The notes under the pieces are model-generated. The model made no database searches. It saw only the letters and a program-made list of their open reading frames with translations, and was not told the DNA's origin. 64,000 nt of DNA, taken from Desulfobulbus oligotrophicus (GTDB lineage: Bacteria; Desulfobacterota; Desulfobulbia; Desulfobulbales; Desulfobulbaceae). The DNA lies in contig NZ_CP054140.1 of NCBI RefSeq assembly GCF_016446285.1, forward strand, positions 1 to 64,000, read 5' to 3'. This document shows positions 1-64,000 of the stretch, piece after piece. The position numbers and the translations under genes are program-made. Each line of letters opens with the position of its first letter. Position 1 is the first letter of the stretch.

Positions 1-520
1 ACTCAGCCGGTCGGTTCGGTGTGTATCCCAACAGGCGTCACGATGTCGATTCTCGTGCTATCGCACAATACCGTTGCCCTCGGGTCACAACAAAGGCCTT
101 GTCGTCTTCCTGGTTGTACGCCGGCTTCTCGATAAGGGGACTTGGTTCAAAACGGTGAAGAGACGCTATCACCGTGCAATAACGTCTTAAATACCCACAA
201 ACGTAAAGATCCGATGAAAATGACAACCAGAGACTGCGACTTGTCTGTTTCTCCAGGACCTGATATAAAGAACGTTGCTCCTCTCTTCGAGGTACGTTGC
301 AGCAGCAATCCAGCAAAAATCAGCAGAAAAAGGTATCAAGTACTCTTGACGAGGAGAATGGGCCTTCAAGGGATCTTCCCAGCGCTGATTTCCAGGCACT
401 GACTTCGAAAAAAACCGGAGGAACGACCTGCTCAAAAGACTTTCGCAGGAACACGCAGATCCTCGCCCACAACCACTCAGCCCGAATCATCATAGATAAA
501 CCAACGCAACGATATTGCTC
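1..520. other. No recognisable gene upstream of dnaE
   Basis: About 520 bases precede dnaE. Short open frames exist on both strands, but their translations are rich in Cys, Arg and Ser and resemble no family I know. I see no tRNA, hairpin terminator or convincing promoter. The stretch presumably carries the dnaE promoter and leader. Confidence 0.4.
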
Positions 521-3500
521 ATGACGACTCCTTTTACCCATCTCCATGTTCATACCCAATACTCCATGCTTGACGGTGCCATCCGCGTCTCCGATCTGAT
601 TGAAAAAACGCAACAGTTCGGTATGGATGCAGTGGCGATCACCGACCACGGTGCCATGTATGGGGCTCTGGAATTTTATGTGAAGGCCAAAAAAGCCGGC
701 ATCAAACCCCTCGTCGGCTGCGAGTTCTACCTGGCTGAGAACGGCATGCACCTCCACAACCGCAGTGGTGGTCATAACTTTCATCTGGTTGCCCTTGCCA
801 TGAATGAGACCGGGTACCGCAATCTGATGAAGCTCGCCTCGCTTGCCCAGACCAAGGGGTTTTATTATCGACCCCGTATTGATTGTCAGACCCTTTATCA
901 GCACAATGAGGGATTAATCATCCTCACCGCCTGTCTGAAAGGGGAGATTCCCTGGCGGCTGACCCACAACGATCCTGCCGGAGCCCGAAATCGGGCACTG
1001 GAGATGCAAAAGATATTCGGTGACCGTCTGTACCTCGAAATTCAGGAAAACGGTCTGCCTGAGCAAACCATTGCCAACGAGGGGCTTATGGCCCTGGCCG
1101 ATGAGCTGGGTATCAAGCTGGTGGCCACCAACGATTGCCACTACCTTACGCAGGAGGAGTCCTACGCGCACGAGGTGCTGCTCTGCATCCAAACCGGCAG
1201 AACCATTGATGATCCCAATCGATTCCGGTTTAACACCAACCAACTGTTCTTCAAATCGGGTGACGAGATGGCAGCGCAATTCGGCTACTGCCCTCAAGCC
1301 CTGAGCAACACGCTGGAAGTGGCGGAGCGGTGCGACCTCCATCTTAAGCTCGGTGAATCTCATTTCCCAATTTTTCCGGTTAAAAAAGGAGAGACTTTAG
1401 ACAGTGTTTTTGCTCAGACCTGTTGGGACGGCCTCAAAGAACGGCTTGATGACATGCATGAACTGGAGCCGGTTGGTGTTGAGACGGAAAAGATCTACCG
1501 TGAACGACTGACGCATGAGATCGATGTCATCCAGAAAATGGGATTTTCCGGTTACTTCCTCATTGTGGCTGACTTCATCAACTGGGCAAAACAACAGAAG
1601 ATTCCGGTTGGCCCGGGACGAGGATCAGGGGCCGGCAGTCTGGCTGCCTACTGTCTGCAAATCACCAATATCGACCCCATTCCGTATGGACTCCTGTTCG
1701 AGCGTTTTCTCAACATCGAGCGAATGTCCATGCCTGACTTTGACATTGATTTCTGTAAGGACCGGCGGGACGAGGTGCTCGACTATGTCCGACAACGCTA
1801 TGGTGGAGATGAACATGTGGCCCAGATTGTAGCCTATGGTTCGATGAAGGCCCGGGCTGTGCTCCGTGACGTCGGCCGGGTACTGGATATCCCCCTGCCG
1901 GTGGTCGACCGGATTGCCAAACTGGTGCCGGATGAACTGAAGATCACCTTAAAAAAAGCGATAGAAAAAGAACCGCGGTTGCGTGAAGCAATGAAAGAAG
2001 ACGGTGTTCGGGAACTCCTCACCATTTCCCGAACACTCGAAGGTCTGTCCCGACACAAATCAACACATGCTGCCGGAGTGGTCATTTCACCGCAGCCGAT
2101 GGTTGAATACCTGCCGGTCTGTATCGGCCCCAACAAGGAGATCCTGACCCAGTATGACATGAAGTACACCGAGAAAACAGGACTGATCAAGTTCGACTTT
2201 CTTGGCTTAAAAACCCTTACCGTCATTGACCGGGCACTCAAACTGATCACCTGCGACCTGAATATTGAGGTGGATCTTCACAAGATCCCGATGAACGATC
2301 CCAAAACCTATGCACTGCTCTGCCGGGGCGACAGCCTGGGAGTTTTTCAGCTGGAAAGTGACGGTATGCGCGAGTTGCTGATCAAAATGCAACCAGAGCA
2401 GTTCTCTGACCTGATCGCCCTGGTAGCCCTCTACCGCCCGGGCCCTCTTGACTCGGGAATGGTCGACACCTTTGTCGACACGAAACATGGCCGGAGGCCT
2501 GCCGACTATCCGCTCCCCCAGATCAAATCGGTGCTCCAGGAGACCTACGGTGTTATTGTCTACCAGGAACAGGTCATGAAAATCTCCAATATCCTCGCCG
2601 GTTACAGTCTGGGCGATGCCGATATCCTTCGGCGTGCCATGGGGAAAAAGATCGCGGAGGTTATGGAGAAGGAACGTGGGAAGTTTATGGCAGGAGCTGC
2701 AAAAAATAACATCCCCGAAGCAAAAGCTAAACACATCTTCGACCTGATGGCCAAATTTGCCGGTTATGGTTTCAACAAATCACATTCCGCAGCCTACGCT
2801 CTGATCGCGTACCAAACCGCCTATCTCAAAGCCCACTACCCTGCACAGTTTTTAGCTGCCCTTCTCTCCTGTGATGTGGAAAATACCGACAAGGTAGTAA
2901 AGTACATTAACGAATGTCGGCAGGAAAAGATTGAGGTTTTACCACCGGATATCAACGAATCGTTCAACGACTTCACAGTTGTCAACGATCGCATCCGATT
3001 CGGCCTGGCGGCCGTTAAAAATGTAGGCGGAGCCGCCCTTGATTCGATTTTTGCGGAACGAACTGCCGGTGGAAACTACCACTCACTGGCCGATTTCTGC
3101 AGCCGTATCGATTCTGCCAAGGTGAACCGCAAGGTCATTGAAAGCCTTATCAAGGCCGGTGCCTTTGATTCGCTCAATCCAAACCGAAAACAGTACATGG
3201 AAGTACTTGACCAATGTATTGATCGGGCCAAAGCTGTGCAACGAGACCGATTGAGCGGTCAGATGAATCTCTTTGCCATTGGGCAGTCCTCTGCACTCCC
3301 CAGCGGTGGAAATATTGAGATGGAATTACCCGTGGTGGAAGATTGGCCTCAACTGGAAAAACTTGCTTACGAAAAGGAGATGGTCGGCTTTTTTTTAACC
3401 GGTCATCCCCTGGAAGGTGTGTTGGAAGATCTGCGGCGCGTGGTCGATACCGACATCGTTGGTGTGGAAAAGTTGCGCGACGGCCAGGTCGTACGAATTG

Positions 3501-4045
3501 GTGGTCTGATGGCCGGTTATAAGGAGCATAAATCGAAAAAAGGCGAACGCATGGCCTTCACGGTCTTTGAAGACATGACTGCAAGTATTGAAGTGATTGT
3601 TTTTCCTTCGACATTCAGCCAATACAGTCAGTTTCTGACTAATGACCAGCCGCTGATCGTGCTCGGTACCGTCCAACAGGGAGAGCGTGGTGCCAAAATT
3701 GTGGCTCAGGAGATCCTGGGCCTCAACAAGACGTTGGAACAGTATACGGAAAAGGCTGTTATTACCCTGCAATCCACCAACACCTCACGGCAGCACATGC
3801 TGGAGTTAAAGGAGCTGCTCTATCAGTACCACGGCACAACACCGGTTTTGCTCACCCTCCAGTTTGCCGACCGGGGCGAGGTTGATATCCAGGTGCTCAA
3901 AGACATGAGCATCCGTCCAACCACTGACCTGTTTCACAAAATCACCCGGCTCTGCGGACGCAGATCGCTGGTTGTTCAGGTGGGGCAACCCGTACTGCAG
4001 CAGCGACGCAATGGAAACAGTCGCAACGGGTACCAAGCAGGGTGA
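521..4045 (+). CDS. dnaE: DNA polymerase III subunit alpha
   Basis: This is the catalytic alpha subunit of the replicative DNA polymerase. The N-terminal PHP domain is recognisable from 'THLHVHTQYSMLDGA' near residue 7. The polymerase active-site motif 'MPDFDIDF' lies near residue 404. The C-terminal OB-fold begins around residue 990 ('RIGGLMAGYKEHKSKKG'). At 1174 aa it has the usual length of the Gram-negative DnaE type. A TTG lies two codons upstream in frame, but the ATG at 521 fits the family N-terminus better. There is no strong Shine-Dalgarno sequence. The gene stands alone and ends at a strong hairpin shared with the convergent gene downstream. Confidence 0.97.
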   Translation: MTTPFTHLHVHTQYSMLDGAIRVSDLIEKTQQFGMDAVAITDHGAMYGALEFYVKAKKAGIKPLVGCEFYLAENGMHLHNRSGGHNFHLVALAMNETGYRNLMKLASLAQTKGFYYRPRIDCQTLYQHNEGLIILTACLKGEIPWRLTHNDPAGARNRALEMQKIFGDRLYLEIQENGLPEQTIANEGLMALADELGIKLVATNDCHYLTQEESYAHEVLLCIQTGRTIDDPNRFRFNTNQLFFKSGDEMAAQFGYCPQALSNTLEVAERCDLHLKLGESHFPIFPVKKGETLDSVFAQTCWDGLKERLDDMHELEPVGVETEKIYRERLTHEIDVIQKMGFSGYFLIVADFINWAKQQKIPVGPGRGSGAGSLAAYCLQITNIDPIPYGLLFERFLNIERMSMPDFDIDFCKDRRDEVLDYVRQRYGGDEHVAQIVAYGSMKARAVLRDVGRVLDIPLPVVDRIAKLVPDELKITLKKAIEKEPRLREAMKEDGVRELLTISRTLEGLSRHKSTHAAGVVISPQPMVEYLPVCIGPNKEILTQYDMKYTEKTGLIKFDFLGLKTLTVIDRALKLITCDLNIEVDLHKIPMNDPKTYALLCRGDSLGVFQLESDGMRELLIKMQPEQFSDLIALVALYRPGPLDSGMVDTFVDTKHGRRPADYPLPQIKSVLQETYGVIVYQEQVMKISNILAGYSLGDADILRRAMGKKIAEVMEKERGKFMAGAAKNNIPEAKAKHIFDLMAKFAGYGFNKSHSAAYALIAYQTAYLKAHYPAQFLAALLSCDVENTDKVVKYINECRQEKIEVLPPDINESFNDFTVVNDRIRFGLAAVKNVGGAALDSIFAERTAGGNYHSLADFCSRIDSAKVNRKVIESLIKAGAFDSLNPNRKQYMEVLDQCIDRAKAVQRDRLSGQMNLFAIGQSSALPSGGNIEMELPVVEDWPQLEKLAYEKEMVGFFLTGHPLEGVLEDLRRVVDTDIVGVEKLRDGQVVRIGGLMAGYKEHKSKKGERMAFTVFEDMTASIEVIVFPSTFSQYSQFLTNDQPLIVLGTVQQGERGAKIVAQEILGLNKTLEQYTEKAVITLQSTNTSRQHMLELKELLYQYHGTTPVLLTLQFADRGEVDIQVLKDMSIRPTTDLFHKITRLCGRRSLVVQVGQPVLQQRRNGNSRNGYQAG

Positions 4046-4053
4046 GCAATAAA

Positions 4054-4086
4054 AAAAGCGGCCTGTTGTTTTGACAGGCCGCTTTT
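4054..4086. terminator. Bidirectional intrinsic terminator
   Basis: A perfect 13-bp stem (4054-4066 with 4074-4086) encloses a 7-nt loop. It is A-rich on the 5' side and T-rich on the 3' side, so it can terminate in both directions. It sits between the convergent dnaE and the ABM-domain gene. Confidence 0.9.
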
Positions 4087-4138
4087 AAAATTCTGCAGAT
4101 ACTTGCCTTAATCAATAACCGCTGCCCGACACAGTTGA

Positions 4139-4426
4139 TCAGATATTTTCAAAAATCTCGTACTGTGTCGGCTCTCCGAGCAATTTGTCGATCTCTTCTT
4201 GAATGGTGACCCGCTCTTTATTCAAGGTCCAGGCCCGCCAGTCATCCAGAGACTGCCAAGTGCTGATGACCATGCTCACACCCGGTTCATCAAGCCGGGT
4301 AAACGTTTCTCCTGAAACATATCCTTTCTGGCTCAGGGTCATTACCCTCATCTTACGAAGCAGCCCTTCAAGTTCAGAAGCCTGCTTATCCGCAACCTTT
4401 CGTTTGATCAATACTTTGACAGCCAT
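4139..4426 (-). CDS. Antibiotic biosynthesis monooxygenase (ABM) domain protein
   Basis: A 95-aa protein of the ABM ferredoxin-like superfamily, which includes small monooxygenases and haem-degrading enzymes. The pattern 'MAVKVLIKRKV...GYVSGETF...VISTWQSLDDWRAW' is typical of these dimeric alpha/beta proteins. The start at 4426 is chosen because a strong Shine-Dalgarno (AAGAGGAGGA) lies just upstream; the open frame extends 15 codons further but without support. It is a single-gene unit. The substrate cannot be inferred from sequence, and the usual family name should not be read as antibiotic biosynthesis. Confidence 0.8.
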   Translation of the reverse strand: MAVKVLIKRKVADKQASELEGLLRKMRVMTLSQKGYVSGETFTRLDEPGVSMVISTWQSLDDWRAWTLNKERVTIQEEIDKLLGEPTQYEIFENI

Positions 4427-4599
4427 GTGTTCCTCCTCTTGTGTTGGTGTATGCTGAGTCGACGTACACAACCAGACAGTGAACAGATGTGTTCCGTTTT
4501 CACTATAAACACTTCAGCCGCAGAAGCAAAGAAATGTCCGATCGTTTCACCAGAAAAATAAGTGAAATCAGCAGACCTCCTCACCATAACAGATTGTAT

Positions 4600-5418
4600 T
4601 CAGGTCGGTAACTCCGCCTCCAGGAGGTGCAGCGTTACCGGATCTCCCTGGATACAACCGATACGTTCAGCTGCGCTGGCCTGATTCGCAGCTATTTCCA
4701 CATGGCCGGAACTGTTGATCAGAACAAGCAGAGAACCGGGTGCTGCATCCTGGTAGGTTCGGACAAATTGACTGATCCGGTGATCACCAATCTGCAGAAA
4801 GTCAAAGGCGCTGGGTTCAAAAACAACGTCGCCTGCCTGAATGGAAGTCTGAATGTTACCGAAATGATCAATACGCTGCACCTGACCAGACACACAACCA
4901 TCTTTTCTTACAGACTCCGGAACCAAAATCGTCCGGATCGACCCCGGTTCCACGGCCGGGCCAAACTGTTCCAGGTTCGTCGAAGCGGCCAGGACGGCGG
5001 CTACCGGAGCCATGATATCACGACCGTGAAAGGTGGCACTGACTGATGACCGGAAGAAATCCGGCCGCTCAACCCGATGGATCGTATCAATCCGGTTATC
5101 GGCAACCAGCATCGACAACACCCCATTGTCCGGTGCGACAAAAAAATGACCGTCTCCGGCGGCAACCAGGAGAGCGCGTTGCCCACCTACACCTGGATCA
5201 ACAACGATGAGGTGAATGGTACCGTCTGGAAAATAATGATAACTGGAACGAATAACACGTGCGGCAGCAGCCACATCCCAGGCAGGGATCGCGTGGGTCA
5301 AATCAACGACAGTGATGGCTGAATATCCCTTGAACAGGGCACCTTTCAGTTGTCCGACATAGGGATCCTGCAATCCGAAATCAGTGGTCAGGGTAATGAG
5401 TACCAACGCTTTCTCCAT
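4600..5418 (-). CDS. S-adenosyl-L-methionine hydrolase (adenosine-forming), DUF62 family
   Basis: The 272-aa protein belongs to the SAM hydroxide adenosyltransferase family (formerly DUF62), which splits SAM with water to adenosine and methionine. Family signatures are the N-terminal 'LTTDFGLQDPYVGQLKGAL', the central 'VDPGVGG', 'VAPDNGVLS' and 'TFHGRDIMAPVAA'. The related fluorinase and chlorinase enzymes have extra loops that I do not see. It is on the same strand as hslV-hslU, 90 bp downstream of hslU, and may be transcribed with it. The physiological role of this family is poorly defined. Confidence 0.88.
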   Translation of the reverse strand: MEKALVLITLTTDFGLQDPYVGQLKGALFKGYSAITVVDLTHAIPAWDVAAAARVIRSSYHYFPDGTIHLIVVDPGVGGQRALLVAAGDGHFFVAPDNGVLSMLVADNRIDTIHRVERPDFFRSSVSATFHGRDIMAPVAAVLAASTNLEQFGPAVEPGSIRTILVPESVRKDGCVSGQVQRIDHFGNIQTSIQAGDVVFEPSAFDFLQIGDHRISQFVRTYQDAAPGSLLVLINSSGHVEIAANQASAAERIGCIQGDPVTLHLLEAELPT

Positions 5419-5508
5419 GACACCTCATTCTGGAACTGCTCAGGATATATCCTCACCAACTCCTTTTGCCGTTGTTCTAAGGCACCAGCTCGCGATCAGC
5501 GTACCTTT

Positions 5509-6912
5509 TTAAAGAATATATCGACTGAGATCCTCATTTTCTGAAATATCAGTTAACTGCCGGCGGACATAGTCAGCGGTTACGGTGAAGTCCAGGTTGT
5601 CCCGATCCGAGGCATCAAAAGACAACTCATCCAGTACCCGCTCAATAATCGTATGCAGTCGACGGGCACCAATATCCTCAGTCCTTTGATTAACCTGCAC
5701 CGCAATACGTGCCATCTCCCGAATGGCCTCTTCCTCGAAAACCAGTCGCACATCCTCGGTGGCCAACAGCGCCGTATATTGCTTGATAAGGGCATTTCGC
5801 GGTTCATTGAGGATACGAAAAAACTCCTCTTCACCCAAGGCATGCAGATTAACCCGGATGGGGAAACGACCCTGCAGCTCCGGTACCAGATCAGATGGTT
5901 TGCAGACATGAAAGGCTCCGCTGGCAATAAAGAGGATGTGGTCCGTCTTCACTGGTCCATACTTTGTGGAAACAGTGGTGCCTTCAACGATGGGCAGCAG
6001 GTCTCGCTGTACACCTTCCCGCGACACTTCGGGTGATCCGGAACCGGTGCCGCCACGCGAAGCGATCTTATCGATTTCATCCAGAAAGATAATACCTGAC
6101 TGCTCGGTCCGCCGAATCGCTTTTTCTGCGATACTCTCGGTATCAATCAGCCGTTCCGCCTCCTCCTTTTTAAGAAGTTCCAGAGCCTCGGGAACCTTCA
6201 CCTTTTTAAGTTGTTTTTTCTTGGGAAAAAACTTGGAGAAGGCCTCCTGCAGTGAACTCTGCATATCCTCCATGCCTGAAGAGGAAAAGACCTCCACCAC
6301 CGGGGCTCCGCCGCCGGATGCCACCGACAGCTCGACCACACGATCGTTTAATTCGCCTTGCCGCAGCATCTCACGAAATCGTTCTCGAGTACTGTGACCA
6401 CTACCCCACTCCTTCTGCTGATCAGTCCCATCGCCATCATAACCAAGGGGAATGGCAGTGGCCGGAGGAGGCATATCATGTCCGGACGGCCTTGGAAGAA
6501 GGACATCAAGCAACCGTTCTTCCGCCATAACTGCAGCCTTTTCCTGCACATCCTCTTCCGCCTCTTTTGTCACCATATTCACGGCAAGCTGGGTAAGGTC
6601 ACGTATCATTGACTCAACGTCACGGCCAACGTATCCGACCTCGGTAAACTTAGATGCTTCAATCTTGAGAAACGGACTTTGAGCCAGATGGGCGAGACGA
6701 CGGGCAATCTCAGTTTTACCAACCCCGGTCGGTCCGATCATGATGATGTTTTTCGGCGCAATCTCCTCTCGCAGCGGTGGTGCCACCTGCTGTCGCCGCC
6801 AGCGGTTACGCAGGGCTATGGCCACCGAACGCTTAGCCTCGGCCTGGCCGACAATGTATCGGTCGAGTTCAGCGACCGTTTGTCTCGGGGTCAATGAGTT
6901 GATACCTTTCAT
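5509..6912 (-). CDS. hslU: ATP-dependent protease ATPase subunit HslU
   Basis: HslU (ClpY) is the AAA+ unfoldase that feeds substrates into the HslV peptidase in the cytoplasm. The Walker A motif 'GPTGVGKT' is at residues 60-67, the Walker B 'IIFLDEID' lies in the second half of the AAA domain, and an I-domain insertion lies between them. The protein ends in 'EDLSRYIL', the conserved tail that inserts into HslV and activates it. The length of 467 aa is slightly above the E. coli protein. Its ATG overlaps the hslV stop by 4 bases (6909-6912), so the two are translationally coupled. Confidence 0.97.
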
Positions 6913-7442
6913 ATTTTTTCAACAACAATATTGGTGTTTGTGTAAATGCAAATCGTTCCGGCAATCTCCAGAGCTGTTCGGGCAATGGCCTCCGCATCAA
7001 GGGTGGAATGCACAACCAGTGCTTTTGCTGCCGCCAGGGCATAAGGACCACCTGATCCAATGGCTAAAACACCGTCATCGGCTTCGATAACATCCCCGGT
7101 ACCGGACAGCAGCAGAGAATGTTGCGCATCAACAGCGATGAGCATGGCCTCCAGTCGGCGCAGCATCTTGTCCATACGCCAGTCCTTCGCCAGTTCAACG
7201 GCGGCCCGCATCAAATTGCCATTAAATTGCTCCAGTTTCTGCTCCAGTCGATCATAAAGGGTAAACGCATCGGCAGTGGCACCGGCAAAGCCGGTAATCA
7301 CCTGATCGTGATAGAGTCGCCTCACCTTACGCGCCTGATGCTTGATGATCGTGTTGCCGAACGACACCTGCCCGTCACCGGCGACAACGACCTGCCCTTT
7401 ATGGCGAACAGCAAGGATGGTCGTGGAACGAATTTTGTCCAT
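6909..7442 (-). CDS. hslV: ATP-dependent protease peptidase subunit HslV
   Basis: HslV (ClpQ) is the threonine peptidase of the HslUV complex. The mature N-terminus is expected at the first Thr of '[10 protein letters not shown]' (residue 7), after a six-residue leader that is removed by self-processing. '[13 protein letters not shown]' and '[15 protein letters not shown]' are conserved proteasome-type segments. The 177-aa length is normal. A GAGGGG Shine-Dalgarno lies just upstream. It is the first gene of the hslV-hslU operon, which may continue to the SAM hydrolase gene. Confidence 0.97.
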
Positions 7443-7605
7443 ATTCCCCTCAATGGGTTGTGCTTAAAAGAGGCATGAAAAACAGCTGTTGTTCCTCTGG
7501 TTTCAATCGCAGATAAATAACGCCTTGTCTCTGCTCAACAGTCAGACATATGCCGTTGATGTATAAGCATGATGAAAAAAGACGTCAATGCCTCGCGTTG
7601 TTCCT

Positions 7606-8520
7606 CTATTCCTCCCGGGATCGCCTCGCCTGCGGATGCGCCTGATCGTAGACCCTGGCAAGATGGTCGATATTGAGATGCGTATACTTCTGAGTGGTTG
7701 ACAGGCTCACATGCCCAAGAAGCTCCTGAACTGTACGCAGATCAGCACCCATCTCCAGGAGATGGGTGGCAAAGGAATGACGAAGGGCATGCGGAGTAAC
7801 GTTAAGACCAATACCTGCCCGTATTCCGTAATCGCTCAAAAACCGTTCCACACTGCGGACACTGAGTCTGGTTCCCTGTCCGTTCAGAAACAGGGCCTGA
7901 CGTTCAGCCTTTCTCCCGCGCTGGATACGGGCAACGATCAGACTTTCTCGTTCAGGCAGGTACTGTTGCAACATTTCATGGGCAGCCCGGCCAAACGGAA
8001 TCATTCTTTCTTTATTCCCCTTACCCCGCACCCGAACCAGCTCCGCATCCCAATCAATATCTTCCAGATTGACCCCAACCAGTTCCGAAACTCGCATACC
8101 GGTGGCATAAAGCAGTTCCAGGATCGCCCGATCCCGTCGCCAATAACGATCCGTTGCCACAGGAGCCTCAAGCAGACTGAACACCTCATCAACAGTGAGA
8201 AACGACGGTATGTTTCGCCCGAGTTGCGGGCCGGCCACCCCGCTGACCGGATCAGCGGCAATCACCTTTTCACGCTGCAGAAAACGAAAGAAAGTACGTA
8301 ATGAAGACAGCTTGCGAGCAACCGAGGCGCTTGCATTACCAGTGTACAGTGAGCCGACAAAGGCCTGTACATGGGTATTGGTAATCGACTGGACATCCAG
8401 ATCTTCTCCGCAGTGCCGTTGAAATTCAAGGATATCACGCTGATAGCTTTCAGCAGTATGCCTCGAATAGCCGCGCTCCACCAGAATCCAGACCAGAAAA
8501 CGTTCGATATATGCAGTCAT
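7606..8520 (-). CDS. xerC: Tyrosine recombinase XerC/XerD type
   Basis: This 304-aa site-specific recombinase resolves chromosome dimers at dif. The N-terminal SAM-like core-binding domain is followed by the catalytic domain. The catalytic residues are visible: R143 ('ATGMRVSELV'), a Lys near 167, H244 and R247 ('HALRHSFATHLLEMGAD'), H270 ('LLGHVSLSTT') and Y279 ('TQKYTH'). The ATG at 8520 is chosen because the family starts with a short segment before 'IERFLVWILVERGYS'; an in-frame extension to 8544 is unsupported. The xerC name follows the neighbouring hslVU, an association common in other bacteria; XerD cannot be excluded. Confidence 0.88.
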   Translation of the reverse strand: MTAYIERFLVWILVERGYSRHTAESYQRDILEFQRHCGEDLDVQSITNTHVQAFVGSLYTGNASASVARKLSSLRTFFRFLQREKVIAADPVSGVAGPQLGRNIPSFLTVDEVFSLLEAPVATDRYWRRDRAILELLYATGMRVSELVGVNLEDIDWDAELVRVRGKGNKERMIPFGRAAHEMLQQYLPERESLIVARIQRGRKAERQALFLNGQGTRLSVRSVERFLSDYGIRAGIGLNVTPHALRHSFATHLLEMGADLRTVQELLGHVSLSTTQKYTHLNIDHLARVYDQAHPQARRSREE

Positions 8521-8533
8521 AACCAAAGAGATG

Positions 8534-8562
8534 TTGAAACCCACCGGGAGAATGTATAGTAT
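8534..8562 (+). promoter_or_regulatory. Possible sigma70 promoter for xseB-ispA-dxs
   Basis: TTGAAA at 8534-8539 is followed by 17 bases and TAGTAT at 8557-8562; TATAGT at 8555 is an alternative -10 with 15-base spacing. The same bases read on the minus strand give TATACT, with TTACAG 18 bases upstream, a possible divergent promoter for xerC. Assigned by eye only. Confidence 0.35.
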
Positions 8563-8630
8563 ACCCGCTTACCCGGAAGTGCTGTAATCAGCAAATAAAA
8601 TCGTGGAGTTTTGGTTGACGGAATCAACCC

Positions 8631-8879
8631 ATGGCAAAAAATTCGTTTGAAAACGCGCTCACCAGATTGGAAAAAATAACAGAAGAGCTGGAAAGCGGAG
8701 ATCTCAGTCTGGAAAAAAGTCTGGAAAAATTTACCGAAGGCATGACACTGGTCCATTTGTGTAACGGCAAACTCGAAGAGGCGAAAAGTCAGATCGAACT
8801 GCTGCTCAAAAAAGATGAGACCATTGTCAGCGTCCCTTTTACAGAGGAAGAAGGTGGAAATCCGAATCTACCTGGATGA
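8631..8879 (+). CDS. xseB: Exodeoxyribonuclease VII small subunit
   Basis: XseB is the small helical subunit of exonuclease VII, which degrades single-stranded DNA together with XseA. The 82-aa sequence shows the family pattern 'SFENALTRLEKITEELESGDLSLEKSLEKFTEGM', a pair of long helices. The XseA partner is not in this window. Its 3' end overlaps the start of ispA by about 26 bases, a coupling often seen in xseB-ispA-dxs operons. Confidence 0.95.
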   Translation: MAKNSFENALTRLEKITEELESGDLSLEKSLEKFTEGMTLVHLCNGKLEEAKSQIELLLKKDETIVSVPFTEEEGGNPNLPG

Positions 8880-9750
8880 ACAGCGACAGCTGGTTGAAGA
8901 ACGCCTGGCGCGTTACATGCTGGAGCCCATAGGTGTTTTTTCCCAACACATAGAAGCGATGCGCTACAGCCTCTTTGCCGGCGGCAAACGCATTCGTCCC
9001 ATTCTCTGCCTGGCCGGAGCAGCGGCCATTAACAGCAGTGAGAATACCCGGAACCTGGCCATGCCGGTGGCCTGTGCCTTTGAGTTTATCCACACCTACT
9101 CTCTGATTCATGACGATCTGCCGGCCATGGATGACGATGATCTTCGCCGCGGCAAGCCGACCAACCATACGGTCTTTGGTGAAGCGGCCGCCATTCTGGC
9201 CGGAGACGGCCTGCTCACCCTGGCTTTCGAATTAGTCAGCGGCCCAGCGGCCACCGGAATTGCCGACAAGAGCCGTCTTCGCCTTATCCATACAATTGCC
9301 GGGGCTGCCGGCTCCCTCGGCATGGTGGGCGGTCAATCTTTAGACATGATCCATGCCGGTGAACAGATCGGCTACGACGAGCTCCGTCATATCCATCAAA
9401 GCAAAACCGGGGCACTGATCACAGCCTCTGTGGTCTGCGGCGGTATCGTTGCCGGTGCCGATGAAAAACAGGAGAGAGCCCTGAAAGCCTACGGTGACAA
9501 CATAGGTCTTGCCTTCCAAATCGTCGATGATCTGCTCGATATCATGGCGACCACTGCTGAACTTGGTAAATCCGCCGGCAGTGATATCAAATCGGACAAG
9601 GTCACCTATCCATCCCTGTTCGGTGTTGAAACCTCGCATACCATGGCTAAGGAGGCGGTTCAGGAGGCGGTTGCCGCCCTGGCCCCCTTTGACCGGCAGG
9701 CTGACCCGCTGAGAGCTCTGGCTCATTACATCGTTGATCGTAAAAAATAA
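8854..9750 (+). CDS. ispA: Polyprenyl (farnesyl/geranylgeranyl) diphosphate synthase
   Basis: This is a trans-isoprenyl diphosphate synthase that condenses IPP with allylic diphosphates. The first Asp-rich motif is 'IHDDLPAMDDDDLRRGK' and the second is 'QIVDDLLDI'. 'GGKRIRPILC' is the conserved N-terminal binding motif. I chose the GTG at 8854, giving 298 aa, because GAGGAAGAAG lies just upstream and the family N-terminus begins close to 'EIRIYLDEQ'; an ATG at 8815 in the same frame would overlap xseB more deeply. It lies between xseB and dxs in one operon. Chain length (C15 or C20) cannot be fixed from the sequence alone. Confidence 0.93.
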   Translation: MEIRIYLDEQRQLVEERLARYMLEPIGVFSQHIEAMRYSLFAGGKRIRPILCLAGAAAINSSENTRNLAMPVACAFEFIHTYSLIHDDLPAMDDDDLRRGKPTNHTVFGEAAAILAGDGLLTLAFELVSGPAATGIADKSRLRLIHTIAGAAGSLGMVGGQSLDMIHAGEQIGYDELRHIHQSKTGALITASVVCGGIVAGADEKQERALKAYGDNIGLAFQIVDDLLDIMATTAELGKSAGSDIKSDKVTYPSLFGVETSHTMAKEAVQEAVAALAPFDRQADPLRALAHYIVDRKK

Positions 9751-9752
9751 GT

Positions 9753-11657
9753 ATGCAGAATGCAGATACCCCGGCAGCAGTGGCGACCCGTCTGCTGGAC
9801 ACCATCGACTCACCCCTTGATCTACGTCGACTCAGCCTGATACAACTTATGCAACTGGCTGATGAACTGCGCGACACCATCATCACCACTGTTGCAGAAA
9901 ACGGTGGCCACCTTGCCCCCAGTTTAGGTGTTGTTGAGCTTACCCTGGCTTTACATGTGGTGTTCAACACCCCCTATGATCGTTTGATCTGGGATGTAGG
10001 TCACCAGACCTATGCCCACAAGTTACTGACCGGCCGCCGCGAACGTTTCCATACTTTGCGTCGCTTCAAGGGAATCAGCGGCTTTCCCAAACGCTCGGAG
10101 AGCGTCTACGATCCGGTTGAAACCGGTCACAGCTCCACCTCTGTATCCTACGGCCTGGGCATCAGTGCAGCCAAAAACATCCTGAATGATCGGAGCAAAG
10201 TAATAGCAGTCATTGGCGACGGCTCCATGACAGCCGGCATGGCCTTTGAAGGGCTCAACCATGCCGGTGATCTCGACCGGGACCTGGTGGTTATCCTCAA
10301 TGACAATGAAATGTCTATTTCCAAAAATGTCGGAGCCCTCTCCAGTTTTCTCAGTCGCAAGTTAACCGGCAGAACCATTCGGCGTTTACGGGACCATATT
10401 GAAGACCGACTGATGGCCCTGTCGTCGGTTGGTGAAAACATCCTCAGTGTACTGCGGAAAAGCGAAGAGAGCATCAAGGGTTTCTTTACCCCTGGAATGC
10501 TGTTTGAGGCACTGAAATTCAAATATATCGGCCCGATTCCGGGTCACGAACTGGATGGCCTGATCGCAACCCTGGAAAACGTTCGTGATCATAACCATGG
10601 TCCGGTCCTTGTACACGTGATCACGACCAAGGGCAAAGGGTACAAACCGGCTGAAACACATCCCGACAACTACCATGGTATCGGTCCCTTTACCATCTCT
10701 GACGGTAGCCCAATCAAAAAAACCGGTACCCCGGTGACCTACACCAAGGTCTTCGGCGAGACAGTCTGTCGCCTGGCCCGGTTGGACAAACGGCTGGTCA
10801 CCATCACGGCGGCCATGCCCGACGGTACCGGTCTTTCACCCTTTGCCACCGAATTTCCCGATCGTTTTTTCGATGTCGGCATTGCAGAACAACATGCGGT
10901 CACCTTTGCCGCCGGACTGGCGGTTGAAGGGTTACGACCGATTTTTGCCGTTTACTCCTCGTTCATGCAACGGGCCCTTGATCAGTTGATTCATGATGTC
11001 TGCCTGCCCAACCTACCGGTCATCATAGCGCTGGACCGCAGTGGTGTGGTCGGTGCCGATGGCCCAACCCATCATGGTGTTTTTGACCTCTCTTTCCTCC
11101 GTTTCATCCCCAATCTGACGATCATGGCTCCAAAGGATGAGAATGAACTGCAGCACATGCTGTTCACCGCCCTCAACAGTGAAGGCCCGGTGATCCTCCG
11201 CTACCCGCGGGGAAGTGGCGAAGGCGTTGCCGTAGATTCGTCCTTCACTTCTCTGGACATCGGGAAGGCGGAACTGTTGCGCGAAGGAGACGACGTGCTC
11301 CTTTTACCGGTGGGCAACCGGGTGCATCCGGCGCTGAAAGCGGCCGACCACCTGGCAGCAGAAGGCATCAGCGCCGCTGTTATCAACCCGCGATTTATCA
11401 AGCCGCTTGATGATGTACTCATAACCAAGTGGGCAGCTCATACCGGCCGGGTTGTCACCATTGAAGACAACATTGTGCACGGCGGCTTCGGCAGCAGTGT
11501 GCTGCAACTGCTCCATGCCCGCACTCTTCTTCTGCCGACAAGACTGCTCGGCTATCAAGATCAATTCATTGAACAGGGTTCACAGACCGAACTCTGGGCC
11601 AAAGCAGGTATTGACAGCAACGGCATCGTTCGCTCTGTCCGCGAGATGCTGGCCTGA
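9753..11657 (+). CDS. dxs: 1-deoxy-D-xylulose-5-phosphate synthase
   Basis: Dxs makes DXP from pyruvate and glyceraldehyde 3-phosphate in a thiamine diphosphate-dependent reaction, the first step of the MEP pathway. The TPP motif runs from 'GDGSMTAGMAFEGLNHAG' (about residue 155) to 'NDNEMSIS'. 'DVGHQTYAHKLLTGR' holds the conserved His, and 'DVGIAEQHAVTFAAGLA' holds the catalytic Glu. The 634-aa length is standard. It starts 2 bases after the ispA stop, so it is the last gene of the xseB-ispA-dxs operon. The downstream gene is convergent. Confidence 0.97.
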   Translation: MQNADTPAAVATRLLDTIDSPLDLRRLSLIQLMQLADELRDTIITTVAENGGHLAPSLGVVELTLALHVVFNTPYDRLIWDVGHQTYAHKLLTGRRERFHTLRRFKGISGFPKRSESVYDPVETGHSSTSVSYGLGISAAKNILNDRSKVIAVIGDGSMTAGMAFEGLNHAGDLDRDLVVILNDNEMSISKNVGALSSFLSRKLTGRTIRRLRDHIEDRLMALSSVGENILSVLRKSEESIKGFFTPGMLFEALKFKYIGPIPGHELDGLIATLENVRDHNHGPVLVHVITTKGKGYKPAETHPDNYHGIGPFTISDGSPIKKTGTPVTYTKVFGETVCRLARLDKRLVTITAAMPDGTGLSPFATEFPDRFFDVGIAEQHAVTFAAGLAVEGLRPIFAVYSSFMQRALDQLIHDVCLPNLPVIIALDRSGVVGADGPTHHGVFDLSFLRFIPNLTIMAPKDENELQHMLFTALNSEGPVILRYPRGSGEGVAVDSSFTSLDIGKAELLREGDDVLLLPVGNRVHPALKAADHLAAEGISAAVINPRFIKPLDDVLITKWAAHTGRVVTIEDNIVHGGFGSSVLQLLHARTLLLPTRLLGYQDQFIEQGSQTELWAKAGIDSNGIVRSVREMLA

Positions 11658-11739
11658 AAGGCCAAAGGCAACACCACAGTAAGCGATGTCGCCCCAAAAA
11701 ACGCCTTAACTTTGCATCTGTCAGTGGAAACAAGTCTCC

Positions 11740-12759
11740 TCAGACCTGATAGTACTCCCGATACCAATCAACAAATCGCTGGACTCCCACCTCAATCGAA
11801 GTGGCTGGTTTAAAGCCTACCGCCTTCACCAGATCCGTCACATCAGCGTAGGTCGCCGGTACATCCCCATCCTGCATGGGAAGGAAATTCTTGGCTGCGG
11901 TACGGCCCAGACATTCCTCCAGGACCTCGATATACCGCATCAGCTTTTCCTTATTGTTGTTCCCAATGTTATAAATCCGCCACGGACAGTAGCTGGTTGC
12001 CGGGTCAGGACAGGCACCGGACCACTGGGGATCAGGCTCGGCAATGTGATCAATTACCCGTACCACACCCTCGACAATATCGTCGATATAGGTGAAATCC
12101 CGCTCCATGTTTCCGTTATTGAAAACATCGATCGGCCGATTTTCAAGGATCGCCTTGGTAAAGAGAAACAGAGCCATGTCCGGTCGTCCCCAGGGACCGT
12201 ACACCGTGAAAAACCGCAACCCGGTGGTGGGAATACGGAAGAGATGACTGTAGGTGTGTGCCATCAACTCATTGGCCTTTTTCGATGCCGCATACAGCGA
12301 AACCGGATGGTCAACATTGTCGTGTACCGAGAAGGGCATGGTCGTATTGGCTCCATACACTGAGCTTGACGATGCATAGACAAGGTGTCGAACCCCGGTA
12401 TGGCGGCACCCTTCAAGAATATTGACAAAGCCCACCAGATTCGTATCAACATACGAATGAGGGTTGATCAACGAGTAACGAACACCTGCTTGAGCTGCCA
12501 AGTTCATCACAGCATCAAAACGTTCCGTTGCAAAGAGGGTCGCAACCTGCTCTCTGTCCGCCATGTCGAACTCAGCATGACGAAATGTTGCAAACGGTGT
12601 CAAACGGGCAAGACGATCTTTTTTCAACTGGGGATCATAGTAGTCATTGAGATTATCTAATCCAACAACCTCTCTGCCCTCGGACAACAGTCGAAGAGCC
12701 AACGCATGACCAATAAAACCGGCTGCACCGGTGATCAGTATTTTTTGTAATGGTTTCAA
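11740..12759 (-). CDS. NAD-dependent UDP-sugar epimerase (UDP-glucuronate 4-epimerase type)
   Basis: This 339-aa protein is an extended short-chain dehydrogenase/reductase. The Rossmann motif '[10 protein letters not shown]' is at residues 11-20, the 'SSSSVYG' segment at 130-136, and the catalytic YxxxK at Y156-K160. '[18 protein letters not shown]' and '[19 protein letters not shown]' are characteristic of UDP-glucuronate 4-epimerases, which supply UDP-galacturonate for surface polysaccharides. A UDP-glucose 4-epimerase role is less likely. No glycan biosynthesis cluster surrounds it. It is on the same strand as the aldolase gene, 34 bases downstream of it. Confidence 0.87.
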
Positions 12760-12793
12760 CGCATCTTCCCCGCTTGACCACTGTCAGATTGTG

Positions 12794-14074
12794 TTAATCG
12801 TCGTAATCACCGGCCGGTCCCTTGTCTGAGACAATGGTGGCTGCTCGTTGCCTGATCTTGTCGGGCGTCCAGTTTTCCGGCGATTCAATACGACCGGTTT
12901 TGGGCCCGATGTCATAGGAACCTGCCTCAAGGATGGCCTCCACACCAAAACGAGCGGTATCCCCCGCATTGAAGACCTCGACCAGCATGGTATAAATAAA
13001 ATTTTCTACTCGCCTGGCCATTCGATCCCGCACTGCTTTGCATTGTCCCATAATCTTGTTTTCAAAGGACAGGTTGAGACTTTTATAATCACCCTTTTTC
13101 CATCCCTTGGACTCGGCAAAGCTTCGCATCTCCTGCCACAGCTCTTCCGTAACCCCCTTTCCGGGAATCTTGATAAAATCACCATTTGTATCTAAAACCG
13201 CATTACCGTAATCATTGACCTCCAGGCCCCAGGATACCATCTGCAGAGCAGTGGCAACATTCGCCTTGGTCGTATAAGTCTGGGAAGCAATGGCGCGCAA
13301 TCGATCGGAGTTGTTACCTGAAGTACCGTGCTGTGCCCCGGAAACAGCATAGTCGGCAATGGCTTTATGGATCTCAGCGGTCAGTTCAACCTGAATGCCC
13401 TGGGCAGAGGCTTCGATACCATGGGTGGTACCGTTATTAAGAGCAATCCAGTCGGGGAAAATATCATGTGCATTCAGACCCTGGATAATAAACAGAGCTT
13501 CTTCTTTGGTTGATAACCCCAGTTTCCCCTTAATCTCCCCGACCTCGGTTTCCAGGCCGGCCCACGACGGTATATACCTGGCGAGCTCGATGCCGGCAAG
13601 CAGGTTGTCCGCGTCGGGCATATGGGATGCATCAATGGCAATAGAGGTGATACCGGCTTCAAAAATGGTCGGAATCTCAACAACCGCAACGGGAATATCC
13701 TCAGGCTTCTTGATACCGTAGTGATCTGCATGGATGGCCACCGGCACAGTAATAGCCAGCTCATTACATAAGGCATCCACCTGGCGGGCAATATTCCAAT
13801 AGTTGACCGGGCAGTACGCATTGGCACCACCTTCCGAGCGGGCGATTTCAATGATGATCGCCGCATGGGCCCGTTGTGCGGCCTGCAAGGCACCTCGGAT
13901 AATCAGGTGGTTTCGTCCGTTGGCGGCAATGGTCATGGCATTGCCCTTGGCCAGCATGGCACGATCGATTACCTTGCCGCTGACAATGAGCGCACGTGAA
14001 TTGGGAAAGAGGGTTCTGATGTTCGGTGGACGGCCAATTTCCAAAGCTTTCTCAAAATTAGCAATATACGACAT
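12794..14074 (-). CDS. fba: Class II fructose-bisphosphate aldolase
   Basis: This zinc-dependent aldolase interconverts fructose 1,6-bisphosphate with DHAP and glyceraldehyde 3-phosphate. The metal-binding 'AIHADHYG' is at residues 113-120. Other family segments are 'GITSIAIDASHM' and 'SGAQHGTSGN'. At 426 aa it is longer than the usual 340-360 aa enzymes and belongs to a long-form class II subgroup. It has about 180 bp of upstream non-coding sequence that should hold its promoter, and it may be cotranscribed with the epimerase gene. Confidence 0.9.
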   Translation of the reverse strand: MSYIANFEKALEIGRPPNIRTLFPNSRALIVSGKVIDRAMLAKGNAMTIAANGRNHLIIRGALQAAQRAHAAIIIEIARSEGGANAYCPVNYWNIARQVDALCNELAITVPVAIHADHYGIKKPEDIPVAVVEIPTIFEAGITSIAIDASHMPDADNLLAGIELARYIPSWAGLETEVGEIKGKLGLSTKEEALFIIQGLNAHDIFPDWIALNNGTTHGIEASAQGIQVELTAEIHKAIADYAVSGAQHGTSGNNSDRLRAIASQTYTTKANVATALQMVSWGLEVNDYGNAVLDTNGDFIKIPGKGVTEELWQEMRSFAESKGWKKGDYKSLNLSFENKIMGQCKAVRDRMARRVENFIYTMLVEVFNAGDTARFGVEAILEAGSYDIGPKTGRIESPENWTPDKIRQRAATIVSDKGPAGDYDD

Positions 14075-14253
14075 ACGTTCCTCCCACTATGAATGGATTC
14101 GTTTTATGACGACACCGGACGCGTAAAGTTCCAGAACAAAGTATATTCAACAACTCATTTAGAATACACACAAAGTTGCTGTTCCGGCAAGGAGAAAGCT
14201 CGGAAAGAGTATTCACAGCTGGTTTGCAGATTCCCCAGAAGATTGAATCCGGA

Positions 14254-15050
14254 TTATTCAGGATCAGGAGATCCGGATGACTGATCGTCTGTTGGTACTT
14301 TGGCAGGGAAACCAGCTAACGTTGTCCGGCCGAAGATACCGACCGCGACAATACTGACCTCGTAGAGCAAAATGAGCGGACCGGCCATCAATAACTGATT
14401 AACCACATCCGGTGTAGGGGTGAGAACAGCGGCGACAATAAAGGCTATCAGGACAGCATACTTTCGATTCTTACTCAGAAATGATCGGTTGACCACCCCG
14501 ATTTTACTAAGGAAAACCATAAAAACCGGTAGTTCAAACATGAGGCCGAACGCTATAAACAGACGTAGTGCCAACGAAAAATACTCTTCAACCGCCGGCA
14601 TAGGTTCAAGAAATTCGCTGGAATAGCCAAGGAGAAATTTAAAAGCTGCCGGGAAAACTACTAAATAACCGAACGCGGCTCCACCGAGGAAACAAAGGGT
14701 GGAAATCAACGCAAAGGGAACAATGACCTTTTTTTCGTGCCGATACAGGCCAGGGGAGACAAAACGCCAGATCTGCAGAAAAATAACCGGGCTGGCAAAA
14801 ACAACCCCGCAAACCAGGGCGAGTTTCAGATAAAAAAAAACCCTGCCTGGTATGAGGTGAAGATCAGTGGCTTGCCTTCTGCAAGCACCTTCAGCAGCGG
14901 GTGCAGAAACCAGTCAGCCAGGGGCTGGACCACGGAATATGCAACTATGAAGCAGACGGCAACTGCACCAAGTGAGATCATCAGACAGGAGCGCAGCTCC
15001 CGTAAATGTTCTATGAGACTCTGTTGTTCGAACTGTTCCTGATTGTCCAT
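14254..15050 (-). CDS. tatC: Sec-independent protein translocase TatC, frameshifted at a T9 run
   Basis: TatC is the multispanning receptor of the twin-arginine export pathway. The first part, from the ATG at 15050, reads 'MDNQEQFEQQSLIEHLRELR' and then a membrane segment up to 'YQAGFFF' (about residue 72). The frame then hits TGA straight after nine T's (coding strand, about 14832-14840). Adding one T restores '...GFFFYLKLALVCGVVFASP' and the rest of a normal TatC, 265 aa in total, ending at 14254. The second half has no start codon of its own near the break. It could be a sequencing error, a real mutation, or transcriptional slippage on the homopolymer. TatA/TatB genes are not seen here. 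Confidence 0.85.
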
Positions 15051-15082
15051 GGTAAATAAACTGTTGCACTGGAAGTCAAAGG

Positions 15083-15110
15083 GGATCGTGTGCATGTTAC
15101 TACACGATCC
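15083..15110. promoter_or_regulatory. Perfect 9-bp inverted repeat upstream of tatC
   Basis: GGATCGTGT at 15083-15091 and ACACGATCC at 15102-15110 form a perfect inverted repeat with a 10-base gap. It lies 33 bases upstream of the tatC start, in the gap to the divergent response-regulator gene. It could be an operator or an RNA hairpin in the tatC leader. There is no T-tract, so a terminator is unlikely. Confidence 0.5.
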
Positions 15111-15142
15111 GCAAAGGAATGTAAACTGGTTATGGATAGTGT

Positions 15143-15172
15143 TTGACTTTGTATTTTACTTGGGGATACACT
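15143..15172 (+). promoter_or_regulatory. Possible sigma70 promoter for the two-component operon
   Basis: TTGACT at 15143-15148 and TACACT at 15167-15172 are 18 bases apart, about 50 bases before the response-regulator start. Assigned by eye. Confidence 0.4.
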
Positions 15173-15222
15173 GACACTAACCGTCAATCAATTGATTTTC
15201 TAGAGTTTTCACACTGGTAAAC

Positions 15223-16605
15223 ATGGCCGACATTCTGATTGTTGACGATGAGTTGAGCATGCGCCAATTTCTCAAGATCCTACTTGAGAAAGAGGGGTAC
15301 AACGTTGCCACCGCAGCTGATGGTAGGGAAGCACTCGACCTCGTCACGCGACAGTCCTTTGATCTGATTATCTCCGACATCCGCATGCCCGGCATGAGCG
15401 GCCTGGAATTACTGGCCCAGCTCAAGCAGATAAAAGCCGATATGGGCGTCATTATGATCACTGCCTTCGCCTCTCCGGAAGATGCTGTCGAAGCTATGAA
15501 GAACGGAGCGTTTGACTACATCACCAAGCCCTTTAATGTTGATGAGATCAAAAACGTCATTCGCACTGTTCTTAAGAAACAACAGAAGACCGAGCCCACG
15601 ACGGCCAGCGGTTTTCCGGAAATTATCGGTCAGAGTCCTGAGATGATGAAGATCTTTGATCTGATCACGAAAATTGCTCCGACACCGGCTAATATTCTGG
15701 TTTACGGTGAATCCGGCACCGGGAAAGAACTTGTGGCCAAAGCAATCCACAACCTTTCCCGGGTTGCAAATCAGCCGTTTGTCCCCATTACCTGCAGTGC
15801 TATTCCGGAAAGTCTTTTAGAAAGCGAGCTCTTCGGCCACGTAAAGGGATCGTTTACCGGCGCAATCGCCGATAAGATCGGCTTGTTCCAGCAGGCGGAC
15901 GGCGGGACTGCTTTCCTTGACGAGATCGGTGAACTGACTCCGATTATTCAGACTAAACTCCTGCGTGTGCTGCAAGAGCGCGAGTTTATGGCTGTTGGCT
16001 CAACAAAAACGCGACAGGTCAACGTCCGTATTATCGCCGCCACCAATAGGATCCTGGAAGATGAGATTATCTCCGGGAAATTCCGTGAGGATCTGTACTA
16101 TCGACTGGCAGTGGTTCCCATCAGAGTTCCTCCTCTGCGTGAACGTATTGGTGACGTCCCTCTGCTGGTGGAGTATTTCCTGAAAAAATATGCTCAATTA
16201 CTCCATAAAGAAGTGCAGACCATCAGTTCATACGGCATGGAAGTGCTCATGCAGTATGACTTCCCCGGCAATGTCCGTGAACTGGAAAATATAATTGAGC
16301 GAGGCGTTGCCCTCGAGTCCTCAAACATCATCCTGCCTGAAAACTTAGTCCTGTCTTTACATCGTAAAGAAAAACATAATCCAACCTCTGCATCTGCAAA
16401 AAAAACAGACCCGCTTTTTGTAGCTGCGCAGGATGAAGAGGAACTCTTTGCACTTGGACTGGAAGAGGTGCTGCAACGGCTGGAGAAAAAGATGATTCTC
16501 CACGCACTCACCAGGGCTGATCACTCTAAGATGCGTGCTGCTGACCTGCTGAAACTCAGTTTCCGCAGCCTACGCTATAAGACTAAGAAATACGACCTCG
16601 ACTAA
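15223..16605 (+). CDS. Sigma54-dependent response regulator, NtrC/PilR family
   Basis: A 460-aa transcriptional activator. The receiver domain has acidic residues near 8-9 and phospho-acceptor D52 ('LIISDIRMPG'). The AAA+ domain has Walker A 'GESGTGKE' at 162-169, and the sigma54-contact loop reads GSFTGA at 209-214 in place of the usual GAFTGA. The C-terminal helix-turn-helix is 'MRAADLLKLSFRSLRYKTKKY', which resembles PilR-type regulators. It is followed after 31 bp by a membrane histidine kinase, clearly its partner. Pilus control is only a guess from similarity; no pilus genes are present in the window. Confidence 0.9.
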   Translation: MADILIVDDELSMRQFLKILLEKEGYNVATAADGREALDLVTRQSFDLIISDIRMPGMSGLELLAQLKQIKADMGVIMITAFASPEDAVEAMKNGAFDYITKPFNVDEIKNVIRTVLKKQQKTEPTTASGFPEIIGQSPEMMKIFDLITKIAPTPANILVYGESGTGKELVAKAIHNLSRVANQPFVPITCSAIPESLLESELFGHVKGSFTGAIADKIGLFQQADGGTAFLDEIGELTPIIQTKLLRVLQEREFMAVGSTKTRQVNVRIIAATNRILEDEIISGKFREDLYYRLAVVPIRVPPLRERIGDVPLLVEYFLKKYAQLLHKEVQTISSYGMEVLMQYDFPGNVRELENIIERGVALESSNIILPENLVLSLHRKEKHNPTSASAKKTDPLFVAAQDEEELFALGLEEVLQRLEKKMILHALTRADHSKMRAADLLKLSFRSLRYKTKKYDLD

Positions 16606-16636
16606 ATGTTGCCGGGGGCAACCTTTTTGTCATCAT

Positions 16637-18346
16637 ATGGACTGCTTTCGTACCACGCTGCTCAACAAAACCCCTCAGGCTGATTACGAAAGTCAACGGC
16701 ATCTCCGCTGGTGGATCCTGATTCGTGTCATCCTGTTTACCTTACTCTTTGCCCTGACCACCTTTTTCCGCGAGCAGGGACATCCTCTCATCCTGCCTGC
16801 AGCCTCGGTCACCCTCCTTTTTCTTCTCGGGCTCTACAGCTTTTCTATACTCTCGGTTCTCCTGCTGAACAGACGATTGTGTTCAATCCATCAATACGGT
16901 GCAATCCAACTCTGTTTCGATGTCTTTTTCATTGCCCTGTTAGTGTATGCCACCGGTTGCAGTGACTCTGACTTCAGCGCTTTGTTGATATTGCCGGTCA
17001 TTGCTGCCGGGTTACTGCTCTCCCGTCTGGGCGGACTGTTCATCGCTGCAGTAACGACCTTTTCTTATGCTGCCATCCTGATCCTGGAGCAGCTACGCTG
17101 GATTCCCGTCTATTTTTCCGCAACCCCCTATACTCCTCCCACCTCGTTCCTTGCCAGCAGCAACCTGTTTGCCATTTACGGACTCCTATTCTTTTTAGCG
17201 GCACTGCTCAGCGGCCAACTCGCCGGACGATTACGAATCACAGAAAAAAGACTGGCGCACACTGCAATAGAATTCGATCGCCTCTCCATTCTCTACAAAC
17301 AGATCTTTGACGATATTTCCACCGGCATTATCACCACCGATCAGTATGATTTCATTACCTCCTTTAATCAGGCAGCCGAACGTATTACCGGATTTTCCCG
17401 AAGTACAGCACTGGGCAAACCATTCAGTCAACTCCTGCCCAATATCTCTCTTCAGGAAGAACAGGGACGGAATGTCTGTGATTTTCAGAAACAGCATGGT
17501 GAAGCGATACGCATTGGTTACTCGTTTTCTTTTCTCAACATGCCAGTCCAAAAAGAGTCGGAAGAAAAGCAGCCGTTACGCTGGAAGGTGATCACTCTTC
17601 AGGATATCAGCCAAATTGAACGGATGGAGAAACAGGTTCGAGAAGCGGAGAAGATGGCTGCCATCGGTGAGCTGAGCGCTTCCGTGGCTCATGATTTCAG
17701 AAATCCGTTAGCCGCCATATCCGGTTCAGCCCAGATACTCGCAACAGAAAAAGATGACCTGAGCCGGCTCGATGCCGGGACATTTAAAACTCTGATCGGG
17801 ATAATTCTCAAAGAATCCGGACGGATGGCAAAGACAATCACCGACTTTCTGCAGTTTGCCCGACCGGCGACTATTCAGGCTGAATGGTTTGATTTCAACC
17901 GGATGGTCGATGAAGTACTGATGCGACGTCGTACAGCGACGTTTGCCCTTATGACAGGGACAGTGATAAAAGAGGTGGATGGCCGCCTTGACTGCTGGGG
18001 CGATCGCCAGCAGATTCAAACGGTCCTCAACCAGTTGCTTGACAATGCATGCCAAGCGGCTGGACCTCAACAGGGAAAGGTGGTCCTTGCAGCCTGTGAA
18101 CGTGTCAAGGATAACCAGGCAGAGGTACAGATCGAAATTCGTGACCAGGGTCCGGGCATCCCTGACGAACAGCGGGAAAAAGTGTTCATACCGTTTTTCT
18201 CCAGTCGAACTGACGGCACAGGTCTCGGGTTAGCGATTGTCCAGCAGATTATCGCAGCCCATGGCGGGCGGGTTGAAATCGATGCGAACGCCGAGTTTGC
18301 CTGCGTTATCCGTCTCCTGTTACCTCTGCCGCCGCCTACTCCTTAA
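16637..18346 (+). CDS. Membrane PAS sensor histidine kinase (PilS-like)
   Basis: A 569-aa kinase. The N-terminal 200 residues contain about six hydrophobic membrane segments, starting with '[19 protein letters not shown]'. A PAS domain follows around 215-320 ('[32 protein letters not shown]'). The HisKA H-box is '[15 protein letters not shown]' with phospho-acceptor H352. The HATPase domain shows the N-box '[10 protein letters not shown]', then 'DQGPGIP' and '[13 protein letters not shown]'. The layout matches PilS-type kinases with a six-helix sensor. It is cotranscribed with the regulator upstream, and its 3' end overlaps the convergent murA stop by 11 bases. Confidence 0.9.
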
Positions 18347-19619
18347 CCCTGGAAACCTGTGCTCCTACGCCCCGCAGTTTTTCTACCATCTGTTCATAGC
18401 CGCGTTCCAAATGATAGATACGAGAAATCTGTGTAGTGCCGTTGGCTGACAGTCCCGCGATAACAAGCGAGGCAGATGCGCGCAGATCCGTTGCCATGAC
18501 CGGAGCACCGTTTAGTTTTCCACGACCGATCCCCCGGACAATGGCCCTTGCTCCCTGTATAGTGACATCCGCCCCCATCCGTTCAAGCTCTGCCACGTGC
18601 ATAAACCGGTTTTCAAAGATAGTTTCATGGATAATAGAGGTGCCGTCACTTTGAATCATCAGCGCCATAAATTGCGCCTGAAGATCTGTAGGAAAACCGG
18701 GATAGGGCAAGGTGGTAATATCAACACTTTGCAGCAAACAGGTACTGTGTCCGTTCACTTCCGGACACGAGACGGTGATCATATCATCCGTTGTCTCGAT
18801 CTCGACACCACACAGCAACAACTTCTCAATAAGCGCCGGTAAATGCGCCGGATTACAGTTCGTGATCTGTACACAACCACCCGTGGCTGCAACGGCAATC
18901 ATGTAGGTTCCGGTTTCAATTCGATCGGGGATAATGGTAGATTCACCTGCCTGCAACCGGTCAACACCATGAACAATCAGCCGATCCGTTCCCTTGCCGT
19001 CAATCTCGGCTCCCATGGCAACCAGCATATCGATCAGATTGTCTACTTCCGGTTCCTTGGCTGCGTTCTTGATCACCGTCCTTCCTTTAGCCTTTACCGA
19101 AGCCATAAGAACATTTTCAGTGCCGGTCACTGACGGCACATCAAAATAAATAGTACCACCTCGCAGTTGACCGTCAACAATGCCCTCCACATACCCCTGT
19201 TCAAGTTGAGCAGTAACTCCAAGTTGCTCAAATCCCTTCAGATGATAATTAATCGGTCGAGCACCAATGGCGCAGCCACCCGGAAGCGACACCCGGGCAA
19301 ATCCGGACCTGGCCAGCAGCGGACCAAGGACAAGCACAGAGGCTCGCATGGTTTTCACCAAATCATATGGTGCCTCCACACCGGTCAACCTGTCGCTGTT
19401 GATGCGGACAGTTGTTCCGGTGCGCTCCCACCGGGCACCAAGGATCTCTAATAATTTCAACATGGTCCTGGTATCGCGAAGATCAGGGACATTGTGCAGG
19501 GTATGGAGACCTGGAGCAATGAGCGTGGCGGCAATAAGCGGCAGCGCGGCATTCTTCGCGCCACTTATAGCGACCGACCCATACAGAGGAAAACCACCTT
19601 GAATAAGAAGTTGATCCAT
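18336..19619 (-). CDS. murA: UDP-N-acetylglucosamine 1-carboxyvinyltransferase
   Basis: MurA transfers enolpyruvate from PEP to UDP-GlcNAc, the first committed step of peptidoglycan synthesis. The catalytic Cys is C116 in '[15 protein letters not shown]', so the enzyme should be of the fosfomycin-sensitive Cys type. K22 in '[14 protein letters not shown]' is the conserved substrate-binding Lys. The length of 427 aa is normal. It is the last gene of the minus-strand run rho-rpmE-prfA-prmC-murA, a neighbourhood found in many deltaproteobacterial and Gram-positive genomes. Confidence 0.97.
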
Positions 19620-19659
19620 AATAACAATGAGCTAGAGAGAAAAGGGAGGGTACGGGAAA

Positions 19660-20517
19660 TCAGGTTTTCCGACGGGCCTGAAGGACTCGCGGACGATCGG
19701 CCCAGTCATTGAGCACTTTCACCTCTTCGTAGTGAGACGTGTTCGCACAGAACATCCTCATCACGGCTTCTTTCTGATCAGCACCGATCTCCACAAACAA
19801 CCGCCCTCCCGGACGTAAAAAACAGACAGCTTCAGCAGCAATGCGTTCAAGACATTGCAGGCCGCCGACGCCACCGGACAGTGCCAGATACGGCTCACCA
19901 TGACGCACTTCAGGTTGCAGTCTGTCCATTTCCTCCTCTGCAATATAAGGAGGATTACTCACAATCAGATCAAACGGACGTCCGCAATGCATTGCTGTGA
20001 ACAGATCACTGCAGATAAGTTGAACCTGGTGTGTAACGTCATGTTTTTTGCAGTTGAAGGCAGCTATTTCAAGAGCAGCGGTGGAGATATCAGTCGCAGT
20101 CACAGAACACCCCAACTCTTTGGCCAGAACAATCGCAATCACCCCGCTTCCCGTACACAGGTCCAAAGCACGGCAGACACCTTTGTCTGCATATATTCGT
20201 ACAACCTGTTCGAGTAAAAATTCGGTTTCAGGGCGGGGAATAAGAACGGCCGAGGTCACCTTGAAATCCAGCGACCAGAACTCTTGAAAGCCGATCAAAT
20301 ACTGCAGGGGGATTCGTTGTGCCCGCTGTTGAATGATTGTCCGATAATGAGCAACTGTCTCCTCATCCGCACACTCATGCCCATGCAACACCAACTGACT
20401 TCTGGTCTGATCTGTTACATGTTGCAACAGCAGACGAGCGTCGATCTCCGGTTGGTCGATACCTGCCCGGGCCAGCGCATCAACAGCTTCTGACAGCAAA
20501 ACATCAAGCCGGCTCAA
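19660..20517 (-). CDS. prmC: Release factor glutamine methyltransferase (HemK)
   Basis: PrmC N5-methylates the Gln of the GGQ motif in release factors RF1 and RF2 using SAM. The N-terminal helical substrate-binding domain is followed by a class I methyltransferase fold with 'DLCTGSGVIAIVLAKEL' (from residue 119) and the catalytic NPPY at 188-191. The 285-aa length is typical. It follows prfA by 16 bp on the same strand, so enzyme and substrate are made from one operon. Confidence 0.96.
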   Translation of the reverse strand: MSRLDVLLSEAVDALARAGIDQPEIDARLLLQHVTDQTRSQLVLHGHECADEETVAHYRTIIQQRAQRIPLQYLIGFQEFWSLDFKVTSAVLIPRPETEFLLEQVVRIYADKGVCRALDLCTGSGVIAIVLAKELGCSVTATDISTAALEIAAFNCKKHDVTHQVQLICSDLFTAMHCGRPFDLIVSNPPYIAEEEMDRLQPEVRHGEPYLALSGGVGGLQCLERIAAEAVCFLRPGGRLFVEIGADQKEAVMRMFCANTSHYEEVKVLNDWADRPRVLQARRKT

Positions 20518-20533
20518 GGAAATCCGTCGGCAG

Positions 20534-21604
20534 TCAATTGGTAGATTTCAATCTCTCGGCCTGGTAATGCGTGGTGATCGGTATGATAATATCATCAAGC
20601 GCACCTGCCATAACATGATCTAATCGGTACATCGTTAAATTGATCCGATGATCCGTTACCCGGCCCTGCGGAAAATTATAGGTGCGAATCCGCTCACTCC
20701 GATCGCCGGTGCCGATCTGATTTTTTCGCTCCTCAGACATGCGATCATGTCGTTCTCTTTCCAGATGATCAAGGAGACGTGCACGTAAAACCTGCACAGC
20801 CTTCGCCTTGTTTTTATGTTGCGACTTCTCATCCTGGCAGGTGACCACTAATCCCGTCGGCAGGTGTGTCACCCGAACTGCAGAATCGGTGGTATTAACG
20901 GATTGCCCCCCTGGTCCCGAAGAGCGGTAAACATCAAATTTGAGCTCATTGGGTTCGATATGCAGGTCAACTTCCTCTGCTTCCGGAATGATGGCGACTG
21001 TAACCGCTGAGGTATGAATTCGCCCCTGTGCCTCGGTATCAGGAACACGCTGCACCCGATGGACACCGGACTCGTATTTGAGACGGGAATACACATGCTG
21101 CCCACTGATGAGAGCAATAATTTCCTTAAACCCGCCAATACCAATGGGGTTGGAACTCATCACCTCTACCTTCCATCCATGGATTTCAGCATACCGGCTG
21201 TACATACGAAAAAGATCGGCAGCAAAAAGAGCCGCTTCGTCACCACCGGTACCGGCCCTGATCTCAAGAAAAATATTCTTCTCATCATTCGGATCTTTAG
21301 GCAGCAGACGGAGGCGAATTGCATTTTCCAGTTCCGTCTGCTTAAGTGCCAGTTCTTCAAGTTCCGCCTTGGCCAGATCGACGAGATCAGGGTCATTCTG
21401 CTCTGTACGGATCAACTCCTGGTTGCTGTCGATCTCCTCACAAACGGCAGTATAGGTCGCATACAGCTCAGCAATCTTTGCGATTTGGGCATGTTCACGG
21501 ACAACTTCACGGTACCTGCGCTGATCATTCACCAGCACAGGATCGGCAAGCCTGCTCTCTAACTCTCCCAACTTATCGTTGATGTCATGCAGATTTTCAA
21601 ACAT
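20534..21604 (-). CDS. prfA: Peptide chain release factor 1
   Basis: RF1 recognises UAA and UAG and triggers peptide release. The GGQ motif is at residues 232-234 ('[17 protein letters not shown]'). The codon-recognising tripeptide is PDT at 188-190 ('[18 protein letters not shown]'), a variant of the usual P-x-T. At 356 aa it has normal length. It lies directly upstream of prmC. Confidence 0.97.
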
Positions 21605-21626
21605 GCGATTCTGTAGAAAGACCTCT

Positions 21627-21654
21627 TAAAAAACAAAAGCGGCGAGATCCGCTT
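21627..21654 (-). terminator. Possible intrinsic terminator after rpmE
   Basis: Read on the minus strand, a 6-bp stem (AAGCGG/CCGCTT, 21637-21654) with a 6-base loop is followed by TTGTTTTTT. It lies between the rpmE stop and the prfA start, and may end or attenuate rho-rpmE transcription. The stem is short. Confidence 0.5.
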
Positions 21655-21732
21655 AACAGACCTTTACCGCCAAGGCGAAACACTTTTCAACAAGGGGTTG
21701 CCCCCTGTCTGATGAAAAAATAAGTGTTCGTA

Positions 21733-21951
21733 TTACTTTTTCTTGTTTTCCTGGTAACCAGCGTATTTTTTCTTAAATTTCTCAATACGGCCGGCTGTAT
21801 CAACAAGTTTTTGTTTGCCTGTGTAAAAGGGGTGGCAGGCCGAACAGATTTCCACTCGCATTTCATTCTGAACAGACCCAAATTCAAATTCATTGCCGCA
21901 AGCACAGACAGCTGTAATTTTATGATAGGCAGGATGAATATCAGGTTTCAT
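21733..21951 (-). CDS. rpmE: 50S ribosomal protein L31
   Basis: A 72-aa L31 of the zinc-binding (C+) type, with Cys pairs in '[11 protein letters not shown]' and '[16 protein letters not shown]'. The Lys-rich tail binds rRNA. The presence of the Cys residues implies that zinc status could affect its stability, as known for C+ paralogs. It follows rho on the same strand. Confidence 0.96.
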
Positions 21952-22038
21952 AGCAGTGCACTCCTCGTCAAAATAGCATCAATAAAAATAATTAGAACCT
22001 TTAAATATATCGTTTTTACCATTTCTTCAAACAAAAAG

Positions 22039-23286
22039 TTACCGGTTCATGGATGCAAAAAATTCCTGGTTTGTTTTGGTCTGACTCATCTTATCGAGAA
22101 GAAATTCCATTGCATCAGCCGGATTCATTGAAGAAAGCAGCTTGCGAAGAATCCATATTCGATTCAGATCCTCAGCAGGCAGTAGCAGATCTTCTTTACG
22201 TGTCCCGGATTTCAAAATATCAATAGCAGGATAAATTCGCCGATTTGCCATTTTACGATCCAAAACGATCTCCATGTTACCGGTCCCCTTAAATTCTTCA
22301 AAAATAACTTCATCCATCCGGCTACCGGTGTCAATGAGAGCAGTGGCCAAAATCGTCAGGCTCCCACCTTCTTCCACATTTCGCGCAGCTCCAAAAAACC
22401 GCTTGGGCCGATGTAAAGCATTAGCTTCGACACCACCTGACAGAATCTTCCCAGAGGCGGGGGTAACAGTATTATACGCCCGTGCCAAACGGGTGATTGA
22501 ATCAAGCAGAATAACCACATCCTTTTTATGCTCGACCAAACGCTGTGCTTTCTGGATGACCATTTCAGCCACCTGGATATGACGTTGAGGAGGTTCATCG
22601 AAAGTTGAACTCACCACCTCCGCATCAACACTGCGTTTCATGTCCGTCACCTCTTCCGGCCGTTCATCAATCAACAAAACGATCAGAATAATCTCCTTAT
22701 GATTGGTGACGATTGAGTTGGCTATTTTTTGCATGAGCACTGTCTTGCCGGTTCGAGGTGGAGCCACGATTAACCCTCGTTGGCCCTTACCAAGCGGGGC
22801 GGTGATATTGAGCACCCGCATGGAGAGGTTGTCCGGCATCGTTTCCAGATCGATAAGCTGATCAGGATGCAACGGCGTCAGATTGATGAATGCAGTCTTA
22901 TTTTTAGCGGCCTCTGGAAGTTCATAGTTGATGGTATCGACTTTAAGCAGGGCAAAGTAGCGCTCGTTATCTTTGGGTGCACGCACCTCTCCCTCTACTG
23001 TATCACCGGTGCGGAGGTTCAGTCGACGGATCTGAGAAGGAGAAACATAAATATCATCCGGGCCGGGAAGATAATTATAATCAGGCGCACGAAGAAACCC
23101 GAAACCATCCTGCAGAATCTCAAGAACCCCACTTCCACGTAACTTGCCATCCTCATCCGCCTGCTCTTTGAGAATGGCAAAGATTAACTCCTGCTTTGTC
23201 ATGTTACTGTATCCTTCAATGTTCAATGACGCAGCAAGACTGACAAGTTCCTTAATTTTTTTGTGTTTTAACTCGGTGGGATTCAT
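22039..23286 (-). CDS. rho: Transcription termination factor Rho
   Basis: Rho is the hexameric RNA helicase that ends transcription at rut sites. The N-terminal Rho-N region ('[24 protein letters not shown]') precedes the RNA-binding cold-shock domain ('[20 protein letters not shown]'). The ATPase domain has '[19 protein letters not shown]' (Walker A) and '[17 protein letters not shown]' (Walker B and following). The 415-aa length is standard. The long leader upstream could support Rho autoregulation, as known in E. coli, but I see no specific element. Confidence 0.97.
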
Positions 23287-23662
23287 GAATTAGTTGTTCC
23301 TCGATGATGGTCGGCACCTGGACCGTCGATGGGAGAAAGATAAATGGCAACCTGAAAGGCAGCAAGGTTTGTATGGAGAGTATGCACTCTATGCTGTGCC
23401 TGAAATAACGGCTAGAGTAGCAAAGCAGCTAAAAAGTATGGCAGTGATACGTATTTTAGTAGATTAAAACAAAGATGAACAGATCTTCTTGTGATCTATT
23501 CCCCTATTGATTGCGCTGAACAAGCGACTATACAGCTTTTATTCAGGAAATCAGTATATTTACAACCGTGAAATGACAAAACAACAAATGACAACCGTTG
23601 AAACGATCTATTGAGATGTGGTAGCTAGATATTTGTTTCACGGCCTACTGTCAAGGCTTTTC
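23287..23662. other. Non-coding leader region upstream of rho
   Basis: A 376-base gap, AT-rich in the middle, separates coaE from rho. It presumably holds the rho promoter and leader. I find no plausible ORF, tRNA or strong hairpin; a short AGAGT/ACTCT inverted repeat near 23377-23391 is weak. Confidence 0.4.
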
Positions 23663-24277
23663 TCAGCAAAATTGGCAGGGAAATCGTCCTGACAGTTGCT
23701 CTCCCAGTAAAACGACGTCAGATCTGGTTATACTCCAGGCTCGACTGTTATCAATGAGGTAATCAGCCTGATCAGCTTTTTTACGAAGATCCATTTGAGC
23801 GGCAATCGCCCTGGCAGCCTCACGTCTTGAGACACCGTCCCGGTGCATAATGCGGAGACACCGTACCGCCTTGCGGGCATACACAACAAGTACAGCGTCA
23901 ACATCATGTTGCCATCCTGCTTCAAAGAGCAATGGTATTTCGATTAAGACCAGAGGCACGTCCAGAAGTTCAACCTGTTGACTCATTACCTCTCGCGCCA
24001 GGGGATGCAATAAGGCGTCAACTTGCTGGCGAAAGCCGGCATCATTAAAGAGCCGTTCCCGCAGGGCTGCCCTATCGACACTCCCGTCACTGCAAAAAAA
24101 ACTGCTGCCAAATACTGCGCGCAGGGCATGCCAACCGGGCTGTTTTCTTTCCAGCAAATGACGACAAGATGCATCAATGTCAACAAGAGGAATTAAACAA
24201 TAACTGGCAAGCAGACGACTCACACTGCTCTTTCCTGAACCAATTCCTCCGGTAACACCTAACACATATGGACGCAT
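23663..24277 (-). CDS. coaE: Dephospho-CoA kinase
   Basis: CoaE phosphorylates dephospho-CoA in the last step of coenzyme A synthesis. The P-loop 'GVTGGIGSGKSSVSRLLA' starts at residue 7, and 'PLVDIDASCRHLLERKQPGW' follows. 'VPLVLIEIPLLFEAGWQHDVDAV' is the family's core strand. At 204 aa the length is normal. Its ATG lies inside the 3' end of rluD (19-base overlap), suggesting translational coupling. Confidence 0.95.
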   Translation of the reverse strand: MRPYVLGVTGGIGSGKSSVSRLLASYCLIPLVDIDASCRHLLERKQPGWHALRAVFGSSFFCSDGSVDRAALRERLFNDAGFRQQVDALLHPLAREVMSQQVELLDVPLVLIEIPLLFEAGWQHDVDAVLVVYARKAVRCLRIMHRDGVSRREAARAIAAQMDLRKKADQADYLIDNSRAWSITRSDVVLLGEQLSGRFPCQFC

Positions 24278-25248
24278 TGCTCGTTTGTCCTCAATGCATC
24301 AAGTAAGGTCTGCATATCAGCAAACAGTGGTGCAGTAAGACATAAAACCTGCCCGGTAGAGGGATGGCAAAACTGTATGGAACTGGCATGCAACATCTGA
24401 CGTTCAGGAACATATTGGGTATACTGTCCAACTCCCCCTCCATACAGCACGTCGCCGACAACTGGTGCGTGAACAGAAGCCATATGCACACGAATCTGGT
24501 GTGTTCTACCGGTTTCAATATTGATCTCCGCCCAACACCAGCCATTGCTGTAACGTTCGCGTATGCGCCAGTTGGTGGCGGCATATTTTCCGAGTTCAGG
24601 TCGGATTGCCATCTTCTTCCGGTTCACCGGATGTCTGCCAATCGGCTGTACAATTCTCCCATGAGTCTTTCCCGGCCAACGCATAAGCAGGGCATGATAG
24701 ATTTTACAGACCTTCCTGTTTTTAAAATCCGCCATCAGATTCTGCAAAGCCTGTTCAGTCTTGGCCACCAGCAGAATGCCCGAAGTATCTTTGTCCAAAC
24801 GATGGATGATCCCCGGGCGCTGCGCATCCAATCCTGGCAATTGTGTACAATGATACAATAAACCGTGGACAAGTGTACCGCTTAAATGCCCCCCTCCGGG
24901 GTGGACAACAAGCCCGGGAGGTTTATTAATGGCCAGAAGGTGCGCATCCTCATAGAGAACGTCAAATTCAATCTGTTCCGGCACAAGGGTTTGAGGTGGA
25001 GGTTCAGGTATGGCCAATGAGATCACATCCTGTGTTCGCAAGCGGTATCCCGCCTTGACACACATCCCATTAACACGGACCTGTTGTGCACTAATCAATC
25101 TGTTGAGCGCACTGCGACTGCATGCGGTAAGCTTTTCAGTCAAGAAATGATCAAGACGCTGACCGGCACTCTTTAAACTTACGACACAGGTGAATGGACC
25201 CTCGGTATCCGAGGCCGTACATGGTTCGTGCAGCTCGTTTCTACCCAT
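24259..25248 (-). CDS. rluD: Pseudouridine synthase, RluA/RluD family
   Basis: The enzyme isomerises uridines in large-subunit rRNA. The N-terminal S4 RNA-binding domain ('LDHFLTEKLTACSRSALNRLI') is followed by the catalytic domain with the family motif 'GIIHRLDKDTSGILLVAKT', whose Asp is catalytic, and 'INIETGRTHQIRVHMASVHAP'. I chose the ATG at 25248 (329 aa) because the region upstream to 25299 has no family similarity and would overlap carD. RluD is the best guess from the S4 domain; RluC-like specificity cannot be excluded. Confidence 0.9.
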   Translation of the reverse strand: MGRNELHEPCTASDTEGPFTCVVSLKSAGQRLDHFLTEKLTACSRSALNRLISAQQVRVNGMCVKAGYRLRTQDVISLAIPEPPPQTLVPEQIEFDVLYEDAHLLAINKPPGLVVHPGGGHLSGTLVHGLLYHCTQLPGLDAQRPGIIHRLDKDTSGILLVAKTEQALQNLMADFKNRKVCKIYHALLMRWPGKTHGRIVQPIGRHPVNRKKMAIRPELGKYAATNWRIRERYSNGWCWAEINIETGRTHQIRVHMASVHAPVVGDVLYGGGVGQYTQYVPERQMLHASSIQFCHPSTGQVLCLTAPLFADMQTLLDALRTNEQCVHMC

Positions 25249-25279
25249 CTCTGTATACGAGCTAGAGTGGATGAAGCTT

Positions 25280-25771
25280 TTAGCAGAAAAGCTTCTCAAT
25301 CTGTTTTTCTATCTTCGCTTCTTCCATCTCTTTGGCCAGGGACAGCTCTTTGACTAAAAGACTCTTGGCGGTATCAAGCATTTTCCGCTCGCCATAGGAT
25401 AAGTCCTTATCCTCTTTGAGCAAAAATAAATCTCTTAATACCGTTGCCACCTCAAACACAGAACCTGTTTTAATCCGTTCCATATACTCACGGTATCGTC
25501 GATTCCAGGTCTGCGTCGTTATTTTGACATCACGATCTTTAAGGATGTCTATAACTTTAGCCACTTCATCTCGGGAAATAATTGCCCGAAGACCAACATT
25601 GGCACTTGTTGCTGTGGGTATCATAATGGTCATGTCATTATCCAGAATTTTCATCACGTAGAATCTCTGATCGACACCACCAATAGATTGTGTTTCTATA
25701 GCCTTTATGAGCCCAACTCCATGGGCCGGATAAACTGCCATATCTCCTTCTGTAAACACACGCTCCTCCAA
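25280..25771 (-). CDS. carD: CarD family transcriptional regulator
   Basis: A 163-aa CarD/CdnL-type protein. The N-terminal Tudor-like RNA polymerase interaction domain reads 'GDMAVYPAHGVGLIKAIE', and the C-terminal half is all-helical. CdnL proteins bind the RNAP beta subunit and stabilise open complexes at rRNA and housekeeping promoters; they are common in deltaproteobacteria. A good Shine-Dalgarno-like GGAGG precedes the start. It is followed by rluD and coaE on the same strand. Confidence 0.93.
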   Translation of the reverse strand: MEERVFTEGDMAVYPAHGVGLIKAIETQSIGGVDQRFYVMKILDNDMTIMIPTATSANVGLRAIISRDEVAKVIDILKDRDVKITTQTWNRRYREYMERIKTGSVFEVATVLRDLFLLKEDKDLSYGERKMLDTAKSLLVKELSLAKEMEEAKIEKQIEKLFC

Positions 25772-25964
25772 AAACTAGCGGGACCGTCGCTGATCGGCTG
25801 CAGATAGGTCTGCATATATTCAAAATAGTAGTTTACCATATTTCTTCCGTTATCGCAAAACCCGACTCATCGCCTGCTCAGAAAGAGGTGGTATTCTGCA
25901 CTCAACCTCTTTAAAAATTATTCTTTTCTTCACATCCGCCATCCATTGACAGCTCAACAAAGAG

Positions 25965-26561
25965 TTACACAACAAGGCCGTTGATTTGATTCATAGCCTC
26001 TTGAACTCCTTTGCGAACAAAAAGACCCGCCGCCTCGGCAACAACAGGGCATTGCTGCTCAAAAAGAGCAAGCTCAACTTGATTAAGGGGTGACAAAACG
26101 AACTGTTCGACAGATTGTTGTTTCCCGCTGGAATCACATGCGGGCCGGCCGATGCCGATTCTGAGACGATTTATATTTTGGGTGCCGAGGTGTTGAATAA
26201 CTGATCGAACACCGTTATGCCCTCCGGCACCACCTTTACTCACCACCTTGATTCGACCGGATTGCAGATCGATATCATCGTGGAGCACAAGTAAATGATC
26301 TGATGAGATCTTAAAATAATCAAGAAAACTACGCACACTTTCACCTGAACGGTTCATGTACGTTTGCGGCTTCAAAAGAAAGACCTGTGCTCCCCAAAGA
26401 CGGCCTTGACAGTAACAGCCTTTCATCTTCAGTGTGTCAATTTTCCACCCGTAGCTGTCGGCAAGGTAGTCAACAAAAAAAAAGCCTACATTATGCCGGG
26501 TCAGATGATACTTACTCCCGGGATTGCCCAGACCTACAAGTAAAAATCGATTTTCTGACAT
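25965..26561 (-). CDS. pth: Peptidyl-tRNA hydrolase
   Basis: Pth releases tRNA from peptidyl-tRNAs that drop off ribosomes. The N-terminus 'MSENRFLLVGLGNPGSKYHL' and catalytic H23 in 'RHNVGFFFVDYLA' are diagnostic, as are 'LLKPQTYMNRSGESV' and 'GGAGGHNGVRSVIQHLG'. The ATG at 26561 matches the family start; the seven-codon extension to 26582 is unlikely. Length is 198 aa. It follows rplY, with a terminator-like hairpin in the gap. Confidence 0.96.
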   Translation of the reverse strand: MSENRFLLVGLGNPGSKYHLTRHNVGFFFVDYLADSYGWKIDTLKMKGCYCQGRLWGAQVFLLKPQTYMNRSGESVRSFLDYFKISSDHLLVLHDDIDLQSGRIKVVSKGGAGGHNGVRSVIQHLGTQNINRLRIGIGRPACDSSGKQQSVEQFVLSPLNQVELALFEQQCPVVAEAAGLFVRKGVQEAMNQINGLVV

Positions 26562-26576
26562 GACACAGTGGAGATG

Positions 26577-26613
26577 AAACAAAAACGAGTCGGAAAAAAA
26601 ATCCCGACTCGTT
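26577..26613 (-). terminator. Intrinsic terminator after rplY
   Basis: On the minus strand, a 10-bp stem (AACGAGTCGG/CCGACTCGTT, 26613-26604 with 26593-26584) with a 10-base A/T loop runs into TTTTTGTTT. It lies between the rplY stop and the pth start, and probably limits readthrough into pth. Confidence 0.8.
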
Positions 26614-26655
26614 GAAAAATATATAAAAATCTAGCGGTACAACAGCATCATTCGC

Positions 26656-27213
26656 TCAGAGAACAGCAACACATGTCACATTTCCCTTTTCCATCATTTC
26701 GACGTTGGGAGGAATAGAAAAATCGCTGTACGCTAAACCCTGACCACCCTGCTCCAGATGGGTAATATCCACCTCAACAAGATCGGGTATGTCCAGAGGG
26801 CGCCCCTTCAACCGGACATTGGTTTTAAAGATATGCAACTCACCGCCCAAATCCACCCCTTTGGCAGTACCGACATATTTAACCGGCACGGTAAATGTAG
26901 CGGCCTCCTGTAGATCAATTTCAAAGAAATCAATATGAATCAAATCACCGGTGACAGAATCCTTTTGGATCTCCTGGACAAGTACATGTCTCTCTCCCGC
27001 GTCATCACCTTCTATCTGGAGCGTGATCACGGCATTGCGCCCCTGAATGGAGAGAAGATCTTTGTACAGTTGAGCTGTATTAAACTGAAGGGATACGGGT
27101 GTTTTCCCTCCACTGTACATGTTACCGGGCGTTATATCACGCATCCTCAATTGCCGCATCGGCCCTTTTCCAAAAACCGTGCGTACTGTGGAGTTCACCT
27201 GAACCTGCAACAT
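26656..27213 (-). CDS. rplY: 50S ribosomal protein L25 (Ctc form)
   Basis: A 185-aa bL25 of the long general-stress (Ctc/TL5) type. The N-terminal 5S rRNA-binding domain ('TVFGKGPMRQLRMRDITPG') is followed by the C-terminal beta domain ('AATFTVPVKYVGTAKGVDLGG...LPDLVEVDITHLE'-like). It sits between prs and pth, the classic prs-ctc-pth arrangement. A hairpin terminator follows its stop. Confidence 0.95.
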   Translation of the reverse strand: MLQVQVNSTVRTVFGKGPMRQLRMRDITPGNMYSGGKTPVSLQFNTAQLYKDLLSIQGRNAVITLQIEGDDAGERHVLVQEIQKDSVTGDLIHIDFFEIDLQEAATFTVPVKYVGTAKGVDLGGELHIFKTNVRLKGRPLDIPDLVEVDITHLEQGGQGLAYSDFSIPPNVEMMEKGNVTCVAVL

Positions 27214-27274
27214 ACAAACCTCCCTCCCCTTTTCCGGGATCCATCCAAATCAAAATCATAAAGGTATAGAACTG

Positions 27275-28213
27275 TTACACAAACAAATAACTGACCGAGT
27301 CTTCGTTATGAATTCTCTTGATCGCCTCGCCCAGCAACGGCCCAACTGATAAGACAGTAATCTTATCACACTGTTTCGCATCTTCTCGAAGAGGGATAGA
27401 GTTTGTCACCAAAAGAGACTTAAGACATGATTTTTCGATACGATCGACAGCGGGACCAGACAACACGCCATGGGAACAGCAGGCATGCACCTCTTTGGCA
27501 CCGACCTTTTTCAAAATCTCCGCACCACCGCAGAGGGTCCCGGCGGTATCTACCATATCATCGAGCAAAATGGCCGTTTTACCGGCAACATCACCGATAA
27601 CATGCAGGGCCTTGCATTCATTGGCACGTTCCCGGCGCTTATCAATAATCGCCAGTCCTGCATTAAGACGTTTAGCAAAAGCCCTGGTCCGCTCCACACC
27701 TCCGGCATCAGGAGAGACCATGACAACGTCGGTAAAACTGTCCCTGATGTACTTTAAAATAATGGGAGCTGCATACAGATGATCAACTGGAATATTAAAA
27801 AACCCCTGAATCTGTCCGGCATGAAGGTCCATGCATAACACTCGACGAGTCCCTACGACCATCAGCATTTCAGCAACGGCTTTCGCTGTAATCGGCACTC
27901 GTGGTCGAACCTTACGATCCTGCCGGGCATAACCGTAATAGGGCATCACCGCAGTAATTCGACGAGCTGAGGCCCGCCGTAACGCGTCAATCATGATCAA
28001 CAGTTCCATCAGATGATCGTTGACAGGCGTACAGGTGGGCTGCACAACAAAAACATCGGCACCACGGACATTCTCACCGATCTCGACGGAGATCTCTCCA
28101 TCAGAAAACTGTTTCACTTCGGCTGCCCCCAGGGGGACACCTAAATGATCACAGATTTCCTGAGCAATAACCGGATTGGCATTGCCGGTGAACACCTTCA
28201 TCTTTTTGGGCAT
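27275..28213 (-). CDS. prs: Ribose-phosphate pyrophosphokinase
   Basis: Prs makes PRPP from ribose 5-phosphate and ATP for nucleotide, His and Trp synthesis. The 312-aa protein shows '[21 protein letters not shown]', the '[18 protein letters not shown]' flexible loop region and the PRPP loop '[11 protein letters not shown]'. It lies just downstream of tRNA-Gln on the same strand and upstream of rplY. A 10-base tandem repeat (CTTTCTATAA twice) at 28231-28250 fills the gap to the tRNA. Confidence 0.97.
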
Positions 28214-28253
28214 GGAGGCACTGCTTCCTACTTTCTATAACTTTCTATAAATA

Positions 28254-28328
28254 TGGCTGGGGTGGGAGGATTCGAACCCCCGAATGCAAGGATCAAAACC
28301 TTGTGTCTTACCGCTTGACGACACCCCA
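28254..28328 (-). tRNA. tRNA-Gln (anticodon UUG)
   Basis: A 75-base cloverleaf on the minus strand. The 7-bp acceptor stem pairs TGGGGTG (28328-28322) with CACCCCA (28264-28258), followed by discriminator G and an encoded CCA. The anticodon stem-loop is AAGGTTTTGATCCTT with anticodon TTG, and the T arm contains GTTCGAATC. The U1-A72 acceptor pair is typical of bacterial tRNA-Gln. It lies between ispE and prs, probably in the same transcript; the window also encodes GlnRS (31411). Confidence 0.97.
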
Positions 28329-28354
28329 GCTCTTCATCGGACTAAGTCTGGAAC

Positions 28355-29251
28355 TCATTGCTCTTGAACAGGAGTCACAACATATGTATGCGGAAACCTC
28401 GACTTGAACATGGTGCAGCACTCATCAGCCTGTGCCGAATCAACAAACAAGCCAAAAACCGTTGGCCCGGATCCGGACATCAATGCCACAAAAGCACCGC
28501 CTGCAAGCAAGCCGTCTTTAATGAGGCCAACTTCTGGAACCTTTGCGATCGTGACCACCTCAAGGTCGTTTTCCATCACAGCCGGCAACGCAGGGTTTTC
28601 TCTTGCGTTACACCAGCCCACCGCCTTGTAAGTCTCGTTTTGCAAACGAGATACCTTATCGGCTCGCCGATGTTTTGTCAACGCAAAAGTCTCGTAAACC
28701 CAACGCGTCGAAACCGAAACTCCAGGGTTAACCAAAAGCACACTAACGTTCTGCAAGGAGGGTGCAGGATGCAGGATCTCTCCTATTCCAGCAGCGCGGG
28801 CAGCACCGGCACCGATTAAAAAAAAAGGGACATCCGCCCCTAACTGCAAACCTAACCTCACCAGCTCCTCATCAGAACAGGGACAGTCACACAGTATATT
28901 GAGTCCGCGAAGCACAGCTGCAGCATTGCTGCTCCCTCCTCCTAAACCTGCGGCAACCGGGATCCGTTTAATCAACTTTATGCTCACCCCGCTGCTGTTT
29001 TTCCTTCTACGGTCGGCAGTTGCATCAAAAAACAACTCAGCCGCTCTGACAACTATATTCTCCCTGCCTGCAGGTACCGGTTCACCGGAACATTCCAAAC
29101 TGATGCCGGCAGGACACAATTCAAGATCCACCTCATCGTACAAACTGACCTTTTGCATCAGGGAATCAAGCAGATGATATCCATCTGATCGACGCCCCGT
29201 TATATGCAGATTCAGGTTAATTTTTGCCGGTGCCTGGAGCTTCAAACGCAT
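28355..29251 (-). CDS. ispE: 4-diphosphocytidyl-2-C-methyl-D-erythritol kinase
   Basis: IspE is the GHMP-family kinase of the MEP isoprenoid pathway. Motif 1 is 'LQAPAKINLNLHITGRRSDGY', and the ATP-binding glycine-rich motif is 'PVAAGLGGGSSNAAAVLRGL'. A C-terminal 'ALMSGSGPTVFGLF' completes the GHMP set. I chose the ATG at 29251 (298 aa), matching the family N-terminus; an in-frame start at 29305 would overlap the upstream gene. With ispA and dxs at 8854-11657 it shows that this organism makes isoprenoids by the MEP route. Confidence 0.95.
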   Translation of the reverse strand: MRLKLQAPAKINLNLHITGRRSDGYHLLDSLMQKVSLYDEVDLELCPAGISLECSGEPVPAGRENIVVRAAELFFDATADRRRKNSSGVSIKLIKRIPVAAGLGGGSSNAAAVLRGLNILCDCPCSDEELVRLGLQLGADVPFFLIGAGAARAAGIGEILHPAPSLQNVSVLLVNPGVSVSTRWVYETFALTKHRRADKVSRLQNETYKAVGWCNARENPALPAVMENDLEVVTIAKVPEVGLIKDGLLAGGAFVALMSGSGPTVFGLFVDSAQADECCTMFKSRFPHTYVVTPVQEQ

Positions 29252-29288
29252 CTGTTCTATTACCGCAATGATGGCATTGCGATGGTTA

Positions 29289-29603
29289 CTACACGAGTTT
29301 AACAAATCGCATCTTAAGTTCGTAGAGGATACGGGTTAACAGTTCGTTCTCATCCGGCTCCAGATTCCCCCTGGTTTTATCAGCTATCAAGGCCAAAGTG
29401 TCTATAGAATGCTTGGCCAGTTCTCGATCGACCACCCGTTCCCGTGTTTCAGGATGCTCCAGCTCACCCATGTGGAACAGAGCAGAGGTGTTCAACGAAA
29501 GAATGAATGAGGCAAAGGTGACCTTCGGCATAACACAACGACCGGAGGCATCTTTCACTCGACCATCTGGGCATTCTTCGCAATTCAACTGATTTTCGAT
29601 CAT
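29289..29603 (-). CDS. DUF1844 domain protein
   Basis: A 104-aa protein of the DUF1844 family, recognised by 'VTFASFILSLNTSALFHMGE' and the helical C-terminus 'LIADKTRGNLEPDENELLTRILYELKMRFV'. The N-terminus contains CxxC ('CEECPDG') plus another Cys. Function is unknown; the family is common in deltaproteobacteria and often lies near housekeeping genes. It is probably the first gene of the ispE-tRNA-prs transcript. Confidence 0.85.
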   Translation of the reverse strand: MIENQLNCEECPDGRVKDASGRCVMPKVTFASFILSLNTSALFHMGELEHPETRERVVDRELAKHSIDTLALIADKTRGNLEPDENELLTRILYELKMRFVKLV

Positions 29604-29808
29604 GGCGGCACACTTAGCAATTCATAGATAACGACTTTTAGTACAGACAGCTTCCTGACAATGTCAAAATAACCCACACTCCACAAAAAAAGTATATTGC
29701 CTGAAAATATACCGACATTACCGGATGACGACAATGTTAAAGTAGCATCCGTCGTCAGGCATACCTTGCAACTGTTGAGTCACTGTCAGTGACACCAGCA
29801 GCTTCTCC

Positions 29809-29837
29809 TTGAAGAGAATCCACCAAAACGCTATATA
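29809..29837 (+). promoter_or_regulatory. Likely sigma70 promoter of gltX-glnS
   Basis: TTGAAG at 29809-29814, a 17-base spacer and TATATA at 29832-29837 lie 64 bases before the gltX start, in the 297-base gap that separates gltX from the divergent DUF1844 gene. Confidence 0.55.
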
Positions 29838-29900
29838 CTTAGTTTTTTAATCATCATAACTATTCAGCACAAAATCAACAAACACTCAAAGGGAAACTGT

Positions 29901-31391
29901 ATGGAAGAGGTACGTGTTCGCTTTCCGCCCAGCCCGACAGGCTATCTCCATATTGGTGGCGCAAGAACAGCGCTGTTTAACTGGCTGTTTGCCAAAAAAC
30001 ATCACGGCAAGCTCATCCTGCGCATTGAAGATACTGACGAAGAACGGTCCACTCAAGCCTCCATCGACGGTATCATCGAAGGTTTACAGTGGCTTGGTAT
30101 TGACTGGGATGAAGGCCCGTACTTTCAGACTGACTACGCTTCCGACCACCTTGCCGCCGCCGATCGTTTGCTGGCATCCGGCCATGCTTACAAATGTTTT
30201 TGCACCAAAGAAGAACTGGAACAAAAACGAGAGGCAGCCGTAAAAGCGAAACAACGGGATGTCGGATACGATGGTACGTGCCGTCACCTCACTCCAGAAC
30301 AGGTCCGGGAAAAGGAGAGCCGGGGTCTTGCACCGGTTATCCGCTTCAAGGTTCCCCAACGGCAGGGATCCATGTTCTACGACGATGAGGTCCTGGGTCG
30401 GATTGAGCGCAACTATGCTGACATCGAAGACTTTGTCATTGTTCGCTCCAACGGTAAGCCCCTTTACCTCCTGTGCAATGTTGTCGATGATATACGCGAT
30501 CGGATCACGCATATCATTCGAGGCCAAGACCACATGACCAATACCACGCGCCAGGTGTTGCTTTACGAAGCCTTATCCGCACCCATGCCGATTTTCGCTC
30601 ATATCCCTCTTACCCTTGATCTGCAAAAACGCAAGATCTCCAAACGCAGCCACGGTGAAGTGGTCGCCGTCCAGTTTTATCGTGACCACGGCTTCATCCC
30701 CTGGGCAGTCTGCAACTTTCTCTGTTTACTCGGCTGGAACCCGGGCACTGACCAGGAGTTCTTTTCCCGTGACGAATTGATCCAGGCTTTCGATCTCTCA
30801 CGTGTAAGTCGAGCCAACTCAGTGTTCAACTTCAAACCTGGGGATCCAAAATTTTTCACAGATCCGAAACTGATCGCTGTCAATGAACATTATCTGCGCA
30901 CCATGGATATACAGCTCCTGGGAGAAATGGTCCGGAAAGAACTTGAAGCAGAAGCCCTTTGGGATCCGGATTATGCGACAAATCGGTACGACTGGTATCT
31001 TACAACACTTGATATGATCCGGGACCGGTTTCACACCACAAAAGATTTTGTCACCCGTGGACGTGCTTATTTCTCTGATGCGTACGAGATTGACCCTAAA
31101 CCCCTTGCCAAAAATGTACTCAAATTCCCGGAGCTGGGTACCTGGTTACCTACACTGGCAAAACGTTTTGCACAGCTGACCGAATTCAGCACCGAAGCGA
31201 CCGAACAGGCAACTCGTCAACTGGCCGATGAACTTGCCATCAAACCAGGGGTCCTGATCAATGCCATGCGCACCGTTCTCACCGGGCAACTGGCCGGTCC
31301 TTCCATGTTTGACATCATCACCACTCTGGGCAGGACAAAGGTAGTAGCGCGACTCAGCAGCATCGATCATCTTTTCGCTTCCCGTCAATGA
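29901..31391 (+). CDS. gltX: Glutamate--tRNA ligase
   Basis: A class I aminoacyl-tRNA synthetase of 496 aa. The HIGH-type motif is 'PPSPTGYLHIGGARTALFNW' near residue 9, and the KMSKS-type motif is 'KRKISKRSHGE' near residue 243. The C-terminal anticodon-binding domain is helical. Because a dedicated GlnRS gene follows 19 bp downstream, this enzyme is probably the discriminating type acting on tRNA-Glu. Confidence 0.97.
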   Translation: MEEVRVRFPPSPTGYLHIGGARTALFNWLFAKKHHGKLILRIEDTDEERSTQASIDGIIEGLQWLGIDWDEGPYFQTDYASDHLAAADRLLASGHAYKCFCTKEELEQKREAAVKAKQRDVGYDGTCRHLTPEQVREKESRGLAPVIRFKVPQRQGSMFYDDEVLGRIERNYADIEDFVIVRSNGKPLYLLCNVVDDIRDRITHIIRGQDHMTNTTRQVLLYEALSAPMPIFAHIPLTLDLQKRKISKRSHGEVVAVQFYRDHGFIPWAVCNFLCLLGWNPGTDQEFFSRDELIQAFDLSRVSRANSVFNFKPGDPKFFTDPKLIAVNEHYLRTMDIQLLGEMVRKELEAEALWDPDYATNRYDWYLTTLDMIRDRFHTTKDFVTRGRAYFSDAYEIDPKPLAKNVLKFPELGTWLPTLAKRFAQLTEFSTEATEQATRQLADELAIKPGVLINAMRTVLTGQLAGPSMFDIITTLGRTKVVARLSSIDHLFASRQ

Positions 31392-31410
31392 TTAGCCACA
31401 ACAGCATCCC

Positions 31411-33105
31411 ATGATCACTGAAAAAAACACCAACAGCAAGCCGCTTGATTTTATCCGTCAAATCATTGCCAATGACCTTGCCACCGGCAAACATAAGACG
31501 GTTGTTACCAGGTTTCCTCCGGAACCCAACGGGTTTCTTCATATTGGTCACGCCAAATCAATCTGCCTGAATTTCGGGATTGCCGCGGAAAACAATGCCA
31601 CCTGTCATCTGCGTTTCGACGATACCAATCCGGACAAAGAGTCAACGGAATATGTCGAATCAATCAAGCAGGATGTCCGCTGGCTCGGATTTGACTGGGG
31701 GCCACATCTCTACTATGCATCGGATTATTTCGACCAGCTGCATGATTTTGCTGTCCGGTTGATTACAATGGGCAAGGCATATGTCTGTCATTTAAGCGGC
31801 GATGAGATCCGTGAATATCGCGGAACCCTGACCGAACCCGGCAAGGAGAGTCCGTACCGTGACCGGTCGGTGGAAGAAAACCTCGATCTTTTCGCCCGGA
31901 TGCGTGCCGGTGAATTTGACGAAGGCGCCTGTGTGCTTCGAGCCAGGATCGACATGGCCTCACCGAACATTGTGCTGCGCGACCCGGTACTCTACCGCAT
32001 TCTTAAATCCACCCATCACCGGACCGGTGACAGATGGTGCATCTATCCGATGTACGATTTCACTCACTGCCTCTCGGACATGCTGGAAAATATCACCCAT
32101 AGCCTCTGCACCCTTGAATTTGAGAACAACAGAGCATTATACGACTGGGTTTTAGATACACTGAAGACCCCCAACCATCCACGTCAGATTGAATTCGCAC
32201 GCCTTAACATTAATTACACAGTCACCAGCAAACGCAAACTGCTGCAACTTGTCAGCGAAGGTCATGTTGCCGGATGGAACGACCCTCGCATGCTGACCAT
32301 CTCGGGACTGCGACGTCGAGGGTATACGCCGGCCTCAATCCGCAACTTCTGTGCAACCGTTGGTATTGGCCGAAGGGAATCCTGGATTGATATGGGGGTG
32401 CTGGAAAATGCTGTTCGTGACGATCTCAACAGTCATGCGCAACGGGTATTGGGGGTTCTTGATCCATTAAAAATCGTGCTGACCAATTATCCGGGAAATC
32501 AGACGGAAGAGCTAATTGCCCAGAATCACCCTCAAAACCCGGATATGGGGACACGAATACTGCCGTTTTCCCGGGAACTCTACATAGAACGTACCGACTT
32601 CATGCAAGACGCACCCAAAAAGTTCTTCCGGCTCAGTGTCGGCCGCGAGGTTCGGTTGCGTTACGCATACCTCATCACCTGTCAGGAAGCTGTCAAAGAC
32701 GACCAGGGCCGGATAGTCGAATTACGCTGCACGTACGATCCCGCCACCAAAGGAGGCAATGCCCCCGATGGCCGCAAGGTCAAGGGGACCATTCACTGGG
32801 TCTCCGCTCCACACGCGCTGGAGGCCGAAATACGTCTTTACGACCGCCTGTTCACCGCTGAGTATCCGGATGCTGATAAAGAAAAGGATTTCAAAGACTT
32901 TCTCAATCCAGATTCATTGACCATTCTCACCTCGTGCATGCTGGAACCAGGGCTTGGCCAGGCAACCATCGACGATCGCTTCCAGTTTGAAAGGCAGGGT
33001 TACTTCTGTCTGGACAGTGAATCAAGATCATCATCAGGAAAACCCGTCTTTAACCGGATCGTCACCCTGCGTGACAGCTGGGCCAAAATCAGCGAATCTA
33101 AATAA
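31411..33105 (+). CDS. glnS: Glutamine--tRNA ligase
   Basis: GlnRS (564 aa) charges tRNA-Gln directly with glutamine. The HIGH motif is '[18 protein letters not shown]' (about residues 30-47), and the KMSKS-type loop is '[10 protein letters not shown]', where E. coli has VMSKR. The C-terminal two-barrel anticodon domain contains '[20 protein letters not shown]'. GlnRS is restricted to some bacteria and is thought to derive from eukaryotes. Here it lies next to gltX and within 3.1 kb of the tRNA-Gln gene. The decayed feoA begins 7 bp after its stop. Confidence 0.97.
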
Positions 33106-33112
33106 GGGGAAC

Positions 33113-33347
33113 ATGCCGATCATCAGTCTGCACAATGTGCAATGGATCAAACCGGAACCATCACCGTTGTCAAGGTTGAGGGCGAACCTAGCCGGCGCAC
33201 CCAGGGAATGGGACTTGTTCCCAACACAAAGATTACCGCCAAACAGCGCGCACCGTTGAACGACCCGGTCGCACTGCGAGTCATGACGGCACCTTGACCT
33301 TACACAACAATGAGGCCAACCACCTTGATGTCAAAGTGATACCATAG
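33113..33347 (+). pseudogene. Decayed feoA copy
   Basis: This stretch aligns along its whole length with the intact feoA at 33568-33804. The segment 'ACCATCACCGTTGTCAAGGT' is shared exactly, as is much of the rest. Relative to the intact copy it lacks one base near 33143 and one G near 33284 ('GTCATGACGG' against 'GTCATGGACGG'), so no complete FeoA can be read. It starts 7 bp after glnS. It is a dead tandem duplicate. Confidence 0.85.
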
Positions 33348-33487
33348 TTTCACATTGATCCATATCCTTCCCAATAAAGACTCTTCTGATCGGTACTATC
33401 CCGTGACATAAGCATTTCCACTGGTTGTTTTCTTCCGCCTGTCGGCAAAAAAACAATCACCCCCTGCTCTTTCCCGGTTAAAGTTGT

Positions 33488-33516
33488 TGACAATACCCAA
33501 TGTTTGGCGTACCGAA
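33488..33516 (+). promoter_or_regulatory. Possible promoter of intact feoA
   Basis: TTGACA at 33488-33493, 17 bases, then a weak -10 TACCGA at 33511-33516, about 50 bases before the feoA start. No clear Fur box is visible. Confidence 0.35.
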
Positions 33517-33567
33517 AACTCTACAGTCAAGCTGGACGCTGTTTCTTTTCAACAATCAAGGAAAACC

Positions 33568-33804
33568 ATGGCAATCATCAATCTGCGCAAAATGGCAATT
33601 AATCAAACCGGCACCATCACCGTTGTCAAGGTTGGGGGGGAACTTGGCCGACGCATCCGGGAAATGGGACTTATCCCAGGCACAAAAATTACGGTCAAAC
33701 AGCGAGCACCGTTGAACGACCCGGTCGCCCTGAGAGTCATGGACGGTACCCTGACATTGCGAAACAATGAAGCCGACTACATTGATGTCGATGTGACACT
33801 ATAA
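33568..33804 (+). CDS. feoA: Ferrous iron transport protein A
   Basis: A 78-aa SH3-like FeoA that is thought to interact with FeoB during ferrous iron uptake. Typical features are 'VGGELGRRIREMGLIPGTKITVKQRAPLNDPVALRVMDG' (read in parts) and a C-terminal beta strand 'DYIDVDVTL'. The start at 33568 is chosen by alignment to the family and to the decayed copy; the open frame extends 28 codons upstream without similarity. It is the only intact canonical FeoA in the locus; a second, divergent FeoA-like gene follows. Confidence 0.9.
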   Translation: MAIINLRKMAINQTGTITVVKVGGELGRRIREMGLIPGTKITVKQRAPLNDPVALRVMDGTLTLRNNEADYIDVDVTL

Positions 33805-33938
33805 ATCTTCATCGATCCATGTCACTTTTAACAGAACCCTGTCAGTTGACACCACCCTGTAGCACAGGCATTGCATTGTATCGTCTTCTTTTGACTACCT
33901 GTAAAATACAGCCGCGCCTAACTTTTTTCTGGCCAAAG

Positions 33939-33968
33939 TTGTTAGCGATCCCTAATGTCTGGTATACT
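33939..33968 (+). promoter_or_regulatory. Possible promoter upstream of the FeoA-like gene
   Basis: TTGTTA at 33939-33944, 18 bases, then TATACT at 33963-33968. The element is the duplicated counterpart of the segment at 33485-33516, with a better -10. Confidence 0.4.
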
Positions 33969-34177
33969 GAAACTCTCTATTCAATCTGTACGCTGCGATT
34001 TTTTGACAAACAAGAAAAACCAGGCGCACTGTTGATATAACCACCTGTTACTCATCGCACGGTATGCAAACTATGAGCTGCAAACAAACAAACAGATTTT
34101 CCTGTGTATTGCTGAACGAACTGGGGAACCTCTGCCGGTGGAAAAAACGATGCGATCGGAATAAAGACACAACAAGT

Positions 34178-34399
34178 ATGCCGCTTACGGAATCCTGCTG
34201 TCATCGCCGCATACGCGTCTGTTCAGTCAATGGTGATCGGAGAACCTGTGCCAGGATGGCAAACTTAGGTGTTTTCCCCGGGTCAGAGCTGGAACTACTC
34301 TGCAAAGGAGGCGGACAGCAATGCATGGTTAAAGTTAATGGCGGTACTATCAGTCTGGACGCTTTAGCAGCATCCTCAATCCTCGTGACCCCTGTGTGA
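34178..34399 (+). CDS. Divergent FeoA-domain protein
   Basis: A 73-aa protein with the FeoA pattern 'RTCARMANLGVFPGSELELLCKGGGQQCMVKVNGGTISL' (in parts) and unusual Cys content (about five Cys). The start at 34178 matches the family length; an in-frame ATG at 34064 would add 38 unlike residues. Some bacteria carry two or three FeoA proteins with one FeoB. It lies upstream of the Cys-rich membrane gene and feoB. Its role as a second FeoA is inferred. Confidence 0.75.
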   Translation: MPLTESCCHRRIRVCSVNGDRRTCARMANLGVFPGSELELLCKGGGQQCMVKVNGGTISLDALAASSILVTPV

Positions 34400-34501
34400 T
34401 TTACAATAGTACCAACCGGACAAAACAAGAGGACTCAACGAGTAAACATTCACAAAACATCAGGATTTCAACGACCTCTTCTCTTATTAAAGGTATGCCC
34501 C

Positions 34502-34681
34502 ATGCAAAAACTACTTGTTGCCTCGGTTGTCATTGTTGCCGGTATTTTTCTGGCCCGCCGGATCTGGAGATTTGTCCGTCGTCCTGACACAGTCTCTTGC
34601 GGTTGCGGCTGTTCCGGATGTGCAGAAAGTATTTCCTGTCCAACACAGGAAAAGGTGACACCTCCTGTACAGAAGCCATAA
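34502..34681 (+). CDS. FeoB-associated Cys-rich membrane protein
   Basis: A 59-aa small protein. One N-terminal membrane segment ('KLLVASVVIVAGIFLARRI') is followed by a basic stretch ('WRFVRRPDT') and a Cys cluster 'SCGCGCSGCAESISCP' with five Cys. This matches the FeoB-associated Cys-rich membrane protein family, usually encoded next to feoB in anaerobes. The Cys residues may bind iron or act as a redox sensor, but this is not established. It lies 145 bp upstream of feoB. Confidence 0.85.
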   Translation: MQKLLVASVVIVAGIFLARRIWRFVRRPDTVSCGCGCSGCAESISCPTQEKVTPPVQKP

Positions 34682-34826
34682 TCTGGCCGGCAGCATTCAT
34701 TCAGAACGTTCCCCCTGTGCTGCGCCCACTCCCGTGCATGACGGTAAAACTGTACTGCCGACAAAAAAACCATTGTAACAGATGCGCGGATATATCCTTA
34801 ACCAACCAAATTAACACATAATTTCC

Positions 34827-37001
34827 ATGAACACCGCCTTCACTATCGCTTTGGCCGGCAACCCCAATGCCGGCAAAACCACCCTCTTCAATCACCTTAC
34901 CGGCTCCCGACAGCACGTCAGCAACTATCCGGGCATTACTGTTGAGCAGAAGATGGGCTATCTTCTTCACAACGGGCAGGGCCTGCGTATCGTTGACTTA
35001 CCAGGTACGTACTCACTCACCGCATACTCAATCGAAGAACTCGTTGCCCGTGATTTTCTGATCAACGACAAACCCGATGTGGTTATCGACCTGGTTGATG
35101 CCTCTAACCTGGAGAGAAACCTTTACCTGAGTACTCAGTTTCTCGAATTAGGGGTACCCATGGTCATCGCTCTTAACATGGTCGACGTGGCTGAAAAAAG
35201 AGGGATCAGCATCAATGCCCATGAACTGGAAGCCCGCCTTGGCGTGCCGGTCGTGCCCATCGTGGCCCGCAGCGGCAAGGGGGTTGATCAGTTGCTTGAC
35301 ACGGTGCTTGCCACGATTAAAGCCGGGGAAAAACCAACTCCTGTTCATCTGCGCTATGGATCAGATATTGATGAAGCGCTTAACCGAATGACTGATGACA
35401 TTGAGAGCTGTACCACGCTCACAGCAATCTATCCTCCGCGCTGGCTTGGCGTCAAGCTACTGGAAAACGACGAACAGATTGTCCAAAAAATGGCGGCAAC
35501 CTATCCCGAGGCGGCACAACGGCTTAAAAAAGAGTGCGAAGAGGTGGCCAAGCATCTCCAAGACACCCTTGGTGTTTACCCGGAAACGGTGATTGCCGAC
35601 CATCGTTACGGTTACATCAAATCTATTATTCACCACGGTATCGTTACCCGGCAATTTATTGCTGACCGCCTTTACGCCTCGGACAAAATCGACAAGGTTG
35701 TCACCCATCGTATCGTCGGCCCGCTTATCATGGCCGCAGTCCTCTTTGGACTCTACACTTTTACCTTCAATTACAGTACGGCCTTTGTCGATCTGCTCGA
35801 CGGCTTTTTCGGGCTTGTCAGTGGAGGTGTTGATGCACTCCTGCCCGACGGTCCACTTAAATCAATGATGATCTCCGGCGTCATTGATGGTGTTGGCAGT
35901 GTCTTCAGCTTTGTGCCGATTCTTATGTTTATGTTTTTTGGCATCGCTATCCTGGAAGACTCCGGCTACCTGGCAAGAGTTGCCTTTATGATGGACCGTA
36001 TATTCCACTTCTTTGGACTGCACGGCTCCTCAGTCATGCCGTTCATCGTCTCCGGTGGTATAGCCGGCGGGTGTGCTGTTCCCGGTGTCATGGCTACCAG
36101 AACCCTGCGTTCACCCAAAGAACGGCTGGCAACCCTCCTGACTGTCTCCTTTATGAACTGCGGTGCCAAACTGCCGGTGCTGACCCTCCTGATCGGCACG
36201 TTTTTCGCTGATCATAAAGCGCTGTACATGTTTCTGGCCACCATTGCCACCTGGGTGGTCGCCCTTTGTGCTGCCAAATTTTTACGCATGACCATTCTGA
36301 AAGGTTCTTCAACACCCTTTGTCATGGAACTGCCTCCTTATCGTTTCCCGACCTTCAGGGGGGTGCTCATCCACACCTGGGAACGCACCTGGCAGTACAT
36401 GAAAAAAGCCGGCACAGTTATCCTCGGTGTCTCTATTCTGCTTTGGGCCATGATGACCTATCCCGGGCTGCCCCAGGAACGAGAAGCACATTTTGCTCAT
36501 CTGCGTACGCAGGCAGAGACAACCTTCAACACCGCAGATAAAGCAGCCCTGCAACAGGCACTGCAGAAAATAGACGCGGATGAGGCCAGTGAGGGGCTCC
36601 GAAACTCCATTGCCGGCCGGACAGGTCTTGCCCTTGAAAATATCAGTCGCTATGCGGGAATTGACTGGAGAACAAACATTGCTCTTCTCGGCGGGTTTGC
36701 CGCCAAGGAGGTCATCGTCTCCACAATGGGTACAGCTTACTCACTGGGTGAAGTGGATCCGGAGGAGGCAACCTCGCTCAGCAAACGACTTGCCAAAGAT
36801 CCGAACTGGAATCCTGTAGTGGCTCTGACCGTGCTGGTCTTCATCATGTTTTATGCGCCCTGCTTTGTCACGGTGGTTTGTATCGCCAGGGAGGCGGGTT
36901 CATGGAAATGGGCCTTCTTTTCCATGGCCTTCAACACACTCCTTGCATTTATCATGGCGGTGACTGTCTATCACATCGGGTCGGCCCTCTATCTGAGCTG
37001 A
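34827..37001 (+). CDS. feoB: Ferrous iron transport protein B
   Basis: FeoB is the inner-membrane GTPase permease for Fe(II). The N-terminal G domain has G1 'GNPNAGKTT' (residues 11-19; Ala replaces the common Cys), the G2 region 'VSNYPGITVEQK', G3 'VDLPGTYSL' and G4 'ALNMVD'. Two gate-type motifs follow ('GCAVPGVMATRTL' and 'GFAAKEVIVSTMG'), with about nine membrane segments. The length of 724 aa is normal. It completes the feoA / Cys-rich protein / feoB locus. No Fur site was recognised. Confidence 0.97.
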   Translation: MNTAFTIALAGNPNAGKTTLFNHLTGSRQHVSNYPGITVEQKMGYLLHNGQGLRIVDLPGTYSLTAYSIEELVARDFLINDKPDVVIDLVDASNLERNLYLSTQFLELGVPMVIALNMVDVAEKRGISINAHELEARLGVPVVPIVARSGKGVDQLLDTVLATIKAGEKPTPVHLRYGSDIDEALNRMTDDIESCTTLTAIYPPRWLGVKLLENDEQIVQKMAATYPEAAQRLKKECEEVAKHLQDTLGVYPETVIADHRYGYIKSIIHHGIVTRQFIADRLYASDKIDKVVTHRIVGPLIMAAVLFGLYTFTFNYSTAFVDLLDGFFGLVSGGVDALLPDGPLKSMMISGVIDGVGSVFSFVPILMFMFFGIAILEDSGYLARVAFMMDRIFHFFGLHGSSVMPFIVSGGIAGGCAVPGVMATRTLRSPKERLATLLTVSFMNCGAKLPVLTLLIGTFFADHKALYMFLATIATWVVALCAAKFLRMTILKGSSTPFVMELPPYRFPTFRGVLIHTWERTWQYMKKAGTVILGVSILLWAMMTYPGLPQEREAHFAHLRTQAETTFNTADKAALQQALQKIDADEASEGLRNSIAGRTGLALENISRYAGIDWRTNIALLGGFAAKEVIVSTMGTAYSLGEVDPEEATSLSKRLAKDPNWNPVVALTVLVFIMFYAPCFVTVVCIAREAGSWKWAFFSMAFNTLLAFIMAVTVYHIGSALYLS

Positions 37002-37017
37002 AACAGAGGTGAAGAAG

Positions 37018-37653
37018 CTACGGTTTATAGCCTTTGAACCGCTCCAACACCGCGTCCATCTCTGCCCGGGAAAGCAAAGGCGGCTCACCGGCCACCTGCA
37101 GTGCCTGGAGGTACATGTGTGCCAGCGTTTCCACCTCAACAGCTAGGGCCAGTACCTTTTCCAGATCTACGGCAAAACAGACCATTCCATGGTGGGCAAG
37201 CAAAGCAGCGGATCGACCGTGCAGGGCACTGACTGCACCTGCTGAAAGCTCGTCAGAACCAAAGAGGGCGTAGGGTGCACACCGGATGGAGTCACCGCCC
37301 GCTACAGCTATCATATAATGAAAGGCCGGGATGGAGCGTTCCAGACAGGCAAGGGCAGTGCAGTACATGCTGTGCGCATGCAGGATAGCCCCGGCCTGTG
37401 GGAACGAACGATAAATATTGGCATGCATCCGCCATTCTGAAGAAGGTTTACGCATCCCATGCACCTTATCTTCCCCGTCTATCCAGACCACATCATCAGG
37501 GGTGCACTGCTCATAGGGCAGGGCAGACGGGGTGATCAGCAACCCGTGCCCATGACGCGCACTGATATTTCCTGAACTGCCCTGGTTCAGGCCGCGCTCG
37601 TTCATGGCAAGCGCTGTGGTCAGAATCTGTTTACGCAGATCAGGGGCAATCAT
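37018..37653 (-). CDS. Class II aldolase/adducin family protein (probable 5-deoxy- or methylthio-ribulose-phosphate aldolase)
   Basis: A 211-aa FucA-like zinc aldolase. The visible motifs are 'GSSGNISARHGHGLLITPSA', 'PSSEWRMHANIYR' with the catalytic Glu, 'AILHAHSMYCTAL' with the metal His pair, and 'LLAHHGMVC'. Its ATG overlaps the mtnA stop (ATGA at 37650-37653), so it should act on the MtnA product. This pairing matches the dihydroxyacetone phosphate shunt, in which Ald2 cleaves (methylthio)ribulose-1-phosphate or 5-deoxyribulose-1-phosphate to DHAP and an aldehyde. MtnB, a related dehydratase, is the alternative; the FucA-like motifs favour an aldolase. Confidence 0.82.
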   Translation of the reverse strand: MIAPDLRKQILTTALAMNERGLNQGSSGNISARHGHGLLITPSALPYEQCTPDDVVWIDGEDKVHGMRKPSSEWRMHANIYRSFPQAGAILHAHSMYCTALACLERSIPAFHYMIAVAGGDSIRCAPYALFGSDELSAGAVSALHGRSAALLAHHGMVCFAVDLEKVLALAVEVETLAHMYLQALQVAGEPPLLSRAEMDAVLERFKGYKP

Positions 37654-38747
37654 TGCGCCTGCTCCGGATAGAGCGACAACAATCCGATACGGCCGGCAGC
37701 ACACACCCCCCGTTCAGTAATCAGGCCCGTCACCAGTCGAGCGGGTGTAACGTCAAAGGCGGGGTTGAGCGCCGGGGTGGCCTCCGGAGCAATGGCCACA
37801 GCACACACCCTTCCCTCCTCATCTTTGCCCCGGATGCGGAGAACTTCGAGCTCATCGCGCTCTTCAATCGGGATTTCAGCCAACCCGTCATGCAGAGTCC
37901 AGTCCACCGTTGACCCCGGCAAGGCAACGTAAAAGGGGATGTTGTTATCAGATGCAGCCAATGCCTTCAGATAGGTACCGATCTTATTGCACACATCTCC
38001 AGCAGCAGTGGTCCGATCGGAACCGACAATGCAGCAGTCAACCAAACCATGCTGCATCAGATGTCCGCCGGTATTATCGGTTATCAGGTGGTGTGGAATG
38101 TCAGCAGCTACAAGCTCCCAGGCGGTAAGACCGGCACCTTGATTACGGGGCCGGGTCTCATCCACCCAGATATGCACCGGAATCCCTTCATCAGCCGCAG
38201 CATAAACCGGTGCCAGCGCTGTTCCCCAGTCGACCGTGGCCAGCCAGCCTGCATTGCAGTGGGTGAGGATATTCACCGGCCCGTTTTTCTGTTTGCTGTG
38301 CCAAATATCACGAATCAATGCCATACCGTGCCGCCCGATGGCCTCATTGGTTTGCACATCTTCCTCACAGATCCGCGCAGCCTCCTGGTAAGCTTCCAGC
38401 AAACGCGACTTTTCCGGCAACGGAAGCAGTACCCGGAGCATACGATCAACCGCCCAGCGCAAGTTGACCGCTGTCGGCCGACAACTCACCAAACGGACAG
38501 CCATTTTCTCAAGAGACTCTGATGAAACGCCTTCACGTAACCCCAGACATATCCCGTAGGCTGCGGTTGCGCCGATGAGAGGCGCGCCGCGTACGAGCAT
38601 GCGGCTGATGGCATCCATGGCCTCGTCCAGGGTGTTTAAACGGACGGTGACAAAGCGAAAGGGTAATTGGGTCTGATCGATGATCTCAACCCCGACCCCG
38701 TCGTCGGCCAACCAGATCGAGCGGTACACCTTGCCATTGACCTTCAC
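37650..38747 (-). CDS. mtnA: S-methyl-5-thioribose-1-phosphate isomerase
   Basis: MtnA isomerises methylthioribose-1-phosphate to methylthioribulose-1-phosphate. Family signatures are 'RGAPLIGATAAYGICLGLR', 'ILTHCNAGWLATVDWGTAL' with the conserved Cys, and 'IVGSDRTTAAGDVCNKIGTY' with the conserved Asp. The 365-aa length is normal. The related eIF2B-like proteins lack this set. It is coupled to the aldolase gene downstream. No mtnP, mtnK or mtnN is present in the window. Confidence 0.93.
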   Translation of the reverse strand: MKVNGKVYRSIWLADDGVGVEIIDQTQLPFRFVTVRLNTLDEAMDAISRMLVRGAPLIGATAAYGICLGLREGVSSESLEKMAVRLVSCRPTAVNLRWAVDRMLRVLLPLPEKSRLLEAYQEAARICEEDVQTNEAIGRHGMALIRDIWHSKQKNGPVNILTHCNAGWLATVDWGTALAPVYAAADEGIPVHIWVDETRPRNQGAGLTAWELVAADIPHHLITDNTGGHLMQHGLVDCCIVGSDRTTAAGDVCNKIGTYLKALAASDNNIPFYVALPGSTVDWTLHDGLAEIPIEERDELEVLRIRGKDEEGRVCAVAIAPEATPALNPAFDVTPARLVTGLITERGVCAAGRIGLLSLYPEQAQ

Positions 38748-39009
38748 ACCACACCTCTCTCATTTGTTCATCGTTATACGTAAAGGCATCATCCTTTCAC
38801 AGGATAGGAACTTGTCGTTTTATCATTCTCAGCCGTCTACCAGGACCAGCGGAAGATATCCACTGTGTATACCAGGCGTTCTTTATGGAGTCACTGGCAA
38901 AAAATATTGAATTTCTCTCTGTTCGTTCCTGGATTTTTCAATATCGCTTTGCTATACCAGTATTAAGCACTGAAAAAACAGCCGCCTCTTCCTAACGATT
39001 GCACCGACG

Positions 39010-40683
39010 ATGACACGTTTACATCCTGCCCTGAATGCACTTAAAATCTCCGGAAATCTTCCAAGCATGCCACAAATTCTGGTACAGTTGATTGACAGGT
39101 GTCATGAACCTGAAATCAATCTTTCCGAAATTGCGGGCATAATCGACAAAGACACGGCCATCAGCGCCAAACTCCTGCAACTGGCAAACTCCGCATTTAT
39201 CGGAGCACGACGATCATTTCTCAACGTTGAGCAGGCTGTTGTTTATCTTGGTGCGGACACAATCAGAAATCTGGTTATCAGCCTCTCGGTGCAACAGGTT
39301 TTTCAACGGATAAAAAGTACTGATCAGGCGTCGATCAGCCGGTTCTGGTATCATAGCCTTGCCAACGCTCTTATTGCTCGAAACATTGCTTTAACAGCGG
39401 CATACAACAACCCGTCCGAAGCCTATCTGGCCGGATTACTGCACGATATCGGCAAGCTGCTGCTCCACGTAGCTTTTCCCGACACCTATGCCCCGTTTTT
39501 CCACAAAAGCTCTCACCTTCAGAATGATCACCTGATCGTTCTGGAAGAAAAAAAATTCAACATCAATCATTGCGCTGCCGGAGCCTGGCTCTGCGAAGAA
39601 TGGCGTCTGCCGACGCTCCTCACAGATGCTGTCCGTTACCATCACCACACTCTTGAAGAAGTGGAACAGGCCCTGCCACTGACCAGAATTGCCTATCTCG
39701 CCAACCTGCTCAGCCACAATACCACAGACAATGGTGAACATTGCCTGGAGGCCGCCGACCGCCTCTTTGGTTTGTCTCCTGAACAGGTCTGCTCCCTGTA
39801 CAACGGGGTTGAAGAGCAGATCAAACTGTTGGCCAATCAGCTTGGCATACGAATCTCGCAGCAGGATACAGCTTCTCATAAACAGGCTGCAAAACGTACA
39901 GGTTCACAGGAAGAAGTCCACCAGAATCCGGCCGATCAGAATCGCAGAATTCTCCTGATAAGTGATCTGCTCAACGCTCTTCTTACTGCAGAAAAGCCCG
40001 AACAGGTTCTCGCAGCAGTTGAACAGGGACTGAAAAGACTTTTAAACGTCAGTGCTTTTCTCATCATGGTTCTGGACAGGGAGTCCGGCGATCTTACCGG
40101 TGTAACCACTCCCAACAGTACACTGCCACGCGAGTTCAACAACCTCACCTTCTCGCCCCAACAGTACGCCAACAGTCTGCCGGGAAACGCCCTCGTTCAT
40201 CAGCGTCTCATGCACTTTTTTACAACAGAGCAGGGAAAAGAGCCGATCCGTCCTCTTGATGCCCGATTGCTTCACATGTTGGGAACAAAAGGCATGCTCG
40301 GGGTGCCAATGGTGTACAAAAGTGAGATCCAGGGTCTTCTTCTGATCGGCTTCAATGACGCAGGTATTTGCGAGTCCGGCACGCACTGGGAGCCACTGCA
40401 CTTACTGGCGAACCATGCGGCTCTCTGTTTTTACCTGAATCACCTGCAGGCGCTGCAGGCGGAACAACTGGCGGTTGAGCGAATACGAACAGCTGACATG
40501 ACCGCTAAACGATTCATCAACGAGATAAACGATCCGTTGACGACCCTTCGTAACCACTTGCAGACTGCTGAAAAAAAATACGAGCATGGCCAAGCAATCA
40601 ATCGTGACTTAGCCGTACTCAATGAAAAATGTGATCGCCTTGATCAAGTGCTTCTGGAACTGATGGCTCGTTCTGCCGAATAG
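39010..40683 (+). CDS. HDOD-GAF signalling protein with degenerate HisKA-like tail
   Basis: A 557-aa cytoplasmic protein. The N-terminal HDOD domain spans roughly residues 10-280 ('NLPSMPQILVQLIDRC', 'DTAISAKLLQLANSAF', 'LAGLLHDIGKLLLHVAF'). A GAF-like domain covers about 325-470. The C-terminal 75 residues resemble a HisKA dimerisation helix pair, but the H-box reads 'FINEINDPLTTL', with N504 where the phospho-acceptor His would be, and no ATPase domain follows before the stop. It thus cannot be an active kinase and may be a scaffold or decoy. It is a single-gene unit. Confidence 0.85.
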   Translation: MTRLHPALNALKISGNLPSMPQILVQLIDRCHEPEINLSEIAGIIDKDTAISAKLLQLANSAFIGARRSFLNVEQAVVYLGADTIRNLVISLSVQQVFQRIKSTDQASISRFWYHSLANALIARNIALTAAYNNPSEAYLAGLLHDIGKLLLHVAFPDTYAPFFHKSSHLQNDHLIVLEEKKFNINHCAAGAWLCEEWRLPTLLTDAVRYHHHTLEEVEQALPLTRIAYLANLLSHNTTDNGEHCLEAADRLFGLSPEQVCSLYNGVEEQIKLLANQLGIRISQQDTASHKQAAKRTGSQEEVHQNPADQNRRILLISDLLNALLTAEKPEQVLAAVEQGLKRLLNVSAFLIMVLDRESGDLTGVTTPNSTLPREFNNLTFSPQQYANSLPGNALVHQRLMHFFTTEQGKEPIRPLDARLLHMLGTKGMLGVPMVYKSEIQGLLLIGFNDAGICESGTHWEPLHLLANHAALCFYLNHLQALQAEQLAVERIRTADMTAKRFINEINDPLTTLRNHLQTAEKKYEHGQAINRDLAVLNEKCDRLDQVLLELMARSAE

Positions 40684-40873
40684 TGCACAACTTGCCACTT
40701 ATACAACGGACCGGCACCCCGGAACGGCCCATATCTCATAGATGCTCCAGAAAGAGAAAGAGGCCTGCAACCTGTATCCTGATAAATGTTGCTCAGGGCT
40801 CATCTACCATCCGTACAGGAGATCAAACAACTAACCCTTCCATCCACTGTCCGGGTCTACCGAAACCCGGTCA

Positions 40874-41407
40874 TCAGGGCAGGCGGGCCACGATTACCTT
40901 GCCGGCGGCCAGAGCCAATGCCAAACTGCGCTCCCGCTTGGCTGCGTCGGCAGCAGCTCTATCCGTGAACGTTCCCACCACACGCGGTTCCGGCCTGATT
41001 CGTACAAGGTGATCGTGTTTACGAAGCCAAAGAGCTGTGCCGTCCCAAAAACTCTCCTCACCAAGATCAGAAAATGTGCGTAAAAACGAGGCTGCATATG
41101 TGCTGTTTTTTCGGGCTCGCAGCTGTCTCATCATGACATCGGCAGCAGATGCATAGATGCCTTCCTCACTGATCGTCGCGCTGGTACTGTGGGTCACGGT
41201 CACTCCAAACACGCCGCCATCCTCTTTATAAAAGTAACGGCAACTCATGCCTGCTGGTGAGACGGCCTTGCTGACCACACCTGGAGAAACAGTTGCCTGT
41301 AAAAGTTCAGACGCATCGGACTGGGAGAAAAGAAGACAGGCATCTGGGCGGTCATCTCCCCAAAGAAGTCCGGGAACCGATGACCAGATCAATAGAGGTG
41401 GCTCCAC
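40874..41407 (-). CDS. Uncharacterised, possibly exported protein
   Basis: I do not recognise this 177-aa protein. From a GTG at 41407 it begins 'MEPPLLIWSSVPGLLWGDD', which could be a short signal peptide, then 'RPDACLLFSQSDASELLQATV' (read in parts), reminiscent of small lipoprotein-like domains with a Cys-containing 'C-LL-S-xxxxxLL' start and a later 'CRYFY'. A TTG at 41419 is an alternative start. A TAG just upstream blocks longer forms. The IS3-family element ends 31 bases upstream of the start and has probably separated the gene from its promoter. Confidence 0.5.
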   Translation of the reverse strand: MEPPLLIWSSVPGLLWGDDRPDACLLFSQSDASELLQATVSPGVVSKAVSPAGMSCRYFYKEDGGVFGVTVTHSTSATISEEGIYASAADVMMRQLRARKNSTYAASFLRTFSDLGEESFWDGTALWLRKHDHLVRIRPEPRVVGTFTDRAAADAAKRERSLALALAAGKVIVARLP

Positions 41408-41455
41408 TTGTCTGAACAAGATCTTCTAATTTTTAAGTGAAATCTCTGTCCATAG

Positions 41456-42259
41456 TTAGGCTGCCTGTTGGACCGCCGGCAGCATCGCGGTATACGCCTC
41501 GTTAGGCGTTTTTCTCTTTATTTTGGAGTGTGGTCGACAGCGGTTGTACCAGTCGAAATAACGTATGATCGATCTGCGGGCCTCGACGACTGAGTCATAG
41601 GCATGGAGATACACTTCTTCGTACTTGACTGACTTCCACAATCGTTCCACAAACACGTTGTCCCGCCAGCCGCCCCGGCCATCCATGCTGAGCTTGCATC
41701 CGCGGTCTTTGACCGCCCGGACAAATTCCTCGGCAGTGAACTGGCTCCCCTGGTCGGTGTTAATGATCTCAGGCGTACCATGGCGGGTGAACGCCTCCTG
41801 CAGAACATCGACAGCATGGCAGGCCTCCAGGGTGATGGCGATCTTGGCCGCCAGCACTTTCCGGCTGGCCCAGTCAACCACGGCTGTGAGATAAACAAAG
41901 CCTTTGGCCATCGGGATATAGGTCGTATCCAGCGCCCAGACCTGATTGGCTCGGTCAATCCTCATCCCCCGCATGAGATAGGGATATACCTTGTGACCAA
42001 GGTGTTTCTTGCTGGTTCCCGGTTTCCGGTACAGCGCCTCGATGCCCATGCGTTTCATCAGCGTACCCACATGCCTGCGGCCAACTTTAATGCCCGCTCG
42101 ATCAACCTGATCACGCAACATGCGGGCGCCCATGAACGGGCGCTCCAGATGCAACTCGTCCAGGCGGCGCATCAACTCCAAATCGGCCTTCGCAACGGGC
42201 CTGGGACGATAATAGAGGCTGCTGCGACTGATGCCAACCAACTTGGCCTGTCTTGTCAC
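41456..42259 (-). CDS. IS3-family transposase OrfB
   Basis: The 267-aa catalytic part of the transposase. An HTH_21-type region is followed by the rve integrase domain. The DDE residues are visible in 'WALDTTYIPMAKG', 'IINTDQGSQFTAEEF' and 'DNVFVERLWKSVKYEEVY'. The frame runs upstream of the first ATG to about 42305, so the protein is probably made as an OrfAB fusion by -1 frameshifting at an A-AAG site near 42287-42293. Confidence 0.92.
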   Translation of the reverse strand: MTRQAKLVGISRSSLYYRPRPVAKADLELMRRLDELHLERPFMGARMLRDQVDRAGIKVGRRHVGTLMKRMGIEALYRKPGTSKKHLGHKVYPYLMRGMRIDRANQVWALDTTYIPMAKGFVYLTAVVDWASRKVLAAKIAITLEACHAVDVLQEAFTRHGTPEIINTDQGSQFTAEEFVRAVKDRGCKLSMDGRGGWRDNVFVERLWKSVKYEEVYLHAYDSVVEARRSIIRYFDWYNRCRPHSKIKRKTPNEAYTAMLPAVQQAA

Positions 42260-42282
42260 AGGGAGTTTGTGAGTGCGGTCAA

Positions 42283-42594
42283 TTATCGCTTTGCGCTCAG
42301 CAGTCCCACCCTGGTGAGCGCGCTTTCTAAAAAATCGTTTTCCAGCGTTAATTGCCCGATCTTGGCGTGCAGTGCCTTCAGGTCAACTTCCGGCTTAGCC
42401 GGGGATTTATCGAAAATATTTGAGGCGCCCTCGCTTAATTGTCGTTTCCAGGTGGTGATCTGGTTGGGGTGGACCTCGAACTGCTGGGCTAATTCAGCCA
42501 ATGTTTTGTCACCGGCTATCGCAGCCAAGGCCACTTTTGCTTTAAATGCTGCTGAATGTTTCCGCCTCGTTCTTTTTGCCATTTTCTGCTCCAT
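42283..42594 (-). CDS. IS3-family transposase OrfA
   Basis: A 103-aa DNA-binding protein with the HTH_Tnp_1 pattern 'RRKHSAAFKAKVALAAIAGD' and 'LAELAQQFEVHPNQITTWKRQL', ending in a leucine-zipper-like 'LHAKIGQLTLENDFLESAL'. The start at 42594 fits the family; the frame extends 14 codons further into the terminal repeat region. Its 3' end overlaps the orfB frame in the -1 register. Confidence 0.9.
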   Translation of the reverse strand: MEQKMAKRTRRKHSAAFKAKVALAAIAGDKTLAELAQQFEVHPNQITTWKRQLSEGASNIFDKSPAKPEVDLKALHAKIGQLTLENDFLESALTRVGLLSAKR

Positions 42595-42635
42595 GTTGTG
42601 CCCATCGTTGGGCGTTAGTGGTAGCAGATTTTCCA

Positions 42636-43148
42636 CTTAAGAGCTTGTCCAAATTTCCGAGACCACTTCTCAATAAAGCCATCATCATAAGCCTAAGGTA
42701 TCGCTGCATGCGCACACCTCACACCAAAAATTTTATGGTACGATAGAAACACAAATATCCTGCCCCAAACAGGCCTATCAGCACATAGAAACAGGGTATT
42801 CACACGGTTGTTGCACGATCCTGCTTATATTGTTCTTACTACAACGCAAGTGAGCCGGGAAGTCAATAACCGCTCGGTTGCGGAACATGTATAGCCAGAG
42901 GCTGAGGATCTGCCTCTTCAGCTGCTTTGAAAACACCGGAGAGGCGATGATGAACATGCAGGCTTTGTTTGCACACCCTACACACACTCAAAGATCAGGA
43001 TGACAGAACCCCTCACCCCCCGGATTCATCCTGCTGTAAACAGGAGGGGGTAAGCAATTATGCTGCTCCTCGTGCACCAACATCTTAAGGCGCAAAGAGA
43101 GGGGACGTTGAATATTGTAAAATTCGGCCCGCACGTCGTAAAAACGTC
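42636..43148. other. Gap between IS element and glycosyltransferase gene
   Basis: About 510 bases hold no convincing gene. On the minus strand a small frame starting at 42709 ('MQRYLRLMMMALLRSGLG') runs into the IS end and, with the IS removed, would stop 39 codons on, overlapping the start of the gene at 40874-41407. A CAGGATGA/TCATCCTG inverted repeat (42996-43033) and G/C-rich tracts lie near the end of the glycosyltransferase gene. The region looks like degraded sequence. Confidence 0.35.
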
Positions 43149-44255
43149 TCAATCTTGAGAAAATACACCGAATCGGCGGTATGTTTCTAAAAGAGACTGT
43201 ACCATTGTTTTGGTACCATAGTGGTCTGCTACAGCTTGATGCTGTTTTTCCATTCGCTCAGGATCGCGGCGAGGTAACCTGGCAAGATCTTGCAGAGCCT
43301 GGCCAGCAGCCGTCACATCATTATAGTCCACCAGTCGGTAATCCTCAATAAAACCAAGAGTCTCGACCGTTGATAACAGACGGCAGGCCAATACCGGAAG
43401 ACCGTTGAGAAGGCTTTGAATAAGCGACTGAGAGACACCCTCAGCTTCGTAGGAAGAAAAAAAGAAGAGATCAAAAGCGCTGAAATAGTGCTCGGGTTGT
43501 TCCTGGTGTCCTGCAAAAATCACCCGATCACCTACTCCCAATTCGTTGGCGAGCGCCTTAAGCCCCAGGAGTTCTTCACCATCACCGACCAGCATGAAGC
43601 GAAAATGAGCGGGCATTACCGCTGCAGTCCGTATAACAAATGCCAGACCTTTATAATGGCGGAAAAAGGCGACATTCCCCACGAGAATATCTGGGTCGGC
43701 AATGTTGTAGGCTTGTCGAATCGATTCACGGTGCTGTCGGGAAAAACGAAAGCGCGCCTCATCGTTGCCGGTTGAAAGAACGATTAGCTTGTCGCGCGAA
43801 ATACCTTTCAGGGCCAACTGGTCAGCAATCGCTGCACTGCACGTAAAAACTATATGAGGAAAAAATTTATAGCTGAACGTTGAGGAAACTGGTGCCAAGA
43901 CGTGTCGTGTACGGATAATGAGCGGGATGCAGCAAAAACGAGCAATAACCCCCACCATCCAGGAGTCTTCCGACGAATGGGTATTGATGACCGCTGGTTT
44001 AAGAGCCCGGATAAGTATGATCAGATCCCACCAGGATCCGGGATTGAATTTGGCAAATTTTTTAATGGGATACACAGCTATATTCTCAACGCCGGCGCGC
44101 CATGCCAACTCACTTTCCTGAGGAACGATCAAGCCAACACGAAAGCCGTGCTTACGCAACTCTTTGAGCTCCGTAAGAACTCGGATTTCCTGACCTCCCC
44201 ACGAACGGCTCCAGTCGGTATGAATAACCAATGGATGTTGTTCTATTGAGTGCAT
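43149..44255 (-). CDS. Glycosyltransferase family 4 (GT-B)
   Basis: A 368-aa GT-B enzyme. The N-terminal acceptor domain begins 'IHTDWSRSWGGQEIRVL', with a GGQE loop typical of GT4 enzymes. The C-terminal donor domain has 'FRHYKGLAFVIRTA', 'MLVGDGEELLGLKALA', and the acidic 'FFFSSYEAEGVSQSLIQSLLNGLPVLA', which matches the EX7E region. The start at 44255 is chosen over 44282 because the first nine codons have no family match. Probable role is lipopolysaccharide core or surface polysaccharide synthesis; substrate unknown. It is isolated between an IS element and the Lap cluster. Confidence 0.88.
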   Translation of the reverse strand: MHSIEQHPLVIHTDWSRSWGGQEIRVLTELKELRKHGFRVGLIVPQESELAWRAGVENIAVYPIKKFAKFNPGSWWDLIILIRALKPAVINTHSSEDSWMVGVIARFCCIPLIIRTRHVLAPVSSTFSYKFFPHIVFTCSAAIADQLALKGISRDKLIVLSTGNDEARFRFSRQHRESIRQAYNIADPDILVGNVAFFRHYKGLAFVIRTAAVMPAHFRFMLVGDGEELLGLKALANELGVGDRVIFAGHQEQPEHYFSAFDLFFFSSYEAEGVSQSLIQSLLNGLPVLACRLLSTVETLGFIEDYRLVDYNDVTAAGQALQDLARLPRRDPERMEKQHQAVADHYGTKTMVQSLLETYRRFGVFSQD

Positions 44256-44282
44256 ATTTTCAAATTCAGTCCTTTTGCACAC

Positions 44283-45020
44283 AACAACACCGGTGTTTTG
44301 TTCAACAAGGGTTGATGCGTTGCATATGAGCTATGTTTACCAAAACCAGTGTATATTACTTCAAGACCGGATGTTTCAGTATAAACTGTAGAGATATGGT
44401 GAATAAAGTGTAGAAGAGTGTGTCTATACACAAAATGGAACGTTCATCATCAGTCAAAACAAAAAGGAGAGTATCCGTGATGTTGATATAATATCCTTTT
44501 ACTCTGCAAAGATGATTGTATCCTCTTTCCAGGAAGGCGGAACACCTATCGTAATGATCAGCAAAACCGTTCTATATACAGGATGTCGCATCTGTTTCGG
44601 TCGAATAAGATATCAGACAGATAATTGCAACTCTTTAGTCGTCCTTGCCAAACCTTTTTTCATTTTGCCGAAGCAGACACTCCGACACCGTTTGTCTGCC
44701 CGGCAAAAGGACACTGTCACCAACCGGTTGATCTTGACATGCACAACAGCTCTCCACTCTTGTCTCACATGGACATGCGCCACATTTTTACATCACCGGC
44801 AGTACGATCAACCGCTCAACACAAGCTGCCGTGGCACACAGGAGACAGAGCCTCCAAACAGGTCAGACGCCTTGCCTCACCTCAAAAATCGCCAGTAAAG
44901 AGTTGCATCATTTCTTTAGGTTGTGTAATGATTTGCTGTTTTTTATCACCAGCAAGAATAAAGTCGAATATCCACTTGCCTTGCTTCGGTATTATCAACC
45001 ACAATCCCAAAGGAGTCCCA
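44283..45020. other. Long intergenic region upstream of the Lap cluster, with a hairpin at 44663-44708
   Basis: About 740 bases have no convincing gene. Open frames on the plus strand here are rich in His, Cys and Ser and match nothing I know. A strong two-part hairpin pairs TTTTGCCG (44663-44670) with CGGCAAAA (44701-44708) and GCAGACA (44673-44679) with TGTCTGC (44693-44699). It has no T-tract. The region should contain the promoter of the channel gene. I looked for a c-di-GMP riboswitch core and did not see one. Confidence 0.5.
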
Positions 45021-46348
45021 ATGAGATTACGGCAATACTGTGCAGTTTGTGCATTCGCGGCTTTAGGAAGTTTCGGCACAAGCATGTTTGCAGGAGCGGA
45101 AACACTCCAGGATGCTGTACAGAAAATGATCAGCAGCAACCCTGACATCCGTGCTGTAGCCCACAACCGTCTGGCGCGGGATGAAGAGGTTCGACAGGCC
45201 CGTTCCGGTTATTTCCCCACGCTCAATGTTGAAGCCGGCGCCGGTAAAGACTGGGTCGAAAAACCGTATGACCGAGAGCTCAGCCCTCGGGAGGCTCGCA
45301 TAAGTCTTCGTCAGAATCTTTTTGCCGGCCTCTCGACAATGAATGAAGTCGAACGTCAAAAGGCTCGAGTTGAATCCGAAGCGTATGTGGTGCGCAGTAC
45401 CGCTGACAATACCGCATTAAAAGCAGCCAATGTATACCTGGAGGTTCTTAAAAATCAGGCTATTGTCGAGCTGGCTCAAGAAAATCTGACCTTGCACCAA
45501 CGTATCTCAGATCAGATCAGACTCAGAAGCGAGTCAGGTGTTGACCGTCTGGCCGACATGGATCAGGTACAGAGCCGTTTGAACCTTGCCCAAGCCAACC
45601 TGGTGGTGACGGAACAGAACCTGCTCGATGCACAAACCAATTACAACGCGGTCGTCGGTAACCTGCCGATGCAGCTGACCCGTCCGGAACCCCCTGCAAC
45701 CCTGTTACCTCCAAGCCGGGATGAGGCGGAAAACCTTGCTGTTGCCAACCATCCCCAACTTAAATCAGCGCTTGCCGACCTGGAGGCACGCCGCAAACAG
45801 GACGAAGTCGCAAAAAGCCCCTTCATGCCTATCATTGACCTGGAAGCCGACCAGATTTGGCAGAAAGATACCTACAACACCTCACTGGACGAAGATCAGG
45901 AACGTGAAGATCTCCGCGTTGTTCTTCGCCTCCGCTACAATCTGTTCAATGGCTGGAAAGACGAGGCCAGAAAGACTGAAACCACACCCATCGCCAGGTC
46001 ATCGAATCAACGAGACTTTCATGGCAAGCTCATGAGGCAGCTAAAAAGAAGACCGACTATCTCCAGCAACGTCTTCAATTTGCGACCAAAACAGCCAGTG
46101 CCTACACAAAGCAGTGGAATATCGGACAACGCACCCTGCTTGATGTTCTTGACGCTGAGGCTGAGCGGATAGACTCTGCCCGTCAGCTGGTCACAGCCGA
46201 CTACGACGGCCTGTATGCCCAGTATCGGATTCTCAATGCCACCGGCCGGTTGATCCCTGCTTTAAAGCTGCAATGGCCTGACGAAGGTTTGATCAACGAA
46301 GACTCCGCTCAAGAACAGCCGCAGGCCACTGCCGGCGACCAATCCTGA
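45021..46348 (+). pseudogene. TolC-family outer-membrane channel (LapE-like), frameshifted
   Basis: The start at 45021 has an AAAGGAG Shine-Dalgarno and a signal peptide ('MRLRQYCAVCAFAALGSFG...FAGA'). TolC-type helical repeats follow: 'SSNPDIRAVAHNRLARDEEV', 'ARSGYFPTLNVEAGAG', 'SGVDRLADMDQVQSRLNLAQ'. The frame is correct to 'YNLFNGWKDEARKTETT' (about 45985), then shifts; the remainder ('HRQVIESTRLSWQAHEAAKK' to 'NATGRLIPALKLQWPDEG') is in another frame and ends at 46348. In related channels about 13 residues normally lie at the break, so a deletion of about 40 nt is likely. As read, the first frame stops at 46172. It should be the outer-membrane pore for the LapB/LapC exporter. Confidence 0.85.
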
Positions 46349-46504
46349 CACTCTGCCGTTTGCTGCCCCTTGCCTTTCTCTCATCCCCGTTCGTGACGAC
46401 ATGGACGGGGATGTTTACCGCAGCCCCATCCGGCCCGGATACGTTATCCTGACCATTCAGTCCTTACCGGCACCATGGGTGTTGCACACACCACTTTGCT
46501 GACC

Positions 46505-47176
46505 ATGAAGCCATCGGTCATATCAGCTGCCAGACCTCTCTTCAGCCTCCTTTTTCTGATCCTGATTGTCCTGGTCCCACCGGTGCTGACCGATGAATCT
46601 TTTTTCATTCCAGAACAGACTTTACAGCGCATGGAACAACAGTTCGGCAAAGAAGCCAGAACCCGGCTGCTTGCATGGCAGCACCTCATCCGGACCACTG
46701 TCGACAGTGAGCAAACCAAGCTTGAGCGTGTGAACCGGTTTATGAATACAAACGCCTTCATTGCTGACACCGACCACTGGCAACAAGAGGATTACTGGGC
46801 AACACCCATTGAATTCATTGCCAGCCGAGGAGGAGACTGTGAAGATTTTGCCATCGCTAAATTTTTCACCTTACTGAAAATGGGGGTTGATGAACACCGT
46901 CTTGCCCTCACCTATGTCAAGGCAGTTCATCTCAATCAGGCTCACATGGTCTTAACCTATTACCCTGTTCCGGGGGCGGAGCCATTGGTTTTAGATAACC
47001 TGATCGACGCGATCAAACCCTCTTCCCAGCGTACCGATCTTGTACCGGTGTACAGTCTGAATGGTTCAGGTCTTTGGCTTGCCAAACAGCGCGGTAAAGG
47101 AAAACAGATCGGCAATAATAATCGACTCAAGCGGTGGCGAGAACTCCTGGACCGCATCTCGTCTGAAACACCATAA
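46505..47176 (+). CDS. lapG: LapG-type periplasmic transglutaminase-like cysteine protease
   Basis: A protein of about 223 aa of the bacterial transglutaminase-like cysteine proteinase family. A signal peptide/anchor ('SLLFLILIVLVPPVLT') precedes the domain. The catalytic triad is visible as Cys in 'SRGGDCEDFAIAKFF', His in 'LNQAHMVLTYY' and Asp in 'LVLDNLIDAI'. LapG proteins cut the N-terminus of LapA-type adhesins after a diAla site and need calcium. The gene is followed 13 bp later by lapD, its known inhibitor. ATG 46475 is an alternative start. No strong Shine-Dalgarno is seen for either. Confidence 0.92.
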   Translation: MKPSVISAARPLFSLLFLILIVLVPPVLTDESFFIPEQTLQRMEQQFGKEARTRLLAWQHLIRTTVDSEQTKLERVNRFMNTNAFIADTDHWQQEDYWATPIEFIASRGGDCEDFAIAKFFTLLKMGVDEHRLALTYVKAVHLNQAHMVLTYYPVPGAEPLVLDNLIDAIKPSSQRTDLVPVYSLNGSGLWLAKQRGKGKQIGNNNRLKRWRELLDRISSETP

Positions 47177-47189
47177 AATGAGGATTCGT

Positions 47190-49148
47190 ATGACCCTCTA
47201 CCGTCAACTGCTGTTCTTTGGTCTATCCACCATAATCCTGCTATGTGTCGGATTATGGGTAGGGGAATTGCAACGAACCAGACAGTTTCTGATCACTCAA
47301 CTCGAATCACACGCTCAAGACACTGCCTCTTCCCTTGGCCTGTCTTTAAGTAGCCTGGCCCACGGGACAGATGCAGCTGTCATGGAATCTATGATCAACG
47401 CCATCTTTGATCGAGGATACTATCGAACCATACAGTTTAAAGATGTTCAAGGCACGGTTCTCTTTGATCGCCAGTCCACTGTCTCCATTGAGCGTGTACC
47501 CGCCTGGTTTATCCGGGCCACTCCGTTATCAATTCCCAGTGCCCAGGCAATGGTCATGAACGGTTGGAAGCAGACCGGTACGGTGACGGTACAAAGTCAT
47601 CCTGGGTACGCCTACTACACCTTATGGCAGGCAGTACAGTCAGCTTCTCTGTGGTTCGCTATCACTGCTGCAATAGTTATCGTGGCTGGTCTGCTTAGAA
47701 TACGCCGACTCCTTGCGCCACTGGCACAGGTTGAAGAACAGGCGCTTGCACTGTGTGAGCGACGCTTTCACATCCAGGAAAGACTTCCCAGAACCCAGGA
47801 ATTGCGCCGCGTGGTAAAGGCCATGAACCAGATGACAGAGCAGGTTCGGGAGATGTTTGAAGAGCAGGCAGCCCTGGCTGACTCACTCCAGCAGCGTGTC
47901 TATCAGGATCCGTTGACAGGTCTGGGCAATCGACGATTTCTCGAGGCACAGGTCAAAGCCAAGGTTGCGGCAAAGGAGACACCTGTCAACGGTACCTTCC
48001 TCCTGTTCCAGATCCAGGAACTGCAAGGCATCAACCAGCAGCTGGGCTACACAATCGGTGACCAGCTGATCAGCGAGCTGGCCTCCGATTTACAAAAAAC
48101 TGCCGTAGAGCAGGCTGAAGCCATTGTCGGCCGCCTCGGAGGGCCAGACCTGGCCCTTCTTCTACCTAACATGGATGCGGCCATGGCCACCGAGCTTGCT
48201 GAAACCCGACTCAAGAGTCTTGATTTTATCAAAACCACCTCGTCTTCAGTACCTTCCATCACAGTTGTCTGCGGTGGTGTGACCTACAGTCGACCAACAA
48301 GTTTCAACGAACTCCTCATCCATGCCGACACTGCCCTGAATACAGCCCGGCAGGAGGGTGCCCCCGGCTCCACAGTCATCTTTCCCCTTGATGATGCAGC
48401 GACTGTTGCTGTTGGCAAGACCGAGTGGAAACACCTGCTGGACACGGTGTTGGCAAATCGTTCTCTGGTCCTGTACGGACAGCCCACAGTCAGCAAGAGT
48501 GACAAGGACACAATCATCCATCACGAAATTTTAAGCCGCATCCCCCACAGTGACGGTCGACACATTTCCGCCGGTACCTTTTTGCCCATGGCCGAACAGC
48601 TCGGACTGATGCCGACCCTTGATCGTCTTATCCTGGAGAATGTCATTGCCTTGCCGCCTTCTCGATTGGTTCCGCCCCGCGTGGCAATCAATCTGTCACC
48701 CATCTCCCTGAAAAACGAACTCTTTGTCGACTGGCTGTTTCCGCAGCTGTCCCAATGCGCTGCTGCAGGCCTGCTCCTCAACTTTGAATTTTCCGAATTC
48801 CGAGCCATCCGGCACTTCAATATCATCAAAACCTTTGCAGACCGGATCAAACCCATGGGCCATGGCGTTGGTATCGATCATTTCGGCCAGGGCCTCACCC
48901 ATTACGGCTACCTCAAATCACTGCTGCCCAACTATGTGAAGATCCACCGGGCAATCACCAACGACATGCACAACGATCAGGACGACACCTCGTTCTTTGT
49001 CAGCACACTGTGTACCATAGCCCACAGTCTGGATATTCGGGTGATTATCGAAGGGGTGGAAACCGAACAGCAATGGCAGACTGTCACGGCCCTGCCGATA
49101 GATGCAGTTCAGGGTTATTTTATCCGTCGGCCGGAACCGGTACTGTAG
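47190..49148 (+). CDS. lapD: LapD-type c-di-GMP receptor with degenerate GGDEF and EAL domains
   Basis: A 652-aa inner-membrane protein. The N-terminus 'MTLYRQLLFFGLSTIILLCVG' starts TM1; a periplasmic LapD_MoxY_N domain spans about 27-150; TM2 is about 152-172, followed by HAMP. The GGDEF domain has 'GRLGGPDLALLLP' (GGPDL near residue 315), and the EAL position reads 'HHEILSRI' (near 445). Both look catalytically dead, as in known LapD, which binds c-di-GMP at the EAL domain and sequesters LapG in the periplasm. The start at 47190 has GAGG at proper spacing. Confidence 0.93.
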   Translation: MTLYRQLLFFGLSTIILLCVGLWVGELQRTRQFLITQLESHAQDTASSLGLSLSSLAHGTDAAVMESMINAIFDRGYYRTIQFKDVQGTVLFDRQSTVSIERVPAWFIRATPLSIPSAQAMVMNGWKQTGTVTVQSHPGYAYYTLWQAVQSASLWFAITAAIVIVAGLLRIRRLLAPLAQVEEQALALCERRFHIQERLPRTQELRRVVKAMNQMTEQVREMFEEQAALADSLQQRVYQDPLTGLGNRRFLEAQVKAKVAAKETPVNGTFLLFQIQELQGINQQLGYTIGDQLISELASDLQKTAVEQAEAIVGRLGGPDLALLLPNMDAAMATELAETRLKSLDFIKTTSSSVPSITVVCGGVTYSRPTSFNELLIHADTALNTARQEGAPGSTVIFPLDDAATVAVGKTEWKHLLDTVLANRSLVLYGQPTVSKSDKDTIIHHEILSRIPHSDGRHISAGTFLPMAEQLGLMPTLDRLILENVIALPPSRLVPPRVAINLSPISLKNELFVDWLFPQLSQCAAAGLLLNFEFSEFRAIRHFNIIKTFADRIKPMGHGVGIDHFGQGLTHYGYLKSLLPNYVKIHRAITNDMHNDQDDTSFFVSTLCTIAHSLDIRVIIEGVETEQQWQTVTALPIDAVQGYFIRRPEPVL

Positions 49149-49163
49149 AACAGACAAGGTCTT

Positions 49164-49493
49164 TTAGATAATGTCGTCGACCACGAGATGGTGGTCTGAC
49201 ATCTTGGCGCGTAACTGTTTACGGTTGAGAATTTTTTCCTGTGCTTCAGATGGCAACTCTGTGAACAGAATGACCTTTTTGGCGATCAACAGATCAATCA
49301 GATCTTCGACAACCCGTACCATGGAGGCATCTGAGGCTGCCAGAAGATGTGAAAACGATTCAAAATCGTCAATAGTCCTAAGAAAAGAGAGGATCTCGGC
49401 ATCGAGCAGGGAAACCGGTTCTTTTCCAGCCCCGGACTCACCCTTTCGCAGGGCGACAATGTTTCCTGTCTCATCACGTTCTACAAACAACAT
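49164..49493 (-). CDS. Small conserved protein of the Lap cluster
   Basis: A 109-aa acidic protein beginning 'MLFVERDETGNIVALRKGE', followed by helical 'LDAEILSFLRTIDDF' and 'VVEDLIDLLIAKKVILFTELPSEAQEKIL'. Similar small proteins are often misannotated as tryptophan synthase beta-like in proteobacteria, and some sit near type I secretion/lap genes. I cannot give a function. It is convergent with lapD (15-bp gap) and divergent from lapB, so lapB-lapC must have its own promoter in the 100-bp gap at 49494-49592. ATG 49574 would be a longer start. Confidence 0.7.
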   Translation of the reverse strand: MLFVERDETGNIVALRKGESGAGKEPVSLLDAEILSFLRTIDDFESFSHLLAASDASMVRVVEDLIDLLIAKKVILFTELPSEAQEKILNRKQLRAKMSDHHLVVDDII

Positions 49494-49592
49494 CGGCAGC
49501 TCCGCTGAATTCCTTGTCACGATTGAATTTCTTGTGATACAACGATCATAGCATAGAAATTGTTTCGTCGACAACTACCTGTATCAACAAAC

Positions 49593-51764
49593 ATGACAGA
49601 CACCGCTCAATCGATACCCGCCAAAGAATGGATCGATGCATCTGGTTCAGATACCGGGGACGACCCGCTGACCGACTGCCTGCTCCAACTCGGCAAGTTC
49701 TACAATCTGCCGGTTTCCCGGACCGGCCTGTGCGCCGGGTTACCGCTGGTGGACAACCGGTTAACCGTGGAACTGTTCCCCCGAGCCGCTGACCGTGCAG
49801 GTTTAACGACCCGGCTGCTCAAACGACCACTGACAAAGATATCCAGCCTGGAACTCCCGGCGGTTCTTCTTCTTGAGGGGAAAAAGGCGTGCCTGCTGAC
49901 CGCCGTTGACCACAGTCAGCAACAGGCTACCGTTCTTTTACCGGAAACCGGGTTTGGTGCAACACAGCTGCCCCTGTCGGAACTGACCGCTTTGTTCAGT
50001 GGATTTGTCTTCTTTGCCCGTCCCAGGTTCCGACAGGATCATCAACTTGATCACCAAGCCCGGAGGACTGAAAAAAACTGGTTCTGGGGTGTCCTGTTCT
50101 CTTCGTGGCGGATATACCGTGATGTACTGCTGGCATCGTTGCTGATCAATATCTTTGCCCTGACCACACCGTTTTTTACGATGAACGTGTACGATCGGGT
50201 TATCCCCAACCTGGCCTTTGAAACACTGTGGGTGCTTGCCATTGGTATGGGGTTTGTCTACTTATTTAATCTGCTGCTAAAAGGCCTGCGCGGGCACTTT
50301 GTCGATGAAGCCGGCAAAAAGGCCAATCTGCGCATCTCCGGAGCACTTTTGGAAAAAGTCCTGGGCCTCAGGCTTGAAGTTCGACCTAAATCAGTGGGTG
50401 GGTTTTCTAAAAAACTACAGCAATTTGAAGCGATTCGAGATTTCATCACCTCCTTTTCCATCACCGCTCTGATCGATCTTCCCTTCATGTTCCTGGGACT
50501 TGCCGCCATCTGGTATCTTGGCGGACCGATCGTCTGGATTCATCTGAGCGCCGTCATTCTGATGGCGCTGTTTGCCTACGCTGTCCAGGCACCGCTCAAA
50601 CGGGCGGTGGAGCATTCATTCCAGGCATCAGCGCAAAAAAATGCCATCCTGGTGGAAGGACTGGCCGGCATCGAGACAATCAAGATGCTTGGTGCAGAAA
50701 GTCAGATTCAACGGGGCTGGGAGGAGGCAGTCAGCTACATTGCCACCTGGAGCAGTCGGTCTCGCCTCTTCTCTTCCGCGGTTACCCATTTCTGCGAATT
50801 TGTCATGAACGTTACCACCGTGGCGACAATTATTGCCGGTGTGTACCGGATATCCACAGGTGACCTGACCCAAGGGGGAATCATCGCTCTTTTGATCCTT
50901 TCCCGACAGGCCATTGCTCCGATGTTCCAGGTGGTGAACCTTGCAACCCGGTATCACCAGGCCAAAACAGCTCTCGGTGAGCTGGACGCCATTATGGCAC
51001 TGCCGGTCGAACGTCCCCTGGACCGAAACTTCCTTCTTCGCGGTACCTGCCAGGGAAAGATAGCCTTTGAACAGGTGGATTTTCAGTACCCCGAACAAAA
51101 AGGTCTGGCGTTAAACAATGTTTCACTCACCATAGAGTCTGGTGAACGGGTGGCGATCATCGGTCCCATCGGTTCAGGCAAAACCACCCTGGGCAAACTA
51201 CTGCTTGGCATGTATGCACCCACCGCCGGCATTGTTGCCCTTGATGACACCGACATTCGCCAGATCGATCCAGCGGAACTCCGCCGGTTCATCGGGTATG
51301 TTCCACAGGATATCACGCTGTTCCGCGGCACCATTCGCGATAATATACGTCTTGGTTCGCCGGAAGTGGAAGATGCCGTGCTGCTCAAAGCAGCCGAACT
51401 TTCCGGAGTTGCCGAGTTTGTCGGCAAGCATGCCATGGGCTTTGATCTGGAAATCGGTGAACAGGGACGCGGCCTTTCAGGTGGCCAACGCCAGAGTGTT
51501 GCTATTGCCAGAGCCCTATTACACGATCCGCCCATCCTTATCTTAGATGAACCGAGCAGCTCCATGGATAACCGGACGGAAACCCGGCTCAAACAGAACC
51601 TTATGCAGTTCCTTCCCGGAAAAACCCTCATTCTCATTACGCATCGTGCTTCACTGCTTGATCTGGTTGATCGCATCGTTCTCATCGACAACGCCATGGT
51701 GGTGGCAGATGGACCAAGAGACCAGGTCTTGACTGCCATCAGAAGCGGCCAGGTACAGCTGTAG
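49593..51764 (+). CDS. lapB: Type I secretion ABC transporter (LapB-type permease/ATPase)
   Basis: A 723-aa ABC exporter. The N-terminal ~150 residues form a C39-like domain without the peptidase Cys, as in RTX exporters. A six-helix membrane domain follows ('LASLLINIFALTTPFFTMNVYDRVIPN' read in parts). The ATPase domain has Walker A 'IGPIGSGKTTLGKLL' near residue 523, 'LSGGQRQS' near 627 and 'ILILDEPSSSMD'. It starts the lapB-lapC-luxR operon. Its natural substrate is almost certainly the adhesin at 53922-58271. Confidence 0.94.
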   Translation: MTDTAQSIPAKEWIDASGSDTGDDPLTDCLLQLGKFYNLPVSRTGLCAGLPLVDNRLTVELFPRAADRAGLTTRLLKRPLTKISSLELPAVLLLEGKKACLLTAVDHSQQQATVLLPETGFGATQLPLSELTALFSGFVFFARPRFRQDHQLDHQARRTEKNWFWGVLFSSWRIYRDVLLASLLINIFALTTPFFTMNVYDRVIPNLAFETLWVLAIGMGFVYLFNLLLKGLRGHFVDEAGKKANLRISGALLEKVLGLRLEVRPKSVGGFSKKLQQFEAIRDFITSFSITALIDLPFMFLGLAAIWYLGGPIVWIHLSAVILMALFAYAVQAPLKRAVEHSFQASAQKNAILVEGLAGIETIKMLGAESQIQRGWEEAVSYIATWSSRSRLFSSAVTHFCEFVMNVTTVATIIAGVYRISTGDLTQGGIIALLILSRQAIAPMFQVVNLATRYHQAKTALGELDAIMALPVERPLDRNFLLRGTCQGKIAFEQVDFQYPEQKGLALNNVSLTIESGERVAIIGPIGSGKTTLGKLLLGMYAPTAGIVALDDTDIRQIDPAELRRFIGYVPQDITLFRGTIRDNIRLGSPEVEDAVLLKAAELSGVAEFVGKHAMGFDLEIGEQGRGLSGGQRQSVAIARALLHDPPILILDEPSSSMDNRTETRLKQNLMQFLPGKTLILITHRASLLDLVDRIVLIDNAMVVADGPRDQVLTAIRSGQVQL

Positions 51765-51773
51765 ACAGACATC

Positions 51774-53153
51774 ATGAACAAACAACCAACACCTCCAGCC
51801 AACGATCGGTCTGCAGCTCCCCAGGGACTTTTTCGAAGACTGCCGTCACCAGACCTTGACCTGGTCACTGATATCCGAACCACACTGTTGCTTCAGGACC
51901 CCCGTGGCGGTCGCCTGATCGTCTGGCTGGTCGGCCTTTTTATTCTGTGTTTCCTTGTCTGGTCGGCATGGGCTGAGATAGACGAGGTAACCCGCGGCGA
52001 TGGCAAGGTTATCCCCTCTCAGCAGATACAGGTTGTTCAGAACCTTGAAGGCGGCATCCTTGCCAAACTGCTGGTGCAGGTCGGTGACGTGGTTGACAAA
52101 GACCAGCTGTTACTTGAAATCGACAAAACCAGATTCTCGGCGCCATATCAGGAAAGCCGGGCCAGCTACCTGGCACTGAAGGCACAGATCGCTCGTCTGG
52201 AGGCGGAAACCCATGACAAACCATTTAATGTCCCGGAGGAGGTGAGTAAAGAAAAGCCGGAAATCGGCCTACGGGAACAAAAACTCTACACCTCCAGAAA
52301 AGAACAGCTGACAGCCAAACTACAGATCCTCCAGGAGCAACACACTCAACGTAAACAGGAACTGGCAGAGCTCCGCTCAAAATTAGGAGAGTTGCGTCGA
52401 ACCTCCGGGCTGCTCCAACGGGAACTGGCCATGACCAAGCCACTGATTGCCCAGGGAGCGGTCTCTGAGGTTGAAGTACTACGCTTACAACGTCAACACA
52501 GCGAGATGAGCGGCGCCATCGAGACCACCAGAATTGCCATTCCCAAGGTTGAGTCGAAGATTGCCGAGGCAAAAAAAGCCATGGAAAGCGAACAACTCGC
52601 CTTTCATAACGCTGCTCGCAGCGAGCTGAACGAGGCGTATGCCAAGCTGGAAGGTGTCAGTGCCAATGCCGAGGCCCTGATGGACCGGCTTCAGCGTACC
52701 GCGGTCCGTTCGCCGGTACGGGGATCCATCAATCAGATCAAAGTCAATACCATCGGTGGTACCATTCAACCGGGAATGGATCTGATCGAGATCGTTCCCC
52801 TTGAGGATACGTTACTTGTTGAGGCCCGAATCAAACCGGCTGACATCGCCTTTCTTCATCCCAACCAACCGGCCATCATCAAATTCACTGCCTACGACTT
52901 CACCACCTATGGCGGACTGGAGGCAGATTTAGAGCACATCAGTGCCGACTCCATCACCGACAAGGAGGGAAACGATTTCTATCTGATCCGTCTCCGCACC
53001 AAACAGAACTTCCTGGGCAGCAAGGACAAGCCACTCCCCATTATTCCGGGCATGGTCGCTTCAGTCGATATTCTCACCGGCAAAAAAACCATTCTTTCGT
53101 ACCTGCTCAAGCCTGTTCTGCGGGCCAAGGCTACAGCACTTCGGGAGCGATGA
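51774..53153 (+). CDS. lapC: HlyD-family type I secretion membrane fusion protein (LapC-type)
   Basis: A 459-aa adaptor linking the ABC transporter to the outer-membrane channel. It has one membrane helix near residues 46-66 ('LIVWLVGLFILCFLVWSAWA'), a biotinyl-lipoyl-like hairpin start ('VVQNLEGGILAKLLVQVGD'), a long coiled coil over about residues 130-290, and the C-terminal beta-barrel ('IKPADIAFLHPNQPAIIKF'). It begins 9 bp after lapB and is followed after 1 bp by the regulator gene. Confidence 0.94.
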   Translation: MNKQPTPPANDRSAAPQGLFRRLPSPDLDLVTDIRTTLLLQDPRGGRLIVWLVGLFILCFLVWSAWAEIDEVTRGDGKVIPSQQIQVVQNLEGGILAKLLVQVGDVVDKDQLLLEIDKTRFSAPYQESRASYLALKAQIARLEAETHDKPFNVPEEVSKEKPEIGLREQKLYTSRKEQLTAKLQILQEQHTQRKQELAELRSKLGELRRTSGLLQRELAMTKPLIAQGAVSEVEVLRLQRQHSEMSGAIETTRIAIPKVESKIAEAKKAMESEQLAFHNAARSELNEAYAKLEGVSANAEALMDRLQRTAVRSPVRGSINQIKVNTIGGTIQPGMDLIEIVPLEDTLLVEARIKPADIAFLHPNQPAIIKFTAYDFTTYGGLEADLEHISADSITDKEGNDFYLIRLRTKQNFLGSKDKPLPIIPGMVASVDILTGKKTILSYLLKPVLRAKATALRER

Positions 53154-53154
53154 G

Positions 53155-53805
53155 ATGAACCTGATCCTCTGTTGCAGCAATCCTCGCCTTCGTGAACGGT
53201 GGTTCACTGCTCTGAACCGCATGTTCTCCACCTACCAGGCCACCACGCTGGAAGACCTGCGTATTTTTGTTCAGCAACAGATCACCTTCGGTCTTTTGCT
53301 CATTCACCGTCCTTTAATCGACTTCGCAGCGGTAACCTACATCAAAAGACGTCAACCTAACTGTAAACTCGTCATTCTTTCGGACCGACCGAGCGAAACA
53401 GAGGGGTTGGCCCTTCTCAGGCTTGGCGTGATCGGGTACGCCAACAGTTATACCAACCCCCAGCGACTGCAGGATGCCATACGTTCCATAGTCGATGGTT
53501 CAGTATGGATCAGTCAGGATCTCATGTATCGATTGATCACCCAATCGGCACCATCCGTCAGCTCCACATTCCAAACACAGGCTATCCGTACTCCTCAACT
53601 CAACAACCTTTCCGACCGGGAACTGCAGATTGCCGATTTAGTGTCTCAAGGGCTCAGCAACGGTGAAATTGCTGTTCAGCTCGGTATTACTGAACGCACG
53701 GTCAAAGCCCACCTCGGTGCTGTGTATGCCAAGACCTCCACCAAAGGACGCCTGGCCCTGGCACTGCTGATGCGTCAGGCAGCGTCTGCCTCCAATAACG
53801 GATGA
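53155..53805 (+). CDS. LuxR-family regulator with a degenerate receiver domain
   Basis: A 216-aa protein. The N-terminal half has the receiver fold ('MNLILCCSNPRLRERWFTAL'), but the phospho-acceptor position reads 'GLLLIHRPL' (H51 in place of Asp). The C-terminal LuxR/GerE HTH is clear: 'LSDRELQIADLVSQGLSNGE' and 'AVQLGITERTVKAHLGAVY'. The overall plan recalls CsgD/VpsT-type biofilm regulators with atypical receivers. It shares an operon with lapB-lapC and probably regulates the adhesin or its exporter. A bidirectional terminator follows. Confidence 0.85.
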   Translation: MNLILCCSNPRLRERWFTALNRMFSTYQATTLEDLRIFVQQQITFGLLLIHRPLIDFAAVTYIKRRQPNCKLVILSDRPSETEGLALLRLGVIGYANSYTNPQRLQDAIRSIVDGSVWISQDLMYRLITQSAPSVSSTFQTQAIRTPQLNNLSDRELQIADLVSQGLSNGEIAVQLGITERTVKAHLGAVYAKTSTKGRLALALLMRQAASASNNG

Positions 53806-53860
53806 AGACCGACGGCAATTGATCAGTATGTGCCCTCATCTCTTCTGTTAAAAAAACAAG

Positions 53861-53896
53861 AAACGCAGCAGATAGCTGATGCTACCTGCTGCGTTT
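53861..53896. terminator. Bidirectional intrinsic terminator
   Basis: An 11-bp stem (AAACGCAGCAG at 53861-53871 with CTGCTGCGTTT at 53886-53896) is extended by TAGC/GCTA around a 4-base loop, with A and T tracts on the two sides. It separates the convergent luxR-type gene and the adhesin gene. Confidence 0.9.
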
Positions 53897-53921
53897 TGGC
53901 AAGGAAAAGGACTGTACCGAA

Positions 53922-56900
53922 TTATTGCGTAGATCCCAGATCTATCTGGCCCAACAGTGAGTTGAGCTGATCACCGGTATCAAGTGAACTGAAATCAATG
54001 GTGTCAAAGGTAACACTACCAATCACATTCGAATGATCAGCATCATCATAGAGCAGTAACTGGGCCTTACCATCGTTGTCGGCAACCCCGAGTCGGGAAT
54101 GATCATCCTCATCACTGCCGATCACCTGACTGATATCCACTCGATCCCCCTCGGCCCGGCTGTAATCCAGAATGGTATCATGGCCATCACCGACCATGAA
54201 GATATCGGCGCCGCCACCACCTATAAGGACCTCGTCTCCACTGCCGCCGGCCAGTGTGTTGTCGGCTTCCGTACCGATGATAAAGGTCTTGGTGTCGGTT
54301 AAGCCGCCACCTGCACTGTCCTCAATGGTCACGATGACTGAAATATCCGGGGTTGCTCCTGTTGTACCGGGAACCGTCATTTCCAGACCTTCGATTGTTA
54401 CCGCATTGGTGACCGGATCAATGGCGACCGTATAGCTGCCGTCGCTCTCCAGCGGCAGTGTCCAGGTCCCATCAGGATTGAGCGTTCCTGCAGAAAGAAC
54501 CGCTCCTTCAGGGACCGACAGGGCCACACTGACAATGGTCTCTGAAAAATCGGTGTCTCCTGTCTCCACGACCAGATTGATCGGATAGAGCGTGTCCGTG
54601 GGGAAACTGATGTCGTGGATCAAAAAGTCGTTGTCTCCTCCATCAGTTGGTGCAGTAAAGACAATAGAGTGGATGAGAGCTCCATCTGCTCCCTGCAGTG
54701 TAAACGGTGGATCAATCTCATCGGTTATGCCCTGGACTATTCCACCGCCGATCTGATTACCATCAATATCGTACAGCACATACTCTGCCCGCTCAACAGA
54801 GGCAAGCCAGGCAAACCGAACCGTTGCTTCGGAAACAGGGCTATCAAAGATGACTTCAATCTTTTCGGAAGTGTGACCATCTTGGCCAAGTTCTATGAAA
54901 TCTCCGGAGGCATCGCCCGGCACACCGAAACCAGTTGGTGCGTCATACACTCCTTCTGCGGTGGCAACACCAATCTCATTGCCATCAAGATCATACGCTT
55001 TGACTGTGAACCCCAGGTCCGTACTGGTCACATTTGCGGCATTGATCACCGTATTCACCATTGCCGGATTCTGAGGGGTGATGGTCACCTTCGGAATATC
55101 CACAACCGGTGTTACGGTAATATTCAGTGTTGATGTTTCGCTGCCGATGCCATCGGTCACTGTATAGGTTACCTGAGGCACCTGACCGCTATAATCAGGA
55201 TGCGGTGTAAACAGGTAGTCGCCGTTTTCATGTATCACCAATTGCCCCACACCACTGATCTCTACCGTGTCTCCAGGCAGGTAGGTGGTGGAATCGTCGG
55301 CAACAGTGAAACCGCTAATTGTAACCTCACCGGTCATGTTCGTGGCGTTGTCCAGGACATTACCCGCCAACGGCGCATCTTCCTGCGTTGAGACATGCTC
55401 GTCACCATCAACGATGTCATCATCAATGATCGTGGCTGTGGCTGAGTCACTGTACGTGGTCCCGTTACTCGTCAGCACCGCGTTCAGGGTGAACGTCTCA
55501 TTCGGCTCGTCAATGGTGTCGTCAACCGTGGGTGTCCGAACCTGCACAACACTGTCACCGGCTGGAAGCGGGATACCACCGGTGTACTCATTCCAGGTTG
55601 TACCACCGTCAAGGCTGTACTCAAAACCACCGGATGCATAGTCATCAGGGCTCACAGCCGTGCCATCGGCAAACGTCAGCTCAAGTGTGCTCCCCTCACC
55701 AACACCCGTTACATGGATGTCGAATACTGCCGGATCACCCTCTGGAACCTCGATATCACCGGTACCGGTCCCAGCACCACCAACAGAGATGGTCGGCACA
55801 TCATTATCAATGATCGTGGCTGTGGCTGAGTCACTGTACGTGGTCCCGTTACTCGTCAGCACCGCGTTCAGGGTGAACGTCTCATTCGGCTCGTCAATGG
55901 TGTCGTCAACCGTGGGTGTCCGAACCTGCACAACACTGTCACCGGCTGGAAGCGGAATACCACCGGTGTACTCATTCCAGGTCGTACCACCGTCAAGGCT
56001 GTACTCAAAACCACCGGATGCATAGTCATCAGGGCTCACAGCCGTGCCATCGGCAAACGTCAGCTCAAGTGTGCTCCCCTCACCAACACCCGTTACATGG
56101 ATGTCGAATACTGCCGGATCACCCTCTGGAACCTCGATATCACCGGTACCGGTCCCAGCACCACCAACAGAGATGGTCGGCACATCATTATCAATGATCG
56201 TGGCCGTGGCTGAGTCACTGTACGTGGTCCCGTTACTCGTCAGCACTGCGTTCAGGGTGAACGTCTCATTCGGCTCGTCAATGGTGTCGTCAACCGTGGG
56301 TGTCCGAACCTGCACAACACTGTCACCGGCTGGAAGCGGAATACCACCGGTGTACTCATTCCAGGTCGTACCACCGTCAAGGCTGTACTCAAAACCACCG
56401 GATGCATAGTCATCAGGGCTCACAGCCGTGCCATCGGCAAACGTCAGCTCAAGTGTGCTCCCCTCACCAACACCCGTTACATGGATGTCGAATACTGCCG
56501 GATCACCCTCTGGAACCTCGATATCACCGGTACCGGTCCCAGCACCACCAACAGAGATGGTCGGCACATCATTATCAATGATCGTGGCCGTGGCTGAGTC
56601 ACTGTACGTGGTCCCGTTACTCGTCAGCACCGCGTTCAGGGTGAACGTCTCATTCGGCTCGTCAATGGTGTCGTCAACCGTGGGTGTCCGAACCTGCACA
56701 ACACTGTCACCGGCTGGAAGCGGAATACCACCGGTGTACTCATTCCAGGTCGTACCACCGTCAAGGCTGTACTCAAAACCACCAGATGCATAGTCATCAG
56801 GACTCACAGCCGTGCCATCGGCAAACGTCAGCTCAAGTGTGCTCCCCTCACCAACACCCGTTACATGGATGTCGAATACTGCCGGATCACCCTCTGGAAC

Positions 56901-58271
56901 CTCGATATCACCGGTACCGGTCCCAGCACCACCAACAGAGATGGTCGGCACATCATTATCAATGATCGTGGCCGTGGCTGAGTCACTGTACGTGGTCCCG
57001 TTACTCGTCAGCACCGCGTTCAGGGTGAACGTCTCATTCGGCTCGTCAATGGTGTCGTCAACCGTGGGTGTCCGAACCTGCACAACACTGTCACCGGCTG
57101 GAAGCGGAATACCACCGGTGTACTCATTCCAGGTCGTACCACCGTCAAGGCTGTACTCAAAACCACCAGATGCATAGTCATCAGGACTCACAGCCGTGCC
57201 ATCGGCAAACGTCAGCTCAAGTGTGCTCCCCTCACCAACACCCGTTACATGGATGTCGAATACTGCCGGATCACCCTCTGGAACCTCGATATCACCGGTA
57301 CCGGTCCCAGCACCACCAACAGAGATGGTCGGCACATCATTATCAATGATCGTGGCCGTGGCTGAGTCACTGTACGTGGTCCCGTTACTCGTCAGCACTG
57401 CGTTCAGGGTGAACGTCTCATTCGGCTCGTCAATGGTGTCGTCAACCGTGGGTGTCCGAACCTGCACAACACTGTCACCGGCTGGAAGCGGAATACCACC
57501 GGTGTACTCATTCCAGGTCGTACCACCGTCAAGGCTGTACTCAAAACCACCGGATGCATAGTCATCAGGGCTCACAGCCGTGCCATCGGCAAACGTCAGC
57601 TCAAGTGTGCTCCCCTCGCCAACACCCGTTACATGGATGTCGAATACCGCCGGATCACCCTCATTGACGGCAATACTGTCCATCGACACAGTTGGCGGAG
57701 ATACAGGCGGGGGAACAGGTATATCGGTCTCCCCGTCAACAGGAGGCGCAGGAGGTGTCTCGGTTCCATCATCAATACCGGCAAAGACCCAGTAGGGCGG
57801 ATCTAAAAAATCCCAGCCAATGCCCCGTGTTTCAGCACCGGAATCAGGTATCATCTCCATCTGGGTTGCTTCAAAAACAACAATCTGCCGGCCACCGCCT
57901 CCTGCTCCGGCAACACCGGTACCGGCAGCAGGAGGTGGCAGATCCGTGGTGGGATCAAAGTTTTCATCCTGTTGCAGGGCCTGTTGCATATCTGCAACCG
58001 AGGCCGAAAAATCACCGGCATCCCCGGGTGCTGCCGCTCCGTACACTTCTTCATCAACGAGGACATCGGACATGCGCCCGAGCATCATTGCATTGGGAGT
58101 ATTGGTAAAGGTGATGGAAACACTGCCATCTGAACCTGTTACTATTCGATCATCAGCGTAGATAACGCTGTTGGGAGTCAGTACCCGCTCAAAACCATTT
58201 GCTGAAACCGCCTTAACTGTTCCATACACGATAACGGCTTTCCCGACCGTTTGTGCCTTTCCAACTGCCAT
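53922..58271 (-). CDS. LapA-like RTX adhesin with N-terminal retention module
   Basis: A 1449-aa secreted adhesin. Residues 1 to about 110 form a LapA-type retention module ('AVIVYGTVKAVSANGFERVL', 'DRIVTGSDGSVSITF'). 'DPTTDLPPPAAGTGVAGAGG' follows, with P114-A115-A116-G117 as a candidate LapG cleavage site. After a Pro-rich linker come six 128-aa Calx-beta-like repeats (about 202-949), then a VCBS/cadherin-like domain, an unassigned beta-rich module, and a C-terminal RTX element ('GGSGDEVLIGGGGADIF') with the type I secretion target domain ending at 1449. It is transcribed toward lapB-lapC-luxR. The total length is small next to Pseudomonas LapA, but the repeat number could be collapsed in assembly. 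Confidence 0.93.
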   Translation of the reverse strand: MAVGKAQTVGKAVIVYGTVKAVSANGFERVLTPNSVIYADDRIVTGSDGSVSITFTNTPNAMMLGRMSDVLVDEEVYGAAAPGDAGDFSASVADMQQALQQDENFDPTTDLPPPAAGTGVAGAGGGGRQIVVFEATQMEMIPDSGAETRGIGWDFLDPPYWVFAGIDDGTETPPAPPVDGETDIPVPPPVSPPTVSMDSIAVNEGDPAVFDIHVTGVGEGSTLELTFADGTAVSPDDYASGGFEYSLDGGTTWNEYTGGIPLPAGDSVVQVRTPTVDDTIDEPNETFTLNAVLTSNGTTYSDSATATIIDNDVPTISVGGAGTGTGDIEVPEGDPAVFDIHVTGVGEGSTLELTFADGTAVSPDDYASGGFEYSLDGGTTWNEYTGGIPLPAGDSVVQVRTPTVDDTIDEPNETFTLNAVLTSNGTTYSDSATATIIDNDVPTISVGGAGTGTGDIEVPEGDPAVFDIHVTGVGEGSTLELTFADGTAVSPDDYASGGFEYSLDGGTTWNEYTGGIPLPAGDSVVQVRTPTVDDTIDEPNETFTLNAVLTSNGTTYSDSATATIIDNDVPTISVGGAGTGTGDIEVPEGDPAVFDIHVTGVGEGSTLELTFADGTAVSPDDYASGGFEYSLDGGTTWNEYTGGIPLPAGDSVVQVRTPTVDDTIDEPNETFTLNAVLTSNGTTYSDSATATIIDNDVPTISVGGAGTGTGDIEVPEGDPAVFDIHVTGVGEGSTLELTFADGTAVSPDDYASGGFEYSLDGGTTWNEYTGGIPLPAGDSVVQVRTPTVDDTIDEPNETFTLNAVLTSNGTTYSDSATATIIDNDVPTISVGGAGTGTGDIEVPEGDPAVFDIHVTGVGEGSTLELTFADGTAVSPDDYASGGFEYSLDGGTTWNEYTGGIPLPAGDSVVQVRTPTVDDTIDEPNETFTLNAVLTSNGTTYSDSATATIIDDDIVDGDEHVSTQEDAPLAGNVLDNATNMTGEVTISGFTVADDSTTYLPGDTVEISGVGQLVIHENGDYLFTPHPDYSGQVPQVTYTVTDGIGSETSTLNITVTPVVDIPKVTITPQNPAMVNTVINAANVTSTDLGFTVKAYDLDGNEIGVATAEGVYDAPTGFGVPGDASGDFIELGQDGHTSEKIEVIFDSPVSEATVRFAWLASVERAEYVLYDIDGNQIGGGIVQGITDEIDPPFTLQGADGALIHSIVFTAPTDGGDNDFLIHDISFPTDTLYPINLVVETGDTDFSETIVSVALSVPEGAVLSAGTLNPDGTWTLPLESDGSYTVAIDPVTNAVTIEGLEMTVPGTTGATPDISVIVTIEDSAGGGLTDTKTFIIGTEADNTLAGGSGDEVLIGGGGADIFMVGDGHDTILDYSRAEGDRVDISQVIGSDEDDHSRLGVADNDGKAQLLLYDDADHSNVIGSVTFDTIDFSSLDTGDQLNSLLGQIDLGSTQ
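55422..57665 (-). repeat. Six near-identical 384-bp tandem repeats in the adhesin gene
   Basis: Units begin at about 55423, 55807, 56191, 56575, 56959 and 57343, each 384 bp (128 codons); the last is shorter where it joins the linker. The encoded repeats look identical. The base differences I found are all synonymous, for example CACCGCG/CACTGCG and CCGGATGC/CCAGATGC. The units at 56575 and 56959 match at every position I compared, pointing to recent duplication or gene conversion. Confidence 0.95.
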
Positions 58272-58532
58272 ATCTGCTTCCTCCTATTGGTAAAAAACAA
58301 GTGTATGATCAGATTGTACGCGATGTGCTCCTCATGTCTATTGGACTTTGGTACCATGCCTCGTCTTTTTTTCCAGACACAGCAACTTCTCTGAACATTT
58401 TGCGTCTACCGTCATGTAAAAGAACAACTTTATAGTTTCAGTTGAACTGAAAACAGGCTCTTTCTGTCCTCTGCAAACAATGGTATGATGCCGGAAATCT
58501 TCATCGCCTCTGTATTGAAAGGAACATCGTCC

Positions 58533-60398
58533 ATGAAACGTTTTTTATATCTGCTTTCCCGCCCCTGTGTCTGGTTATGGAAGTTTCTCAGCTCCGGACT
58601 GACTGTCATCTTCAACCTGCTGGTGGTGACCTTGCTGTTGGCCGGTCTGGCACTTGTCCTGTATACACCGAAAATCACCGTCCAGCCAGGCAGCGCCCTT
58701 GTACTGGCACCTGAGGGAAATATCGTTGAGGTGCGTTCCCCGATTGACCCCTTTGCCAGAGTGCTCAACCGGCTTTCCGGTTCCCCGTTCCAGGAAGAAA
58801 CCTTTCTGCAGGATATACTGGACACACTGCAGGAAGCGGCCGACGACCAACGCATTAAAATGCTGGTGCTTAATACCAATAAGATGGGAGATGCCGGCCT
58901 TGATCAGATTCGGACCATCGGTGCCGCCATCGACGCCTTCAAAAAGAAAGACAAAAAAGTTATTGCTGTTGGCAATAACTTTAACCAGACCCAATACTAT
59001 CTGGCCTCCTGGGCTGATTCGATCTACCTGCACCCCATGGGTGCCGTCCAGATTCGCGGCTTTTCAGTGTTCCGTCTGTATGTGCGGGATATGCTCGACA
59101 AGTTGGGTATCAATGCCCATGTATTCCGGGTCGGTGACTATAAGTCCGCTGTCGAACCACTGTTGCGTAACGATATGTCCCCGGAAGACAAAGAGGCCAA
59201 TCGCCTGTGGCTCAACAACCTCTGGAACATCTACTGCACAGATATCGTCACGCATCGGAAGCTTGACCTGACCGTCTTTCGGAACAACATCAACCAGACC
59301 GTCTCTCAGCTGGCTTCAGTGGACGGAGACCGCGCCCGACTCGCCCTGGCTTCAGGTCTGGTGGATGGCCTGAAAACCCCACTGCAGATTGATGAGATGC
59401 TCAAACAGATGGTCGGTCTTTCCAGTGATAAGAAAAGCTGCAACCATATCGGATTTCGTGATTACCTGCAGACGATCACCCCCTCCTATACAAAACCGGA
59501 CAAAGAAAGTGACCTGATCGGTATTATAGCTGTCAGTGGAAACATCATTCCCGGTAAAGGAACGCCTCAGCAGATCGGGGCCGAGGATCTGATCAAGCGA
59601 ATTCGCCAGGCTCGCCAGAACCCGCGCATTAAAGCCATTGTGCTTCGTATCAACAGCGGCGGCGGCAGTGCCACCGCCTCAGAGCTTATCCGTGAAGAGC
59701 TGGCGGCTGCCAGGCAGGACGGCAAGGTGGTGGTTGTTTCCATGGGCGCCATGGCGGCATCAGGGGGGTACTGGTTATCAGCAAACGCTGATGCCATTGT
59801 CGCCGCACCAACTACTCTCACCGGATCAATCGGTATATTCGGCATGATTCCGACCATGGAAAAAACACTGGCCGGCCTTGGTATTCACGGTGACGGTATC
59901 GGCACCACCAACATCGCTCATTTCGGTAATATGGCAACAGCCATGGGGGAAGAGGAAGCCGCCTCCTGGCAAATGGATGTTGAACAGGGCTATCAGCGTT
60001 TCATCAACACTGTTGCCAGGGGTCGTTCGTTAAACGTGGAGGCGGTGAAAAAAATTGCCGGCGGTCGGGTCTGGGACGGTGAAACCGCCCTGAAGATAGG
60101 TCTGGTCGACAAGCTCGGCAACCTGCAGGATGCCATTGCTGAAGCAGCCAAACGCGCGAATGTGCCAAAGGAAAATGCCCTGTTCATCGAACTTGATCCG
60201 CGCAACTATCTGAACCGTTTCAAAAAAAATGAACAACCCATTGAAACCCTGATCCGAGGTCTGTTCGCCTCTTCTCCGGGTATTCTGCAGATGCGGCAAG
60301 CAGCAGAGGAACAGCTGGATTTTATAGTTGACAGCAGGGACCCCCGTGGACTGTACAGCCACTGTCTGTTTCCCTCACCGGCGCTCTTGTTTCGATAA
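58533..60398 (+). CDS. sppA: Signal peptide peptidase SppA, 67K type
   Basis: A 621-aa inner-membrane serine protease that degrades cleaved signal peptides. One N-terminal membrane segment ('LTVIFNLLVVTLLLAGLALVLY') is followed by two tandem peptidase S49 domains. The catalytic dyad is K204 in 'VGDYKSAVEPLL' and S410 in 'GAMAASGGYWLSA'. It matches the E. coli long form, not the short archaeal/Bacillus form. The start at 58533 has AAAGGA upstream; the track's longer start at 58485 lacks support. It is divergent from the adhesin gene, so the 58272-58532 gap holds two promoters. Confidence 0.95.
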   Translation: MKRFLYLLSRPCVWLWKFLSSGLTVIFNLLVVTLLLAGLALVLYTPKITVQPGSALVLAPEGNIVEVRSPIDPFARVLNRLSGSPFQEETFLQDILDTLQEAADDQRIKMLVLNTNKMGDAGLDQIRTIGAAIDAFKKKDKKVIAVGNNFNQTQYYLASWADSIYLHPMGAVQIRGFSVFRLYVRDMLDKLGINAHVFRVGDYKSAVEPLLRNDMSPEDKEANRLWLNNLWNIYCTDIVTHRKLDLTVFRNNINQTVSQLASVDGDRARLALASGLVDGLKTPLQIDEMLKQMVGLSSDKKSCNHIGFRDYLQTITPSYTKPDKESDLIGIIAVSGNIIPGKGTPQQIGAEDLIKRIRQARQNPRIKAIVLRINSGGGSATASELIREELAAARQDGKVVVVSMGAMAASGGYWLSANADAIVAAPTTLTGSIGIFGMIPTMEKTLAGLGIHGDGIGTTNIAHFGNMATAMGEEEAASWQMDVEQGYQRFINTVARGRSLNVEAVKKIAGGRVWDGETALKIGLVDKLGNLQDAIAEAAKRANVPKENALFIELDPRNYLNRFKKNEQPIETLIRGLFASSPGILQMRQAAEEQLDFIVDSRDPRGLYSHCLFPSPALLFR

Positions 60399-60476
60399 AA
60401 AAACGGAGCAGCCCTTTTTTTACTGCCTGTCTCTTAATACCGTACCAGGCAGGCAGCAGACCATAACACGCAATGG

Positions 60477-61649
60477 TTATCCCTTCAAAACAGCCAGGGG
60501 TTGCAGCTCCACGGCTATTTCGATGAGGTCCTGCTGATCGGCGATGACCTCATCGATATTCTTATAGGCCCCGGGTGCCTCTTCAAGATCACGACGGTGC
60601 CGCAGAGAATGAAGGATACGTTTTTTATCGAGCTTTTCCCGTTCCTCCTCCAGATTCAACACCCGTTGAGCCTGCTTGCGGCCAAGAACCCGACCGGCAC
60701 CGTGGGAACAGGACATGAAAGATAACGGATTGCCCAGTCCTTTCACAATATAGCTTCGACTTCCCTGACAACCCGGGATAATGCCGTACTCACCGGCAAA
60801 AGCACGGGTTGCCCCCTTGCGATGCACCCAGACCTCTTTGAAAAAATGCGTTTCCAGGGCCGCGTAGTTATGTGCCACATCGATAGGATCATCAAACTGA
60901 TCACAACCGGTCAGGTCAGTAACGATCTCCTGCAAGGCGGCCATCATCTCACTTCGGTTGGCACTGGCAAAGGCCACACAGTACTCCATCTCCCGCAGAT
61001 AACGCTGCCCAACCTCCGTATCCAGCGGGAGCGTCGCCAGTTGCCATTCCCTGGGTATCGCATCCTTACCGGTCTGCTTCGCCAGGCGAACCGCCAGCTC
61101 GTTGTAATGGCCGGCTACCCGGTAACCGATGTTCCGGCTGCCGGAATGCACCATCAACCAGATCCGCTGGTCGTTCCCCTGCTGAATTTCAATAAAATGA
61201 TTCCCTCCACCCAGGGTGCCGATCTGGCGGCGAGCGTTCTCGAACTCACCGGTAACGACAGGTAAATCCTGACCAAATTCGGTTGGATCCGGCATCACCT
61301 CCAGGGGCCGAGATTTCTTATGATGCTTAAATCCCAAAGGAACAGCAGCACGCAACGCTGTGAGCATCTTCTTCAGTACCGGCACCTCCAGCGCAGTGAG
61401 GCCGGTGCGGACAGCCCGCATGCCGCAACCGATATCAACACCAACTCCATTGGGGATAACAGCGCCGATGGTGGCCAGCACGCCACCGATCGGCATACCG
61501 TACCCCACATGAGCATCAGCCATAATAGCGATATGATGAAAGGCACAGGGCAAATTGGCAAGCCGCCGTGCCTGCTGCAAGGCCTCTTCCTCCAGCGTGT
61601 CAAGCCAGAGCATAATAGGTATTTTTTCAGTGGTAATGGTTCGTTTCAC
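60477..61649 (-). CDS. rtcB: RNA-splicing ligase RtcB
   Basis: RtcB joins 2',3'-cyclic phosphate (or 3'-phosphate) and 5'-OH RNA ends using GTP and Mn2+. The metal-binding motif 'VDIGCGMRAV' begins at residue 71. 'GTLGGGNHFIEI', 'MVHSGSRNIG', 'DVAHNYAALE', 'HRKGATRAFAGEYGIIPG' and the guanylylation site 'SCSHGAGRVLGRKQA' (His) are all present. At 390 aa it belongs to the shorter bacterial class. No rtcA or rtcR flanks it, so a repair role is likely. Confidence 0.95.
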   Translation of the reverse strand: MKRTITTEKIPIMLWLDTLEEEALQQARRLANLPCAFHHIAIMADAHVGYGMPIGGVLATIGAVIPNGVGVDIGCGMRAVRTGLTALEVPVLKKMLTALRAAVPLGFKHHKKSRPLEVMPDPTEFGQDLPVVTGEFENARRQIGTLGGGNHFIEIQQGNDQRIWLMVHSGSRNIGYRVAGHYNELAVRLAKQTGKDAIPREWQLATLPLDTEVGQRYLREMEYCVAFASANRSEMMAALQEIVTDLTGCDQFDDPIDVAHNYAALETHFFKEVWVHRKGATRAFAGEYGIIPGCQGSRSYIVKGLGNPLSFMSCSHGAGRVLGRKQAQRVLNLEEEREKLDKKRILHSLRHRRDLEEAPGAYKNIDEVIADQQDLIEIAVELQPLAVLKG

Positions 61650-61768
61650 AGTGTTCTCTTGCCCTCCCGGTTATCTGGTTTATAGTGCAACCTTATACAT
61701 TTGCTGCCGATGACAGCAGCCTGTCAGACGTCTCAACAATCACCATTCCTTCAACTTCAGCAGCCTGC

Positions 61769-62740
61769 ATGATCACTGAAGAACATCTTGTACATCTCTG
61801 GCTTCATCTGGGATGGCCTCTCCTGCGGTTGCTTATCTACCTGGCCATCGGCCTGCTTGTCGCACTCTTTATCGAATCACTGAACTGGACCAGAAAACTG
61901 GCGGTCATTGCACGGCCCCTCACCCGCTTCGGCCATCTTTCGCCTCTTGCCGGCGCCTCCTTTTCAGTCTGTTTCTTTTCAGGCATAGCTGCCAACAGTA
62001 TGCTTGCCGAAGCCTACAGTACACAGCAGATAAGCAGGAAAGAGTTGATTCTGGCCAACCTGTTCAACAGTCTGCCCAGCAACTTCCTCCATCTTCCAAC
62101 CACATTCTTCATTGCCATGCCAATAATCAAGGGCGCGGCCTTCATCTACATAGGTCTCACGGTCTTGGCCGCCCTTTGCCGCACCTTGCTGGTCGCCCTG
62201 ATCGCCAGACTGCTGCTGCCTGCCGGCAATATCGAACCTGCACCGGTTCAGCCGAAACCGTCGACCACGGAACACCCGTTTCGCGTTGCTCTGCGTAACG
62301 GCCTGCACCGGTTTAAACGACGTATCCGTAAGATCATCGCCTTTACCGCACCGATCTACATCTTGTTCTATGCTCTGACAGAGGCGGGTTTTTTCACGGC
62401 GGCAGAGCACTTCATCGGCCGGCACCTCTCCTGGTTATCCTGGCTCTCACCGCAGGCACTGTCGATTTTAACCTTCCAGATGGCGGCTGAATTTACCGCC
62501 GGCCTGGTTGCAGCCGGGGCGCTCCTTGCCAGTGGCTCGATGCGCATGGAAGAGGTTGTTCTGGTGCTCCTGATCGGCAACATCCTGTCCTCTCCCATCC
62601 GCGCCATCCGTCACCAGTACCCCTATTACGCCGGCATCTTTAAACCGGTTCTTGCCGCTCAACTCCTGGTGTTCAGTCAGGGATTCCGGGCCTTGAGCAT
62701 AGCCGCGATGGCTGTGGCGTATTATTTTATCTGCATGTGA
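61769..62740 (+). CDS. Nucleoside recognition domain membrane protein
   Basis: A 323-aa multi-pass inner-membrane protein of the nucleoside-recognition (Gate) family related to SpmA/SpmB. About eight hydrophobic segments are seen, with paired gate-like blocks 'FFSGIAANSMLAEAY' and 'MAAEFTAGLVAAGALLASGS'. The ATG at 61769 begins close to the first helix; the upstream extension to 61685 is Ser/Thr-rich and unlikely. Substrate unknown. It is divergent from rtcB and followed by a stress protein gene on the same strand. Confidence 0.82.
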   Translation: MITEEHLVHLWLHLGWPLLRLLIYLAIGLLVALFIESLNWTRKLAVIARPLTRFGHLSPLAGASFSVCFFSGIAANSMLAEAYSTQQISRKELILANLFNSLPSNFLHLPTTFFIAMPIIKGAAFIYIGLTVLAALCRTLLVALIARLLLPAGNIEPAPVQPKPSTTEHPFRVALRNGLHRFKRRIRKIIAFTAPIYILFYALTEAGFFTAAEHFIGRHLSWLSWLSPQALSILTFQMAAEFTAGLVAAGALLASGSMRMEEVVLVLLIGNILSSPIRAIRHQYPYYAGIFKPVLAAQLLVFSQGFRALSIAAMAVAYYFICM

Positions 62741-62798
62741 TCTGTCAGAAATCCGTTATCTGTGCAGAGCATGCTCCTGCAACACCAAGGAGGCAATG

Positions 62799-63722
62799 AT
62801 GGAAAAAAACATACTGGTGGCTGTAGACGGCTCAACTTCCACGGGAAGCAGTCTTGACTATCTGGCCCAGCTCTTTGCGCACGATAGTGAACTCACCATA
62901 CATCTGCTCAGCGTCATACCAAGTGGCGGGGGCGGTAAAGACTGGATGCTTGAGGTTGATCCCCTGCGCGCCGAGTCCGCGGGTTCGGACAAACGAACCG
63001 TGGCGGCACGCAAGCACCTTAAAGACGCGGAAGAACGGTTGCTTCGTTCAGGCTTTGCAAAAAAACAGATTCAAGTAAAGACCAAAACAGCAACCAGTAT
63101 CAGCAATGCCATTCGTGAAGAGGCGGAGCGTGGTCATTTTGACAGCGTCCTTATCGGTCGCCGGGGACTGGGTTCAGTCGGCAGTATGTTCTTCGGCAGC
63201 ACATCCGGTGATCTGGTCGAAAAATGCCACCGAGTGCCGCTCTGGATCGTCGACGGCAAGGTCAGGGCATTACGATTCCTGCTTGCCGTACAAAGCCATC
63301 CCGCCTCACTGATGGCGGCTGATCACCTTGCCTTTATGCTGAAAAACCACACAACCGCAGACATCTGTCTCTACCATTCCAATGCGGTGTTCGGCTCTCA
63401 ACAGGTTGCCCGCCCTGAAGATTTTCACGCTCAATGGGGCAAAAGCTGGTGCGATAAATACCTCGACATCGACAACTTTCTCTTCTATGCCCACGCCCAG
63501 CTGCTGGTCGACAACGGTATTTCCCGTCATCGTATCTCTCAGCTGCCCGCGCAGATGCACCTCGATGTGGGCACGGATCTGCTCAGGCAGGCCAAACAGC
63601 ACCAGTGCGGAACCATTGTCATCGGTCGCCGTCGCCGAAGTCTGACCGGAGGACACCTTAAAGGTGTTTCCGACAAGACCCTCAGGCAGGCCCAAAACAT
63701 CGCCATCTGGTTGGCCGGCTGA
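62799..63722 (+). CDS. Universal stress protein, tandem USP domains
   Basis: A 307-aa protein with two UspA-like domains. The first has 'KNILVAVDGSTSTGSSLDYL' and the ATP-binding signature 'GRRGLGSVGSMFFGSTSGDL'. The second ('LLAVQSHPASLMAADHLAFM') has a less complete 'GRRRRSLTGGHLKGVSD'. The ATG at 62799 is preferred over 62796 because AAGGAGG is then at better spacing. Probably involved in stress survival; not specific. Confidence 0.88.
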   Translation: MEKNILVAVDGSTSTGSSLDYLAQLFAHDSELTIHLLSVIPSGGGGKDWMLEVDPLRAESAGSDKRTVAARKHLKDAEERLLRSGFAKKQIQVKTKTATSISNAIREEAERGHFDSVLIGRRGLGSVGSMFFGSTSGDLVEKCHRVPLWIVDGKVRALRFLLAVQSHPASLMAADHLAFMLKNHTTADICLYHSNAVFGSQQVARPEDFHAQWGKSWCDKYLDIDNFLFYAHAQLLVDNGISRHRISQLPAQMHLDVGTDLLRQAKQHQCGTIVIGRRRRSLTGGHLKGVSDKTLRQAQNIAIWLAG

Positions 63723-63742
63723 AATCCGGCGGCGCAGGAGTT

Positions 63743-63763
63743 ATCTTCTCTTCTTGAGAAGAT
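63743..63763. terminator. Possible hairpin between convergent genes
   Basis: An 8-bp perfect stem (ATCTTCTC/GAGAAGAT) with a 5-base loop lies between the convergent USP and protease genes. It lacks a long T-tract, so termination is uncertain. Confidence 0.45.
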
Positions 63764-63764
63764 G

Positions 63765-64000
63765 TTACTGAGCAGAAGATTTCGGGCTGACAATCACTGT
63801 TGCCGCCTGTTCTGCAGTCAGATATTCTCGGGCCAGAGCTGTCAGCTCATCTGCCTGAATGGCGGCAAAATCTTCGGAAATAGTCAATGGCCACTGCAGC
63901 TGCTGCGGATGACGTCCGGAAAGATTTAAGACCGACTCCAACCAGTATCGATTGTTGCGCTTGATGTCTTTAATTGAGGTCAGAGCAGGTTCCAGGGCCC
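63765..64000 (-). CDS. M16 family zinc metallopeptidase, C-terminal fragment
   Basis: The 3' end of a gene that runs off the window; the stop is at 63765-63767. The 78 visible residues read 'ALTSIKDIKRNNRYWLESVL', 'SGRHPQQLQWPLTI', 'DFAAIQADELTALAREYL' and 'AATVIVSPK', the typical C-terminus of PqqL-like insulinase-family proteases. The HxxEH zinc motif would be upstream, outside the window. Confidence 0.8.
   Translation of the reverse strand, partial: ALEPALTSIKDIKRNNRYWLESVLNLSGRHPQQLQWPLTISEDFAAIQADELTALAREYLTAEQAATVIVSPKSSAQ

Follow-up and report, generated by a model that had tools for sequence, protein, structure and literature searches.

A 37-nt deletion breaks the LapE-type channel gene in the Lap locus of Desulfobulbus oligotrophicus Prop6

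In Pseudomonas fluorescens, the adhesin LapA stays anchored in the TolC-like protein LapE (PMC6890996), and mutation of lapE impairs the formation of biofilms (PMC8277102). The Dvh operon of the sulfate reducer Desulfovibrio vulgaris likewise encodes a Lap-like adhesin system with protease and receptor (PMC13090378). In D. vulgaris Hildenborough, the adhesin type I secretion system (T1SS) transporter is DVU1017, and one nucleotide change in this gene abolished biofilm formation in a laboratory line (PMC5646257). We analysed the first 64,000 nt of the D. oligotrophicus Prop6 genome, a single contig of 3,102,012 nt. This stretch is referred to as the window, and coordinates are those of the window unless marked as genome positions. 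It contains a comparable locus, in which the gene for the outer-membrane channel is broken.

As in P. fluorescens, lapE, lapG, lapD, lapB and lapC are grouped together with a lapA-like adhesin gene. The locus thus has the composition of a Lap-type system, a LapB/LapC/LapE T1SS beside LapG and LapD, although lapE is broken. The plus strand carries, downstream of lapE, intact genes for the periplasmic cysteine protease LapG (46475..47176; NF045674 5.1e-69, Peptidase_C93 3.5e-15) and the c-di-GMP receptor LapD (47061..49148; NF045673 1.1e-143, with LapD_MoxY_N, GGDEF and EAL domains). Since both NCBIfam matches lie under the curated cut-offs, the Prop6 proteins are distant homologues of LapG and LapD. 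The lapD open reading frame overlaps lapG, so that the true lapD start is probably near 47190. The domain organisation of DvhD differs from that of the Desulfobulbus LapD, which is canonical (LapD_MoxY_N-GGDEF-EAL) (PMC13090378). Further downstream on the plus strand follow intact genes for the type I secretion permease/ATPase LapB (49560..51764; TIGR03375, 922 bits, above the cut-off) and the HlyD-type adaptor LapC (51774..53153; TIGR01843, 421 bits), the sole adaptor of this type above the family cut-off in the genome. A LuxR-like regulator frame, named from its sequence (53155..53805, plus strand), adjoins lapC in relatives as well. The intact lapA-like gene on the minus strand (53922..58271; 1449 aa; Pfam Calx-beta and HemolysinCabind) encodes an N-terminal retention-like region, in which a PAAG motif near residue 114 is a candidate LapG site, as well as Calx-beta repeats and an RTX C-terminus. 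The gene contains a tandem array of 5.8 copies of a 384-nt repeat with 99% identity (55417-57662), whose copy number could vary easily. Synteny of the Lap genes is kept in relatives. Between lapD and lapB, a minus-strand frame (49164-49574) without a Pfam match is found at the same position in five relatives with 50-81% identity. Upstream of lapE, a glycosyltransferase gene (43149-44282) was unmatched at the corresponding loci of the relatives compared, the contig of the closest relative ending before this point. About 2.4 kb upstream of lapE lies an IS3-type element with two transposase frames (41456-42640). It has a 100% identical copy at genome positions 317187-318371 and a near-identical, apparently split one at 488871-491552, which argues that the element is active now or was so recently.

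The Prop6 LapE-like protein belongs, like LapE of P. fluorescens, to the OEP/TolC family, but it is truncated. Its reading frame starts with ATG at 45021, downstream of an AAAGGAG sequence, and remains native through the codon at 45981-45983. This intact part (45021..45983, plus strand; 321 codons) matches TIGR01844, the type I secretion TolC subfamily, with 2.2e-64 and Pfam OEP with 1.2e-39. Although truncated, it reaches 218 bits against a TIGR01844 cut-off of 225 bits set for the whole protein. Translation then continues out of frame for 62 non-native residues (45984..46172) to a TAG at 46170-46172. The native C-terminal part is displaced into a second frame, which opens past a TGA at 45977 and ends with the TGA at 46346-46348. 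Homology in this frame begins at about 45980, and the displaced part proper (45986..46348, plus strand; 120 codons plus stop; Pfam OEP 4e-8) has no in-frame access from the start codon. It aligns with residues 320-407 of E. coli TolC. Matches to OEP/TolC profiles stop at about 45971-45977 in the one frame and restart at 45965-45968 in the other. The first of the two OEP repeats is complete and the second is divided between two frames, while lapE orthologues carry both repeats in a single frame. Translation, profile matches and alignment to the orthologue thus bear out the original prediction that a normal TolC-like frame shifts and resumes elsewhere up to 46348.

The closest lapE orthologue (454 aa) is found in a metagenome-assembled genome of Desulfobulbus sp. 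(G016; record JAAYDD010000315.1). The N-terminal and displaced parts of Prop6 LapE share 90% and 83% amino acid identity, respectively, with this intact protein. Pairwise alignment revealed that Prop6 lapE lacks exactly 37 nt, or 12 codons plus one base, at the junction. The loss itself was therefore correctly predicted, but its size had been put at about 40 nt, or about 13 residues plus one base. In G016, two copies of GAAACC with starts 37 nt apart bound the extra bases. Prop6 retains a single copy at the junction (45978-45983, plus strand), so that the repeat stands at both ends in the longer allele and once in the deleted one, as would be expected if short direct repeats were involved. The ancestral repeat is deduced from G016, a relative near dS = 1 (synonymous divergence). 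Enumeration of random frame-breaking deletions of 10-200 nt in the G016 gene showed that junction homology of at least 6 bp is expected in about 0.1% of cases. Slipped mispairing between short direct repeats deletes one copy together with the intervening DNA, and both the 37-nt gap and the rarity of such junction homology fit this process. The lapE case resembles known deletions of this kind, with a 6-bp repeat of which one copy and the DNA between were lost, and has nothing unusual about it. LapE orthologues with 47-90% identity were detected in 18 of 55 other genomes searched, all open across the matched part. Desulfobulbus elongatus DSM 2908 is among the organisms with an intact lapE. In relatives from the genus and the family, the gene is unbroken wherever the junction is covered, and the C-terminal part is open too. 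The break is not a chance feature, because the gene of the relatives is continuous at this site. All these results support the view that the deletion is real, does not stem from a homopolymer and affects a TolC gene dedicated to the Lap system.

Both parts of lapE look as constrained as the neighbouring genes. Compared with G016, dN/dS was 0.051 for the N-terminal and 0.107 for the C-terminal part, within the range of the neighbours (0.05-0.17), among them lapG (0.117), lapD (0.112), lapB (0.066) and lapC (0.049). At sites of the N- and C-terminal parts that are invariant in outgroups, two plus two changes fell on the Prop6 branch and four plus two on the sister branch, so that no excess of amino acid changes was seen in lapE on the Prop6 branch. 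With this level of constraint in both halves and open frames in all other genes of the locus, the lesion appears isolated and is probably recent.

We infer from these sequence comparisons that replication slippage, or RecA-independent annealing, between the two 6-bp GAAACC copies removed one repeat and the 31 nt between them. The lapE frame is lost past codon 321 of about 454, and the predicted product of 383 aa, the final 62 residues of which are non-native, would contain only the first half of OEP repeat two. The missing half corresponds to the part of TolC that holds the periplasmic tunnel helices H7/H8 and the gate of the tunnel, and a functional LapE trimer is not expected without it. The genome encodes one ABC transporter closely of the LapB type, and no type I secretion system other than Lap was detected in Prop6. 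This sole detected T1SS thus lacks its cognate outer-membrane channel. Export and anchoring of the LapA-like adhesin should therefore fail unless another channel substitutes, display of the adhesin has probably stopped, and LapG and LapD would be left without a substrate. Overall, the lapE lesion of the sequenced Prop6 culture is very likely a loss-of-function deletion that arose recently, cannot be reversed and should stop adhesin export.

Several other explanations were weighed against this reading. The deletion is read from the assembled genome, and one alternative is an artefact of assembly or sequencing. However, the genome of D. oligotrophicus Prop6T (DSM 103420, CP054140.1) was assembled from PacBio Sequel data (public reads SRX9754829) with HGAP4 at 1,236-fold coverage and QV 93 (PMC7862947), which in effect supplies, at the assembly level, the long-read check that had been proposed. 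A 37-nt, non-homopolymer assembly error in lapE is very unlikely at this depth. Furthermore, when the window was screened for frame breaks against five relatives, lapE was flagged repeatedly. We judged the remaining flags to be antisense or shadow frames next to genes that are intact, and lapE to be the only truly broken gene in the window. Window genes in synteny with relatives have open frames. Genome-wide homology searches yielded dozens of ABC, OEP and HlyD matches without a second break of this sort, and the other matches were overwhelmingly open. We therefore regard an artefact as highly improbable. The original prediction had also considered an on/off phase event, and programmed frameshifting is another conceivable way of keeping the gene usable. 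The first and the displaced frame are indeed both open between 45980 and 46170. Both ideas were rejected: the deletion took away 12 codons of unique DNA, no close lapE paralogue that could act as a donor was found by a LapE search of the Prop6 genome, a single repeat copy is left, and orthologues are continuous at the site. Neither a repeat tract nor an inversion nor a donor copy marks lapE as phase-variable, and a reversible switch is excluded in practice by the loss of unique DNA without a close paralogue. That frameshifting or phase variation rescues the gene is hardly credible.

More weight attaches to another TolC-family protein that might serve LapBC, which would count against loss of display. 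The search for a second tolC gene suggested by the original prediction revealed eight OEP proteins besides LapE. Seven have HlyD-family matches no more than about 5 kb away, a position compatible with roles in efflux systems of their own. The eighth is an orphan of 474 aa (genome positions 1026716-1028140), encoded by an open frame downstream of cydAB-like genes, with no HlyD adaptor match nearby. It is kept in most of the genus, scores highest against TIGR01844 among the intact proteins of the genome, and is the only obvious, if distant, substitute. Its 155 bits fall under the 225-bit cut-off, however, and it is absent from the LapE hits of the genome. The biofilm defect of P. fluorescens lapE mutants (PMC8277102) also speaks against substitution. 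A close lapC orthologue (at least 61% identity) occurs in 18 other genomes, and 15 of these also have a lapE orthologue, which argues, though not conclusively, for a dedicated channel. The other three (G017, G022 and G029) were discarded as substitution cases, their contigs being cut or fragmented at the locus. Six Desulfobulbus genomes with lapG-lapD and no close lapE orthologue (G001, G004, G010, G011, G015 and G020) were likewise uninformative as a natural test, since they have no lapB and lapC at those loci and are silent on substitution. That the deletion is real and the orphan nevertheless replaces LapE, so that the adhesin is still displayed, seems unlikely, and we are similarly doubtful, if anything slightly more so, that the Lap transporter still works through this non-cognate channel. 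If it did, adhesin anchoring would need no dedicated LapE. A separate question is where the deletion arose. One possibility, compatible with loss of function, is that it became fixed while Prop6 was grown in the laboratory or purified from single colonies, and that the wild population is intact. Prop6 is a DSMZ isolate (PMC7862947), the low dN/dS and the otherwise intact locus imply youth, and the mutated adhesin exporter of the cultured D. vulgaris line (PMC5646257) makes such a loss plausible. On the other hand, a young natural loss would look identical. No second isolate of D. oligotrophicus was found, and plasmid records gave no match. We give a laboratory origin an even chance.

Other arrangements of these genes occur in the genus. 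In six Desulfobulbus genomes (loci L085-L091), lapG adjoins lapD with no lapB, lapC or lapE at that locus, and LapG and LapD may act on a different type of substrate in these genomes. In two near-complete Desulfobulbus genomes (G005, locus L094, and G013), lapE is retained although close orthologues of lapC and lapG are absent, a pattern suggesting that LapE can work with other partners.

The DVU1017 case likewise concerns a sulfate reducer, one cultured line of which suffered damage to its Lap-like adhesin T1SS. The cause in D. vulgaris, proven by genetics, was a substitution affecting the ABC transporter, whereas the Prop6 lesion is a deletion in the outer-membrane channel gene with a predicted effect. 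The lesion in Prop6 lapE is an ordinary loss-of-function mutation. After D. vulgaris, Prop6 may be the second cultured sulfate reducer in which the adhesin exporter was lost. For users of the type strain in studies of attachment, biofilm or corrosion, it means that the sequenced culture is probably unable to export its LapA-like adhesin.
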